Positions 1-46,429 of a stretch of 46,429 nt of DNA are shown here, in pieces. A program made the position numbers and the translations under genes. How positions within the stretch are numbered: the first letter of the stretch is position 1; each line of letters begins with the position of its first letter. This stretch comes from a virus: positions 1 through 46,429 of IMG/VR virus record IMGVR_UViG_3300021347_000005. The stretch is one strand, 5' to 3'. The notes beneath the pieces were generated by a model. That model did no database searches. It was not told the DNA's origin and worked only from the letters and a program-made list of their open reading frames with translations.

Positions 1-2681
1 ATATTACTATTCATTTTTTGTAAACACAAATCGCCGGCAACCTCACCAACCATTGACGATAAAAACATTCCAATCGATTGAGTTTTTCTTTTCTTATCGC
101 CGAACAACTCTTCCATTGCATCACCCAACGGTGTCCCTTCATCAAGATTATCAAAACCACCAAAAGCCCGTTTTAGAATGTCTTTTGTGGTGAATTTTTC
201 TTCACCAAATTCTTTTTTAAGTTCAACAAATAAATTTGTTTTTGCCGCTTGAATTGGATCATTTAGTTGATTATCTTTTATAGCGTCATTTATATCAACA
301 CCTGAAACTTTCAAAAGAGGTTGACGAACAAATTTATCCCATTCTTTGAAACGTGTACCATGTTTTGTTTTTATACCCTTTCCACTTATTATGATTGACA
401 GTACAGCAGATATTATTTTTTTGCGATTATCTAAAGCCCACTGGCCTATATTTTCACGTTTAAAAACCCTTGTGTTAGGATCTGCCATTTTAGGGTTGAT
501 ATTAATTGGATATATTCGGGTTGAAAAATCACCAACAAATTTAATTCCATTACCTGTGAATAACCATAAAACAGAACAAGGAACCTCAACTGTTTTGTTT
601 TCTCCTAATTGACGACCACGAAAAGAGTCTGAGCTCATAACTTTTGCAAGATTGTTGCTTGTTACTTGTGTTCCTTGAGTGATATTATCAAAAAGAACGC
701 AACTATGTCCTTCTTGTAAAATAGCAAGTAATGCTTTTGCAAGTTCTTCTTCATCATTTTCGGGTAATGTTGCCGCCGCTACTGGACGATTAAAAATTGA
801 ATAAGAAATCAATTGTGCAAGTGTAGTTTTACCGCTCGATTGTGTTGGACTTACAATACCAAAACCAGGAAATCCAGAATCACCTGAGATTGTAGGTCGT
901 TGTATAGCTGTCATAAGAGCAGCAACGGCAACAATTTTATCTATCTTTTTTTCAAAAGGAAACTCCGCTAAAACTTCATTTGTCAAAAAATCAAAAGCTT
1001 TTTGCGGTTCCATTTTTGTTATTTTTAATTTATGATGTAAAAAAGTAAAAAGGCCTGTTCTTTTGTCGTAACCTTGTTTTTTTACAAGTTTCCAGTTGTT
1101 ATCAATAAAAGGATGTTCAACAATTCCGGTCAATGGTTTTAAATTCTCGTTTGATCCTTCACCTATTATATGTAACACTCTTGTAGGGCATTCAATATCG
1201 ATTCCAGATTCATTAATATACACAATGTCTTTTTCAAGTCTTGCGGCTAATGTATAGAAAGGTTTTCTATATTGCGATATGATCGGCATTTTTGGATAAT
1301 CAATGCCAAGATCATCAGATTTTAAAGCTTGTCTTATCGTTTTGGGTTTTGCAAGATCGATTGAACATAAAAAATCTGACATTATAAAAACTTCAGGCTT
1401 CTTTTTTGACTTTGCAATTATATCGCTTGAAACTTTTGCAACATCACCTGAATTTGTCGTCAAAACTTCAATCTCATAAATACCACGTGTTTCACGTTCT
1501 TTCGTTCTTTGTTTTCTTGCTGCTTCAATTTTTTTAAGTTTATCTTCTTCTTCAGCAATTTTTATTGTCTTTTTGATGTCAGCAACACCATAGCCTATTT
1601 TTTTTGATATATCAGCTATTGCGGTTGTTCTATCCATCGGTGAAAGGTGTAGAACTTTTTTAGCATAATCCGCTTTAACTGTTGGTGTTTCTTCAGAATA
1701 AATCCACTGTAAAATTTCTTCAATTGTAGGTTTATCAACAATATCAACGGCGCTGTCAACTGTTCTTTCTATATCATCATATCGATCTTGCCATCGATCA
1801 TCTTTATTTTCAGCCGACATCATAGAACCTTGTAACATCTGTTTCACAGTGTCAGGCGGCATTTTTCGATTGATTAGTGATAGAGCTAATGATCGTAATT
1901 CTTCATGATAATTTTCCGATTTTAATATTTTTTCAATACCGGCTTTAAGATTGTAATCAGTTTTCTTAGGTACGATTTTCTTTTTTTCTTCAATTTCGAC
2001 GCTTTCAAAAGTAAAATCAAGATCACCTTCTTTTTTTATGTATCCTAAAAAATTATCAATCGGATCAACAGCGCCAACACATATACGTTTTTGAGTGTAG
2101 ACTGGTTGAGCTGCATTCAATGGTGCTGGATCAATAATATTGCCCCATTCTTTTATTTTATTATATTCTTTTATCCAGTTTCTTATATCAATATTATAAG
2201 CTGATTTTTTTAACCAGAAAAATATATGACATTTCAATGTTTTAGATGTAAGACCATAAGAAGATGAATATTGATAAACATAATCCGCTTTATGGAATTG
2301 TTCTGGAAGATGTTCTTTTATGAAAATATCAATATCATGATCACCATCATATCCATCAATATCAAGACAAAATAGATTGATATTGCGGTTCTTTATTGTT
2401 GGTGGTCGTTTGTCTTTGTGACCATCTCTTGTTCTACGAATCATGTTTTTCTTATCGACACCATCGATAAAATCACCATGGATCATGAAAACAGGATATT
2501 CTTGATTTTGCTCCATGATTTCATAGAAATTATAAAGAGATGAAACAGGTATATCAAAACCTTTGAAAAACATACCCGCATTATAATCTTCATCAAGTTC
2601 CCAGGAATTATTTTTATATCGGAATTGTTTTGTAGCCCTGAAACCATCTGAAACCATCAAAAAATTTATGTTTTGACCCAT
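1..2681 (-). CDS. AEP-type primase fused to SF3/D5-like helicase (crosses the circular junction)
   Basis: This is probably the replication primase-helicase. Reading leftward from ATG at 2681 the frame stays open for 893 codons to base 1 and, using the terminal overlap, continues 10 more codons to TGA at 46267-46269, giving about 903 aa. The N-terminal part has archaeo-eukaryotic primase signatures: LDIDGYDGD near residues 106-114 (metal-binding acidic motif) and a KCHIFF His motif near 150-155. The C-terminal part has an ATPase: Walker A SPTQSSGKTT near residue 612, an acidic Walker B-like VLFDN near 659, a WLFTGNG sensor and a downstream FSTR arginine. The order primase then helicase fits P4/D5-like replicases that prime and unwind at phage origins. 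It is the last gene of the leftward unit that starts near 4466. The domain calls rest on motifs only; the length and fusion are directly visible. Confidence 0.87.
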   Translation of the reverse strand, partial: MGQNINFLMVSDGFRATKQFRYKNNSWELDEDYNAGMFFKGFDIPVSSLYNFYEIMEQNQEYPVFMIHGDFIDGVDKKNMIRRTRDGHKDKRPPTIKNRNINLFCLDIDGYDGDHDIDIFIKEHLPEQFHKADYVYQYSSSYGLTSKTLKCHIFFWLKKSAYNIDIRNWIKEYNKIKEWGNIIDPAPLNAAQPVYTQKRICVGAVDPIDNFLGYIKKEGDLDFTFESVEIEEKKKIVPKKTDYNLKAGIEKILKSENYHEELRSLALSLINRKMPPDTVKQMLQGSMMSAENKDDRWQDRYDDIERTVDSAVDIVDKPTIEEILQWIYSEETPTVKADYAKKVLHLSPMDRTTAIADISKKIGYGVADIKKTIKIAEEEDKLKKIEAARKQRTKERETRGIYEIEVLTTNSGDVAKVSSDIIAKSKKKPEVFIMSDFLCSIDLAKPKTIRQALKSDDLGIDYPKMPIISQYRKPFYTLAARLEKDIVYINESGIDIECPTRVLHIIGEGSNENLKPLTGIVEHPFIDNNWKLVKKQGYDKRTGLFTFLHHKLKITKMEPQKAFDFLTNEVLAEFPFEKKIDKIVAVAALMTAIQRPTISGDSGFPGFGIVSPTQSSGKTTLAQLISYSIFNRPVAAATLPENDEEELAKALLAILQEGHSCVLFDNITQGTQVTSNNLAKVMSSDSFRGRQLGENKTVEVPCSVLWLFTGNGIKFVGDFSTRIYPININPKMADPNTRVFKRENIGQWALDNRKKIISAVLSIIISGKGIKTKHGTRFKEWDKFVRQPLLKVSGVDINDAIKDNQLNDPIQAAKTNLFVELKKEFGEEKFTTKDILKRAFGGFDNLDEGTPLGDAMEELFGDKKRKTQSIGMFLSSMVGEVAGDLCLQKMNSN

Positions 2682-2683
2682 AA

Positions 2684-2863
2684 TTAATAATCTTCATCAT
2701 ATTGTGTTAATTCATTTCTTAAACAAAACTCAGAACAATAAAAAGTTTTTACAAAATTGCTATTATCTTCATAACAATAGTGTTCTAATAAAAATAACCA
2801 ACCAGGAGGTAATTTTTTTGATGTTTTTTCTTCTTCACAATATTTACATTTATATTTTTTCAT
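2684..2863 (-). CDS. Small zinc-ribbon-like protein (59 aa)
   Basis: A 59-residue frame lies between the primase-helicase and the next Cys-rich gene. It starts at ATG 2863 after AAGGGCTAATC and stops 2 bases before the primase start. It contains CKYC near the N terminus and CSEFC near residue 46, a spacing that could bind one zinc. The tight packing in the leftward operon supports it as a real gene. I do not recognise the family; nucleic-acid binding is only a guess from the Cys pattern. Confidence 0.6.
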   Translation of the reverse strand: MKKYKCKYCEEEKTSKKLPPGWLFLLEHYCYEDNSNFVKTFYCSEFCLRNELTQYDEDY

Positions 2864-2865
2864 GA

Positions 2866-3072
2866 TTAGCCCTTAAACATTTTATTATTACATCTTGCTT
2901 TTTTAACAATATACATCATACCTTCATTATTTCCAACAACATCACCATCATAATAACAAATACAATTTTTATCACATTTGTTATTTATCATAGGGCAAAA
3001 TGTATAGGTCATTTTCTTTCTGGATTTTTCAAGTATTTTTTCTGCTTCTTCTTTATTTTCATACTTATTCAT
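2866..3072 (-). CDS. Small Cys-rich hypothetical protein (68 aa)
   Basis: The protein is 68 residues long, starting at ATG 3072 seven bases after a GAGG ribosome site. The N-terminal third is charged and probably helical. A central Cys cluster follows (CPMINNKCDKNCICYYDGD), with one more Cys near the C terminus. This could bind metal. It sits two bases downstream of the preceding gene in the leftward operon. No family is recognised. Confidence 0.65.
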   Translation of the reverse strand: MNKYENKEEAEKILEKSRKKMTYTFCPMINNKCDKNCICYYDGDVVGNNEGMMYIVKKARCNNKMFKG

Positions 3073-3073
3073 A

Positions 3074-3412
3074 CTAAACCTCTATTTCTATTTCAAAATT
3101 AGACATAATGTCAGTAGAAGAATAAGCCTCTAATAGAAATTCTTCTTTCGAATCATGGATATATTTTACCTCATATTCCATTCTATCTTCTATATACCGA
3201 ACAGTATCACCTACCTTAGTATTCTCTTTAGTGCATTGTGCCCACTTCTTTTGTACTTTCTTTTTTAGTATACTTTTGAAATTATGAAGACAGTTGATAT
3301 TTGGTGATATGAATTTAAATATTCTATCACAGCAACTTATTCCCTGTAATTCACACTCAACACAGTTTTTACAGTCACCTACAACTACTTCATATTCATT
3401 TAAGTCTCTCAT
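3074..3412 (-). CDS. Hypothetical Cys-rich protein (112 aa)
   Basis: I chose ATG 3412 (MRDLNEY) because GGAGG sits five bases upstream; an in-frame ATG four codons earlier lies on that ribosome site itself and would overlap the astacin stop codon. The protein has CKNCVEC and CC in its N-terminal third and a beta-rich C-terminal half. It follows the astacin-like lipoprotein gene directly and is probably co-translated with it. The family is not recognised. A protein made with a secreted protease could be a partner or inhibitor, but it has no signal peptide and nothing else supports that. Confidence 0.7.
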   Translation of the reverse strand: MRDLNEYEVVVGDCKNCVECELQGISCCDRIFKFISPNINCLHNFKSILKKKVQKKWAQCTKENTKVGDTVRYIEDRMEYEVKYIHDSKEEFLLEAYSSTDIMSNFEIEIEV

Positions 3413-3413
3413 T

Positions 3414-4049
3414 TTATCCTCCATAAACTTCTTGTAATTTTTTCCAATCTAAAACAGATGGTCTATTATTTGTTATGATTTCAACACCGGTTGAAACCTT
3501 CACCATACTAACTCCATATGTGTTTGATTTATAATGTAAAATTGATTTATAATCATAAGGATATTTCCAATAATCATACAGAAACATGTCTTCATTATAT
3601 ATTTCAAAATCACCTCTTATAGTTGGTGAAACATCTTCCATATTTACAGTTACATAATCATCACGGTCAGGTCGCTGATGTTCATGCGGAAATCCGAGTA
3701 CGTGAAAAACTTCATGGAAAATAATTTTTGTACTAAACGAATTTAACCTAACCACAGGATTTTTACACATTCCTAAAGTGGCGCTGTTTATTTTTTCATC
3801 AGCGATAAAAACAACAACATAAGGTTTTTTCTCATCACATTCATAAAACTCTATTGATGTTTTGTCTTCTATTTCATCAAGAACAAAATATATTCTGTCT
3901 CTTAAGGTTTTATTTTGTTTTATTTCAGGTGATATGTAGTAGAATATTTTTCCATCAACCCATTTTTTGTTTGTTAGTTTTGTTGATTCTTCTTCTATAC
4001 CGCAACCTGTTAGGATTAAAACAATTATTAATAAACATATTTTTTTCAT
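3414..4049 (-). CDS. Astacin-family zinc metalloprotease, predicted lipoprotein
   Basis: Start ATG 4049 is preceded by GGAGGTG and gives 211 aa; an upstream in-frame start would overlap the neighbouring gene. Residues 1-16 are a lipoprotein signal peptide (MKKICLLIIVLILTGC, lipidated Cys16). The catalytic domain begins near W30. Residues 112-126 match the full astacin signature HExxHxxGxxHExxR (HEVFHVLGFPHEHQR), followed by D. Three His bind zinc and the first Glu is the general base. The Met-turn region is SILHY (169-173): the family's usual Met is Leu, while the zinc-proximal Tyr is kept. Only about 14 residues separate Cys16 from the catalytic domain, too few for the inhibitory propeptide of animal astacins. 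The protein probably sits on the outer face of a host membrane. Its target is unknown; superinfection exclusion, receptor masking or competitor killing are all inference. Confidence 0.88.
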   Translation of the reverse strand: MKKICLLIIVLILTGCGIEEESTKLTNKKWVDGKIFYYISPEIKQNKTLRDRIYFVLDEIEDKTSIEFYECDEKKPYVVVFIADEKINSATLGMCKNPVVRLNSFSTKIIFHEVFHVLGFPHEHQRPDRDDYVTVNMEDVSPTIRGDFEIYNEDMFLYDYWKYPYDYKSILHYKSNTYGVSMVKVSTGVEIITNNRPSVLDWKKLQEVYGG

Positions 4050-4050
4050 T

Positions 4051-4425
4051 TTACACCTCCGGGTAATTATCAATGAATAGTTGAGCAATAGCTATTGCAT
4101 ATTTTTTTCGTGTTTCTGATTTTAATTGCGGTAATTTGAAACGATCTAACAAAGATGAACGATATGTACATGCAAGCGGAATTATTTTTGAATTAAATGT
4201 AAATGGACAACCTTTACATATTTTGTTTTTGTCTTTCTGCAATTCATCCAAACCCAAATGAAATTTTGGTTCCGCATATACTTCACAAATAAAATCAAGA
4301 CAAATAGGTTTGTACCTTTTATATAAGGTTGTTTGTTTTTGTGATAAATAGCCGTTTTCAGCTATTTCGTTCCATGTTTCGATCATAGCATCAAAGTGCC
4401 ATTGTATTGATTTGCCATCGATCAT
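4051..4425 (-). CDS. Hypothetical protein (124 aa), first gene of the leftward operon
   Basis: A 124-residue protein starts at ATG 4425 behind AAAAGGAGTAACCT and ends one base before the astacin-like gene, whose ribosome site lies in the 3' end of this gene. It has four Cys, including KICKGCPF, and a helical C terminus. It is the first gene after the consensus leftward promoter at 4466-4494, so it should be made immediately on infection. No family is recognised; small proteins in this position often act on host functions, but nothing here shows that. Confidence 0.75.
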   Translation of the reverse strand: MIDGKSIQWHFDAMIETWNEIAENGYLSQKQTTLYKRYKPICLDFICEVYAEPKFHLGLDELQKDKNKICKGCPFTFNSKIIPLACTYRSSLLDRFKLPQLKSETRKKYAIAIAQLFIDNYPEV

Positions 4426-4465
4426 AGGTTACTCCTTTTGTGAATTTTTGAACTGTTATGGATTC

Positions 4466-4494
4466 ATTATAAAAAAAATAAAAAAGTTTGTCAA
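4466..4494 (-). promoter_or_regulatory. Consensus sigma70 promoter, leftward
   Basis: Read on the - strand this is TTGACA (4494-4489), a 17-bp spacer rich in T, then TATAAT (4471-4466): a perfect consensus in both boxes with ideal spacing. The first leftward gene starts 41 bases downstream of the -10 box. It probably drives the astacin-containing operon and reads on to the primase-helicase. A second TTGACA on the + strand at 4509-4514 faces away, but no good -10 box lies 16-18 bases from it. Confidence 0.85.
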
Positions 4495-4569
4495 CATGTT
4501 TTTTTTGCTTGACATTAAATTTTTAATATGAGAAACTAAGCTATAACCAACATAAAAAGGAGAAAGATT

Positions 4570-4728
4570 ATGAAAAAAGATTTAGTAGTTTCCAAAAGAT
4601 TGTATAATGTTGTATTCAAAAATATTTTTTTGGCGAAAAAATACCCTGAATGGATATCAATAATGTTTAGAACATTAATGGGTACAAAAAAATATAGTGG
4701 AAACATTAAAACACGTAACATGAAATAA
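4570..4728 (+). CDS. Small basic protein (52 aa)
   Basis: A 52-residue, Lys/Arg-rich protein, first gene of the rightward arm. The start follows AAAAGGAGAAAGATT and the stop is followed at once by the ribosome site of the next gene (TAAGGAG). No Cys, no membrane segment and no recognised family. Its position right after the divergent promoter region suggests early expression. Confidence 0.6.
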   Translation: MKKDLVVSKRLYNVVFKNIFLAKKYPEWISIMFRTLMGTKKYSGNIKTRNMK

Positions 4729-4739
4729 GGAGTAAACCA

Positions 4740-4964
4740 ATGGTCAACGCTATCAAAAACAACTGTAACAATTGTATGACTAAAAAATGCCGAGCTGAAA
4801 AATTTTGCATGGGGTACACCAAACCGCAAGAAACAAAATTTACAATTCTTGAGTTAGCTGCCGAGAAAAATTTAAACGAAGTTGTTAAACTTCTGGATAT
4901 TGCTGGGCTTGTTTTTGTACCCGGTGAGAATAAGAAGTTTGAGCTTGTAAAGCAGTATAGTTAA
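4740..4964 (+). CDS. Small Cys-rich hypothetical protein (74 aa)
   Basis: The start ATG 4740 follows AAGGAGTAAACCA. The N-terminal 25 residues carry four Cys (CNNCMTKKC and a fourth seven residues on), a likely single zinc site. A short helical region and a VPGENKKFEL C-terminal segment follow. It may be a small DNA- or protein-binding factor, but I do not recognise it. The next small gene starts on its stop codon. Confidence 0.65.
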   Translation: MVNAIKNNCNNCMTKKCRAEKFCMGYTKPQETKFTILELAAEKNLNEVVKLLDIAGLVFVPGENKKFELVKQYS

Positions 4965-5062
4965 TGTTTGAGCCAGTTTTTAGTAATATCACATGGGTTA
5001 TTATAATATTTATCATTATAATAATCTGTGTGTTAAGTTTTATTTTTGATGAAGGTGAGTAA
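4964..5062 (+). CDS. Tiny hydrophobic membrane peptide (32 aa)
   Basis: The ATG at 4964 overlaps the preceding stop (TAATG), so it is likely translated by coupling. The 32-residue product is a single strong transmembrane segment (about residues 9-26, very rich in Ile) ending in DEGE. The next membrane peptide starts two bases after its stop. Function unknown. Confidence 0.45.
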   Translation: MFEPVFSNITWVIIIFIIIIICVLSFIFDEGE

Positions 5063-5063
5063 A

Positions 5064-5210
5064 ATGAGAATGCGTCACATATTATATTGGATAGTTTGTT
5101 GTTTGTTTGCTACTTTTGTAGTATTTCAAATGTTGGATTTTAAACAAGATATTATAAAACTCAATAATGAGCTTAGAGCGCATGTTATTGTTGAGGATAA
5201 CGGGAGGTAA
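5064..5210 (+). CDS. Small single-pass membrane protein (48 aa)
   Basis: The 48-residue protein has a transmembrane segment near residues 6-22 and a charged tail. GGTGAG precedes the start. It is packed between two small genes, and its stop lies within the GGGAGGTAAACA ribosome site of the next gene. The pair of tiny membrane proteins at 4964-5210 may act together. No family recognised. Confidence 0.55.
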   Translation: MRMRHILYWIVCCLFATFVVFQMLDFKQDIIKLNNELRAHVIVEDNGR

Positions 5211-5213
5211 ACA

Positions 5214-5453
5214 ATGAAACATATATTTTTTCAATGGTTGAAAGACAAAGGTATCTATGAGATGTTTAGAGACAATTACATAGATGAAAAAAATCCTTTG
5301 AAAAAACCAATATCAGAGCCAGAACATTATGTAGGAGGTTCTTTCTGGTGGAATGAAACACCTGAAAAAAATGATTTCTGGTATGAAGTTCATCAACAAT
5401 GGCTTAATCATCTTGGAAACTTACGTTTGCAATCTCTGTTAACTAACCAATAA
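5214..5453 (+). CDS. Hypothetical protein (79 aa)
   Basis: The 79-residue protein starts after GGGAGGTAAACA. It is rich in aromatic residues, with several Trp, Phe and Tyr and the segment GGSFWWNE in the middle. No Cys and no signal peptide. It is the last gene of the short rightward unit before the terminator at 5531-5560. I do not recognise it. Confidence 0.65.
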   Translation: MKHIFFQWLKDKGIYEMFRDNYIDEKNPLKKPISEPEHYVGGSFWWNETPEKNDFWYEVHQQWLNHLGNLRLQSLLTNQ

Positions 5454-5476
5454 CGCCAAATGGCAAAGGAGGTATT

Positions 5477-5488
5477 ATGAAAAAATAG
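5477..5488 (+). other. Three-codon micro-ORF (MKK-stop) behind a strong ribosome site
   Basis: AAAGGAGG is followed six bases later by ATG AAA AAA TAG. It may be the relic of a deleted gene or a leader whose translation affects the terminator 43 bases downstream. A short inverted GCCA/TGGC lies just before it (5457-5464 area). Only the sequence pattern supports it. Confidence 0.3.
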
Positions 5489-5530
5489 AGTTTTAAAATT
5501 TTAAACAGTGTATTTACGGTGTGTTTTTAG

Positions 5531-5560
5531 AAGGTCATCTTGAAAAAGGTGGCCTTTTTT
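5531..5560 (+). terminator. Rho-independent terminator
   Basis: AAGGTCA at 5531-5537 can pair with TGGCCTT (7-bp stem with one G-U), followed by a run of six T. It closes the short rightward unit 4570-5453 and isolates it from the late region. Confidence 0.7.
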
Positions 5561-5595
5561 ATTTATTTTATTAAAAAAGTTAAGGTTCATCTTAT

Positions 5596-5699
5596 AAAGT
5601 TAGACTTGTCTAACTTTGAAAATTAAAAAAGTTAAACTTTTTTAGTAAATGTTAGGTGCGTCTAACTTTTTAATATTTACCTTAACTTTGTTAACTTTT
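5596..5699. repeat. Array of palindromes with GTTA/TAAC core
   Basis: Three consecutive palindromes: AAAGTTAGAC-TT-GTCTAACTTT (5596-5617, perfect 10-bp arms), TAAAAAAGTT-A-AACTTTTTTA (5624-5644, perfect 10-bp arms) and GTTAG-6-CTAAC (5651-5666). Their centres are about 25-28 bp apart. Two direct TTAACTTT copies follow at 5682-5698 and an AAAGTTA lies just before at about 5576. Regular palindromes of this kind usually bind a dimeric protein. Confidence 0.75.
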
Positions 5700-5750
5700 G
5701 TTGAAAATATTGATGAATGGTTGAAGATTAGTTATATTTTCTAAAAAAGA

Positions 5751-6060
5751 TAGGACTTTAGTTATTGATTTTATTGAGGATTTAGGGCTACGTTAGGACT
5801 AACAAAAACAAGCCCTAATAAAAATATGTAATAAAAACAATATATTATAAAGAGAATTAGGACTATTAGGACTAAATATAACCCTGGAGTTGTAGTAGAA
5901 AGTAATATATTTATAAAAAAATATTTATTTTCATATATATATGGGGAGAGAAGCCCTTAGCCCTAAAAGCCCTAAATACATTAATAAAATCAATAACTTA
6001 AGTGAAACATTAGTCCTAATACAGCCCTATAACTGATTGTTTTTATTACATATTTAGCCC
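5751..6060. repeat. Dispersed TAGGGCT/TAGGACT motifs in both orientations
   Basis: About a dozen copies of TAGG(G/A)CT or its complement AG(C/T)CCTA occur, for example at 5751, 5782, 5794, 5811, 5859, 5867, 5952, 5958, 5968, 6011 and 6023, with another near 6056. The motif is close to TTAGGG telomere-type repeats, but the copies are spaced, not tandem. They end just upstream of the late promoter, so either origin iterons or activator/repressor sites are possible. Confidence 0.7.
5760..6055. repeat. Two interleaved inverted repeats (A-B-A'-B' order)
   Basis: Arm A (5760-5775, AGTTATTGATTTTATT) has a perfect reverse complement at 5983-5998. Arm B (5822-5841, 20 bp) has a perfect reverse complement at 6036-6055. 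Because the order is A, B, A', B', the two pairs cannot form one simple nested cruciform. A and B may be two separate binding sites, each present twice in opposite orientation around an AT-rich centre. Confidence 0.75.
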
Positions 6061-6086
6061 TATTTTATATTATTCTAATAAAATAC

Positions 6087-6115
6087 TTGATTTAATATAT
6101 AATATATAATATAAT
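6087..6115 (+). promoter_or_regulatory. Rightward promoter before the late genes
   Basis: TTGATT (6087-6092), a 17-bp spacer, then TATAAT (6110-6115). The -35 box matches five of six consensus bases. It lies 25 bp before the AP2-domain gene and about 600 bp before the small terminase, so it probably opens the packaging and structural genes. The repeats just upstream are well placed to control it. Several overlapping TATAAT-like strings make the exact -10 box uncertain. Confidence 0.65.
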
Positions 6116-6139
6116 CAGATTAGATTAATGGAGGGCGTT

Positions 6140-6517
6140 ATGATCGCACAAGAAAAACTAAAGAAAATATTAAAATACAATCCCATAGATGGTGAATTTT
6201 ATTGGAAAATATCACCAACACCACGAATTAAACCCGGTGACAGAGCTGGAAGAAAATCCATAACAATTGAAGGTGAAACATATGATAAGAATGAGCTTAT
6301 TTGGTTGTATAATTACGGATTTATTCCAGAAGAAGATGAATTAGTTGATACACCTAAAAAACTAAAAAAAAGTGGTATCTATTTTAGTAAAAAAGTTAAC
6401 AAATGGATAGCTCGTGTTACTATCAATAAAGAACACAAATATTTAGGTGGATTTAATAGTATAAAAGATGCGGTTCTTGCTCGGCATAATTATTTAAAAG
6501 GGTTGAAAAATGAGTAA
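6140..6517 (+). CDS. AP2-domain DNA-binding protein derived from an HNH endonuclease
   Basis: I chose ATG 6140 (MIAQEKL) because GGAGGG lies five bases upstream; an earlier in-frame ATG at 6128 has no ribosome site. The 125-aa protein starts like phage HNH homing endonucleases (FYWKISPTPRIKPGDRAGRK, near residues 20-39). It ends in an AP2-like domain: GIYFSKKVNKWIARV then YLGGF and AVLARHNY. The catalytic HNH block normally between these parts (the IDHINGD...NLR stretch) is missing. It is therefore probably a DNA-binding protein, not a nuclease. As the first gene after the repeat region and late promoter it may be a regulator, but that is inference. Confidence 0.72.
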   Translation: MIAQEKLKKILKYNPIDGEFYWKISPTPRIKPGDRAGRKSITIEGETYDKNELIWLYNYGFIPEEDELVDTPKKLKKSGIYFSKKVNKWIARVTINKEHKYLGGFNSIKDAVLARHNYLKGLKNE

Positions 6518-6725
6518 ACATGATGAAGTTGATCAAAAATTCATAGATATGTTGAAAAAAAGCTTTGATGATTCTGAAAAACACAACATGTCACTTAGAT
6601 TTTCTATTTTTAGAAATGAATGTGATTATAATAATAAACAAATACCTGATTGGGCTGTTATTCAAAAAATTAGAACATATAAAACAAATGTAATAAATAT
6701 GTTAAATAATATTAGAAGGAAATAA
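6510..6725 (+). CDS. Hypothetical protein (71 aa)
   Basis: The gene starts inside the end of the AP2-domain gene (8-base overlap). The 71-residue product is charged and helical at the N terminus and basic at the C terminus, with no membrane segment. It lies directly before the small terminase gene and stops two bases short of it. It may be a packaging accessory, but no family is recognised. Confidence 0.65.
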   Translation: MSKHDEVDQKFIDMLKKSFDDSEKHNMSLRFSIFRNECDYNNKQIPDWAVIQKIRTYKTNVINMLNNIRRK

Positions 6726-6726
6726 A

Positions 6727-7236
6727 ATGGAAGACAATAAGAAAAAACATATTCCATTTTGGAAACAATCAAGTACAAAAAGAGGACGAAAAAGAATATT
6801 TCAAAGCCCGAAAGACTTACGTGATGCGGCTTTTGAGTATTTTAAATCAGTAGACGAAAATCCATTTATTGAAGAAAAACCACATGCCTCCAATGGTGAA
6901 ATAACTTATTCAAAGACCATAAAAAAACGCCCTTATACCATTGGAGGTATGTGTATCTTTTTTAGAATCAATCAAGAAACATGGAGTTTATATCGCAAAA
7001 GGCCTGAATTTATTGGAGTCTGTAGTATTATAGAAGATATTATTCGCACACAGAAGTTTGAGGGAGCAGCAGCAGGGTTTTTTAACCATGCAATCATTGC
7101 CCGTGACCTGGGACTTGCAGATAAATCTGAAGTCGCTAATACGCACGTTTTGGCAACCACACAAGATCCCATTGAAGAAATGAAAAAACGGGGTATTCCA
7201 ATTCCTGATATCGACCTGGAGGATATCGATGAATAG
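6727..7236 (+). CDS. Terminase small subunit, P22 gp3-like
   Basis: The 169-aa protein resembles the P22 gp3 small terminase along its length. Shared landmarks are FW near residue 12, an F.SP..L..A..EYF segment (25-40), an ETW...R helix near 85-92 and a KFEGAAAG...NAIIARDLGL-like block near 111-133. It should recognise the pac site and present DNA to the large subunit for headful packaging. In P22 the pac site lies within this gene, so packaging may start here. A 5' AAGGAAATAAA precedes the ATG. The fit with a circularly permuted assembly is good. Confidence 0.85.
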   Translation: MEDNKKKHIPFWKQSSTKRGRKRIFQSPKDLRDAAFEYFKSVDENPFIEEKPHASNGEITYSKTIKKRPYTIGGMCIFFRINQETWSLYRKRPEFIGVCSIIEDIIRTQKFEGAAAGFFNHAIIARDLGLADKSEVANTHVLATTQDPIEEMKKRGIPIPDIDLEDIDE

Positions 7237-7435
7237 ATTAAATCAAGAATTTAAAAAATATTCTAATTTGTCTTTTGATAATGGTTATTTTAAATTTAAA
7301 ATAGAATGTATTTTAGGTTATTGGGTGGTTAAAGGAAATAACATAAATGAGGTAATCTTAATAGCTAAAGATAATTTTAATTATTATAAAAAATTAGGTA
7401 TTTATAATAAAATATTAGAGGATGTAAATGAATAG
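7229..7435 (+). CDS. Hypothetical protein (68 aa)
   Basis: ATG 7229 overlaps the end of the small terminase gene and has GGAGG inside that gene's 3' end. The product is 68 residues, rich in Asn, Lys, Ile and Tyr, with one Cys. It is the first of a chain of very small overlapping genes between the two terminase subunits. No family recognised. Confidence 0.6.
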   Translation: MNRLNQEFKKYSNLSFDNGYFKFKIECILGYWVVKGNNINEVILIAKDNFNYYKKLGIYNKILEDVNE

Positions 7436-7544
7436 ACAAACAATAAGAAACACTATAGCACATGTTTTAAACAAACATTTTGATACAGTAAACTATTCAC
7501 CGACTACTTACGATATGATAGCGGAGTATTTTACACATGAATAA
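7428..7544 (+). CDS. Tiny hypothetical protein (38 aa)
   Basis: A 38-residue frame starting inside the end of the previous gene and overlapped at its own end by the next one (ATGAATAAATGG). No domain is visible. The end-to-end overlaps support it; its shortness limits confidence. Confidence 0.4.
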   Translation: MNRQTIRNTIAHVLNKHFDTVNYSPTTYDMIAEYFTHE

Positions 7545-7665
7545 ATGGTACGATAAATATAATTTAAAACAATGGGAATTATCACACAGGCTAAGAGTGT
7601 TTATTTATAGAAAGAAAACACACCCTATATTTAAACCTTTAGAATTAACAAGAGGTCTTATTTAA
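7537..7665 (+). CDS. Tiny basic protein (42 aa)
   Basis: A 42-residue, strongly basic frame (YNLKQWELSHRLRVF, then RKKTHP). It begins within the preceding micro-gene and its stop is followed without a gap by the next ATG. It could be a small nucleic-acid binding protein; there is no further evidence. Confidence 0.4.
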   Translation: MNKWYDKYNLKQWELSHRLRVFIYRKKTHPIFKPLELTRGLI

Positions 7666-7914
7666 ATGAATAAAATAAAATGGGATACAAAACCATCTTT
7701 ACCTTTGATGAAAAAAACAGATATGTTAAAAGAGTTTAATAGATTATATCTATGTGATTTTACATCAGAATGTGAAAAATTAAGATGTAAAATTTGTGAT
7801 TCTCAAATATTAGATGTTGGATATTTTTGGATGTGTTCTAACGATAAATGTAAAAAACATGAAGCTAATTTTCTTAGAAACGATATGTCATATTTTACAA
7901 AATTGGAGGTTTGA
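7666..7914 (+). CDS. Zinc-ribbon protein (82 aa)
   Basis: An 82-residue protein with CKIC near residue 43 and CSNDKCKKH near residue 58-66, a four-Cys zinc ribbon in which the pairs flank a YFWM hairpin. Its stop lies next to the GGAGG of the following gene. Zinc ribbons of this form occur in DNA-binding and transcription factors, so a late regulator is possible, but the family is not identified. Confidence 0.65.
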   Translation: MNKIKWDTKPSLPLMKKTDMLKEFNRLYLCDFTSECEKLRCKICDSQILDVGYFWMCSNDKCKKHEANFLRNDMSYFTKLEV

Positions 7915-7917
7915 TAA

Positions 7918-8058
7918 ATGAATAATATAATAGAACTATACTATCCAAATTTAATTGATTACTTAGAAATAATGAATCGTAATCAATGTACACAATACAA
8001 AACACAACAAGAAGTAAGATCACATTATTTACTTAATGAATTGAGAGTCGTTAAGTGA
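7918..8058 (+). CDS. Tiny hypothetical protein (46 aa)
   Basis: A 46-residue protein with a good ribosome site (TTGGAGGTTTGATAA before ATG). Helical, with mixed charge and one Cys. Its stop overlaps a GTG start (GTGA) of the next small gene. Unknown family. Confidence 0.5.
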   Translation: MNNIIELYYPNLIDYLEIMNRNQCTQYKTQQEVRSHYLLNELRVVK

Positions 8059-8171
8059 ATAAAGAAATATACGGAAAACGTTGTTTAAATTGTTTTAAGA
8101 TATTTTTTTATTCAAGTAATGATTATTGTTGTGAAGAGTGTTTAGAATTGTTTTACAGAAGGAAGTATTAA
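8055..8171 (+). CDS. Tiny FCS-like zinc-finger protein (38 aa)
   Basis: This 38-residue frame starts with GTG overlapping the preceding TGA and ends in TAATG shared with the next start. It encodes CLNCFKIF, then YCCEECLELF, a compact CxxC...CxxC zinc knuckle. The motif and the coupled start and stop make it credible despite its size. It could be a protein-interaction finger. Confidence 0.5.
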   Translation: MNKEIYGKRCLNCFKIFFYSSNDYCCEECLELFYRRKY

Positions 8172-8329
8172 TGACTGAAGAAGAGAAAGAAGAAATAGAT
8201 AAAATAGTTTCATTGTTAACAGAAGGTTATTTAACAGATGAAAAATTGAAAGAGGCTTCAGCAAGATTAAATGTTTTCAAGTTGGAATGGTTGTTTGGTC
8301 GTAGTTTAGAAGTAAAGGAAATTCACTAA
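8171..8329 (+). CDS. Small acidic helical protein (52 aa)
   Basis: Start ATG 8171 (MTEEEKEE) is chosen because AAGGAAG precedes it and it overlaps the previous stop; an in-frame upstream start at 8138 would lie inside the zinc-finger gene. The product is acidic and helical, without Cys or membrane segments. It ends on the base where the next gene begins. Function unknown. Confidence 0.55.
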   Translation: MTEEEKEEIDKIVSLLTEGYLTDEKLKEASARLNVFKLEWLFGRSLEVKEIH

Positions 8330-8568
8330 TGGACAAAGAGATTTTTAAAAGTATTGAGTCGTTGCATGTTAAAGTTGATAATTTAAACGAAAAAGTATCA
8401 GTGATGCCTTGTTCTGTTAATAACAATCGACTAAACAATTTGGAAAAAGTAGTCTATGGCGCTGTAAAACTAATACTGGTTGGTTTTATAGTTTCATTGG
8501 TTTTTCTTGTTATGCCAAAAAATAGTAAACCTGCATCTGCAAACGCAAGTGTTGTGAAGGTGAAATGA
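8329..8568 (+). CDS. XhlA/hemolysin-like small membrane protein (79 aa)
   Basis: Residues 1-42 form a charged, coiled-coil-like segment with an RLNNLEKVVYG motif, followed by one transmembrane helix (about 45-64) and a short basic tail. This layout resembles XhlA-type phage proteins that work with holins in lysis. The larger holin-like protein is at 11837. An alternative is a tail- or packaging-linked membrane protein. The call is from architecture only. Confidence 0.5.
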   Translation: MDKEIFKSIESLHVKVDNLNEKVSVMPCSVNNNRLNNLEKVVYGAVKLILVGFIVSLVFLVMPKNSKPASANASVVKVK

Positions 8569-8717
8569 TGAGAATATATTTATCAGAAGATCCAATAAAT
8601 GAAAATGATATTTTATTATATCGATGTAAATTCCCAAAATATACAGGGTTGATATTAATGGCAACTTTTATTTTAGGTTTTTCTTTTATAACTCTTTGTG
8701 TTTTGTTTTCGATATGA
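8565..8717 (+). CDS. Small membrane protein (50 aa)
   Basis: ATG 8565 overlaps the previous TGA (ATGA), with a second ATG next to it. The product has a soluble N-terminal 28 residues and a C-terminal transmembrane helix (about 31-50). It lies next to the XhlA-like protein, so the two may act together in the membrane. Its own stop overlaps the next start (ATGA). Confidence 0.5.
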   Translation: MMRIYLSEDPINENDILLYRCKFPKYTGLILMATFILGFSFITLCVLFSI

Positions 8718-8875
8718 GGATATTAATAGAACGAAAAACGAATTCAGGAAAGAAATCTTTTGTTAAAGTAGACAGTGTTGAAAAGATCGTTATATTTGAA
8801 GGTGATAAAGCGGTAAAACAAATCAACAAAGACTTTAGTGAGTGTAAACCGAAGAAAAATAATGAAACTAACTAA
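8714..8875 (+). CDS. Small basic hypothetical protein (53 aa)
   Basis: A 53-residue frame linked to the previous gene by an ATGA overlap. It is basic at both ends with a short beta-like centre (SVEKIVIFEGDKAV). It overlaps the start of the large terminase gene by 14 bases. No family recognised. Confidence 0.45.
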   Translation: MRILIERKTNSGKKSFVKVDSVEKIVIFEGDKAVKQINKDFSECKPKKNNETN

Positions 8876-10322
8876 TGCGGACATAGATTTAATGGAAAGG
8901 TTCTGGATCGAGAAATCGAGAAAGAATTTTCTTGCGTATAGGATGTATATGCGGCATGGGTTGTTTATAAACTCATGGTTTATGACTGAAATTAGTAGGG
9001 TTTTACAACAATTTTATCTTGACTATAAAAACAAAAAACGACCTGTTTATATCCTCAACACACCACCTCAACATGGAAAATCCTTTTCGGTATCAGATTT
9101 AATATCATGGATAACAGGTCTTGATCCAATTACTAAGTTTATATATGCTTCTTATGCCGAGCGCCTTGGTAAAAGAGCTAATAAATTTTTACAACGAACA
9201 TATGAAACAGAGAAATATAAAAAGATTTTTCCAAACTTAAATATAACAAATCCAAATAACAGAGGGATAGTAAATAGCGAACTTATAGAAACATGGGATA
9301 TAAACAATATTGCGGATACTGGTTTTTTTAGAAACACAACAGTTGGTGGATCGATAACAGGTGATACTCAGGATATTGGTATTATTGATGATGCTGTGAA
9401 AGGTAGAAAAGAAGCACGATCAATGGTTGTATCCCAAACAATTTGGGAATGGTTTGAAGATGATTTTGGAACAAGGCTTTCTGAGTATGGTGGTATTCTT
9501 ATAATAATGACACGCTGGGTAACTCATGATTTAACCGCAAGAATCTTGGAAATGAATCCTGATGTTAAACTTTTTAATTTTCAAGCTATTGCAACAAAAG
9601 ACGAAAAATATAGAGATGCTGGTGACCCGTTATTTCCTGAATTAAAGTCACTTGAGTTTCTTGAAAAGAAAAAGAAGATGTCATCACCTGAAAGCTGGGA
9701 TTCACTCTATCAAGGTAATCCGACAATCGAGGGTGGCAATAAGATTAAAGATTCCTGGTGGCAATGGTGGACTATTTTACCTCCACTTAAATATAAGTTT
9801 ATTACAGCCGATACAGCACAAAAGAAAAATACCTATAATGATTGGACTGATTTTAAATGTTGGGGATTTGGTATTGACGAAAACATTTATTTGTTAGATC
9901 ATTTAAGAGAAAAGATGAATGCTCCTGAACTTAGAAGAAAAGCTGAAATCTTCTACAGGAAACATGACACTCCAAGATTAAAGGTTGGTGATCCGGTTTT
10001 GCGAACAATGTATATTGAAGATAAATCAAGCGGTATTGGATTGATTCAGGAATTAGAAGAAAAGAATTTAAAAATAACTCCTGTTCCAAGAGATACAGAT
10101 AAGATAACACGCTGTGAAGATGCAAGTCCTTATATCAAAGCGGGAAGGGTGTTTCTAAATGTTGAAATACCTGATGTCGATAATACAACAAAAGAAGCAA
10201 GAGAATTTCCTGATAGTGAATTCGATGATGATCTTGACACTGTTTTTATTGCAATTGAGGTTGCGTTTATTAATAAATCTATTTCAGGTAATTTGGAAGC
10301 AGCAATGGAGGCTGAAGACTAA
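8862..10322 (+). CDS. Terminase large subunit
   Basis: This is the ATP-driven packaging motor and nuclease. With the ATG at 8862 it is 486 aa; a GTG at 8838 would add eight residues, and neither has a clear ribosome site. The ATPase domain has Walker A TPPQHGKS near residues 68-75 and Walker B IGIIDD near 173-178. The RNase H-like nuclease domain follows, with candidate acidic residues in ITADTAQ, YIEDKSSG and the late FDDDLD segment. The length is normal for the family. It follows the small terminase at a distance, the micro-genes lying between them. It should cut concatemers and fill heads through the portal encoded downstream. Confidence 0.93.
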   Translation: MKLTNADIDLMERFWIEKSRKNFLAYRMYMRHGLFINSWFMTEISRVLQQFYLDYKNKKRPVYILNTPPQHGKSFSVSDLISWITGLDPITKFIYASYAERLGKRANKFLQRTYETEKYKKIFPNLNITNPNNRGIVNSELIETWDINNIADTGFFRNTTVGGSITGDTQDIGIIDDAVKGRKEARSMVVSQTIWEWFEDDFGTRLSEYGGILIIMTRWVTHDLTARILEMNPDVKLFNFQAIATKDEKYRDAGDPLFPELKSLEFLEKKKKMSSPESWDSLYQGNPTIEGGNKIKDSWWQWWTILPPLKYKFITADTAQKKNTYNDWTDFKCWGFGIDENIYLLDHLREKMNAPELRRKAEIFYRKHDTPRLKVGDPVLRTMYIEDKSSGIGLIQELEEKNLKITPVPRDTDKITRCEDASPYIKAGRVFLNVEIPDVDNTTKEAREFPDSEFDDDLDTVFIAIEVAFINKSISGNLEAAMEAED

Positions 10323-10591
10323 TGGCAAACCCAACAACAGTTTCATGTACACAAAACACATGGGTAAAAGTAGCAACAAATGTCAAAACTGGCATGATTC
10401 ATAAAAGAACAAAGAAAAGATCTACTTACTTACAAACTTATAGACTAACAGGAGAAGCAGCACCAACAAATAGAAATGAAGGTATTGAAGCATTTTCAAA
10501 ATGTGGTTCAATATCTATTGGTTCAGATGTTGAAATCGATGTTTATATAATGTGTTTAGGAACAACCGGTAGTGTGAGGGTTGATGTATGA
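10322..10591 (+). CDS. Small putative virion protein (89 aa)
   Basis: ATG 10322 overlaps the terminase stop. The 89-residue protein is beta-rich without a membrane segment and ends in a Gly/Val-rich strand region. Short beta proteins of this kind between terminase and portal are often head or tail decoration proteins, but I cannot name the family. Its TGA overlaps the next ATG (ATGA). Confidence 0.65.
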   Translation: MANPTTVSCTQNTWVKVATNVKTGMIHKRTKKRSTYLQTYRLTGEAAPTNRNEGIEAFSKCGSISIGSDVEIDVYIMCLGTTGSVRVDV

Positions 10592-11226
10592 CAAAAATAA
10601 TGGATTCTGAAAATATAGGAAACAAACCTGTTAGTGATACGGATCTAACTGGCCCGGTTACATTAGGGCCAATTTCTTGTAGTGGAGGTATATTTACTTT
10701 TACCGAAAACGCTGCATCACCAACAGGTTACGGATTTAGATTATATGCCAATGAATACGTATCAGTTATGACACAAAACTTTGATAGATGGTTTTTTAGT
10801 GGATATAATTTTTTTCCAGCAACAACAGGAACAAGCGATATTGGACTTATTCCATCACATCCATTAGGTAGACGTGAAGTAAGACATATAGTTGCTCAAG
10901 ATATTGATTTATCCAATGGAATAGTAATTCTTGGAAATGCTACATCTAAAACAGATGCAGTGTCCACAGTAGATGATGGTGAAATTACTTTAGAACCAAA
11001 TACTTCTGGTGTTGGTTGGGTTCAGATTGGAGATAATGAAGAATTCACTCAATTTAGATTCTCTACTGATGGAACAGTTACAATATTTAATGAAACAGCT
11101 AATGTTACAAATACTGATACTGATGGTAATTTGTGTGTATTTGATAACGGTACAGGTGTAACGATAAAAAATCGTCTTGGTTCCGAAAAAACAATTAAGT
11201 ATCATTATGACTATTCAAGTGTTTGA
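10588..11226 (+). CDS. Structural protein, N-terminal part of an SGNH-hydrolase fusion (ends at in-frame TGA)
   Basis: A 212-residue beta-rich protein (many Thr, Gly, Asn; aromatic YANEYVSVM and FDRWFFSGYNFF segments) that looks like a virion surface or fibre-type domain. The frame stops at TGA (11224-11226) but stays open for another 194 codons that encode a complete SGNH hydrolase domain with no start codon of its own before the catalytic Ser. The protein may therefore be made in two lengths by readthrough, or the TGA may be a mutation of TGG. The N-terminal part alone matches no family I recognise. Confidence 0.7.
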   Translation: MTKIMDSENIGNKPVSDTDLTGPVTLGPISCSGGIFTFTENAASPTGYGFRLYANEYVSVMTQNFDRWFFSGYNFFPATTGTSDIGLIPSHPLGRREVRHIVAQDIDLSNGIVILGNATSKTDAVSTVDDGEITLEPNTSGVGWVQIGDNEEFTQFRFSTDGTVTIFNETANVTNTDTDGNLCVFDNGTGVTIKNRLGSEKTIKYHYDYSSV

Positions 11227-11811
11227 TATGGTATTTCGTCTGTTGGCAGTTCGTCAACTATTTACGGTGTAGCAGTTGGCGATTCACTGACAGCGCATCA
11301 AGTTTGGGTTGATGAAGCGGAATTTGCAACTTGTGGAAGTAACATAGATAATCAAGGGGTTGGAGGTTGGACATTGCAAAACATAGATTCTAATTTTAAC
11401 AACGCTATATCTGGTGGTGGTTCACATGTTGAGATACAAGGTGGCACGAACAATTTAACACCTAATGATTCTGATCCAAACACTGTTATGAGAGCCGCAA
11501 TTGAATCGATGGTAGCAAAAGCGCTTGCAGCATCTATGACACCAATATTAGTTAATATAACTCCACTTGGATCATGTAGTGGTTGGAATGTTACAAAACA
11601 AGCAAATCTTGAGAGTTATAATACATGGCTTGCAAATTATGCAACTACAAATGGATATCAAATGGCTGATGTTTATAGTTCTTTAACAGATGGAGCAGAT
11701 AATCTTAAAACAGAATATGATAGCGGTGATGGTGTGCATTTGTCCGATCTTGGCTATAGGGTTATGGGAGCAAAAATAGCTAAATCTATAATAGCAGCGG
11801 GGCCGTGGTAA
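11227..11811 (+). CDS. SGNH/GDSL hydrolase domain, in-frame continuation after TGA
   Basis: Directly after the TGA, in the same frame, 194 codons encode an SGNH hydrolase: block I GDSLT (Ser at 11284-11286), block II NQGVGGWT, block III GGTNN (11440-11454) and block V DGVHLSDLG (Asp 11728-11730, His 11737-11739). These supply the Ser, Gly, Asn and Asp-His set. Such domains on phage tails remove acyl or acetyl groups from surface polysaccharides. The first possible independent start (TTG near 11374) would drop the nucleophile Ser, so activity needs readthrough or a Trp codon at this place. Confidence 0.7.
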   Translation, partial: YGISSVGSSSTIYGVAVGDSLTAHQVWVDEAEFATCGSNIDNQGVGGWTLQNIDSNFNNAISGGGSHVEIQGGTNNLTPNDSDPNTVMRAAIESMVAKALAASMTPILVNITPLGSCSGWNVTKQANLESYNTWLANYATTNGYQMADVYSSLTDGADNLKTEYDSGDGVHLSDLGYRVMGAKIAKSIIAAGPW

Positions 11812-11836
11812 AAAACATTAATAAAGGATAGTTGAT

Positions 11837-12259
11837 ATGGGATTTTTTAGTTGGATAACAGGCGCTAAAAGCGTCGATAAAACTTTGGATATTATTGACA
11901 AGTCTTCTGACGGAATCATGAAAGGACTTGATAAGGTTTGGTATACAAAAGAAGAAAAAGCAGAAAACTTTGTTAAGCGTTTAGAGATTGCGGAACAAAT
12001 GTCAAAAACACATATTGAGTTGATGAAAGCAACCGCTGATGAAAATACAACAAGAAGTATAACAAGGCGTGTAACCGCAATTGTGATTTTGATACTTACC
12101 GTATTATCTGTTGTAACATTATGGATTGTTGGTAAATTTGACCCTGAATGGGCTGAATGGATGTTAGAAGTCGTTGAATATTTTCAATTAGGTTGGGCGT
12201 TTATTGCGGTTGTAGTTTATTTCTTCGGTAACCATATGATAACGAGGTTTAAAAAATAA
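11837..12259 (+). CDS. Holin-like membrane protein (GTA-type 3TM holin family)
   Basis: The 140-aa protein has an amphipathic N terminus with a coiled-coil-like region (about 40-75), then RSITRRVTAIVILILTVLSV leading into a transmembrane helix near 76-96 and a second near 117-132, ending FGNHMITRFKK. This resembles 3TM-type holins found in structural gene blocks. It should permeabilise the inner membrane at lysis so that the peptidase encoded at 45379 can reach the wall. AAAGGATAGTTGAT precedes the start. Confidence 0.65.
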   Translation: MGFFSWITGAKSVDKTLDIIDKSSDGIMKGLDKVWYTKEEKAENFVKRLEIAEQMSKTHIELMKATADENTTRSITRRVTAIVILILTVLSVVTLWIVGKFDPEWAEWMLEVVEYFQLGWAFIAVVVYFFGNHMITRFKK

Positions 12260-12858
12260 TGAGCTTAGACTTAAACTCTTTAAAATCTATTGCAAGAACA
12301 ACTTTAAATCATCAAAGCGGTAGATCAGCAATGTTTAAATTTGGGGCTGTTACTACTGTTGACATCAACTCTGAAAAAGTTTTCGAAGAAATAGCTTTCG
12401 GTATTGCAAGGAGATTTAACATTTCGGCATCTGGTGATTATTGGATCATCTTAGACACAACAGGAGTTTCATTAGAAAAAGAAATTGTTGTTCTTCCAAT
12501 TGGTATAACAGGTTTTGGTGCAGGGCCAATTCATATTGATTTCCATCGAAATGTTGTTTTTTCTGGTGGAACTGAAGTAACAGCAATTAATAGATATCAT
12601 GCCTCAACAAATACAGCAGAAACCGTTTTCACTCAAGGTGTAACAGTATCAGACGAAGGTATAGCTTCCCATACACAATGGTTATTGCCATCTGATGGTG
12701 TACCCGCAACATCAATACTTGGTGGACAAGCAAAAGATGATTTAATTTTCGTTCCTGATAAAAATTATAATTATGGTTTGAAATTCACAAACACGGAAGC
12801 TGATATAGCGCAGTGTTCAATTTCATTAACATTTTTTGAAGCAACACTGGAGGTTTAA
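12259..12858 (+). CDS. Putative virion protein, paralogue of the next gene (199 aa)
   Basis: It begins MSLDLNSLKSIARTTL, nearly the same as the next protein, and both continue as beta-rich domains. Here a FHRNVVFSGGTEV...NRYHASTN stretch suggests a jelly-roll-like surface protein. The start overlaps the holin stop (TAATG). The position between lysis and portal genes fits a head fibre or neck decoration protein. Function is not established. Confidence 0.65.
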   Translation: MSLDLNSLKSIARTTLNHQSGRSAMFKFGAVTTVDINSEKVFEEIAFGIARRFNISASGDYWIILDTTGVSLEKEIVVLPIGITGFGAGPIHIDFHRNVVFSGGTEVTAINRYHASTNTAETVFTQGVTVSDEGIASHTQWLLPSDGVPATSILGGQAKDDLIFVPDKNYNYGLKFTNTEADIAQCSISLTFFEATLEV

Positions 12859-12864
12859 AATACA

Positions 12865-13440
12865 ATGAGTTTAGATCAAAACGCACTTGGTTCTATTGCA
12901 AGACAGTTGTTAACAGATAAAGATGGTAGAATTGCAAGTTTAGATAGGGCTACATGGGCACAAAATATCATAAGTTATGAACATCACGAAATCCATGCAG
13001 GTAGTCATTTTAATATATGTGATTATGATGTTGGTTTGGGTTCTGGAGTTGAAATTGAGTTTATTGTAACAACACCAGACACAACCAAGTTAGCACATTT
13101 AACATTTTCTATTTTTTCTTCGACAGGTGCAAGAGTAGATATATACGAAGGAGCAAGTGGTATAACTGGTGGAAATGCCGTAATTCCAAGAAACAACAAC
13201 AGAAGCAGCACTAACACAAGTGTGATGACAGTTGTAAAAGATCCATCCGCAATAACCAGTGATGGCACTTTCGCTGCTGGTTATTTAGCTGGTGCAGGTA
13301 GGACGGCAGGTTTTGCGAATAGAGAAAATGAATATGTACTTAAACAAAATGAGACATATTTATTGAGGATAACAACAACTGCTTCAAGCAATAATGTTTC
13401 TTGGTGTTTCGAATGGTACGAACATACAGACAAGGTTTGA
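12865..13440 (+). CDS. Putative virion protein, paralogue of the previous gene (191 aa)
   Basis: The N terminus MSLDQNALGSIARQLLTDKDGR pairs with the previous gene, and the body again has a beta-rich layout with an NNNRSSTNTS loop. The shared N-terminal segment is probably an attachment module and the divergent bodies may bind different targets. ATG follows GGAGGTTTAAAATACA. Tandem duplication with divergence is the simplest explanation. Confidence 0.65.
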   Translation: MSLDQNALGSIARQLLTDKDGRIASLDRATWAQNIISYEHHEIHAGSHFNICDYDVGLGSGVEIEFIVTTPDTTKLAHLTFSIFSSTGARVDIYEGASGITGGNAVIPRNNNRSSTNTSVMTVVKDPSAITSDGTFAAGYLAGAGRTAGFANRENEYVLKQNETYLLRITTTASSNNVSWCFEWYEHTDKV

Positions 13441-13446
13441 TAAATA

Positions 13447-14814
13447 ATGAAAAAAATAAAACAAACATTTGATGGTTTTAAGAACATAATCAAGGGTCTT
13501 GGTGATCCTGATAAAGATCCAAGAATGTCCACAACTTTCGTAAGAGGCAAATTAATAACACAACAGATTGCAAATGATTTATATGTTTACAATTGGATTG
13601 CCGCTAAAGGTGTTAACATCCCTATCGATGACGCTACACGTAAATGGAGAAGTCTTTTAATTAAAGATCCTGAAGAGAAGAAAGAAGTTGAAGATATAAT
13701 GTCTAAATTTGATGTTAAAGGTAAAATAAATTTAGCGATGAAGTGGGCCAGGGTTTTTGGTGGATCAGTCATTATTGTTGTAATAGATGGTGAAGATCCT
13801 GAAGAACCTTTAGATATAGAACGAATAAGACCTGATAGTCTTAAAAATTTTATTGTTCTTGATAGATACAATATACATCCTGGGCCGATGGATAGAAATA
13901 TTTTATCCGATAATTATGGTAGCCCTGAGTTTTATACAGTTCATAGACAAGGTCAAAAAATCCATAACAGTAGAGTCATAAAATTTGACAATGAAATAAC
14001 GACTTTACTTGAATCTGAAAGAAATAATTTTTGGGGTTTATCGATATTTACAAAAACATGGGATGCAATTGCGGATGCTGGAACAATGACACAAGGAATA
14101 GCAAACCTTGTAACAGAAGCAAATGTTGATGTTTATAAAATAAAAGATTTAAATACATTGGTTGCTCAAGGTAAAGATAGTGTTGTTGTCAATAGATTAA
14201 AACTTGCTCATAAAATGAAATCAGTTATTAACGGTATAGCTCTTGACGGTGAAGATGATTACGATAAAAAAGCGAGTACTTTTAATACTTTACCTGAAAT
14301 CGATGATAGACAAATGCAAAAAGTTTCAGGAGCATTTGATATTCCGCTTACAAGATTTTTGGGAATATCGCCATCAGGTTTAAATGCTACTGGTGATTCT
14401 GATATGAAAAATTATTATGATAATGTTCAATCAACACAAGAAAATGATATCAGGCCAAAACTTAACATTCTTGACTCTGTTATAATGGCATCGGCTGGAA
14501 TAAAAGAAACACTTGAATATGATTTTTATCCGCTACATCAATTATCTGAAACTGAACAAGCTGAAGTTGATACAAAAAACAAAGACCGTGATATCGCTTA
14601 TGTTGATGCGGGTATCATAAGGGAATCAGATGTTTTAGCTAATTTAGCGGAAAATGGAACTTATGTGACAATCGATGAAATTAGAGTCGAAAAAGAAATT
14701 GAAGAAGAGGAATTAAATCTTGAATTTGAAGAAGAAAAAGAAGAAAACGAAAACGGCATCACCAATCAAGAGTCAGAGGGGACTGGAGATCCAGTATCAG
14801 AGGGAACTGAATAA
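13447..14814 (+). CDS. Portal protein (DUF1073-type)
   Basis: The 455-aa protein has portal features: an N-terminal segment with YNWIAAKGVNIPIDDATRKW (about 49-68), GGSVIIVVIDG near 107-117, a LDRYNIHPGP stretch, a HNSRVIKFD region and a C-terminal GISPSGLNATGDSDMKNYYD block typical of DUF1073 portals. It forms the dodecameric ring for DNA entry and tail attachment. The last 40 residues are acidic and low-complexity, and the gene overlaps the next by 95 bases. The order portal, MuF, protease, capsid is standard. Confidence 0.88.
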   Translation: MKKIKQTFDGFKNIIKGLGDPDKDPRMSTTFVRGKLITQQIANDLYVYNWIAAKGVNIPIDDATRKWRSLLIKDPEEKKEVEDIMSKFDVKGKINLAMKWARVFGGSVIIVVIDGEDPEEPLDIERIRPDSLKNFIVLDRYNIHPGPMDRNILSDNYGSPEFYTVHRQGQKIHNSRVIKFDNEITTLLESERNNFWGLSIFTKTWDAIADAGTMTQGIANLVTEANVDVYKIKDLNTLVAQGKDSVVVNRLKLAHKMKSVINGIALDGEDDYDKKASTFNTLPEIDDRQMQKVSGAFDIPLTRFLGISPSGLNATGDSDMKNYYDNVQSTQENDIRPKLNILDSVIMASAGIKETLEYDFYPLHQLSETEQAEVDTKNKDRDIAYVDAGIIRESDVLANLAENGTYVTIDEIRVEKEIEEEELNLEFEEEKEENENGITNQESEGTGDPVSEGTE

Positions 14815-15538
14815 ACTTGGAAGGGCATTGATCAAAGCTGTCAATATAGAACTGCTTCCATTTTTAAAGTTAGTTGAATCTAACTTTGTTCTTGACGGAA
14901 TAGGTGATATGTTAGATAATATATTTAGAAGGTTAAACATGCAATTTACCGGAACTGTTGTTGCCGGATTTGCTAAAAACACAGCATCGCAAATGGTTGA
15001 AAAAGTTGGGAAAAATAACAAAAGACGGTTTGATAAAACAGTGGAAAAAGTAACAGGTGTTGATCTTGGTGGAGTGATTGTTTCAGAGGGACTTAGTGAC
15101 TTTGTGGAGTTAAGTATCAATAAAAATGTATCTTTAATTAAAAGTTTACCTGAAGAATATCTTAAATCAGTTGAGACAATAGTAAACAATGGTGTTGTAA
15201 ATGGAACAAGATACTCAGAAATAGCAAAACAAATAAATGCAAGAGTTGGCTCCGCAAATGCTAAACTTGCAAATCGAATAAAAACTATTGCAAGGAATGA
15301 GGTTCAAACGATTAATTCACAAATATCATTGAGAAGAAATGAAGCTCTTGGGATTAAAAAAGGTATTTATATGACATCAGATGACGAAAGAGTAAGACCT
15401 TGTCATGCGGAGCTTGATGGAAAAGAATATGATCTTTCAAAAGGTGCATGGTCGACCAAGTGTCAAAAATACATACAACCTGGAATTACTGATATAAATT
15501 GTCGGTGTTCTTTTAGACCTGTAATCGAGGTAGATTGA
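14720..15538 (+). CDS. MuF-like minor head protein
   Basis: The C-terminal half carries the Mu gpF/SPP1 gp7 signature: IARNEVQTINSQ, then MTSDDERVRPCHAELDGKEYDL, and PGITDINCRCSFRP at the end (Cys pair). These proteins enter the prohead with the portal and may be ejected with DNA. The start is uncertain. TTG at 14720 with GAGG upstream gives 272 aa and a 95-base overlap with the portal gene; the extra N terminus is a run of Lys. A later non-ATG start is possible. Its TGA overlaps the next ATG (TGATG). Confidence 0.83.
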   Translation: MNLKKKKKKTKTASPIKSQRGLEIQYQRELNKLGRALIKAVNIELLPFLKLVESNFVLDGIGDMLDNIFRRLNMQFTGTVVAGFAKNTASQMVEKVGKNNKRRFDKTVEKVTGVDLGGVIVSEGLSDFVELSINKNVSLIKSLPEEYLKSVETIVNNGVVNGTRYSEIAKQINARVGSANAKLANRIKTIARNEVQTINSQISLRRNEALGIKKGIYMTSDDERVRPCHAELDGKEYDLSKGAWSTKCQKYIQPGITDINCRCSFRPVIEVD

Positions 15539-16626
15539 TGTTAAAAGATACAAGTATAAAAGTTAGAGCTGTTATTGATGAAACAACTGGTTTTTTAACT
15601 GCTCCTGTCACGCTTGCACGCACAGGTGTGCAACACTATTATGGTTTTGAAATAGGTCTGAATGATGATAGAGCTTCTAAAAAAATCGGTGTCTTTAGAC
15701 CTCCATCAGAAGTTTTTGATGAAGAAAGTATTAAAACTTTTACTAATTTAGTTTTGACGGATGATCATCCCTCTTCACCTGTAGATATTTCGAATGTTTC
15801 TTACCTCCAGGTTGGGAGTGTCTCAGGTGTTGAGGCTCAAAACGATAAAAATGTTTTAACAGGTATATTGACTATAACAGATAAAAAAGTAATTGACAAG
15901 ACAAAAGACGGGAAAATTGAAGTTTCTGTTGGATATTCAAATGAGCTAAAAGAAGAAAAGGGGGTTTATAACGGAGTTAATTATGATTTTGTTCAGACTA
16001 AAATCAGAGCAAATCACCTTGCAATTGTTGACGCTGGCCGTTGTGGTTCAGCCTGTAAAATAACGTTAGATGACAAGGAGTCACCTGTGGAAAAAATTAC
16101 AATTGATGGAATTGAGTATGAGACCGATAACTCTCAACTCGCACAGGCTATCCGCAATAAGCAAAAAAATCACGATGCTGAAGTGGAGAAGCTAAAAAAA
16201 GAAAAAGACAAAGCTGATGAAGAAAAAGAAGAAATGAAAAAAGAGAAAGACAAAGCGGAAGCCGCTAAAGATTCTCTTATTGCTGATTCTGAAAAATTCA
16301 ATGATGAAGCAATTTCTAAAATGGTTACAGACAAATCAGTTCTTTTGAACGATGCTAAAAAAATTCTTGGTGATGATATGCCAGAATGTTTACATTGTGA
16401 CAAAGAAATAAAAGCTGCTGTTGTTGACAAAATAAATGGCCTCGATGTTTCTGGTAAGTCAGATGATTATATTGATGCCGCTTATGATATGGCTATCGAT
16501 AGATTCAAGAAAAATAAAGAATCTCTTGATAATCTCAACAAAGATTTTCAAAAAAATGAAAAACAAAACGATCGTGAAGCTATACAAGCTAAATATGTTG
16601 CGGATCATTTAAATGGAGGTAAATAA
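15538..16626 (+). CDS. Prohead protease fused to scaffold (DUF2213-type)
   Basis: Start ATG 15538 overlaps the MuF stop. Residues 1 to about 180 resemble the DUF2213 capsid maturation protease: QHYYGFEIG, TNLVLTDDHPSSPVD and NHLAIVDAGRCGSAC. A long coiled coil follows (about 205-250, rich in Lys and Glu with EEKEEMKKEKDKAE-like repeats), the expected scaffold part, then a helical C terminus. During assembly the scaffold guides capsid polymerisation and is then cleaved. Protease and scaffold in one chain is common in this family. Confidence 0.82.
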   Translation: MLKDTSIKVRAVIDETTGFLTAPVTLARTGVQHYYGFEIGLNDDRASKKIGVFRPPSEVFDEESIKTFTNLVLTDDHPSSPVDISNVSYLQVGSVSGVEAQNDKNVLTGILTITDKKVIDKTKDGKIEVSVGYSNELKEEKGVYNGVNYDFVQTKIRANHLAIVDAGRCGSACKITLDDKESPVEKITIDGIEYETDNSQLAQAIRNKQKNHDAEVEKLKKEKDKADEEKEEMKKEKDKAEAAKDSLIADSEKFNDEAISKMVTDKSVLLNDAKKILGDDMPECLHCDKEIKAAVVDKINGLDVSGKSDDYIDAAYDMAIDRFKKNKESLDNLNKDFQKNEKQNDREAIQAKYVADHLNGGK

Positions 16627-17696
16627 TGCCAGTTCAAAGTTCAAGTGACTATACTGCTACACACGGAGCAGCTTTTGAGGGTCAAAAGGTAGATCTTCAA
16701 CTCGCAAATATTATTTCAAAAACCTGTGAAACATCTGATATCCCATTTGGTAGAGCAGTTGTTCGCGGAACCGGCGATGATCAATGTTTATTACCTTCAG
16801 CTACAGGTCAATCATTTCTTGGTATAACTCTACATACAACTGATGGAGTTGAACAGGCTGATGGTGATCATCTTTATGAGCAATATCGTGAAGCTAATAT
16901 TCTTGATTTCGGTGAAATTTGGGTTTACACGGAACAATCTGTTGTTCCTGGTGATGCTGTTTATTTTCGTCATACTGCCGCTGCTTCTCCGTTAGATGTT
17001 GTAGGTCGTTTTCGTAAAGATGCCTCCGGTGGTGATGCTGATCTTATTGTTGGTGCAGCTTTCACAACAACAACCGCCGCAGGTGCTTATGCGAAATTAA
17101 AACTAAATACCCCTGGAACCGGTGTTCTGATTGCTCCTGATAGTTCAGAAACAGTAACAGCTACAACCTCAGTTGCATCTGTTGCAACATCTATCACTTA
17201 TGTTGATACTACTCTTGGAGCAATGGCTCTAAGTCTTGCTGATGGCACAGAAGGCCAGATCAAGAAGATCATGATGACAGTTGATGGTGGTGATTGTATA
17301 ATCACTCCTGCAAATCTTGCTGTTGGCGCAACATTGAGATTAACTGAAGTTTTTAGTTCTTATACTCTTCAATTTTCTGGAACATCATGGAAAGTGATTG
17401 GAAGAGAAGGTCTTGCGATTTATACAATAACCGCTTCTGGAGCTGTTCCGCTTGATATAGATGTATTGTTTATCGATTCTACATCAGGTGTGCAAGCAAA
17501 TACTCTTGCTGATGGTTATATTGGTCAAAGATTAACAATTAAAATGCTTGTGGATGGTGGTGATTCAGTTCTAACACCTGCAAATTTTCTTGACGGAACA
17601 ACCATCACATATGATGATGCAGGTGATTCGAGTGAAACACTTTTTGACGGTACTAATTGGGGTGTAATTGGAACCTCAACCGGTACAGTAGCATAA
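16626..17696 (+). CDS. Capsid decoration protein with two C-terminal beta repeats
   Basis: The first 150 residues resemble head cement proteins that sit on capsid vertices (GQSFLGITLHTTDG, VVPGDAVYFRHT). Two similar repeats of about 80 residues follow. Each has a LADG..GQ opening, a VDGGD...TPAN centre and a W.VIG end (about 200-260 and 290-350). Repeats of this form are small beta domains on virion surfaces and may bind glycans. The gene lies directly before the major capsid gene. Confidence 0.78.
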   Translation: MPVQSSSDYTATHGAAFEGQKVDLQLANIISKTCETSDIPFGRAVVRGTGDDQCLLPSATGQSFLGITLHTTDGVEQADGDHLYEQYREANILDFGEIWVYTEQSVVPGDAVYFRHTAAASPLDVVGRFRKDASGGDADLIVGAAFTTTTAAGAYAKLKLNTPGTGVLIAPDSSETVTATTSVASVATSITYVDTTLGAMALSLADGTEGQIKKIMMTVDGGDCIITPANLAVGATLRLTEVFSSYTLQFSGTSWKVIGREGLAIYTITASGAVPLDIDVLFIDSTSGVQANTLADGYIGQRLTIKMLVDGGDSVLTPANFLDGTTITYDDAGDSSETLFDGTNWGVIGTSTGTVA

Positions 17697-17711
17697 GGAG
17701 ACAAATAGAAA

Positions 17712-18638
17712 ATGAATCAATTTCAATATGATGCAGCAACCGGGCTTGCTTTTTTAATTTCTCAACTTTCTGGTGTTGAACAGAAAATGTACGAGAAAAA
17801 ATACAAGGCAATAACTTACAATCTTTTAATACCTATTTCGACTGAAGGTGGCGAATATATTACGTCCATTACGTATTTCTTTATGGATGGAAAAGCCGTT
17901 GCAAAATTTGTCGGAACTAAATCTCTAAATGTACCGATTGCTGAAATCGGAACTCAGAAAATTGAAGTTCCTGTTGAGTTGGCAGCAACTGGTTATGAGT
18001 ATTCTGATGAAGAACTTGGGCAAGCCATGATGCTCGGTCGTTCACTTACTGCCGACAAAGCTGGTCAAGCACGAAGAGCATGTGAAGAACATTTACAAGC
18101 TGTTGCAATGTTAGGTGATACAACTCATAATCTTCCAGGTTTTATTAACAACACTAATGTAACTTCAGCTACTGTTGTTGATCCTGGTTCTGGAACAGAG
18201 TTTGTCAACAAAACCCCAAATCAGATTATCTTTGATATCAATGATTTCATGGGTGATATTTTTGTCGACACTCTTCAAGTTGAAAGACCAACAAGACTAT
18301 TACTACCAACCGCTCAATGGAATTATCTTGCGGGTACACCAAGAAGTGATAACAGCGACACAACTATTTTACAATGGCTTGTTGCAAACAGTCCTTATTT
18401 AACAAGTATGGATGATGTTATTCCTACTCCTGAACTTGCTGGTGCTGGTGCTGGTGGAACTGATAGAATGATGGCCTATGATTATGATCCTGATAAAGTT
18501 GTAATGCATATTCCAAAACCGCTAAAATTCACTGAGCCACAAAGAAAAGGTCGAGGTTATGAAGTACCTGGAACTTATAAATGTGGTGGTGTTGAATTTC
18601 GTTATCCTGGTTCAGCTCGTTACGCTGACGGTATTTAA
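17712..18638 (+). CDS. Major capsid protein (DUF2184-type)
   Basis: The 308-aa protein matches DUF2184 capsid proteins in layout: an N-terminal helix, TEGGEYITSITYFFMDG near 48-65, an LAATGYEYSDEELGQAMMLGRSL helix block near 96-118, AMLGDTTHNLPGF, and a C-terminal YEVPGTYKCGGVEFRYPGSA segment. The fold is expected to be HK97-like. It is the most highly expressed product of the arm, and the following hairpin (18647-18669) may stabilise or limit its transcript. AAGGAGACAAATAGAAA precedes the start. Confidence 0.87.
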   Translation: MNQFQYDAATGLAFLISQLSGVEQKMYEKKYKAITYNLLIPISTEGGEYITSITYFFMDGKAVAKFVGTKSLNVPIAEIGTQKIEVPVELAATGYEYSDEELGQAMMLGRSLTADKAGQARRACEEHLQAVAMLGDTTHNLPGFINNTNVTSATVVDPGSGTEFVNKTPNQIIFDINDFMGDIFVDTLQVERPTRLLLPTAQWNYLAGTPRSDNSDTTILQWLVANSPYLTSMDDVIPTPELAGAGAGGTDRMMAYDYDPDKVVMHIPKPLKFTEPQRKGRGYEVPGTYKCGGVEFRYPGSARYADGI

Positions 18639-18646
18639 TTAAACTA

Positions 18647-18669
18647 AACCCGGTCTTTATGGCCGGGTT
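18647..18669 (+). terminator. Hairpin after the capsid gene (possible terminator or RNA stabiliser)
   Basis: AACCCGG (18647-18653) pairs perfectly with CCGGGTT (18663-18669). No run of T follows, so full termination is doubtful. A hairpin directly after a major capsid gene often protects the upstream mRNA or reduces downstream transcription. Confidence 0.6.
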
Positions 18670-18688
18670 ATAAAAACTGGAGGTTATC

Positions 18689-19108
18689 TTGTTAACACTA
18701 AGAAACAAAACAAAATCAGTCAAAGTATTAAAAACAATGGGTATGCCGACTCTAAGAGTTTTACCTGGATATAATTATGTAGATTATACCAAAGAAGAAT
18801 TGAAAAAATACTCTCAAACTGAAGTTAACAAAGCAATGATAAAAGAATCAATTGAATTTGTTGATTTTACTCTTTCTGGTAAAGATGCGGATCAAGCCAA
18901 AAATGCTTTGGAAGTAAATGAAAAACTAAATAAAGCTCAAAGAGTTATCGATAAACAAAATAAACAAATCCTTGAAAAAGACAAAGAAAATGACTCTCAA
19001 TCAAAAATGATCAAAGAACAAGGTGATTTGATTATTGAAATGAGAAAACAAATTGAAAAACTTGAGAAAAAAATCGAGAAAAAAGTCGAAAAGAAGGATA
19101 AAAAATAA
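18689..19108 (+). CDS. Coiled-coil hypothetical protein (139 aa)
   Basis: TTG start with GGAGG six bases upstream. The N terminus is a small domain with an LRVLPGYNYVDYTKEEL motif. From about residue 70 to the end it is a highly charged coiled coil (repeated Lys/Glu, KLEKKIEKKVEKK-like end). The position between capsid and connector genes suggests a head-associated protein, perhaps a second scaffold or a vertex protein. No family is assigned with confidence. Confidence 0.65.
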   Translation: MLTLRNKTKSVKVLKTMGMPTLRVLPGYNYVDYTKEELKKYSQTEVNKAMIKESIEFVDFTLSGKDADQAKNALEVNEKLNKAQRVIDKQNKQILEKDKENDSQSKMIKEQGDLIIEMRKQIEKLEKKIEKKVEKKDKK

Positions 19109-19467
19109 TGATAACTGCGGCTTCATTCAAAATCAGATTTCCCGAATTCACTTCTGTTTCTGACGCAAGGATTGAGTTGTTTATTGATGATTCTGTTCTG
19201 ATTTTGAATGAAACCAATTGGGGTGAAAAATACGACCTCGGTTTGTATTATTTAACAGCACATTATCTTACTCTTGGTGAAAAAAGCTCGGCCGGTAATA
19301 GTGGTTCAAATAGTCAAATCGCAAGTAAAGCGGTTGACGGAACAAGTGTTAGTTATAATAATCCGACTTTAACCGGTTCTGATGATTCTTATTTTTCATC
19401 AACAAGTTACGGTCAAAGATATTTAGAACTTAGAAAATCATTAGGTGCACCAGCTTATGTCATTTAA
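19108..19467 (+). CDS. Head-tail connector protein (DUF4054-like)
   Basis: The 119-aa protein starts with FKIRFPEFTSVSDARIELFIDDS, the typical opening of DUF4054/gp6-type adaptors. It has a LGLYYLTAHYLTLGE helix, a Ser/Gly-rich middle and a YGQRYLELRKSLG end. It should form the ring below the portal. The start overlaps the previous stop (TAATG). Confidence 0.8.
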   Translation: MITAASFKIRFPEFTSVSDARIELFIDDSVLILNETNWGEKYDLGLYYLTAHYLTLGEKSSAGNSGSNSQIASKAVDGTSVSYNNPTLTGSDDSYFSSTSYGQRYLELRKSLGAPAYVI

Positions 19468-19903
19468 AAGAAAGAAAATAAACGGTGGTGTTAAAGGTCT
19501 TTTAAAAAGACTCGAAAAATCCGGTAAAGTAAATGTTGGTATAATTGACGCTGGAAAACATAGTGAAAGTGGTTTGACTGTTGCTGAAGTTGGCAATTAT
19601 AATGAATTTGGAACAACAAGAATTCCAGAAAGATCGTTTATGCGGTCTACAATAAAAGAGAAAAGAAAAGAAATAGTCAAATTACAAGAAAAATTATTAA
19701 GAAAAATCCAATCAGGTGATATGAATATTGATCAGGCTCTTGGCTTGTTAGGTTCTTTTATAGCTGGTGAAATAACACAAAAAATAGTTGATATTAAATC
19801 ACCACCAAACAATCCATACACTATAAAAAAGAAAGGATCGAGTAATCCGCTTGTTGATACTGGACAACTTAAAAATTCGATCACATGGGAAGTTGACAAA
19901 TAA
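19457..19903 (+). CDS. Neck/tail completion protein (HK97 gp10-like)
   Basis: I chose ATG 19457 (MSFKRKK) over an upstream GTG at 19445. The 148-aa protein has landmarks of small head-tail joining proteins: VGNYNEFGTTRIPERSFMRS near 45-64 and a C-terminal PPNNPYTIKKKGSSNPLVDTG region followed by QLKNSITW. It overlaps the connector gene by 11 bases. It probably joins the head to the contractile tail. Confidence 0.78.
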   Translation: MSFKRKKINGGVKGLLKRLEKSGKVNVGIIDAGKHSESGLTVAEVGNYNEFGTTRIPERSFMRSTIKEKRKEIVKLQEKLLRKIQSGDMNIDQALGLLGSFIAGEITQKIVDIKSPPNNPYTIKKKGSSNPLVDTGQLKNSITWEVDK

Positions 19904-20229
19904 TGGGAATAAATGACGTAACAGATGCATTTGATGGATGGTTTGAAACAGTGACAGGAAGTCGTGGTTCTGGATCATATGTTAATGGTCGCTGGGTTGC
20001 TGGTACACCAACCGCATTGTCATTTAGTGGAGTTGTTCAAAATGCAAATCCAAAAGATTTAGAGGTTTTACCTGAAGGTGATAGAGATAATGAAGCGATA
20101 AAAATTCATACTATTTTTGAATTAGAAACAAATGATTTAATAACATATAAAAGTTCAACTTGGCTTGTTTTTAATGTAGCAAAACGCTACATAGGCAATT
20201 ATAATAAAGCGATAGCGATAAAACAATGA
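19903..20229 (+). CDS. Putative head-tail joining protein (108 aa)
   Basis: The 108-residue beta-rich protein has a SYVNGRWVAGTPTALSFSGVV segment and an ELETNDLITYKSSTWLVFNV region, as in head-closure proteins that form small beta-barrel rings. Its start overlaps the previous stop (TAATG) and its stop overlaps the next start. The order within the neck genes supports the call. Confidence 0.68.
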   Translation: MGINDVTDAFDGWFETVTGSRGSGSYVNGRWVAGTPTALSFSGVVQNANPKDLEVLPEGDRDNEAIKIHTIFELETNDLITYKSSTWLVFNVAKRYIGNYNKAIAIKQ

Positions 20230-20732
20230 CAAATACTGAAATTGAAAATATAATGTATGGTTGGATAAACGGCTTGTTGAGTATGACCGCTATTTTTGCT
20301 TATCCTGATGCACCAAGACCAACATCCAGTTATGTTTTAATAAATTTTTTGACAGATACAAAACTTGGAACACATGAAACAGATGGTGTTCTACAAGTTG
20401 ATGATTCAACAAACAACACATATTCTTCAATGAATCAAACAACATTTAGTATTAATACTTATTATGATGGCGCTTATCAAAAAGCGGTTGATATACAAAA
20501 AAGTTTAATGAAATTAACAGTTGAAGAATATTTATTTGATAATGGTTTGGGTTTTATTGAAATGACTCAAATCCAAAAAATACCTGAATTGATTGATAAA
20601 AAATGGGAGGAAAGAGCACAATTTGATATTAGTTTTTCAGTAAGAAGAGAAACTACAGAAAATATAGAAACAATTAAAAAATTTGAAATAGAAAACGAAA
20701 TCGACAATACAACAACAATAATACAGGAGTAA
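20226..20732 (+). CDS. Neck/tail terminator protein (LIC_12616-like)
   Basis: The 168-aa protein contains PDAPRPTSSYVLINFLT near 28-44 and a FIEMTQIQKIPELIDKKWEERAQFDISF block near 115-140, as in phage neck terminator proteins of the LIC_12616 family. It should cap the tail tube and meet the connector. A long polar C-terminal tail (about 30 residues) follows. It lies directly before the sheath gene, as expected. Confidence 0.75.
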   Translation: MTNTEIENIMYGWINGLLSMTAIFAYPDAPRPTSSYVLINFLTDTKLGTHETDGVLQVDDSTNNTYSSMNQTTFSINTYYDGAYQKAVDIQKSLMKLTVEEYLFDNGLGFIEMTQIQKIPELIDKKWEERAQFDISFSVRRETTENIETIKKFEIENEIDNTTTIIQE

Positions 20733-20735
20733 AAA

Positions 20736-22220
20736 ATGACAACAAGACCTATAACAAGATTTGTTGATGTTGCAATTACAAAAACAAATCCAAGTGTCGC
20801 GGCTGCTGGATTTGGTGATTTGATGTGTATCACTGATTCAGATTTGATAACATCAACAACAAGAATAAAATCTTTCACAACGCTTGCGGCTGTTACTGCA
20901 TTTTTTGGCGCATCAAGTGAAGAAGAAAAATATGCTGATGCTTTTTTTAATCAGGATCCATTTCTTGAAAATCAACCAGAAACTTTAAAATTTGGTCGTT
21001 TTGTTGATGATTCGATTGCTGCTGTACTTGAATGTGGTGATTCTCCGCAATCAACTATTGCAACATGGGTGGCTGTCAGTGACGGTGAATTTACGATTGA
21101 TATCGATGGTGGTACAGTAAATGTTACGGCTCTTGATTTTTCATCTGTTACAAGTCTTGATGATGTTGCAACAGTAATTGATACAGGTCTTGGAGCAAAT
21201 GGTGATTGCTACTATCTTGGTGGTCGATTCAATATAAATAGCGCAACAACTGGAGCGTCGTCGACTATAACAGTACTCGACACTGTTGCGGCTCCTGCTG
21301 GTACAGATATTAGCGGTTCAGGTTTTCTTGATGGCGATACAGCAGTAAGTCCGACAGTTCCAGGTGGCTCTATTTTATCACAAGGTCAAATTGCGGAAAC
21401 TTTTGCAACTGCTTTAACAGCTGTTGAAAATGTTGATACTGATTGGTATGCAATGGGAGCATTAAAAAAATATAGAGATGTCTCCAACACAGAAGATATG
21501 GCTGATGAAATAGAAAGTCGCAGAAAAATGTTTTTGATTGCTTCAAACGATGCAAACGTTCTTACATCTGGAAGTACATCAACATTTTCTTATTATGTTA
21601 AAAATGCTAATTACAAAAGAACTGCTGTTATTTATCATGATAACGCAAATCTTTATCCCGATGCATCTTGGATGGGTCAACAACTACCTAAAGATATAGG
21701 GTCAACAAATTGGTCTTATAAAACACTTGCAGGTATAGCTGAAGGTGCAGTAGTTGATATAGATGCAGTTGTTTTAACAGAAGCTCAAATTGATGCAGCT
21801 ATTGAAGTTAATTGCAATGTTTATACTGAAACTCTTGCAGCTGATTTTGTTTATTTTGGAACAATGGGTGGTGGCAAAAACGCTGATAAAGAAGGTGAAT
21901 ATATTGATATTGTAAGAAATATTGATTTTCTTCAGGCAAGAGTTGAAGAGGGTTTACTTGCATTATTGCTTGAAAAAGATATTATACCATACACGAATGC
22001 AGGTATCACAATCGTTGATAACCGCTTGACAAGTCGTCTTGACCAATATGGTGTCAAACAAGGCATTCTTGTTGAGGGTTCTGTTGAAACGTCTTTTCCA
22101 AAACGATCGGAAACATCCCAGGCAAATAGAGATGATAGATTGTTGCCTTCAGGAACCTTTACAGGTGAATTGACAGGTGGAATTAATAAAGTTGTCGTTC
22201 GTGGAACAGTAAGTATATAA
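20736..22220 (+). CDS. Contractile tail sheath protein (DUF3383-type)
   Basis: A 494-aa protein of the DUF3383 sheath family. The N terminus (PITRFVDVAITKTNPSVAAA) and a C-terminal block (EGLLALLLEKDIIPYTNAG, then VVRGTVSI at the end) fit this family. The middle contains an extra domain rich in Gly and Thr (about 95-215). Its presence shows a contractile tail. The tube gene follows 10 bases downstream with its own GGAG site. Confidence 0.85.
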   Translation: MTTRPITRFVDVAITKTNPSVAAAGFGDLMCITDSDLITSTTRIKSFTTLAAVTAFFGASSEEEKYADAFFNQDPFLENQPETLKFGRFVDDSIAAVLECGDSPQSTIATWVAVSDGEFTIDIDGGTVNVTALDFSSVTSLDDVATVIDTGLGANGDCYYLGGRFNINSATTGASSTITVLDTVAAPAGTDISGSGFLDGDTAVSPTVPGGSILSQGQIAETFATALTAVENVDTDWYAMGALKKYRDVSNTEDMADEIESRRKMFLIASNDANVLTSGSTSTFSYYVKNANYKRTAVIYHDNANLYPDASWMGQQLPKDIGSTNWSYKTLAGIAEGAVVDIDAVVLTEAQIDAAIEVNCNVYTETLAADFVYFGTMGGGKNADKEGEYIDIVRNIDFLQARVEEGLLALLLEKDIIPYTNAGITIVDNRLTSRLDQYGVKQGILVEGSVETSFPKRSETSQANRDDRLLPSGTFTGELTGGINKVVVRGTVSI

Positions 22221-22230
22221 GGAGAAAACA

Positions 22231-22659
22231 ATGGCTGATTTTAAAAATTTTTCTTTTAAAAATTTAAATGTAATTTACGGCATTGATGAGATTGAAGGTT
22301 TTGCGGATGGCGATGATGTTGTCACAATTGAACTTGACAATGATCAATTTGCAAAAATTGTTGGTGCTAAAGGTGATGTAACAAGAACACAAACTACTGA
22401 TAATAGTTGTACAATCACAATAAAACTTTTACAAACAAGCAAAAGTAATGCGGTTTTAATGGCTCTTTACAATACAGATCGTGAAACAGGAGCTGGAGTT
22501 TTACCGCTAATTATTAATGATAAAGAAACAGGTGAAAGCCATGTTGTCAATAATGCCTGGATAATGAAAGCTCCTAATATTGTTCGTGGTGGAAATCCGA
22601 ATACAATGGATTGGATTTTTCAAGGTGATTTTTTGACATCTGTAATTCCAACTGTATAA
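22231..22659 (+). CDS. Tail tube protein (DUF3277-type)
   Basis: The 142-aa protein has the tube pattern: a two-strand start (FKNFSFKNLNVIYG), FADGDDVVTIEL, then TRTQTTDNSCTITIKLLQTS and NNAWIMKAPN near the C terminus. It polymerises inside the sheath as the DNA conduit. The sheath-tube-chaperone-tape order is the normal one for myoviruses. Confidence 0.85.
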   Translation: MADFKNFSFKNLNVIYGIDEIEGFADGDDVVTIELDNDQFAKIVGAKGDVTRTQTTDNSCTITIKLLQTSKSNAVLMALYNTDRETGAGVLPLIINDKETGESHVVNNAWIMKAPNIVRGGNPNTMDWIFQGDFLTSVIPTV

Positions 22660-22681
22660 ATTTGTTAACTGGAGGTAACAA

Positions 22682-23065
22682 ATGAGAGAACAGAAGCGTA
22701 AAGAAATAAACGGCATAACGTATCTTGTAACGCAAATGTCCGGTACACGGGCATTGCGTGTACAAACAAAACTTGTATCATTACTTGGCAAAGGTATTTT
22801 TGAAATCCTTGGAAAAGGAAAAATTACCAAAGATTCTACTGAAATGCTTGAAGCCCTTGCACCTATTCTTGATAATTTCGATGATGAAAAAGCTTTTAAT
22901 TTTGTAATGTATCTTTTTGAAGAAGGTGTTTTTATAGAAAAAAAAGATGGTGATGTTAAAGTTCCAGTAAGTATTGATTTTGAAAAAGACTTTATTGGAA
23001 AAGTTATGGATATGTGGAAAGTTGTTGGTTTTATTCTGGAGGCTAATTTTGCAACGGGAAAGTAA
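22682..23065 (+). CDS. Tail assembly chaperone, short (G-like) form
   Basis: The 127-residue protein is encoded between tube and tape measure, the usual site of the G/GT chaperones. It starts after GGAGGTAACAA and stops at TAA 23063-23065. The stop is immediately preceded by the slippery heptamer GGGAAAG. Most ribosomes should make this form, while a minority shift -1 to give a 200-aa form. It is expected to coat the tape measure during tail assembly and be absent from the virion. Confidence 0.82.
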   Translation: MREQKRKEINGITYLVTQMSGTRALRVQTKLVSLLGKGIFEILGKGKITKDSTEMLEALAPILDNFDDEKAFNFVMYLFEEGVFIEKKDGDVKVPVSIDFEKDFIGKVMDMWKVVGFILEANFATGK

Positions 23066-23129
23066 AAAGGGTCAGGTTTGCTCATCACGGTAAAGGAAAA
23101 AGAGAAACCAGGGAGTTAAATGTTGACCC
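23056..23129 (+). promoter_or_regulatory. Programmed -1 frameshift signal (GGGAAAG plus downstream stem)
   Basis: The heptamer G GGA AAG (23056-23062) is in the correct X XXY YYZ phase and is the same as in the lambda G/GT gene. Six bases downstream a stem can form: GGGTCA (23069-23074) with TGACCC (23124-23129), and inside it GGTTT (23075-23079) with AAACC (23105-23109). This spacing is in the usual stimulatory range. The heptamer ends right at the zero-frame stop. Confidence 0.88.
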
Positions 23130-23283
23130 GCTTACTACGAGATTAATTCTCGGAAACATGGCAACATTAGAGCAACTTGATACAGTTTATAGTTACTATG
23201 ATATGTTGCAATTGTCTGAAATGTTAGATTTAAAAGAAGAAGCGGAATACTTAAGGAATAAAAATGCCAACAAAAGTAATTGA
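23062..23283 (+). CDS. Tail assembly chaperone, frameshift extension (T-like part)
   Basis: After a -1 shift the frame adds 73 residues (starting VKRVRFAHHGKGKRETREL) and ends at TGA 23281-23283, 20 bases inside the tape measure gene. The total GT-like product is 200 aa. The extension is partly basic and helical (LEQLDTVYSYYDMLQLSEM), similar in style to T domains that contact the tape measure. It has no ribosome site or good start of its own, which supports production by frameshifting. Confidence 0.8.
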   Translation, partial: VKRVRFAHHGKGKRETRELNVDPLTTRLILGNMATLEQLDTVYSYYDMLQLSEMLDLKEEAEYLRNKNANKSN

Positions 23284-24778
23284 AAGTTTAATAACACAAA
23301 TCGGATTTGAATTTGATGATGATCAAATAAAAAAATTCAATGAAGGTGTTGAAACTGCTGCAAAAGGTTTACTTGCTGTTACTGCTGCTGCCGGAGCTGC
23401 TGCCGCTGGTATTTTTGCTTTCACAAAAAGTATTGCTGAAGCTAATGATGAAACTGGTAAATTGAGTCAACGAATTGGTGTTGATCTTGATGCTATGCAA
23501 GAGCTTGGATATGTTGCGGAATTGAACGGTGGCTCTATTGACTCAATGAACAGTTCACTTGAAAACCTTTCTCGTATAACATCTGAAGCCGCAAGAGGGG
23601 TTGGAGCTGGTGTTGAGGTTTTCGGAATGTTAGGTTTAAGCGCCACTGATGCCGAGGGTAAAGTTAAAAATGCTGATGATATGTTGCTTGAAATCTCTGA
23701 TTCTGTCGCTGCACTTGGTACACAAGCTGAAAAACTCGAATTCACACAGAAACTCGGTATCGGTGGTGATCTTCTTTTAGCAATACAAGATGGAAGCGAT
23801 GCGTTAATTCAACAAAGAGAAGAAGCACGAAAACTTGGATTTGCAATTGATAAAGATGCGGCAAAAGCTGCCGCTAATTTTGTTGATGAAATGACAAGAG
23901 TTAAAAAAATTGTTCAAGGTGTTGCGAGTACAATCGGAACAAAACTTATGAAAGTTTTGACACCTGTAATAAAAACATTTGTTGAATGGTTCAAAGTAAA
24001 TAGAACATTGATTCAACAGCGTTTAGAAAAGTTTTTTGAAACTTTGATTAAAGTAATAAGCGGTGTTTTTAATATAGTTATGCGGTTATGGAATGTTATT
24101 GATGGAGTTGTTCAAGTTTTTGGTGGTTGGGAAAATGCAATTAAACTTGCAACAGCCGCTTTAATCGCTTTTAATGCTGCCGCTTTGTTTATACCAATAG
24201 TTTTGATTGCTGCTGGAGCTGCTATTCTTTTATTGATTGAAGACCTTCAAAAATTTTCAAACGATGGTGATTCATGGATTGGAAATTTACTTGAAGATTT
24301 TCCAAGATTAACCGAGTCATTAAAAATATTGCTTAGTTGGATGGCTAAAATCGGAGAAGGTTGGAAGCTGATTTTCTCTGATGAACTTGGAAATGCAATT
24401 GAAGGTTTTCAAATGATGATCAAAGATATTATTTTTTGGATCGGAAATCTTGGAAAAACTATTGAATCAATTGGCATTGAATTATTAAATAAGTTTGTTA
24501 ATCCTTTGAATAAAGGAATAGATCTTTTAAATAGAATTCCTGGTGTTAATATTGGTGATGTTTCACCTATAAACACAGAAACAAATCCTGTGCCTATTGC
24601 AGCAGCAGGTCAAAACAATAGTACTCAGAACAATACAACAAACAATACTTCTAAACCAAATATTAATATTAATGTTGACGGTGGAAATGTTGCTGATGTT
24701 CGAAAAACAATTTCTGAAGTCCTAAACGAACAGTATACCGGCGCTAACGTGAATTTATCAAGCGAGGTTGAATTTTAA
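23264..24778 (+). CDS. Tape measure protein
   Basis: The 504-aa protein has an N-terminal coiled and Ala-rich region (LLAVTAAAGAAAAGIFAFT, about 33-51), a long helical body with a transmembrane-like stretch (about 306-330, rich in Ala, Ile and Leu) and an Asn/Thr-rich linker near 440-470. Its C terminus is NVDGGNVADVRKTISEVLNE-like, as often seen in tape measures. It sets tail length; 504 residues implies a short contractile tail. The stop overlaps the next start (TAATG). Confidence 0.82.
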   Translation: MPTKVIESLITQIGFEFDDDQIKKFNEGVETAAKGLLAVTAAAGAAAAGIFAFTKSIAEANDETGKLSQRIGVDLDAMQELGYVAELNGGSIDSMNSSLENLSRITSEAARGVGAGVEVFGMLGLSATDAEGKVKNADDMLLEISDSVAALGTQAEKLEFTQKLGIGGDLLLAIQDGSDALIQQREEARKLGFAIDKDAAKAAANFVDEMTRVKKIVQGVASTIGTKLMKVLTPVIKTFVEWFKVNRTLIQQRLEKFFETLIKVISGVFNIVMRLWNVIDGVVQVFGGWENAIKLATAALIAFNAAALFIPIVLIAAGAAILLLIEDLQKFSNDGDSWIGNLLEDFPRLTESLKILLSWMAKIGEGWKLIFSDELGNAIEGFQMMIKDIIFWIGNLGKTIESIGIELLNKFVNPLNKGIDLLNRIPGVNIGDVSPINTETNPVPIAAAGQNNSTQNNTTNNTSKPNININVDGGNVADVRKTISEVLNEQYTGANVNLSSEVEF

Positions 24779-25293
24779 TGGCAATAACTCAATTGATTTT
24801 TAAAAAAGGCAATTTTATTGGTGAAATTGAACTTGATGTTGTTATAACTGAAAGTGCATCAGCAACGGCAAGGATAACAAAAAACCCTGTTGAAAATGGT
24901 GCTGATATAAATGATCATGTTATCATTGAACCAATGACATTTTCGATAAGTGGAGTTGTAAGTAATTCAAGTAGTAATGTCCTTGAAGCGGCTCAAAATA
25001 TTTTTTCAACAAAAACAAAAGCTCAAGAAGCATGGGAAGATTTACTTGAATTACAAATAAACAGAATACCTTTTACACTTGTTCAAGGATTAAAATCTTA
25101 TGATAATGTTCTTATAACAAATTTATCAGAATCTCAAGATAAAGAAACATCAAATGCGTTGTATTTTACCGCAACATTATCTGAAGTTATTTTAGTCGGG
25201 ATTGATGCTCCACCAACAATTACTTATGCGGATCAAGATACATCTGATAAATCTGCTCCAGCAACAAATGGAGGGTTAAAATCAATTGTCTAA
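24778..25293 (+). CDS. Dit-like baseplate/tail-tip protein
   Basis: The 171-aa protein resembles the N-terminal domain of phage Dit-like tail proteins: VVITESASATARITKNPVENGADINDHV-type start (about 22-49), SISGVVSN, then a LLELQINRIPFTLVQGLKSYDNVLITNLS region and a FTATLSEV strand. In tails of this kind it forms the first ring after the tape measure. A flexible polar end follows. The position directly behind the tape measure supports it. Confidence 0.75.
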   Translation: MAITQLIFKKGNFIGEIELDVVITESASATARITKNPVENGADINDHVIIEPMTFSISGVVSNSSSNVLEAAQNIFSTKTKAQEAWEDLLELQINRIPFTLVQGLKSYDNVLITNLSESQDKETSNALYFTATLSEVILVGIDAPPTITYADQDTSDKSAPATNGGLKSIV

Positions 25294-25579
25294 ACTTGGT
25301 GAATTAAAATTAAGTTCAAGTCCTGAAGAAGCGATTAAAGTTGTTATTGATGAAGTTGTTTATGACTTCAGACAATTATGGAACACTTTGGGTTTTTGGA
25401 CTGTTGATATTTTGACAGATGACAATACAGTTCCACTTGTGTATGGTGTTAAACTTGTATCAGGTTCTTTTTTATTACAACAATATGTTGATATCCCTTT
25501 TGATATAAAAATTGATTCTGAAGTTGATCCAACAAGATCAAATATCGAAAATTATATTTTGGAAATATACAGTAAATGA
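25286..25579 (+). CDS. Small baseplate plug-like protein (97 aa, DUF6983-like)
   Basis: The start is TTG at 25286 behind GGAGGG, inside the previous gene's end. The 97-aa protein has YDFRQLWNTLGFWTVDILTDD near 31-51 and ends in a beta segment (PFDIKIDSEVDPTRSNIENY). It looks like the small baseplate proteins found between Dit-like and hub genes. Its stop overlaps the next ATG. Confidence 0.68.
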   Translation: MSKLGELKLSSSPEEAIKVVIDEVVYDFRQLWNTLGFWTVDILTDDNTVPLVYGVKLVSGSFLLQQYVDIPFDIKIDSEVDPTRSNIENYILEIYSK

Positions 25580-26082
25580 ATTTTTTTGGTAGACAAGTAA
25601 AAATTTTGATAAAACAATTAAGCATTGAAGACTTAAGAGTAAAATTCAATGTTGAAAAATCGCTTGTCGGTTATCCAAACAAAGCAAATATTCAAATTTA
25701 TAATTTAAACACATCGAGTCGACAAGAAATAGAAGAAGATGGTTTACAAGTTGAGTTTTTTGCCGGTTATGAAAATCCACCTTTGTTGTTTTCCGGAAAT
25801 ATTATTAATGTTTTACATCAAAAACAAGGGGTTGATTGGATAACCACTTTGTATTGTGGTGATGCTGTCAAAGATATAAACGACTCTATTATAAATAAAA
25901 CTTTGGGGCCAGGGGCAACAACAGAAACAATTTTTAATGAGCTTGTTGGGAGTATGGAAGGTGTCACAAAAGGTATAACAAAGGGATTGACGAATTGTGT
26001 TAGTGGAAAACAATCATTATTACGTAGTCTACAGTTGACCGGAAATGTTAAGGACTGGTTGAAAAAAATTGCAGACGAATGA
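25576..26082 (+). CDS. Baseplate hub protein, N-terminal part (ends at in-frame TGA)
   Basis: The 168 codons encode a hub-type protein: FFGRQVKILIKQ start, a LVGYPNKANIQIYNL strand pair, then FFAGYENPPLLFSGNI and LQLTGNVKDWLKKIADE. The frame is then cut by TGA at 26080-26082 and stays open for 115 more codons that look like the rest of the same fold (GFDYSINDG follows). A hub protein is essential, so the phage needs readthrough, or the TGA is a mutation or sequence error of TGG (Trp). Together the two parts would be 284 aa, normal for such hubs. Confidence 0.75.
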   Translation: MNFFGRQVKILIKQLSIEDLRVKFNVEKSLVGYPNKANIQIYNLNTSSRQEIEEDGLQVEFFAGYENPPLLFSGNIINVLHQKQGVDWITTLYCGDAVKDINDSIINKTLGPGATTETIFNELVGSMEGVTKGITKGLTNCVSGKQSLLRSLQLTGNVKDWLKKIADE

Positions 26083-26427
26083 GGGTTTGATTATTCTATC
26101 AATGACGGGATCATTGAAACAACTGAGAAAAACAAACCTCTTGACGATACTCCAATAATTGTCATCAACCAAAAATCTGGAATGATTGGAAGCCCTGAAA
26201 GATCTGATATTGGTGTTAATGTCAAAAATCTTTTATTACCTGATTTGAAACTTGGAAGGCGTTTTCAAATTAAAAGTATATCTGAAAAAATAAATGCGGG
26301 TAATTTGTTTTTTAGAAAAGTACCTCCGATAAGAAATGAAGGTATTTACCGCATTGATAAGTTGATTCATATTGGTGATACACATGCGGATCAATGGGAA
26401 ACACAAATAAATGGGAGGGTGTTTTAA
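26083..26427 (+). CDS. Baseplate hub protein, C-terminal part after the TGA
   Basis: This is the in-frame continuation of the hub gene. It begins GFDYSINDGIIETTEKN, typical of the strand pair after the KKIADE helix in hub proteins, and has MIGSPERSDIGVNVKNLLLPDL and a C-terminal GIYRIDKLIHIGDTH segment. An ATG at 26182 could start a fragment, but it has no ribosome site and would begin inside a domain. The stop TAA adjoins the spike start. Confidence 0.7.
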   Translation, partial: GFDYSINDGIIETTEKNKPLDDTPIIVINQKSGMIGSPERSDIGVNVKNLLLPDLKLGRRFQIKSISEKINAGNLFFRKVPPIRNEGIYRIDKLIHIGDTHADQWETQINGRVF

Positions 26428-27105
26428 ATGGCAGATCCAAGAACAACACTTGAAACAGTAATACAAACAGCAATTGATTCTTCATTGAAAGAATTACATA
26501 CAGCTTTACCGGCAATAGTACAATCTTTTAATAAAGATGAACAAACAATTGATGTTCAACCAACAATAAAAAGAAAAATAAAAGGTGAGATTGTTGATTT
26601 ACCTTTATTAACAGGTGTTCCAATACGTTTTCCAAAAACATCTGATTTTTCAATAACTTGGCCGATAAAAACTGATGATCATGTTTTAGTTATTTTTTCT
26701 GAAAGATCAATAGATAATTGGCTAATCAACGGTGATCTTCAATCAGCAGGTGATATTAGAAAACATTCATTATCTGATGGTTTTGCAATACCTATGATGT
26801 ATCCACAAACTGATTTGATATCAAGTTTTGACGACACAAATTTACAAATCAGAACATCTTCAGGTGATGGTGTAACTTTGACACCTGGTGGTATAATCGA
26901 ATTAAATGGTAATGCGGATTTTGTAACCGCATTTAATGATATGAAAGTGGCTTTTGATCAATTAGTTTCTGATTTTAATAATCATACTCACACAACTACT
27001 GCTGTTACTGGTGGAGGTGGTTCCCCTGGAGTTATCGCAACTCCATCTCCAGGATCAACAGCTGATATGAGTAATGCAAAAGTTGATACAGTGAAGGTGC
27101 CATAA
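26428..27105 (+). CDS. Baseplate spike protein (Gp138-N-type)
   Basis: The 225-aa protein has the OB-like N-terminal domain of Gp138-type spikes (LPAIVQSFNKDEQTIDVQPT near 29-48, then FPKTSDFSITWPIKTDDHVLVIF). It ends in a beta part with HTHTTT near residue 187, the HxH element that in many spikes holds an iron ion at the tip. It would be the membrane-piercing tip of the contractile tail. Confidence 0.82.
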   Translation: MADPRTTLETVIQTAIDSSLKELHTALPAIVQSFNKDEQTIDVQPTIKRKIKGEIVDLPLLTGVPIRFPKTSDFSITWPIKTDDHVLVIFSERSIDNWLINGDLQSAGDIRKHSLSDGFAIPMMYPQTDLISSFDDTNLQIRTSSGDGVTLTPGGIIELNGNADFVTAFNDMKVAFDQLVSDFNNHTHTTTAVTGGGGSPGVIATPSPGSTADMSNAKVDTVKVP

Positions 27106-27452
27106 TGCCAGATATATATTTAAACACAAATCATGATATTGTTTTGGATGGTAGGGATTTAAAAATAACAACTGAAGATGAAGATTTAGTTCAAAGATTA
27201 AAAATAAAACTTCAATTTCTACTTGATGAATGGTTCTTAGATACATCAAAAGGTCTTCCATACACACAATTAATTTTTGAAGAGGGTATAAATGATCTTA
27301 GTAGACTACAATCAATTTACAGAACTGAAATATTAAACACTGAAGGCGTTGATAAAATAAACTCTCTTGATTTATCAATAGATAGAGATGAAAGAACATT
27401 AACTATTACATTACAAGTTAATCAAACAGTAAGTGTTGAGGTGACGGTATGA
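27105..27452 (+). CDS. Baseplate wedge protein, gp25-like
   Basis: The 115-aa protein matches gp25/gpW-type wedge proteins: DEDLVQRLKIKLQFLLDEWFLDTSKGLPY near 25-53 and a C-terminal SLDLSIDRDERTLTITLQV strand pair. It links sheath initiation to the baseplate. The start overlaps the spike stop and its end overlaps the gpJ-like gene. Confidence 0.85.
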   Translation: MPDIYLNTNHDIVLDGRDLKITTEDEDLVQRLKIKLQFLLDEWFLDTSKGLPYTQLIFEEGINDLSRLQSIYRTEILNTEGVDKINSLDLSIDRDERTLTITLQVNQTVSVEVTV

Positions 27453-28606
27453 CATTTGGAATGACATCAACCGGTTTTAATCGAAAAAGATTAGCCGATA
27501 TAAAAACCGATATAGAAACAGCTTTGAAAGCTGTTTTTGGAGAAAACATTGACCTTGAACCTCAAAGTGTGTTTGGCCAATTTGTTGGTTTGATGGCTGA
27601 AGGTTTTGCGGATCAATGGGAATCTCAAGAAAATGTTTATAATTCTCAATACCCTGATACCGCTTCTGATAATCAATTATCAAATGTTGTAAAATTAAAT
27701 GGTCTTACAAGACTTGCGGCAACAAAAGCAACTGTAACAGCAACACTTTCGGGCATATCTGGAACACTTGTTCCACTTGGTTCTGAGATGTCAACCTCAG
27801 ATACAGGAACAGTTTTTGTTACACTTGCTGGTGCAACTATCGGAGGTGGTGGAACAATTGATGTTGAAACAGAAAGTAAAGAAGCAGGTTTTTTTGAAGC
27901 AGCTGCTGGAACTTTAACCATAATTGACACACCTGTTTATGGTTGGACTGGTGTAACAAATGCTTCTGATGCTATTGCTGGAAGAGCTGAAGAAACAGAT
28001 ACAGCTTTAAGATTAAGACAATCAGAAAGTACCGAACAAGCGGGTCAAAATTCAGCAGATGCATTAAGCGCACAATTGAAAAATCTTTCTGGTGTTGTGG
28101 ATGCATTAGTTTTTGAAAACAAAACTAATGTTGTTGATGCTCTTGGAATACCACCCCATGAATTTGAATGTTTTGTAAAAGGTGGAACTGGAACTGAAAT
28201 AGCAGATACAATATGGATAAATACACCAGTAGGGATTCAATCTCATGGTGATATTCTTGTTGTTGTTGAAGATGCTCAAGGTTTTGATCAAAATGTTTAT
28301 TATTCTGTTCCATCCGATGTAAATATTTATGTTAAAGCAGATATAACAGTTGATAGTTCTTTTCCAGCAAGTGGTTCAGATGATATAAAATCAAGCGTTG
28401 TTGATTATGGTGAAGCTAATTTTCTTATTAGTGATGATGTTATTTACTCTCAATTATTTGGGCCAATACATGAAACAACTGGAGTTTTGTCAATAACATT
28501 AACAATTGGTTTAGCTCCATCACCATCTGGAACTTCAAACATAACAATTGATCCGAATGAAATATCTGCATGGGATATATCAAGGGTGGAGGTTAACATT
28601 GTCTGA
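27449..28606 (+). CDS. Baseplate assembly protein J-like
   Basis: The 385-aa protein is of the gpJ/gp6 wedge family. It has an N-terminal helix with LADIKTDIETALKAVFGENIDLEPQS, an FADQWESQENVYNSQYPDTASDNQL block, ETDTALRLRQSES and a C-terminal region of alternating strands. These proteins form the inner baseplate that triggers sheath contraction. GTGACGGTATGACA overlaps the end of the gp25-like gene. Confidence 0.86.
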   Translation: MTFGMTSTGFNRKRLADIKTDIETALKAVFGENIDLEPQSVFGQFVGLMAEGFADQWESQENVYNSQYPDTASDNQLSNVVKLNGLTRLAATKATVTATLSGISGTLVPLGSEMSTSDTGTVFVTLAGATIGGGGTIDVETESKEAGFFEAAAGTLTIIDTPVYGWTGVTNASDAIAGRAEETDTALRLRQSESTEQAGQNSADALSAQLKNLSGVVDALVFENKTNVVDALGIPPHEFECFVKGGTGTEIADTIWINTPVGIQSHGDILVVVEDAQGFDQNVYYSVPSDVNIYVKADITVDSSFPASGSDDIKSSVVDYGEANFLISDDVIYSQLFGPIHETTGVLSITLTIGLAPSPSGTSNITIDPNEISAWDISRVEVNIV

Positions 28607-29168
28607 TACTATTACAAATAGAGAGATTGACAGATTATCTTTTCAGTTTAAAACAAGTGAAAATTTAATCAATTTTTTAAAAGCTTTTTTAGCCGAATCA
28701 GATGAACTTTATGATTCTGAACAAGAGCTTTTAACTGATAGAAATTTAGATACAGCGGTCGGAGCGCAACTTGACGGTTTGGGTCAAATAGTTGGAATAA
28801 TAAGACCATCAGGGGAAACCGATGATATTTATAGGTTGGAAATTAAAGCAAAAATATTAGTTAACATGGCTAATATGTCAGTTGATGGTGTTCTTGAGTT
28901 GTTTCAATTTGTTTTTGGCGCCGATAGAGTGAGATATTATTTACCCGCTAATCTTGATCCTTATTTTGTCATAGGTGGAACAATAACGGAACCAGAAGAG
29001 TTTATTTTTAGTTTTTTTCCAACAACTCTTGGTGTTGGAGTTACTTACATATCAGTTCCATCGATAGAAGATTCATTTAGTTTTGATGAAGATCCAACGG
29101 GGAAAGGTTGGGGTGATGCAACCAATCCTTTAGTTGGTGGAAATTTTGTAAAAATAATAGAACCATAA
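28599..29168 (+). CDS. Baseplate wedge protein, gpI-like (DUF2612-type)
   Basis: I chose TTG at 28599 because GGAGG lies six bases upstream, giving 189 aa that start (M)SDTITNREIDRLSF; an upstream in-frame ATG at 28548 has no ribosome site. LAESDELYDSEQELLTDRNL and AVGAQLDGLGQIVGIIRPSGE are typical of DUF2612. It completes the baseplate wedge and probably holds the fibre encoded next. Confidence 0.82.
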   Translation: MSDTITNREIDRLSFQFKTSENLINFLKAFLAESDELYDSEQELLTDRNLDTAVGAQLDGLGQIVGIIRPSGETDDIYRLEIKAKILVNMANMSVDGVLELFQFVFGADRVRYYLPANLDPYFVIGGTITEPEEFIFSFFPTTLGVGVTYISVPSIEDSFSFDEDPTGKGWGDATNPLVGGNFVKIIEP

Positions 29169-29180
29169 TGGAGGTTAACA

Positions 29181-31163
29181 ATGGCTAAACCTACGGATAT
29201 TCCAGAATGGGATAAAAACGAAACAAATATAACAGCAGCTCCAACATCAAGAAAAGATGACGGCTGGGATGTAACAGCCGGTGTTCCTGAAAAACCACCT
29301 TATCAATGGATGAATTGGTTTATGAACAGGGTTTATCAATGGATTGATTGGTTAAAAAATAAAGTTTCAAATAATGTGACTGTTGTAACAACTCAAGCGG
29401 AATTTGATGTTGTATTTGATGGCTCAACAACATTACAAAATAGAATTGTATATTTAGAGTCGACTGGAAGTCCTTATGATTTGGGTGTAGTTGTAAATTT
29501 TGGATCAAATTTAACAATTGATAGTGATCCAGGTGTTACCATCAACAGAACAAATGTTTCTGCAAAATTTGTGTCAACTGGAACTGTTGGTACACCATTG
29601 ACAGGTGTTCATTTTACAAAAAATTGGACTTTTGATGGAGTAAAAACAACTTACACTGTTGCAACTACCGGTGGATTTGCTGATATAAAATATGTTGAGG
29701 ATAGTATTTTTGAATGTTATGTAACAAACTGTAAAACATCATCAAATGGAGGTGGTTATGGTTCTTCTGTTGTAAACACACAAGAAAATACAATAATAAA
29801 AAATGTAAATAATTGCGAAGCATCAAATGGTGGTGGTGTATATGGTTGTGACAATTGTACTATTTCAAATATTCAGTATAACACAGCCTCAAATGTTGGT
29901 GGTGGTTTGTCAGAATGTGATAATTGTATAATAATAAACATTCAGTATAACACAGCAACAAATGGTGGCGGTGGTTTATATGATTGCGATACTTGTATAA
30001 TAACAAATGTTTATAATAATTCTTCAACAGCTGGTGGCGGTGGTTTATTATTTTGCGATACTTGTATAATAACAAATGTTTATAATAATTCTTCAACAGC
30101 TGGTGACGGTGGTGGTTTATATGATTGTGATAATTGTACGATAGATAATGTTTATAATAATTCTTCAACAGTTGGTAAAGGTGGTGGTTTATATGATTGT
30201 ATGAATTGTATAATAACAAATATCCATAGTAACACAGCATCAAATGACGGTGGCGGTTTATATGGTTGTGATAATTGTACAATATCAAATGTTTATAATA
30301 ATTCTTCAACAGCTACTAACGGTGGTGGAGCGTCTAATTGTGATAATTGTATAATATCAAATGTTTATGATAATGAAGCTGTTTATGGTGGTGGTGTAAG
30401 TGTTTGTTTAAAATCAACAATATCAAATATTCACAGTAATACGGCAACTGGTTCTGATGGAGTTGGTTTTCAAACTGGTGGTGGTGGTGTTTATGGTTGT
30501 GACAACTCAACTATAGATAATGTTTATAATAACTCTTCAACAGCAGTATCGAACGGAGGGGGCGGCGGCGTAGCTAAATGTGAATATAGTAGTATTTCTA
30601 ATGTTTACAGCAATACTGTTACGGCTGGGAATGGTGGTGGTGTTGATCAATGTGATTACAGTGATATAGACACTGTTTATAATAATACTGTTACGGCTGG
30701 TGCTGGTGGTGGTGTATATCGTTCAAGTAATTGTACTATTAGTAATGTATATTCTAATACTTTAACATCTGGTAACGGTGGTGGTATAGCAAGTTCCAAC
30801 AACTGTAGTATTTCAAATATAAGGGGAAATAGTGGAGCAACAAACGGTGGTGGTTGTTATAGTTGTGATGATTCAACGATAGATAACGTTCATGATAATG
30901 TTTCAACTACTAACGGTGGTGGTTGTTATATATGCGATGGTTCAACAATTTCAAATGTGCAAGACAATACAGCTACTTCAGGTAACGGTGGTGGTGCATC
31001 GGATTGTAATCATTGTGTTTATCTTGGTAATTGGTCTGGTAATTCGGCTGGTGCATCAAATAATTACATTAATAGTGGTATTTCTTCTTTATCTTTTGCA
31101 ATTCAAGGTACTGGAACAGCGCAAAGTGTAGTAACTACAAGAGCTACAATAAACTGGAATTAA
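29181..31163 (+). CDS. Tail fibre with Cys-rich right-handed beta-helix repeats
   Basis: The 660-aa protein has a fibre-type N terminus (PTDIPEWDKNETNITAAPTS, then GWDVTAGVPEKPPYQWMNW) for baseplate attachment. From about residue 185 to 610 it is made of some 17 repeats of 21-27 residues with the pattern GGGLYDCDNCTISNVYNNSS. The repeats resemble polymorphic-membrane-protein type beta-helix turns. Many N-terminal repeats carry a CxxC pair, while later ones lose one or both Cys. The C terminus is a short repeat-free domain. It probably binds the host surface. The Cys ladder suggests metal or disulfide stabilisation, which is inference. Confidence 0.83.
   Translation: MAKPTDIPEWDKNETNITAAPTSRKDDGWDVTAGVPEKPPYQWMNWFMNRVYQWIDWLKNKVSNNVTVVTTQAEFDVVFDGSTTLQNRIVYLESTGSPYDLGVVVNFGSNLTIDSDPGVTINRTNVSAKFVSTGTVGTPLTGVHFTKNWTFDGVKTTYTVATTGGFADIKYVEDSIFECYVTNCKTSSNGGGYGSSVVNTQENTIIKNVNNCEASNGGGVYGCDNCTISNIQYNTASNVGGGLSECDNCIIINIQYNTATNGGGGLYDCDTCIITNVYNNSSTAGGGGLLFCDTCIITNVYNNSSTAGDGGGLYDCDNCTIDNVYNNSSTVGKGGGLYDCMNCIITNIHSNTASNDGGGLYGCDNCTISNVYNNSSTATNGGGASNCDNCIISNVYDNEAVYGGGVSVCLKSTISNIHSNTATGSDGVGFQTGGGGVYGCDNSTIDNVYNNSSTAVSNGGGGGVAKCEYSSISNVYSNTVTAGNGGGVDQCDYSDIDTVYNNTVTAGAGGGVYRSSNCTISNVYSNTLTSGNGGGIASSNNCSISNIRGNSGATNGGGCYSCDDSTIDNVHDNVSTTNGGGCYICDGSTISNVQDNTATSGNGGGASDCNHCVYLGNWSGNSAGASNNYINSGISSLSFAIQGTGTAQSVVTTRATINWN
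29984..30105 (+). repeat. Near-perfect 69-bp tandem repeat in the fibre gene
   Basis: Bases 29984-30036 recur exactly from 30053 (53 identical bases, period 69 bp or 23 codons). Other repeats in the gene are similar but more diverged. This shows recent duplication in frame and predicts that the number of turns varies between relatives. Confidence 0.85.
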
Positions 31164-31170
31164 AATATAA

Positions 31171-31188
31171 GGGGCTTATTTAAGCCCC
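31171..31188. terminator. Bidirectional terminator between the convergent arms
   Basis: GGGGCTT-ATTT-AAGCCCC is a perfect 7-bp stem. On the + strand it is followed by AAATATTTTTTT and on the - strand by TTATATTTT. It lies 8 bases after the fibre stop and covers the stop codon of the leftward nuclease gene, so it ends both transcription units. Confidence 0.88.
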
Positions 31189-31646
31189 AAATATTTTTTT
31201 AGAATCATAATGCCTCGCTCCGCATTATAACATGTTGCGGTTGCGTAACCTTGTTTAATAACAAAATTTTTAAACTCTTCTTGTTTTTCAGATAATTTAT
31301 TATTTCCATATTTCATTTCAATATAAAGACCATGTTTTTTCCAACGTGGGACAGGAAGAAACAAATCAAAAACACCGCTTTCAACACCTTCAAGTTTTAA
31401 TTTTGATGCAACTCTTATATCTCTATCACCACCATTCGGTATATGATGTAGCCATCTTATTTCAGGACATCTTTCTCTTTGTTTTTTTGCCCAGTTTATT
31501 AATTTTATTTGTTCATTTGATTCACTCATAAAAATCCTTTTTTTACATTCTTCTAATTCTTTTTCTGTATATAAACAAGTTCCCTCTTCTAATATTTTTT
31601 CTATATTCACACCGAAATAATTTTCGGGCTTCATTTTTATAATCAT
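31176..31646 (-). CDS. VRR-NUC-type PD-(D/E)XK nuclease
   Basis: With ATG 31646 the protein is 156 aa; a GTG three codons upstream overlapping the previous stop is also possible. The core shows NGGDRDIRVASKLKLEGVESGVFDLFLP, then a YIEMKYG motif (E-x-K): the acidic Asp and the E-x-K pair form the nuclease site of the VRR-NUC family. It may act as a junction or repair nuclease during replication or packaging. It is the last gene of the leftward arm. Confidence 0.83.
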   Translation of the reverse strand: MIIKMKPENYFGVNIEKILEEGTCLYTEKELEECKKRIFMSESNEQIKLINWAKKQRERCPEIRWLHHIPNGGDRDIRVASKLKLEGVESGVFDLFLPVPRWKKHGLYIEMKYGNNKLSEKQEEFKNFVIKQGYATATCYNAERGIMILKKYLGLK

Positions 31647-31651
31647 AATAA

Positions 31652-31795
31652 TCACTTAATCAAAAAAGTTGCTGCAATATTAATTAAAAAACCACTTAAC
31701 CAATACAAACCCCTTCCAAAATCCTTGTTGAAAAAATATAACAAACTTGCAAAACCCATTAAAACTATTATTACTATTGGAAAAAACACTTTCAT
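31652..31795 (-). CDS. Small membrane protein (47 aa)
   Basis: The 47-residue product starts in an ATGA overlap with the polymerase stop. It has two hydrophobic segments (about 3-19 and 31-46) separated by a short polar loop (FNKDFGRG). Its own stop overlaps a GTG of the nuclease gene. A membrane protein in the middle of replication genes is unexpected. Function unknown. Confidence 0.55.
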   Translation of the reverse strand: MKVFFPIVIIVLMGFASLLYFFNKDFGRGLYWLSGFLINIAATFLIK

Positions 31796-34608
31796 TTACC
31801 ATATTTCCTTGTTATTTTTTTGATTCTTTTTACAAACATGATGTTCCAACCATTGATTTTCTCACCATAAACCATATACCAATCTTTATCTTCTTTACCT
31901 GTTTCAGCAATATCTTTGCCGTATTTTAAATAATCCTCTCTTTTGATTTTACACATGATACTACCGGTATCATCTTCAAGGGTTATATTAATCCAGGCTG
32001 TTTGACCACTTAAAAACTTACCGTTTCTTTTTTTAACATTACCCGCTTCATTAGCATCTCTCAAACTCTTTTTAATCAAGCAGCCTATTATCAAGAATTT
32101 TCCATCACCAGTCAATTTATCAATAGTCGATGCACCACGATTTAAACCATGTCTTTTATGATCATTATAATAATCACCATATAAATCTCTTCCAGGATAC
32201 AAATATTTGAAATAACTATCATCTTTTTCAATTGATTTTATTATGCCCGGTTGGAATTTTGGTCTGTTTTTAACTGCTGTTTTAGATTTTGCCGGGCCTA
32301 TACCATGAAGCGTTTCAAAACCACCATATAAGATACCATCTTTTACAGACCATTTGACCATTGAATGTTCAGAATCAAAATATTTATATTTTACTCCATC
32401 GTTTTCAACCGCATCTCTGAGTATTTTCAATGCGGATCTATCATTTTTTGAATTATTTAAGTTTGAAACAAGAAATTCAAGCGGATAATGCGCTTTCATG
32501 TATGCACAAAGATATGAAATAACACTATATGAAATTGAATGGGATTTGTTAAAAGAATATGCACCCATTACATTTATATGATCCCATATATAAGTAGCTT
32601 CTTCAACGGTTATTCCATTTTCTACTGATCCTTTTTCGAATTTAGAATAAAATTTATCAAGAGCTTCTTTACCTTTTGATTTCGAAATCAATTTTCTTAT
32701 TTTTGATGTATCCTCCCATGACAATTTACCAAGTTCTTTGACAATCCGCATAACTTGTTCTTGATAAATTATAACTCCATAAGTGTTTTTTGTTGCATCT
32801 ATAACAATAGGATGGTTATTTACATATTCAGTTTCTTTTTTACCAGATCTAAAATTAAGATATTTTCTTGTTCCACCTGATTCAATAGGGCCAGGCCTAC
32901 CAATCGCATTGATTGCGGATATATCTTCAAGATTTTCAATTGGCATTTCTTTTGCTATTTTCTGTATCATATCACCTTCAAACTGAAAAATACCATTAAA
33001 ACGATGATCATTAAAAACTTTGTACGTCTCAGGATCATCTTTTGAAATTTTATGTATCCATGAATATGGTTTTCCAATTTGATCACAAACACCGGCTAAA
33101 ATAGTCATTGTTTTTAAACCAAGGGCATCTATCTTAAGTAAATCAATTTCTTCAGCATCGTTTTTATCAAGCATTCCGATGCGATTATCTTTACTATTTA
33201 CACCACAATATTTTGATATCGGATCATTACAAACAAGAATACCAGCAGCATGAACACCCATGTGTGAAGGATGATTTTCAACGTATTTTGTTAACTCCAT
33301 TGCTGGGTGGTTTTCTATAAAAGTTTTACCCATTTCAGTATCTTTGAAAGTATCTTCCATACAGTTATTAGCTCTATCATCACCACCGGCTCTTTCGATG
33401 ATAGCGTCTTTCATTTCATGTATTTCATCAGTCGGAATACCCAAAGCACCTGCAAAACGAGTCATAGCTGATTTTGGTTTAAGTCTATTGATATTGGCTA
33501 TTTGTGCAACATTATCTTTTCCATATTTTTTTTCAAGATATTTTGTAACAAGATGGCGTTTATCATCTTGAAAATCAATATCAATATCAGGCAAGTCAAA
33601 ACGGTTGATATCGATAAAACGCTCAAAATAAAGATCGTATTCAAGCGGATCATCTTCTGTTATACCCATGAGATAACAAACAAGTGAGCCAGCGGCAGAA
33701 CCTCGACCACCACCGACACACATTTTAGTTTTTGCATAGCGGATCAAATCCGCAACAACTAAGAAATAATCAACATACCCTTTTTCTTTAATAAGTTTCA
33801 TTTCATATTTATAGCGGTCAAGATATTCTTTTTTACTAATTAATCCTTTTTCTTTGGCTCCTTTTTTACACCAGTCCTCAATATTATCATCGCCTATATA
33901 CTTCACCATAGGCGCTTTTGGTAGTTCAACGTTGCATTTTTTTACAATATTTTTTAAATTTGTAATAGCAATAGAAGAATCACATTCAGATAACCATTCA
34001 TTTTTTGTCAAAATATGTATTGGACATGTTTTTCTTTCTCGTAAACGTTCATCAGCAAAAGGCTCGTAAATATCAACATCTTCAGCATCAGGGTAAAAAT
34101 TATCGACACAAGCAATTGAGTGTTCATTTCTATTACATAATGGTGTCGATGGTGATAATTCAGTATACCATCTTCTTTTTAATAAATCTTTTCTTGGAGC
34201 AATTCCACCAATAACAATAACATTATCCGACAAATCATTTACTTGATCATAAGTAATTCGTTGACGATAATACATTTGTTGCCAGGATAGGTCAACGAGT
34301 TTGTAAATTTCCTGTAAACCTTCTTGTGTTCTGGCAATAAATATCATCCAATTATATGGATATCTTCTTTCTTTTCTCTGTAGCTCATCGACAACTGGAA
34401 GCTGAACACCATAAATCGGTTTAATTCCAGCCTTGTCACAAGCTTTTTTCCAAGGTATGTGAGCAAAGGTGTTACCAAGATCGGCAACACCTCCATATGG
34501 CTCTTTTATCCCCGCATCCAAACATATTTTTTTACACTTTTCCGCTATCTTATCAAGATGACCATATACCTGTTTGAAAGAATATCCTGTTTTAATATTA
34601 ATCCACAT
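31792..34608 (-). CDS. dnaE: DNA polymerase III alpha subunit (DnaE-like)
   Basis: The 938-aa protein is a C-family replicative polymerase. The palm shows GGGRGSAAGS (299-308) and the catalytic PDIDIDF (340-346), with the family's YFERF before it. Finger and thumb regions follow (GIFQFEGD, YQEQVMR, FNKSHSISY). A C-terminal OB-like part ends near 920. The N-terminal PHP domain is shortened and lacks the usual HxH (here INIKTGYS), so it should have no PHP exonuclease activity. A separate DnaQ-like exonuclease gene at 35441 may proofread. It makes the phage largely independent of the host polymerase core; the host clamp is probably still used. Confidence 0.92.
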   Translation of the reverse strand: MWINIKTGYSFKQVYGHLDKIAEKCKKICLDAGIKEPYGGVADLGNTFAHIPWKKACDKAGIKPIYGVQLPVVDELQRKERRYPYNWMIFIARTQEGLQEIYKLVDLSWQQMYYRQRITYDQVNDLSDNVIVIGGIAPRKDLLKRRWYTELSPSTPLCNRNEHSIACVDNFYPDAEDVDIYEPFADERLRERKTCPIHILTKNEWLSECDSSIAITNLKNIVKKCNVELPKAPMVKYIGDDNIEDWCKKGAKEKGLISKKEYLDRYKYEMKLIKEKGYVDYFLVVADLIRYAKTKMCVGGGRGSAAGSLVCYLMGITEDDPLEYDLYFERFIDINRFDLPDIDIDFQDDKRHLVTKYLEKKYGKDNVAQIANINRLKPKSAMTRFAGALGIPTDEIHEMKDAIIERAGGDDRANNCMEDTFKDTEMGKTFIENHPAMELTKYVENHPSHMGVHAAGILVCNDPISKYCGVNSKDNRIGMLDKNDAEEIDLLKIDALGLKTMTILAGVCDQIGKPYSWIHKISKDDPETYKVFNDHRFNGIFQFEGDMIQKIAKEMPIENLEDISAINAIGRPGPIESGGTRKYLNFRSGKKETEYVNNHPIVIDATKNTYGVIIYQEQVMRIVKELGKLSWEDTSKIRKLISKSKGKEALDKFYSKFEKGSVENGITVEEATYIWDHINVMGAYSFNKSHSISYSVISYLCAYMKAHYPLEFLVSNLNNSKNDRSALKILRDAVENDGVKYKYFDSEHSMVKWSVKDGILYGGFETLHGIGPAKSKTAVKNRPKFQPGIIKSIEKDDSYFKYLYPGRDLYGDYYNDHKRHGLNRGASTIDKLTGDGKFLIIGCLIKKSLRDANEAGNVKKRNGKFLSGQTAWINITLEDDTGSIMCKIKREDYLKYGKDIAETGKEDKDWYMVYGEKINGWNIMFVKRIKKITRKYGK

Positions 34609-34609
34609 G

Positions 34610-34927
34610 TTATTTACCTTTTAATTTATCTTGATACCAATTTGATTTTTTTAGATCTTCATCCCTTTTAATTTTCCATCCAGCACGCATTCTATATTTT
34701 ATCATGTTTCCCAACAAATAACCTTCAAATTGTTCTTTTGTTAAACAATCTTCTATAATATCTATAACTTCAGTTTGATATTTATTATAGTGTGGCGGTT
34801 TATTTACCATATCTGGTGTTGGATTTTCTTTTTCTTTTTGCTCAAATTGATCATAATCAAAACAATCACAACAAGGTATTTGATTTTTATCATAAACATT
34901 GTGTTTACATTTCAAACAATCTACCAT
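34610..34927 (-). CDS. DUF3310-type protein with N-terminal zinc finger
   Basis: The 105-aa protein ends in the DUF3310 pattern: NKPPHYNKYQTEVIDIIED, FEGYLLGNMIKYRMRAGWK and EDLKKSNWYQDKL. The first 25 residues carry CLKCKHN and CCDCF, a zinc-binding motif often fused in phage versions. DUF3310 proteins are linked to nucleotide metabolism genes in many phages, but the biochemical role is not firmly known. AGGAG precedes the start. Confidence 0.8.
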   Translation of the reverse strand: MVDCLKCKHNVYDKNQIPCCDCFDYDQFEQKEKENPTPDMVNKPPHYNKYQTEVIDIIEDCLTKEQFEGYLLGNMIKYRMRAGWKIKRDEDLKKSNWYQDKLKGK

Positions 34928-34928
34928 T

Positions 34929-35444
34929 TTACAACTCCTTATACATCATTGAAGATTGAACACCTTCGTTATTTTGGTATTTTCCATTTGAATATTCATC
35001 GTATTCACCAAAAATAGTATGGTAAAATAATTGAGCTATTTCAACAAATGGATAGATTATAACCGGTTTAACACATGAAATCTCAAGTGTCCAATAACCT
35101 TTGAATCCAACATCACCAAACCCGGCTGTTGCATGAACAAATATTCCAAGACGACCAATTGATGATCTACCTTCAATCATCGGAATAAGGTTTTTTGTTT
35201 CAGTATATTCAACTGTTCTACCAAGATATAATTCACCAGGATTAAGTCTTAAACCGGTTTCAGGTATTATAATTTTTCTTGTTTTTTCTGGTTTTTTCAT
35301 ATTCAAAGTAAGACTTTCATAAATCAACAATTCATTATGTAGTGTAACATTATAACTATTTGGATTTAATTGTTTTTCATAAAAAGGATTGATCTTAATA
35401 TCCTTGTCAATTCTTTTGTGTATTTCTTTTCCACTTATTATCAT
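34929..35444 (-). CDS. dcd: dCTP deaminase (Dcd family)
   Basis: I chose ATG 35444 (MIISGKEI), which overlaps the exonuclease stop (ATGA); an upstream GTG is also in frame. The 171-aa protein shows QLNPNSYNVTL (31-41), the MIEGRSSIGRLGIFVHATAGFGDVGFKG block and GKYQNNEGVQSS near the end. These match dCTP deaminase, or the bifunctional deaminase/dUTPase form. It converts dCTP to dUTP or dUMP, which feeds the phage dUTPase and thymidylate synthase. The family is clear; which variant is not. Confidence 0.88.
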   Translation of the reverse strand: MIISGKEIHKRIDKDIKINPFYEKQLNPNSYNVTLHNELLIYESLTLNMKKPEKTRKIIIPETGLRLNPGELYLGRTVEYTETKNLIPMIEGRSSIGRLGIFVHATAGFGDVGFKGYWTLEISCVKPVIIYPFVEIAQLFYHTIFGEYDEYSNGKYQNNEGVQSSMMYKEL

Positions 35445-35971
35445 TTTTGATTCCTTAACCACTTATATGATTCAAATGTTGCAAGGACATCATTTTTAGC
35501 TCTATGAGCATTTTCAATATCTTTTCCAGTTGCAATATTGTAAAGCTCATTGTTTTTCAATCGATGGCCTTTTATATGCATGCTTTGTTCAACAGTACAG
35601 AATTTAATCGGTGGATAAGGAAAATGATATTCTTTTCCAATCCTCTTTAATTCTGTAATCAAAACCTCTTCATCAAATGAAAGATTGTGTGCAACAATCG
35701 TATGTGAACAGAAAAACACCTCTATTATTTTTTTATAAACCTGTAGAAATGTTGGTGCATTGGCAACCATTTCATCATCTATACCTGTTATTTTAGTTAT
35801 ATGGCTCGGAATCGGAACAGGCGGTTTTATAAATGTATCAAAATCTCTTACAAATTTCAAGTTATTATCAACTTGCATTGCATAAAATTCTGTAATATGT
35901 GGTTGATGAAGCTGGTCTTTTCCTTTTGCTCCAACAAGTCCGGTTGTCTCAAGATCGAGTATTGTTATCAT
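35441..35971 (-). CDS. DnaQ-like 3'-5' exonuclease (DEDDh)
   Basis: The 176-aa protein has the Exo motifs: ILDLETTG (D5 and E7), a FVRDFDTFIKP and HITGID-like region (ITGIDDEMV), then AHNLSFDEEVL (Exo II) and HRAKNDVLAT with the His-Asp pair (Exo III). This is the epsilon/RNase T type fold. Beside the polymerase gene it is the likely proofreading partner. The start overlaps the RNR stop (35968-35971). Confidence 0.9.
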   Translation of the reverse strand: MITILDLETTGLVGAKGKDQLHQPHITEFYAMQVDNNLKFVRDFDTFIKPPVPIPSHITKITGIDDEMVANAPTFLQVYKKIIEVFFCSHTIVAHNLSFDEEVLITELKRIGKEYHFPYPPIKFCTVEQSMHIKGHRLKNNELYNIATGKDIENAHRAKNDVLATFESYKWLRNQK

Positions 35972-37995
35972 AATTTAAATATTCTCCTTTTTTCAAATTC
36001 ATTTTGTTTACCTTTATTCCATTGATTGACTGGTCGTAAATAACCAACAACTCTTGAATATATTTCATTATCAGATCCACATGCGGTACACTGTTTTATT
36101 TCTCCTGGCAAATATCCGCATTTAGGACAGACGCTAAAAGTCGGCGATAATGTGAAATATGGCAATCTATAATTGTTTGCTACTTTGCGGATAAAGTTTT
36201 TAACACTTTCAATATCAGTTATTTGCTCACCAAGAAACATGTGTAATACTGTACCACCTGTGTATTTTGTTTGCAACTCATCTTGAAGATCAAGAACTTC
36301 GAAAACATCATCTGAATAATTAACAGGCAATTGAGTTGAGTTTGTATACATATCAACACCATCTTTTTGAGCAAGTCTATAACTTGTTCCTTCTGCCGGG
36401 GTTGCCTCCAGGTTATAGAAATTTCCTGTTTCTTCTTGGAATTCAGCGAGTTTGTTTCGTATATGATCCATTATATATAAAGCAAATTCTTGTCCATTTT
36501 TAGTTTCAATACCTTCACTTCTTAAATTCAAAAGTGCTTCATTCATTCCAATAATGCCGATTGTTGAAAAATGATTTGTCCAATATTTACCCGTCCGTTC
36601 TTTGATATCGCGAAGGTAAAATTTTGTGTATGGATAGAGATTTTTATCAGTAAAATTTTCAAGAACTTTACGTTTAATTTCAAGACTTTTCTTTGCGTTT
36701 TCAAGTTGAGTATCTAAATCGTGTATAAACGAAGTACCATTTGCTGCTTTTTTTGCAATCCGAGGGAGATTTATTGTTACAACTCCGATAGATCCAGTTA
36801 GCGGGTTTGCTCCAAATAAACCACCACCCCGTTTTCGTAATTCACGATTATCAAGTCGCAGCCGACAACACATTGAACGTGCGTCATCTGGAGACATATC
36901 AGAATTAACAAAATTTGAAAAATAAGGAATACCATATTTACCGGTCATTTGCCATATTGGATCGAGGTTTGAGTTATTCCAATCAAAATCTTTTGTGATA
37001 TTATATGTTGGTATTGGGAAACTAAATATACGACCTTTCGCATCACCTTGTAACATAACTGTTGCAAAGGCCTTATTTAAAATATCCATTTCATCCTGAT
37101 AATCCTCATATGTCTTAGTGTTACACACGCCACCTATGATCACTGGTTCATTTTTCAGAGTAGATGGAACAACTAAATCCATTGTAATATTTGTAAACGG
37201 TGTTTGAAAACCAACACGAGTTGGAACATTCATATTGAATAGAAACTCTTGAAAACATTGACACACTTGATCAAACGAAAGACGATCCCTACGAATAAAT
37301 GGTGCGAGTAAAGTATCAAAATTTGACAATGCTTGTGCTCCTGATGATTCACCCTGAAGAGTGTAAAAGAAATTTATGATTTGACCTAATGCGGTTTTAA
37401 AATGTCTCGGTGGTTTGGCTTCAATTTTTCCAGGAACACCACGAAAACCAACTCTTAATATATCTTGAAGATCCCAACCGACACAATAAACAGATAAAAG
37501 ACTTAAATCATGAATATGAATATCACCATTTTTGTGAGCATCACGAACTTCAGCAGGGTAAATTTTATTCAACCAGTATTCAGAAGTCACATTAGATGAG
37601 ATATAATTATTAAGTCCCTGTAATGAATAAGTCATATTGCTGTTTTCATTTACTTTCCAATCAAGTTTATCAAGATAGCCGCTTAAAAGATCTTCATTTA
37701 ATTTGTTTTTGATTTTTCGAATATTTTTTCTTTGTTCACGATAAATGATATAAGCTTTTGCGGTTTTATAACAACATTGAAAAAATAATTCTTCTTCAAT
37801 AAGATCTTGTATTTCTTCAATATTGATAGTATAACAACGTTTTGATATATCTTCTAAATAAATATTTATATAAATCCTTTTTGCCATTTCTCTATCGAAT
37901 TCACCAGTTGCTTCACCAGCTTTAGCAATTGCATTAATAATTTTATATTGATCAAAATCAACTATCTTGCCGTTCCGTTTTTTTACTTTTATCAA
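35968..37995 (-). CDS. nrdD: Anaerobic (class III) ribonucleoside-triphosphate reductase
   Basis: The 675-aa protein starts (TTG, GGAGGTAAAAAA upstream) with an ATP-cone (MIKVKKRNGKIVDFDQYKI). The C terminus has the zinc site CPKCGYLPGEIKQCTACG and the glycyl radical motif RVVGYLRP (Gly651). It reduces ribonucleoside triphosphates to dNTPs only without oxygen, which points to an anaerobic host. No NrdG activase gene is visible in the window, so the host enzyme probably generates the radical. Confidence 0.93.
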   Translation of the reverse strand: MIKVKKRNGKIVDFDQYKIINAIAKAGEATGEFDREMAKRIYINIYLEDISKRCYTINIEEIQDLIEEELFFQCCYKTAKAYIIYREQRKNIRKIKNKLNEDLLSGYLDKLDWKVNENSNMTYSLQGLNNYISSNVTSEYWLNKIYPAEVRDAHKNGDIHIHDLSLLSVYCVGWDLQDILRVGFRGVPGKIEAKPPRHFKTALGQIINFFYTLQGESSGAQALSNFDTLLAPFIRRDRLSFDQVCQCFQEFLFNMNVPTRVGFQTPFTNITMDLVVPSTLKNEPVIIGGVCNTKTYEDYQDEMDILNKAFATVMLQGDAKGRIFSFPIPTYNITKDFDWNNSNLDPIWQMTGKYGIPYFSNFVNSDMSPDDARSMCCRLRLDNRELRKRGGGLFGANPLTGSIGVVTINLPRIAKKAANGTSFIHDLDTQLENAKKSLEIKRKVLENFTDKNLYPYTKFYLRDIKERTGKYWTNHFSTIGIIGMNEALLNLRSEGIETKNGQEFALYIMDHIRNKLAEFQEETGNFYNLEATPAEGTSYRLAQKDGVDMYTNSTQLPVNYSDDVFEVLDLQDELQTKYTGGTVLHMFLGEQITDIESVKNFIRKVANNYRLPYFTLSPTFSVCPKCGYLPGEIKQCTACGSDNEIYSRVVGYLRPVNQWNKGKQNEFEKRRIFKL

Positions 37996-38007
37996 TTTTT
38001 TACCTCC

Positions 38008-38433
38008 TCAAAATTTATCAATAGTTACAATTTCTATATCTTTTTGTCTTCCTATTTTTTCAGCCGTTTTTACATTAAAAACTAAAAGGTCAATACTTTT
38101 TTTATGTCTTTTATTCATTAGATCATTAACATACCAAACACCATACCCATAAACATAAATTTTCTTGCCAAGTAAATGTTTTAAATCAACAGATACAGCA
38201 CATGAATAGCCTGGAATTGGTTTCATCATCAGCGCAGTGTTTTCAAGATCTTCATTACATTCTTTTTCTCTCAAAGTATATGCGGTTAATATTACTTTAA
38301 TATATTCTGGTTCTTTTTGTTGTTCAATATTGTGGATTTTTTGTTCAAGTGTTTTTATTCTATAATAGTTTTTGTCAATAGAAATACAAATGAAAATTGA
38401 CACAATAAGTGATAAAAAAATTACCTGCTTCAT
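38008..38433 (-). CDS. Membrane-anchored 3D-domain protein
   Basis: Start ATG 38433 (MKQVIFLS) is chosen because GGAGG sits five bases upstream; an in-frame TTG four codons earlier lies on that site. Residues 3-18 are a membrane anchor and a short coiled coil follows (about 22-38). The rest matches the 3D domain found with lytic transglycosylases: LTAYTLREKECNE, then the Asp-bearing SVDLKH, YVNDLMN and SIDLLVF. The three Asp probably form the active site on cell-wall glycan. It may help entry or lysis. Confidence 0.72.
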   Translation of the reverse strand: MKQVIFLSLIVSIFICISIDKNYYRIKTLEQKIHNIEQQKEPEYIKVILTAYTLREKECNEDLENTALMMKPIPGYSCAVSVDLKHLLGKKIYVYGYGVWYVNDLMNKRHKKSIDLLVFNVKTAEKIGRQKDIEIVTIDKF

Positions 38434-38434
38434 T

Positions 38435-39976
38435 CTATCCTCCAAATTTATATTTTTTGATTTCTGGATAAGGTTTTGATTCCTTAACTAAAATTTTTAT
38501 TGGCTTTACTAAATCATCAAGTAAACTCATTGCTTCTTTAACAGTTTCAGGAACATCATGTGGACTTCTTCTTTTCCACCATTTTTCAGCTTTTGTTCGA
38601 GCATATCCAGTGTGTTCAACACAAACATAGTCAGTGAAAGTTTTAATGCCGCAAAGATATGTTACCAACAACATCGGTATTCCTTTTTTACCAACTTGAT
38701 ATAAATAACTAACACTATCAACATCATAAACAAATTCAGGTGTTATTACTTCACGTTCATCAGTTTTTGATGTCAATTTGTGTTTAAATTTGAATTTTTG
38801 ATCACAACAAGGACAAATACGAACAGCCGCATAAACAAGTTCATAACATCTTTCACATTCTTTCATTATAGCTTCACCAGTGCCAGAACCTTTAATTTTT
38901 ATAACCGGATTATCGATCGGGCCAAGTCGCTTGAGATTACCAGCAAAATCCAGAACAAGACAATTTTTCTTATTTGATGAAGGTCTTAAACCACGACCAA
39001 TTATTTGAACATGTAAATTTGGTGATTCAGTCGGCCTTAATAATCCAATCAAGTCAACTTCAGGAACATCAAAACCAGTTGTCAACATGGCAACAGAAAC
39101 AAGAGCTTGAAATTCATTATGTCTAAAACCATCAATTATTTTATCTCTATCACCTTTCATTTTCGAATGAACACAAACTGCTGAAACACCATTTATTTTC
39201 AATTCACTGGTTATATTTTCCGCATGATCAATGTCAATTGCAAATAACAACCATTTTTTTCGACTGGATTTATATCTTAATAATTCACGAACAATATCTC
39301 TTGTAACCAAAGGCCTATCAAAAGCGATCGATAATTCTTTTGTGATATAATCACCAGCTTGTTTTTTAATGTCTTTTGTATCAAATTTGTTGTTAGTTCC
39401 TTTTGCGGTTACTTCACAAAGATAACCAAGTTTTTGTAATTTTTTAATCGGAATATCATAAACAATTTTTGAAAAAAAAGCGTCTTCACCTCTTGTTAAA
39501 TATCCTGTTCCTAATCGATATGGTGTTGCTGTGAACCCTATAACCCGCTTTTTTACTTGGCTAAAAAATTTATGATACATTCCGTTTCTGATGTGTGGTA
39601 TTGTATGAGCTTCATCAACAATAATAACATTAAACTGATTGAAAATTTCTGGTTTGTTATAAATTGATTGTATACCCGCAACTGTTATTTGTTTAATTGT
39701 TTTTGAATTTAGCCCGGCCGAATACAAACCTATGTCTTTTTTCAAATGAGTTTTAAGCGTGTGGTAATTCTGATAAAGTATTTCTTTGACATGGCTGATT
39801 ATGAGGATTTTCTGGCCGGGCCATTTTTCAATAACTGTTTTACAAAATCCACTTATTATAACAGTTTTGCCTGATCCAGTTGGAGCTTGGACAAGCGGAT
39901 TCCCTTTTTTCTTTGAACGAAAAAATTTAAAAATTGGATCTATTGCTTCTTGTTGATAGTCTCTAAGTTTGATCAT
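38435..39976 (-). CDS. SF2 DNA helicase (DEAH-type)
   Basis: The 513-aa protein shows the SF2 motifs: I APTGSGKTVI (33-42), II VDEAHT, III TATPYRLG, IV-V region LLFAIDIDHAEN and TTGFDVPEVD, and VI QIIGRGLRPS. A zinc-like cluster (CERCYEL, CPCCDQKF) comes after the helicase core. It resembles RecQ/UvrB-like phage helicases of the DEAD-box restriction type. It probably supports fork movement or recombination with the nuclease and Sak4-like proteins encoded just upstream. Confidence 0.9.
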   Translation of the reverse strand: MIKLRDYQQEAIDPIFKFFRSKKKGNPLVQAPTGSGKTVIISGFCKTVIEKWPGQKILIISHVKEILYQNYHTLKTHLKKDIGLYSAGLNSKTIKQITVAGIQSIYNKPEIFNQFNVIIVDEAHTIPHIRNGMYHKFFSQVKKRVIGFTATPYRLGTGYLTRGEDAFFSKIVYDIPIKKLQKLGYLCEVTAKGTNNKFDTKDIKKQAGDYITKELSIAFDRPLVTRDIVRELLRYKSSRKKWLLFAIDIDHAENITSELKINGVSAVCVHSKMKGDRDKIIDGFRHNEFQALVSVAMLTTGFDVPEVDLIGLLRPTESPNLHVQIIGRGLRPSSNKKNCLVLDFAGNLKRLGPIDNPVIKIKGSGTGEAIMKECERCYELVYAAVRICPCCDQKFKFKHKLTSKTDEREVITPEFVYDVDSVSYLYQVGKKGIPMLLVTYLCGIKTFTDYVCVEHTGYARTKAEKWWKRRSPHDVPETVKEAMSLLDDLVKPIKILVKESKPYPEIKKYKFGG

Positions 39977-40167
39977 TTTTTACAACTTTTTGTTATCCAA
40001 TAAAAATGTAAAAATAAAAATCTTAATCTTTTTATTCTACCATAATTTTTATAACTAATTAAAATATCAAACAAATCTGGTATGATATTATTGAAATTTA
40101 TTTTCAAATAATGAATTTTAAAAATAGATTTTTCTTGATTTAAACTTCCAATTTTAAATATTTGCAT
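39973..40167 (-). CDS. Small basic hypothetical protein (64 aa)
   Basis: Start ATG 40167 overlaps the nuclease stop (TGATG) with GAGGTG upstream; a GTG three codons earlier is also possible. The product is basic and aromatic (KRLRFLFLHFYWI near the end) and ends in an ATGA overlap with the helicase start. It is clearly packed as a gene, but no family is recognised. Confidence 0.55.
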   Translation of the reverse strand: MQIFKIGSLNQEKSIFKIHYLKINFNNIIPDLFDILISYKNYGRIKRLRFLFLHFYWITKSCKK

Positions 40168-40991
40168 CAAAAACACCTCATATATTTATGTCTTTTGCAT
40201 CCGATTTGTTGTTGTTGAAAAGATAATTCAATTTTATGACCGGAACATTCCCATTTACCTTCATCGCAAATATCACAATAATGACATGTGCGGCAATTTT
40301 TTAACGGTAATTTTCCATGATGACAAATTTCATAATGAAGACACCATTTACATTCATAATAATCAGGATTGTTATTCATTCTTTGTGGTGGTATTTCGGA
40401 TGATATTATATCACGACCTTTATTGAGAAGAATATCCGCATAAGCTTTATCTAAAACAACTCTTTCATAATATCTTGAATCATCATTTTTATTTACTGCT
40501 ATATACAAACCCCTTGTCAACTCCCATTTCCGCATATAAACTTGCATCTGTCCGTAATGAATTGGTTTTGATTTTCTCAAACCATTTTTATTCATGTGTT
40601 TAAACGATTTGTCATTGTGTGTTTTGTATTCTCCAAGATGCGGAGTTTTTGGAGCATCAGGAATGTTTAAAAGTTTATCGTCTGGATGTCCTTTCATGTG
40701 ACCATTGCCATCAACAAATTCAGGTTGGTTATTAGGATCAACAAGACATATGATTCCGGCTTTTCTCAAATCATTTTGAATAATTGGTTCTTCATTATGT
40801 CCACGACCAAACAATCTGTTAAGTCTCGGACTTATTTGCAATTCAGAACAAAAACGGAATCCATACCATTGTTTTCTCGCACAATCGGCAAGTGTTGACA
40901 TACCTAAATATGGTCGTGGTTTTTGAACTATCAAACCATCTTCAATAATTTGTTCGACTTTTAGTCTTGTATCAATTGGCATTTCGGCCAT
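40167..40991 (-). CDS. Cas4/RecB-like PD-(D/E)XK nuclease
   Basis: The 274-aa protein has an N-terminal LADCARKQWYGFRFC stretch, HNEEPIIQND near 80-90, then the nuclease motifs GHPDDKLL (Asp) and LGEYKTH (E-x-K). At the C terminus there is a Cys/His-rich tail: CKWCLHYEICHHG, CRTCHYCDICDEG and further Cys. Several zinc or an Fe-S cluster could bind there. The family trims DNA ends for recombination. It begins the unit behind the promoter at 41097-41125. Confidence 0.86.
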   Translation of the reverse strand: MAEMPIDTRLKVEQIIEDGLIVQKPRPYLGMSTLADCARKQWYGFRFCSELQISPRLNRLFGRGHNEEPIIQNDLRKAGIICLVDPNNQPEFVDGNGHMKGHPDDKLLNIPDAPKTPHLGEYKTHNDKSFKHMNKNGLRKSKPIHYGQMQVYMRKWELTRGLYIAVNKNDDSRYYERVVLDKAYADILLNKGRDIISSEIPPQRMNNNPDYYECKWCLHYEICHHGKLPLKNCRTCHYCDICDEGKWECSGHKIELSFQQQQIGCKRHKYMRCF

Positions 40992-41024
40992 AATTCACCT
41001 ATTTTTTTAGTTAAGGGTTTGCGA

Positions 41025-41052
41025 TACAGGGTCAAAATTAATTGACCCTGTA
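41025..41052. promoter_or_regulatory. Perfect 11-bp inverted repeat in the nuclease 5' UTR
   Basis: TACAGGGTCAA and TTGACCCTGTA flank a six-base AATTAA loop. It lies about 45-70 bases downstream of the -10 box of the leftward promoter and about 35 bases before the nuclease ATG. No T-run follows on the - strand, so it is unlikely to be a terminator. An operator or a 5' UTR hairpin that changes translation or mRNA life are better guesses. Confidence 0.75.
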
Positions 41053-41096
41053 CAACCAACACTCAACATTTAAATGAAACAAAAGAAAGATAATTA

Positions 41097-41125
41097 ATAT
41101 TAGCACATATTCAATTCAGTGTCAA
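41097..41125 (-). promoter_or_regulatory. Leftward promoter for the replication and RNR genes
   Basis: TTGACA (41125-41120), 17-bp spacer, TAATAT (41102-41097) on the - strand. The -35 is consensus and the -10 matches four of six bases. It lies in the only wide gap (about 135 bases) of the leftward replication genes, directly upstream of the nuclease gene. Confidence 0.7.
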
Positions 41126-41126
41126 A

Positions 41127-41603
41127 TTATTCCCAACCTGGATCATCATCTTGATTTGTAGTATTTGTTTCTTGAACTTGTTGTGTTTGTGTTGGTATGT
41201 TTGCTGCTGGTAAATAACCAGAAACAGCATTGCTTTCGTCATAACCACCAGATGCGGGTTTTATTTTCACTTTCACAATCAAAGGTATACCATGCAATTC
41301 ATTTGTGTCTTTAATTGTTCCTGGCTTGCCGATAACTCTGCAAAGAGTAGCAAGTTCTTTTTTTGCAATTTCAACTGTAATAGTATTTGGATTTATAATA
41401 TTAATATTTGTCCAAATAAATCTACCGCTAAAATCACCTTGTATCACTTCAAATTTAATTTTGATGTATTTACCGGTTCTTGCTTCTGTTTGTTTAATTT
41501 CTGTTTCAACTATCTTACAAAGATAATCACCTTTTGGAATAGGATCAAAAGACCCCATATCTTCAAAATCATTTGCATCAAATGGTTGATCTAAAACTGC
41601 CAT
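41127..41603 (-). CDS. DUF669-like, SSB-type protein
   Basis: The 158-aa protein resembles the DUF669 family of phage single-strand binding-like proteins. It has an IPKGDYLCKIVETEIKQTEARTGKYIKIKFEV stretch (about 22-53), FSGRFIWTNINI and LIVKVKIKP, all OB-fold-like. The C-terminal end is polar and acidic (NQDDDPGWE), similar to SSB tails that bind partner proteins. It sits behind the Sak4-like ATPase, the usual pairing in phage recombination modules. Confidence 0.78.
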   Translation of the reverse strand: MAVLDQPFDANDFEDMGSFDPIPKGDYLCKIVETEIKQTEARTGKYIKIKFEVIQGDFSGRFIWTNINIINPNTITVEIAKKELATLCRVIGKPGTIKDTNELHGIPLIVKVKIKPASGGYDESNAVSGYLPAANIPTQTQQVQETNTTNQDDDPGWE

Positions 41604-41609
41604 AGTTCC

Positions 41610-42302
41610 TTACTCCTTATTGTTGTTTAAAATCTTATTAAAAAGCTTACCTAAATGCGGTTCCTCAATCGCATTTAATTCTTTGGTTCCTTTTGCTATC
41701 CATTGAATATCCGCATCTGTTTGTAAGTAGCGATATTCTTTTCCTTTTTGTGTGACACCTTTACGCATTGCAAAGACATAATCAAAAAGATATGGAAGAT
41801 TTGGGCCAAGTTGTTTACCGGGTGCTGATGGCATCCATGTATCGATTTCAGTAAACCCGTCTTTTTGTCTTTTTACTTTTGCAACAACATATATGTGTTT
41901 GTCAGGTAAATCTCTAAACTCTTTTAATAAAGGGTTTAGAGCATCAAGCATCCAACCATACGGGGCTTGCGCATGGTTGTTTCCGTCTTTTGGATTTTTT
42001 TGAAAATATTGTAAAATTGTTTCAGCAATATCTGAAACTGAATCAAGGACAATAGTTTCAAAATTTGCAAATTTCTTATCATTCTTGATTTTTTCAAGAA
42101 CATCCGCAAGATCGTTATGATCTTCAATTAAAGCAACTGGGATCTTTTCATTTTTCAAAGACATCATTTTCTTTTCAGATGAAATGATAAGCGGTTTTGG
42201 ACAAGTTTTTGCAAGTGTGGTTTTACCAATTCCTGAATCACCATAAACAAGACACTTGATAAAATTTGTTTGGTCTTTTGTTGTTGTTAGTTTAACTGCC
42301 AA
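41610..42302 (-). CDS. Sak4-like RecA-fold ATPase
   Basis: The 230-aa protein starts with TTG after GGAG. Walker A is GDSGIGKTTLA (18-28) and Walker B is ETIVLDSVSD (about 81-90). A YFFDYVFAM-like strand (PYLFDYVFAMRKG) comes late. Its length and motifs fit Sak4 single-strand annealing or recombination ATPases, which act together with an SSB-like partner such as the next gene. A role in concatemer formation is likely. Confidence 0.85.
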   Translation of the reverse strand: MAVKLTTTKDQTNFIKCLVYGDSGIGKTTLAKTCPKPLIISSEKKMMSLKNEKIPVALIEDHNDLADVLEKIKNDKKFANFETIVLDSVSDIAETILQYFQKNPKDGNNHAQAPYGWMLDALNPLLKEFRDLPDKHIYVVAKVKRQKDGFTEIDTWMPSAPGKQLGPNLPYLFDYVFAMRKGVTQKGKEYRYLQTDADIQWIAKGTKELNAIEEPHLGKLFNKILNNNKE

Positions 42303-42321
42303 TTTTTTATTCTCCTTTTTA

Positions 42322-42867
42322 TTAGTCTATCCATTCTTCTGAAGGCCAAACATCATCATCAGAGTCATCATTGAAAACATCATCTTCTGTTTCTTCAATC
42401 TCAGGTAAATCAACCTGCTCAACATTTTCAGATAAGATACCTTCAAGGTTGCCAGATTCAATTTTTTCTTCAGTGTCGTCATTGACAAGTTCAGTTTCAG
42501 GATCAGATTTCGGCAAATCAACTGTTACTTGTCCAGATGATGTATCACAATAAACTGTTTTTTTATCCGATTCTTTCAATAGTTTTACAAGTGTTGCGTC
42601 TCTTGTTCCTTTTTTGACTTTGATGTCTCTTTTTTCACAAAGACTCAAGAGAACTTCACGACCGTCTTTTTGCGCGGCAATTGCGTCATAATCTCTCTGT
42701 ATATCTTTGATTTCAGTTCCAAAAGTTTTTGTGTTTAATCCTAAATGTGGGGCATCTTTAAATTCAATAGGTTTTTCATCACATTTACATTTTGATCCAC
42801 AACCAGGATCTGCAATTTTTTCAATTGCAATCACAAGTCTTGTAAATAATTCCATCAATTCCTTCAT
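42322..42867 (-). CDS. Acidic protein with Cys site and possible HeH/SAP-like segment (181 aa)
   Basis: GGAGGAAAAA precedes the start. Residues 20-32 hold CGSKCKCDE. A basic helical stretch in the middle (KKGTRDATLVKLLKES) resembles HeH/SAP DNA-binding modules. The last 60 residues are very acidic and end DDVWPSEEWID. Acidic tails with terminal aromatic and hydrophobic residues often compete with DNA or recruit replication partners. Its position before Sak4 and SSB-like genes fits that. The family is not firmly identified. Confidence 0.65.
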   Translation of the reverse strand: MKELMELFTRLVIAIEKIADPGCGSKCKCDEKPIEFKDAPHLGLNTKTFGTEIKDIQRDYDAIAAQKDGREVLLSLCEKRDIKVKKGTRDATLVKLLKESDKKTVYCDTSSGQVTVDLPKSDPETELVNDDTEEKIESGNLEGILSENVEQVDLPEIEETEDDVFNDDSDDDVWPSEEWID

Positions 42868-42892
42868 TTTTTCCTCCGTTTTTAGTTAATGT

Positions 42893-43111
42893 TTATAAAC
42901 CATACTTCATAAGTTTTTTGACTATAACACCTATTCTATCCCATTCGATATCATAATCTTTATCAGACATTTTTGATCTTTCGTGACAATCTTTTACGTC
43001 TTCATATGTAATATCTTCTTGACTTGTTTCACAATATTGTATCAATTTTACTCCAAGGCTCTCAACTACACGAAAATTTCTACATGTTAAACATTTATGT
43101 TTTCTTTTCAT
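42893..43111 (-). CDS. Small zinc-finger-like protein (72 aa)
   Basis: The 72-residue protein has CLTCRNF at the N terminus and YCETS and DCHER about 20-35 residues later, a CxxC...C...C or CxxC...C...H site. The C-terminal half is helical. It overlaps the end of the thymidylate synthase family gene by 17 bases, with GAGGT in that gene as ribosome site. No family recognised. Confidence 0.65.
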   Translation of the reverse strand: MKRKHKCLTCRNFRVVESLGVKLIQYCETSQEDITYEDVKDCHERSKMSDKDYDIEWDRIGVIVKKLMKYGL

Positions 43112-43901
43112 TTATTTTTTTACCTCTCAATACCTCCGCTATTTCAAAAACATAATCATAAATATGAAGACCTTTTGATGTAGCGATAATTTCACCATTT
43201 TCAACACCAATCTCAGCAGCACAATATTGTTTCATCATTTCGATTGCGGCTAAGTTTGCAGGGAAACCACCATATAAATCCCAGGATCTGAAGTAAGGAA
43301 AGAAATGAAGCTTACCATCTTGAATACGTGTGTCGATGTGACGTAAACATGGAGGATCAATAAGCAACATGTCAGTGGGTTGTCCAACCTGGAGAATCAT
43401 TTGATTATTGCGGTGACCTTTGTTTTTGTAAGTCCATATCATTAATTCCATTTGGTTTAGGAATTTAGGTCTTTTACAAAAACTACAGCATTTTTTAAAA
43501 ATATTCTCATCATCAAGAAAATCCATAGTTTCAACATTGTAGATCGGTCTTCTGACTATACTATCCAATATTCCTTCAAAATCAGCTTTACATATCCGCT
43601 GACCGTATGTATAACTTTCTCCTTCTTTTTCTTCTCCAGTCATCAAATATGGTAGATAATTGTCAAGATAATCATATTCAACAGGGTTTGGAAAACCATA
43701 GTGTGCTGGTACTTGTGGTAATAGAGGCAACACATCTGGATTTTTTATACGGACTGTGGCGAAATCAAACTCAAGGCGCTTTTGTCCTTTATAAGAACCT
43801 TCATCAATTATGAATTCACGACCTTCTTCAATTGCAGTATATAATAATTGAAACCATGCGTCTGAAAGTGTTGTCGCTTCTATAAAAATTGGATTCAACA
43901 T
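43095..43901 (-). CDS. Thymidylate synthase family protein (ThyA-type)
   Basis: The 268-aa protein carries the family core: PPCLRHIDTRI with the catalytic Cys (about residue 184), RSWDLYGGFPANLAAIE (phosphate Arg and the dUMP-binding Asn) and KGLHIYDYVFE near the end. The Asn in PANLAA favours a uridine base, since cytidine hydroxymethylases carry Asp there. The product is therefore dTMP or a 5-hydroxymethyl-dUMP-type base; the sequence alone cannot separate these. It overlaps the upstream membrane protein stop (TAATG). Together with dCTP deaminase and dUTPase it forms a thymidylate pathway. Confidence 0.82.
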   Translation of the reverse strand: MLNPIFIEATTLSDAWFQLLYTAIEEGREFIIDEGSYKGQKRLEFDFATVRIKNPDVLPLLPQVPAHYGFPNPVEYDYLDNYLPYLMTGEEKEGESYTYGQRICKADFEGILDSIVRRPIYNVETMDFLDDENIFKKCCSFCKRPKFLNQMELMIWTYKNKGHRNNQMILQVGQPTDMLLIDPPCLRHIDTRIQDGKLHFFPYFRSWDLYGGFPANLAAIEMMKQYCAAEIGVENGEIIATSKGLHIYDYVFEIAEVLRGKKINEKKT

Positions 43902-44107
43902 TATTCTTTCGTCTCCTTTACTGTTTCAAATAATATTTCAATAATTAAAATTAGACTTACATATCCAAAAATAACTAAAAAAATTGAAACAAAAAAATCT
44001 TGTGATTCAAATTTACAGTCAATATAAATACAACAAAGTGTAAAAACCAAAGAAGACAAACAACCAGATATAAACCATGAATATAAAAATAAAGTTAAAT
44101 ATTCCAT
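43901..44107 (-). CDS. Small membrane protein with two TM segments (68 aa)
   Basis: Start ATG 44107 (MEYLTLFL) follows the dUTPase stop by one base with GGAG upstream; longer in-frame starts would overlap dUTPase. The product has two hydrophobic segments (about 3-26 and 36-60), with Cys in the first, and an acidic tail. A membrane protein inside the nucleotide gene cluster has no obvious role. Superinfection or lysis functions are guesses. Confidence 0.6.
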   Translation of the reverse strand: MEYLTLFLYSWFISGCLSSLVFTLCCIYIDCKFESQDFFVSIFLVIFGYVSLILIIEILFETVKETKE

Positions 44108-44108
44108 T

Positions 44109-44678
44109 TTAAACTCCTGTTGATCCGAAACCACCATCGTTTCGTTCAGTTTCATCGAGCGAGTCAACAACTTTGATATTAGGTTGAGAAACTCTTGTTA
44201 TTATTATTTGAGCAATACGTTCATGGTTTCTAATCACTACATGATTATATGAATTGTTTATGATAGCGATTCTGATTTCCCCCCTGTAATCAGAATCGAT
44301 CGTTCCAGGCGAATTCACAACACATATACCTTTTACAGCAAGTCCGCTTCTTGATCTGATTTGAGCTTCATAACCTTCAGGTATTGACATTTTTAAACCA
44401 GTATCAAAAACTTTTATGTCACCCGCTTTCACAAGTATATTGTCAGATTTTGATGAAACCCTAATATCCATTCCAGCTGATCCAGGTGTCATATATTTTG
44501 GAACATCAACATCATCATGTAATTTTTGAAATTTAATTTCTGGTTGTTTAAGTCTTCTATCAATAACATTACATAATTCATTTATCCAAACTTGAGTCGT
44601 CCAATCTAAATTATCGAAATGAAAATTGTTATTTGTGTTTTCATGAATTCTTTTTAGTGTTTCTTTGAATATTTTCAT
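44109..44678 (-). CDS. dut: dUTPase
   Basis: The 189-aa protein has the trimeric dUTPase motifs: GSAGMDIRV (1), RSRSGLAVKGI (2), SPGTIDSDYRGEIRIAI (3), NHERIAQIIITRV (4) and the C-terminal RNDGGFGSTGV (5). An N-terminal extension of about 48 residues comes before the core and is not typical. It converts dUTP to dUMP, which protects DNA from uracil and feeds thymidylate synthesis. Confidence 0.93.
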   Translation of the reverse strand: MKIFKETLKRIHENTNNNFHFDNLDWTTQVWINELCNVIDRRLKQPEIKFQKLHDDVDVPKYMTPGSAGMDIRVSSKSDNILVKAGDIKVFDTGLKMSIPEGYEAQIRSRSGLAVKGICVVNSPGTIDSDYRGEIRIAIINNSYNHVVIRNHERIAQIIITRVSQPNIKVVDSLDETERNDGGFGSTGV

Positions 44679-44838
44679 CGATAATTTCCCTTAAAAGTTT
44701 TTTTGTTAAATCAATATCTTTTGACATGCGGATTTTTAAATATTGACAATCATCGCACATTCTACACTTGTTTTTGTATTCAGTTAGTTTTGAACATGCC
44801 CTGCATTTATATTTTTTGAATGTTGGGGTATATCTCAT
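44641..44838 (-). CDS. Small zinc-finger protein (65 aa)
   Basis: The 65-residue protein has CRACSKL near 12-18 and CRMCDDC near 26-32, a likely zinc knuckle, followed by a basic helix. The start overlaps the lipoprotein stop (ATGA) and the end overlaps the dUTPase start by 38 bases. It may bind nucleic acid. No family recognised. Confidence 0.6.
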   Translation of the reverse strand: MRYTPTFKKYKCRACSKLTEYKNKCRMCDDCQYLKIRMSKDIDLTKKLLREIIDENIQRNTKKNS

Positions 44839-45059
44839 TTTATTGGCTTCCTAAAAGTTACTGATTCATCTTTATTGTCAAAATCATGTACACAAAATGT
44901 ATCTTCTCCGCATTTCTCAATAAGATATTTTTCTCCAGTTTTTATGTTTTGTACAATTGCTCCGTTCAATTGTCGAATATCATAAGGTATTAATTTTTTG
45001 TTGATTGTTACACAACCGCCTATAACCGAAATTAAAACTAAAATCAAAAACTCTTTCAT
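44835..45059 (-). CDS. Small predicted lipoprotein (74 aa)
   Basis: The signal peptide ends in the lipobox IGGC (Cys16), followed by a 58-residue soluble part (VTINKKLIPYDIRQLNG onward, two more Cys). Small lipoproteins near a phage peptidase can be outer spanins, but a matching inner spanin is not clear here. Alternatively it changes the host surface. GGATAAATA precedes the start. Confidence 0.6.
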   Translation of the reverse strand: MKEFLILVLISVIGGCVTINKKLIPYDIRQLNGAIVQNIKTGEKYLIEKCGEDTFCVHDFDNKDESVTFRKPIK

Positions 45060-45082
45060 TATTTATCCTATTATTAATTATA

Positions 45083-45379
45083 TTATCGAAAATTCCAACC
45101 AATAGCGATATATTCATCAACTATTTTATCAATATGTCTATGTGATCTATTATGTAGTTGAGCATTATAAATTTCAGTATCCGGTTCTGTATAAATTCTA
45201 AATTCACCTTTTTCAATATCATAGTAAATTTCCTTAGCTTTCTCACACCAATCACCATGTTTAAAATACATATCAACATGTGGACAAAAAGGTAAATCTA
45301 TTATTTTTATAAGATAGACATCATCACTTGAAACCGATGCAAAACATCCATGAATATGTTTTATAAATGTGACTTTCAT
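45083..45379 (-). CDS. Hypothetical protein (98 aa)
   Basis: Start ATG 45379 (MKVTFIK) overlaps the peptidase stop (TAATG), with AAGGTGG as ribosome site. The protein has several His and Cys (HIHGCFAS, PFCPHVDMYFKHGDWC), a possible metal site, and a helical C-terminal half. No family recognised. It is translated directly after the endolysin-type peptidase. Confidence 0.6.
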   Translation of the reverse strand: MKVTFIKHIHGCFASVSSDDVYLIKIIDLPFCPHVDMYFKHGDWCEKAKEIYYDIEKGEFRIYTEPDTEIYNAQLHNRSHRHIDKIVDEYIAIGWNFR

Positions 45380-45780
45380 TACCACCTTGCCTTTTTAGAT
45401 CTTACATCAATATGAGTGAAACTGTCATACTTACCAATACCATATTTATCGGTGTATTTGTCGTTTAAAACTTCATAAACAGAACTTGATTTTATTTTAC
45501 CCCATTGTTTTGTAATATTTGATAAAAATTCAACAACAATATCAGCAGCTTTTCCATGAACATGTTGACTATATGTTGAACCACCAATAGATATGTTATG
45601 GTTTTGACATCTACAACCACTGTTTATTTTTATCCTTATTTTTGATGAACAAGTAAGTTCATAAAAATCAAGTAAATCTTGTAGAACTTTGATCAATTCA
45701 GCATCAACATAGTCAAAATAACATTCACCACATTTACATTTAAACTCATCTCTTGAAAAATTTTTAGATAAGTCACCCAT
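45379..45780 (-). CDS. M15-family peptidase, probable endolysin
   Basis: The 133-aa protein matches Peptidase M15A/M15_3: an N-terminal LSKNFSRDEFKCKCG, RIKINSGCRCQNHN near 48-61, then HVHGKAADIVV with the zinc His and Asp, and FTHIDVR near the C terminus with the last His. It cuts D-Ala or L-Ala-D-Glu-type peptide bonds in the cell wall. There is no signal peptide, so release depends on a holin, which is encoded far away in the rightward arm (11837). Confidence 0.87.
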   Translation of the reverse strand: MGDLSKNFSRDEFKCKCGECYFDYVDAELIKVLQDLLDFYELTCSSKIRIKINSGCRCQNHNISIGGSTYSQHVHGKAADIVVEFLSNITKQWGKIKSSSVYEVLNDKYTDKYGIGKYDSFTHIDVRSKKARW

Positions 45781-45782
45781 TG

Positions 45783-45932
45783 TTATATTCCTTTTTCTTT
45801 GCGGTATTCAGCTACAACTTCTTTATATTGGATTCGAAAATCTTCTATATCAAATTTGATCACTTTACCGGATGGTTTATGGTGTATTTTTCTTATTGCC
45901 TTTAGTATGTCGCTTGTTATTGGAATTGCCAT
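45783..45932 (-). CDS. Small hypothetical protein (49 aa)
   Basis: A 49-residue protein starting after GGAGAAAAACG and stopping 2 bases before the peptidase gene. It is basic and helical (DILKAIRKIHHKPSGKVIK). The good ribosome site and tight spacing support it. Function unknown. Confidence 0.55.
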   Translation of the reverse strand: MAIPITSDILKAIRKIHHKPSGKVIKFDIEDFRIQYKEVVAEYRKEKGI

Positions 45933-46053
45933 CGTTTTTCTCCTTTATTTTAATATAAGGTGCTATAAGTACCATAATTGCGAAAACTATTATAAATGTT
46001 ATACAACCTATCGCAATTAAAAAATATTGTAATGTTGGGTTATTTATCTTCAT
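45877..46053 (-). CDS. Small membrane protein (58 aa), near the peptidase
   Basis: The 58-residue frame has one strong transmembrane segment (about 8-34) and a basic, Asn/Lys-rich tail encoded over the start of the next gene (56-base overlap). Placed before the peptidase it could be a holin or antiholin-type peptide. The overlap of the tail with another gene makes its exact end less certain. Confidence 0.45.
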   Translation of the reverse strand: MKINNPTLQYFLIAIGCITFIIVFAIMVLIAPYIKIKEKNDGNSNNKRHTKGNKKNTP

Positions 46054-46180
46054 CTTTCATCATTTCTTTTATTACATTTATATCAAGTTTGACATTATGT
46101 TTAGGAGTTTGTTCAATCATTTCTTCTATTATTTCGTCGTTTATCATTTCTTTTATTGTTTGGTCGATTGTTTTGTTCAT
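46040..46180 (-). CDS. Small acidic protein (46 aa), first gene after the operator-promoter
   Basis: A 46-residue protein after AAAAGGAAAAAACC. It is acidic and helical (IKEMINDEIIEEMIEQ) and so may form a dimer. It is the first gene behind the promoter flanked by inverted repeats at 46220-46267. It overlaps the next gene by 14 bases. No helix-turn-helix is visible. Confidence 0.55.
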   Translation of the reverse strand: MNKTIDQTIKEMINDEIIEEMIEQTPKHNVKLDINVIKEMMKDEDK

Positions 46181-46219
46181 GGTTTTTTCCTTTTTCAATT
46201 TTTTTGATCTCTTTATTAC

Positions 46220-46248
46220 AGTTTACTAAAATTAGAATCTAATGTCAA
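46220..46248 (-). promoter_or_regulatory. Leftward promoter inside an operator-like repeat
   Basis: TTGACA (46248-46243), 17-bp spacer, TAAACT (46225-46220) on the - strand. The consensus -35 sits between two perfect 11-bp arms: AAAATTAGAAT (46228-46238) and its reverse complement (46257-46267). The inner arm also makes a smaller palindrome ATTAGA-A-TCTAAT (46231-46243) in the promoter spacer. A dimeric repressor bound here would block the promoter. The outer arm touches the primase stop codon. Confidence 0.75.
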
Positions 46249-46266
46249 TAGAAAATATTCTAATTT

Positions 46267-46429
46267 TCAATTTATTTCAATTAAAAACCATTTTACAATA
46301 TTACTATTCATTTTTTGTAAACACAAATCGCCGGCAACCTCACCAACCATTGACGATAAAAACATTCCAATCGATTGAGTTTTTCTTTTCTTATCGCCGA
46401 ACAACTCTTCCATTGCATCACCCCATAGT
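46267..46429 (-). CDS. C-terminal end of primase-helicase gene (second copy at the contig end)
   Basis: This continues the gene at 1-2681 through the terminal overlap. The unique part is 46267-46297 and encodes the last residues, ending ...VKWFLIEIN. The part 46298-46423 repeats 1-126 exactly. The final six bases differ from 127-132 and would change Leu to Trp and Pro to Leu, so they may be a strain variant or assembly edge error. Confidence 0.85.
   Translation of the reverse strand, partial: LWGDAMEELFGDKKRKTQSIGMFLSSMVGEVAGDLCLQKMNSNIVKWFLIEIN
46298..46423. repeat. Terminal direct repeat (assembly overlap of a circular map)
   Basis: Bases 46298-46423 equal 1-126 without mismatch and the primase-helicase frame passes through. 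This indicates a circular or circularly permuted genome of about 46.3 kb. A physical short terminal repeat is less likely, because it would lie inside a coding gene. Confidence 0.9.

Follow-up and report, generated by a model that had tools for sequence, protein, structure and literature searches.

A predicted lipid-anchored, prodomain-free astacin protease in a myovirus genome and its relatives in other viral contigs

Why would a tailed phage encode a protease of the astacin family (M12A) that appears to be tethered by a lipid anchor and lacks a prodomain, and what would such an enzyme do to the host? The question arises from a 46,429-base linear IMG/VR record (hereafter the window, i.e. the whole stretch of DNA that was analysed) which belongs to a myovirus: it contains genes for terminase, portal, head protease, major head protein, sheath, tape measure and baseplate, and further genes for a DNA polymerase, an NrdD-like reductase, Sak4, SSB and a Cas4-like exonuclease. 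Because DNA polymerase, NrdD, Sak4 and SSB are present and no integrase was found among the window proteins scanned, the phage looks lytic.

The gene of interest lies on the minus strand at 3414..4049 (start ATG at 4049, stop at 3414) and codes for a 211 amino acid protein, characterized as a lipid-anchored astacin (M12A) metalloprotease on the basis of its ORF, Pfam, alignment, AlphaFold and Foldseek. ATG 4049 is the likely start since a Shine-Dalgarno sequence read from the DNA (GGAGG; 4056..4060, minus strand) sits 6 nt ahead of it; initiation at a more distal TTG (4088) was considered unlikely. The initial annotation, made from the letters alone, had described a type II signal peptide with Cys16, a complete HExxHxxGxxHExxR signature and a catalytic domain almost directly behind the anchor, and all three descriptions hold. 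The signal peptide covers residues 1-15 and is followed by the lipobox cysteine (LTG-C; 4002..4049, minus strand). The N-terminus (MKKICLLIIVLILTG up to the cysteine) consists of two lysines, a hydrophobic stretch and the lipobox L-T-G-C16, so that the positive n-region, hydrophobic stretch and +1 Cys of bacterial lipoproteins can all be recognized in the sequence. The astacin domain extends over residues 29-209 (3423..3965, minus strand; also supported by the AlphaFold model and Foldseek); its match to PF01400 (Pfam Astacin; E = 2.1e-27), at 96.5 bits against a cut-off of 22.5, is far from chance, and among relatives with a solved structure the closest by sequence is crayfish astacin (3.9e-15). 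Within the domain, the zinc-binding and family-glutamate motif HEVFHVLGFPHEHQR (residues 112-126; 3672..3716, minus strand) falls in conserved alignment columns and is part of the longer signature HEVFHVLGFPHEHQRPDRD, in which H112, E113, H116, G119, H122, E123 and R126 (interspersed with VF, VL, FP and HQ) are extended, after a proline, by D128, R129 and D130. The zinc ligands, the catalytic and family glutamates, the arginine and the lipobox cysteine are invariant across 17 of 17 aligned homologues.

Modelling of the fold had been proposed in the initial annotation as a check on which the astacin assignment should stand or fall. The AlphaFold2 model, built from a 17-sequence alignment of the window protein and the proteins of the other loci, has a pLDDT of 90 and a pTM of 0.84, the sole segment with pLDDT <50 being residues 17-22, immediately past the lipobox cysteine. 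In a Foldseek comparison with the PDB the best 23 chains are all animal astacins (best E = 2.0e-14; query TM 0.67-0.76), and the bacterial astacin myroilysin ranks after them. A comparison of the same type with a library of predicted viral structures gave one strong match, the metalloendopeptidase of Lutzomyia reovirus 2, which is the viral astacin named in PMC9848320. Thus, as far as prediction goes, the window protein has the astacin fold.

One element of the active site departs from the family. The Met-turn reads SILHY (residues 169-173; 3531..3545, minus strand), with Leu for Met as had been noted initially, and with the Tyr zinc ligand kept, so that the SIMHY sequence of M12A is not reproduced. 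This Leu is restricted to the window protein and its relatives in two other viral contigs (L014 and L016); the other phage members have Met, as do 77 of the 88 astacins compared. The protein was nevertheless filed under M12A since profile, motif and fold all agree with that family, as a catalytic-domain variant and not as a canonical astacin. In other metzincins, exchange of Met for Leu led to a minor loss of activity (a gelatinase) or to a clear loss (protease C), the protein being isolable, and Leu in the Met-turn is well tolerated by one matrix metalloproteinase (PMC1266349). Given that range from mild to clear, proteolytic activity of the window protein is likely by analogy, perhaps lowered by the Leu. 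The substitution could also be taken as a sign that the fold is kept in a catalytically dead protein acting through binding, a reading which would accommodate the one-residue insertion in the zinc motif of the divergent viral member L168 and the lack of the first strand in the prophage member L151 (both described below). We regard it as very improbable, because the window protein retains all three His, the two Glu, the Arg and the Tyr ligand, none of which varies among the 17 homologues, and because of the matrix metalloproteinase precedent.

The second departure concerns latency. Known astacin prodomains measure 34-486 residues (PMC9848320); W30, the first conserved residue of the catalytic domain, lies 14 residues past Cys16, which leaves no space for one. 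The canonical architecture, with a prodomain after the signal peptide, is absent (the domain starts 13 residues past Cys16): the protein is not a canonical astacin, and it does possess an M12A catalytic domain. The zinc motif starts at residue 100-146 in 17 short members, whereas for 71 other astacins the median start is residue 178; the division is not absolute, an early motif being found in a few other bacterial astacins too. With the members of M12A (crayfish astacin, meprins, BMP1/tolloid, myroilysin and flavastacin) the window protein has in common the catalytic domain, the HExxHxxGxxHExxRxDRD signature, the family Glu, the Tyr ligand and the predicted fold; it differs from them in the missing prodomain, in a mature N-terminus that would carry a lipid anchor instead of being free, in the Leu of the Met-turn and in its location in a tailed phage. 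The sole named NCBIfam model that matches it is LegP (NF045530; E = 5.9e-18), an identity that was rejected at 65.3 bits against an equivalog cut-off of 300; unlike the window protein, LegP is named as a T4SS effector.

The gene belongs to what is probably a single leftward operon, as judged from genes that overlap or abut. Ahead of it is a sigma-70-type consensus promoter (TTGACA-17-TATAAT, 12 of 12 positions; 4466..4494, minus strand), the one exact TTGACA-N(16-18)-TATAAT in the window; an exact match also occurred in 13 of 100 shuffled sequences (0.13 expected), and the match alone is therefore modest evidence. The statement that the astacin gene is second behind the strongest promoter of the genome is right within the window, since this consensus is unique and the gene follows that at 4425-4051. 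The latter, gene 1 (124 amino acids; 4051..4425, minus strand), overlaps the astacin ribosome-binding site with its 3' end and was without match in family searches. Downstream of the astacin gene, and in the same operon, three neighbouring genes for small Cys-rich proteins occupy 2684-3424 on the minus strand: gene 3 (116 amino acids; 3074..3424), which overlaps the astacin gene by 11 nt, and gene 4 (68 amino acids; 2866..3072), both with no confident family, and gene 5 (59 amino acids; 2684..2863), with no family. Gene 6 (at least 893 amino acids; 3..2681, minus strand) leaves the contig and has no Pfam match; we read it as primase/helicase-like from its length, a GxxSSGKTT motif and its position. 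A relative of 59% identity exists in phage contig G015. Since that contig, which is probably incomplete, has the downstream primase-like gene and no homologue of the 2684-4425 block, the block looks accessory. Elsewhere in the window, at 44835-45059 (minus strand), there is a second small predicted lipoprotein (74 amino acids, IGG-C) with no family match.

The features considered so far, i.e. gene, predicted fold, catalytic motif, lipobox and operon, were established computationally, as was the recurrence of such genes in unrelated phages. A single-sequence scan of viral contigs with the window astacin gave no match. Alignment-seeded scans of 2.9 million viral contigs (pattern-seeded and of limited recall, the contigs being mostly fragments) revealed short, prodomain-free astacins with a lipobox and a full zinc motif in 10 other IMG/VR contigs: L013 (two copies), L014, L015, L016, L018, L026, L027 and L028 (identical proteins), L161 and L164. 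The member in the 236-kb contig L168 has one extra residue in the zinc motif and was for that reason counted as divergent, outside the complete-motif set; the astacins of L017, L019 and L020, which are longer and divergent, were left out of the short class. The two lipid-anchored astacins of L013, a 100-kb contig, differ from each other and lie on opposite strands (7917-8579 and 11921-12535). Phage character is indicated by a terminase in L018 (2.7e-80), tail fibre genes in L026, L014 and L015, and a DnaB helicase and a glycosyltransferase in L013; this check was uneven among contigs, and L027 is without a hallmark.

Tblastn with the window astacin against 50,697 GenBank phage records gave no match, even at E = 10, which bears out the initial view that astacins are rare in tailed phages. 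The L015 and L013 astacins likewise gave no credible match; six weak matches to the L015 query (E 0.7-0.9, mostly baseplate hub protein) were taken as chance. No paper on a phage astacin was found in a literature search on astacins with phages or prophages. The catalytic family itself is known; the combination of phage setting, lipid anchor and lack of a latency segment, recurring as a class, was absent from the papers searched.

Identity between the window protein and the other phage members is 27-36%, which indicates that its gene is not a recent capture. Comparison of L014 with L016 (dN 0.22, dS 0.83, dN/dS ~0.27) argues for purifying selection and hence a maintained function. As to position, the astacin gene comes straight after genes for a Sak4-like ATPase and an SSB-like protein in L015 and L161, is separated by one small gene from a DnaB-like helicase gene in L013, and lies upstream of the primase-like gene in the window; in L014, L015 and L026 it ends its gene cluster, facing the tail-fibre module. 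It had been suggested that phage astacins with lipoboxes might share an early position. This was borne out in part: L013, L015, L161 and the Mu-like prophage presented below agree with it, and what they share is a placement on the replication/transposition side. Replication-side phage genes are usually expressed early. Early expression of the astacin is thus a reasonable inference, and the protein would be made long before lysis, as initially thought. The same placement bears on the idea that the protease serves release, weakening an outer layer rich in protein (sheath, S-layer or lipoprotein-peptidoglycan tethers) late in infection as a spanin-like or lysis helper. An envelope location would suit this role and a weak peptidase-like lysis candidate exists on the same strand of the window (38008-38445). 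However, the gene sits by the promoter of a replication-side operon, and in other phages its neighbours serve replication or transposition, which is not the setting of a lysis cassette. Early synthesis of a protease that has no latch would, moreover, mean early action; we consider a function in release improbable.

Relatives were also sought in cellular genomes. An astacin match was present in 30 of 296 sampled Spirochaetota genomes; with the window's major head protein, used in a host search, 296 Spirochaetota genomes yielded five weak matches (25-29% identity). In one genome, G129, an astacin shares its contig with such a head protein homologue. This contig (G129:C28; L151 and L152) contains a Mu-like prophage in which transposase, MuB-like, Gam-like and gp16-like genes are directly followed by a lipobox astacin gene (204 amino acids; L151:8563-9177), and whose terminase, portal, head protease and major head protein belong to the same PHROG families as those of the window. 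The L151 astacin has no first domain strand and keeps HEIGHVIGLMHEHQRPD. Among cellular proteins the closest relatives come from MAGs of Spirochaetota and SAR324; they are short lipid-anchored astacins for which no name was found in the literature. Like the phage proteins, these (L030-L032, L037, L040, L045, L047 and L050) are short (217-238 amino acids), with a lipobox Cys and HEHQRPDRD, and their first conserved Trp is mostly 8-23 residues past the lipobox Cys. Unlike the window protein, they are chromosomal, keep Met in the Met-turn and mostly belong to an operon of four genes. This operon, which encodes the short astacin, a porin-like protein, a multihaem cytochrome and a small membrane protein, is conserved in Spirochaetota and SAR324 MAGs (L032:6001-8921, L037:6001-8868, L040:5911-8937, L045:5929-8829, L047:792-3674, L050:5956-8904 and L031:5389-8255). 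More broadly, a scan of GTDB species genomes yielded 136 confirmed astacin relatives. Many of the genomes concerned are environmental MAGs, a finding hard to reconcile with the published statement that astacins of bacteria occur mainly in animal colonisers (PMC9848320).

In a phylogenetic tree the phage and short bacterial astacins fall on one side of a branch (support 97/93), with ten other bacterial astacins on the other. The branching order inside the former group is weak (single phage clade, AU p = 0.35), and the tree is compatible both with one phage clade and with more than one transfer, neither being rejected. Chromosomal sister genes in Spirochaetota and SAR324, a phage copy in a prophage (L151) and the accessory look of the gene would be expected if the phage carried a captured host lipoprotein protease as fitness cargo (a moron) that serves the nutrition of an infected or lysogenic host or remodels its surface. 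But the window phage looks lytic, in which case long-term host fitness matters little, and divergence among the phage copies is as large as that of the entire clade, unlike that of fresh captures; the cargo explanation appears quite improbable.

The best explanation, which we hold tentatively and at a little less than even probability, is an early envelope-tethered protease that cuts host envelope proteins, resulting in superinfection exclusion or receptor removal. Here activity, lipidation, membrane side, substrate, timing and host are what we infer. The phage would make the prodomain-free astacin early, from its replication-side operon; the host Sec pathway would export it and Cys16 would be lipidated, tethering it to the host envelope, most likely at the outer membrane (+2 Gly; acidic EEE at +4 to +6). 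With no latency segment, it would be active once folded, and would cleave one host envelope protein, or a small number of them, in the exposed domains. The likeliest gain would be superinfection exclusion together with receptor loss, which would also spare progeny from adsorbing to debris. The earlier proposal that host surface proteins are cleaved against superinfecting phages, receptors or competitors plausibly fits the comparative context. In favour of the explanation are (i) Pfam and PDB sequence matches and the confident AlphaFold model, (ii) catalytic residues and lipobox Cys kept in the 17 homologues, (iii) recurrence in the 10 viral contigs, L168 and the Mu-like prophage, (iv) an early or replication context in several phages, (v) the low dN/dS and the apparently accessory nature of the block, absent from G015, and (vi) tail-fibre neighbours in L014, L015 and L026, comparable to the location of llp beside a receptor-binding-protein gene (PMC9586334).

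The role would be that of T5 Llp, by cleavage instead of blocking. Llp is an early lipoprotein that acts on the periplasmic side to block the receptor FhuA, and its gene adjoins that of the receptor-binding protein (PMC9586334). The phage astacins resemble it in predicted export, lipid anchor and early position, and some in their proximity to tail fibres. However, Llp, the Cor family and TP-J34 Ltp are phage lipoproteins that bind without enzymatic activity, Llp and Cor being small, whereas the window protein carries a protease; and a literature search for receptor cleavage by a phage protease found no report of it. Homology to Llp/Cor was rejected: phrog_1119 aligns at residues 1-33 only, i.e. 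at the signal peptide (E = 0.014). Further points weigh against this explanation. The Met-turn Leu may lower activity, and the acidic residues past Cys16 fit no published lipoprotein export signal exactly; the Bacteroidetes signal, which they resemble, has a polar or Lys residue (PMC5080379) that is absent here, and the stretch was kept as a hint only.

Another is that the chromosomal sisters stand beside porin-like and cytochrome genes, so that their ancestral job may be housekeeping. Their conserved operon, described above, also suggests that the natural partners of these proteases may be periplasmic. Small variable early phage genes often serve host takeover. A tethered protease facing the periplasm could accordingly degrade host stress sensors, porin-cytochrome complexes or envelope defence proteins and leave the phage receptor alone, and Llp, the nearest analogue, is itself periplasmic (PMC9586334). 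On the other side, no defence or stress target was identified, and acidic residues past the lipobox are on average commoner in phage than in chromosomal members, a hint from a small sample that sorting is outward in some hosts. Such a takeover or counter-defence function is, in our estimate, unlikely. Returning to cleavage of surface proteins and receptors, the broadest form of the claim is that several unrelated tailed-phage lineages share an undescribed subfamily of prodomain-free, lipid-tethered astacins that shave receptors or surfaces early and so provide proteolytic superinfection exclusion, with spirochaetes among the hosts; we find this possible but doubtful.

A 2023 survey of >25,000 astacins reported a prodomain across all phyla and a single viral astacin, that of a reovirus (PMC9848320). 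Both statements are contradicted by the phage and spirochaete astacins, in which a lipid anchor leads straight to the catalytic domain, and one may ask how an envelope protease with no latch is tolerated by the cell. If host receptors are indeed trimmed, superinfection would be excluded in a new way, with the phage enzymes as the enzymatic equivalent of T5 Llp. The prophage copy in G129 and the chromosomal sisters in spirochaetes also point to possible hosts, in a group about whose phages little is known.
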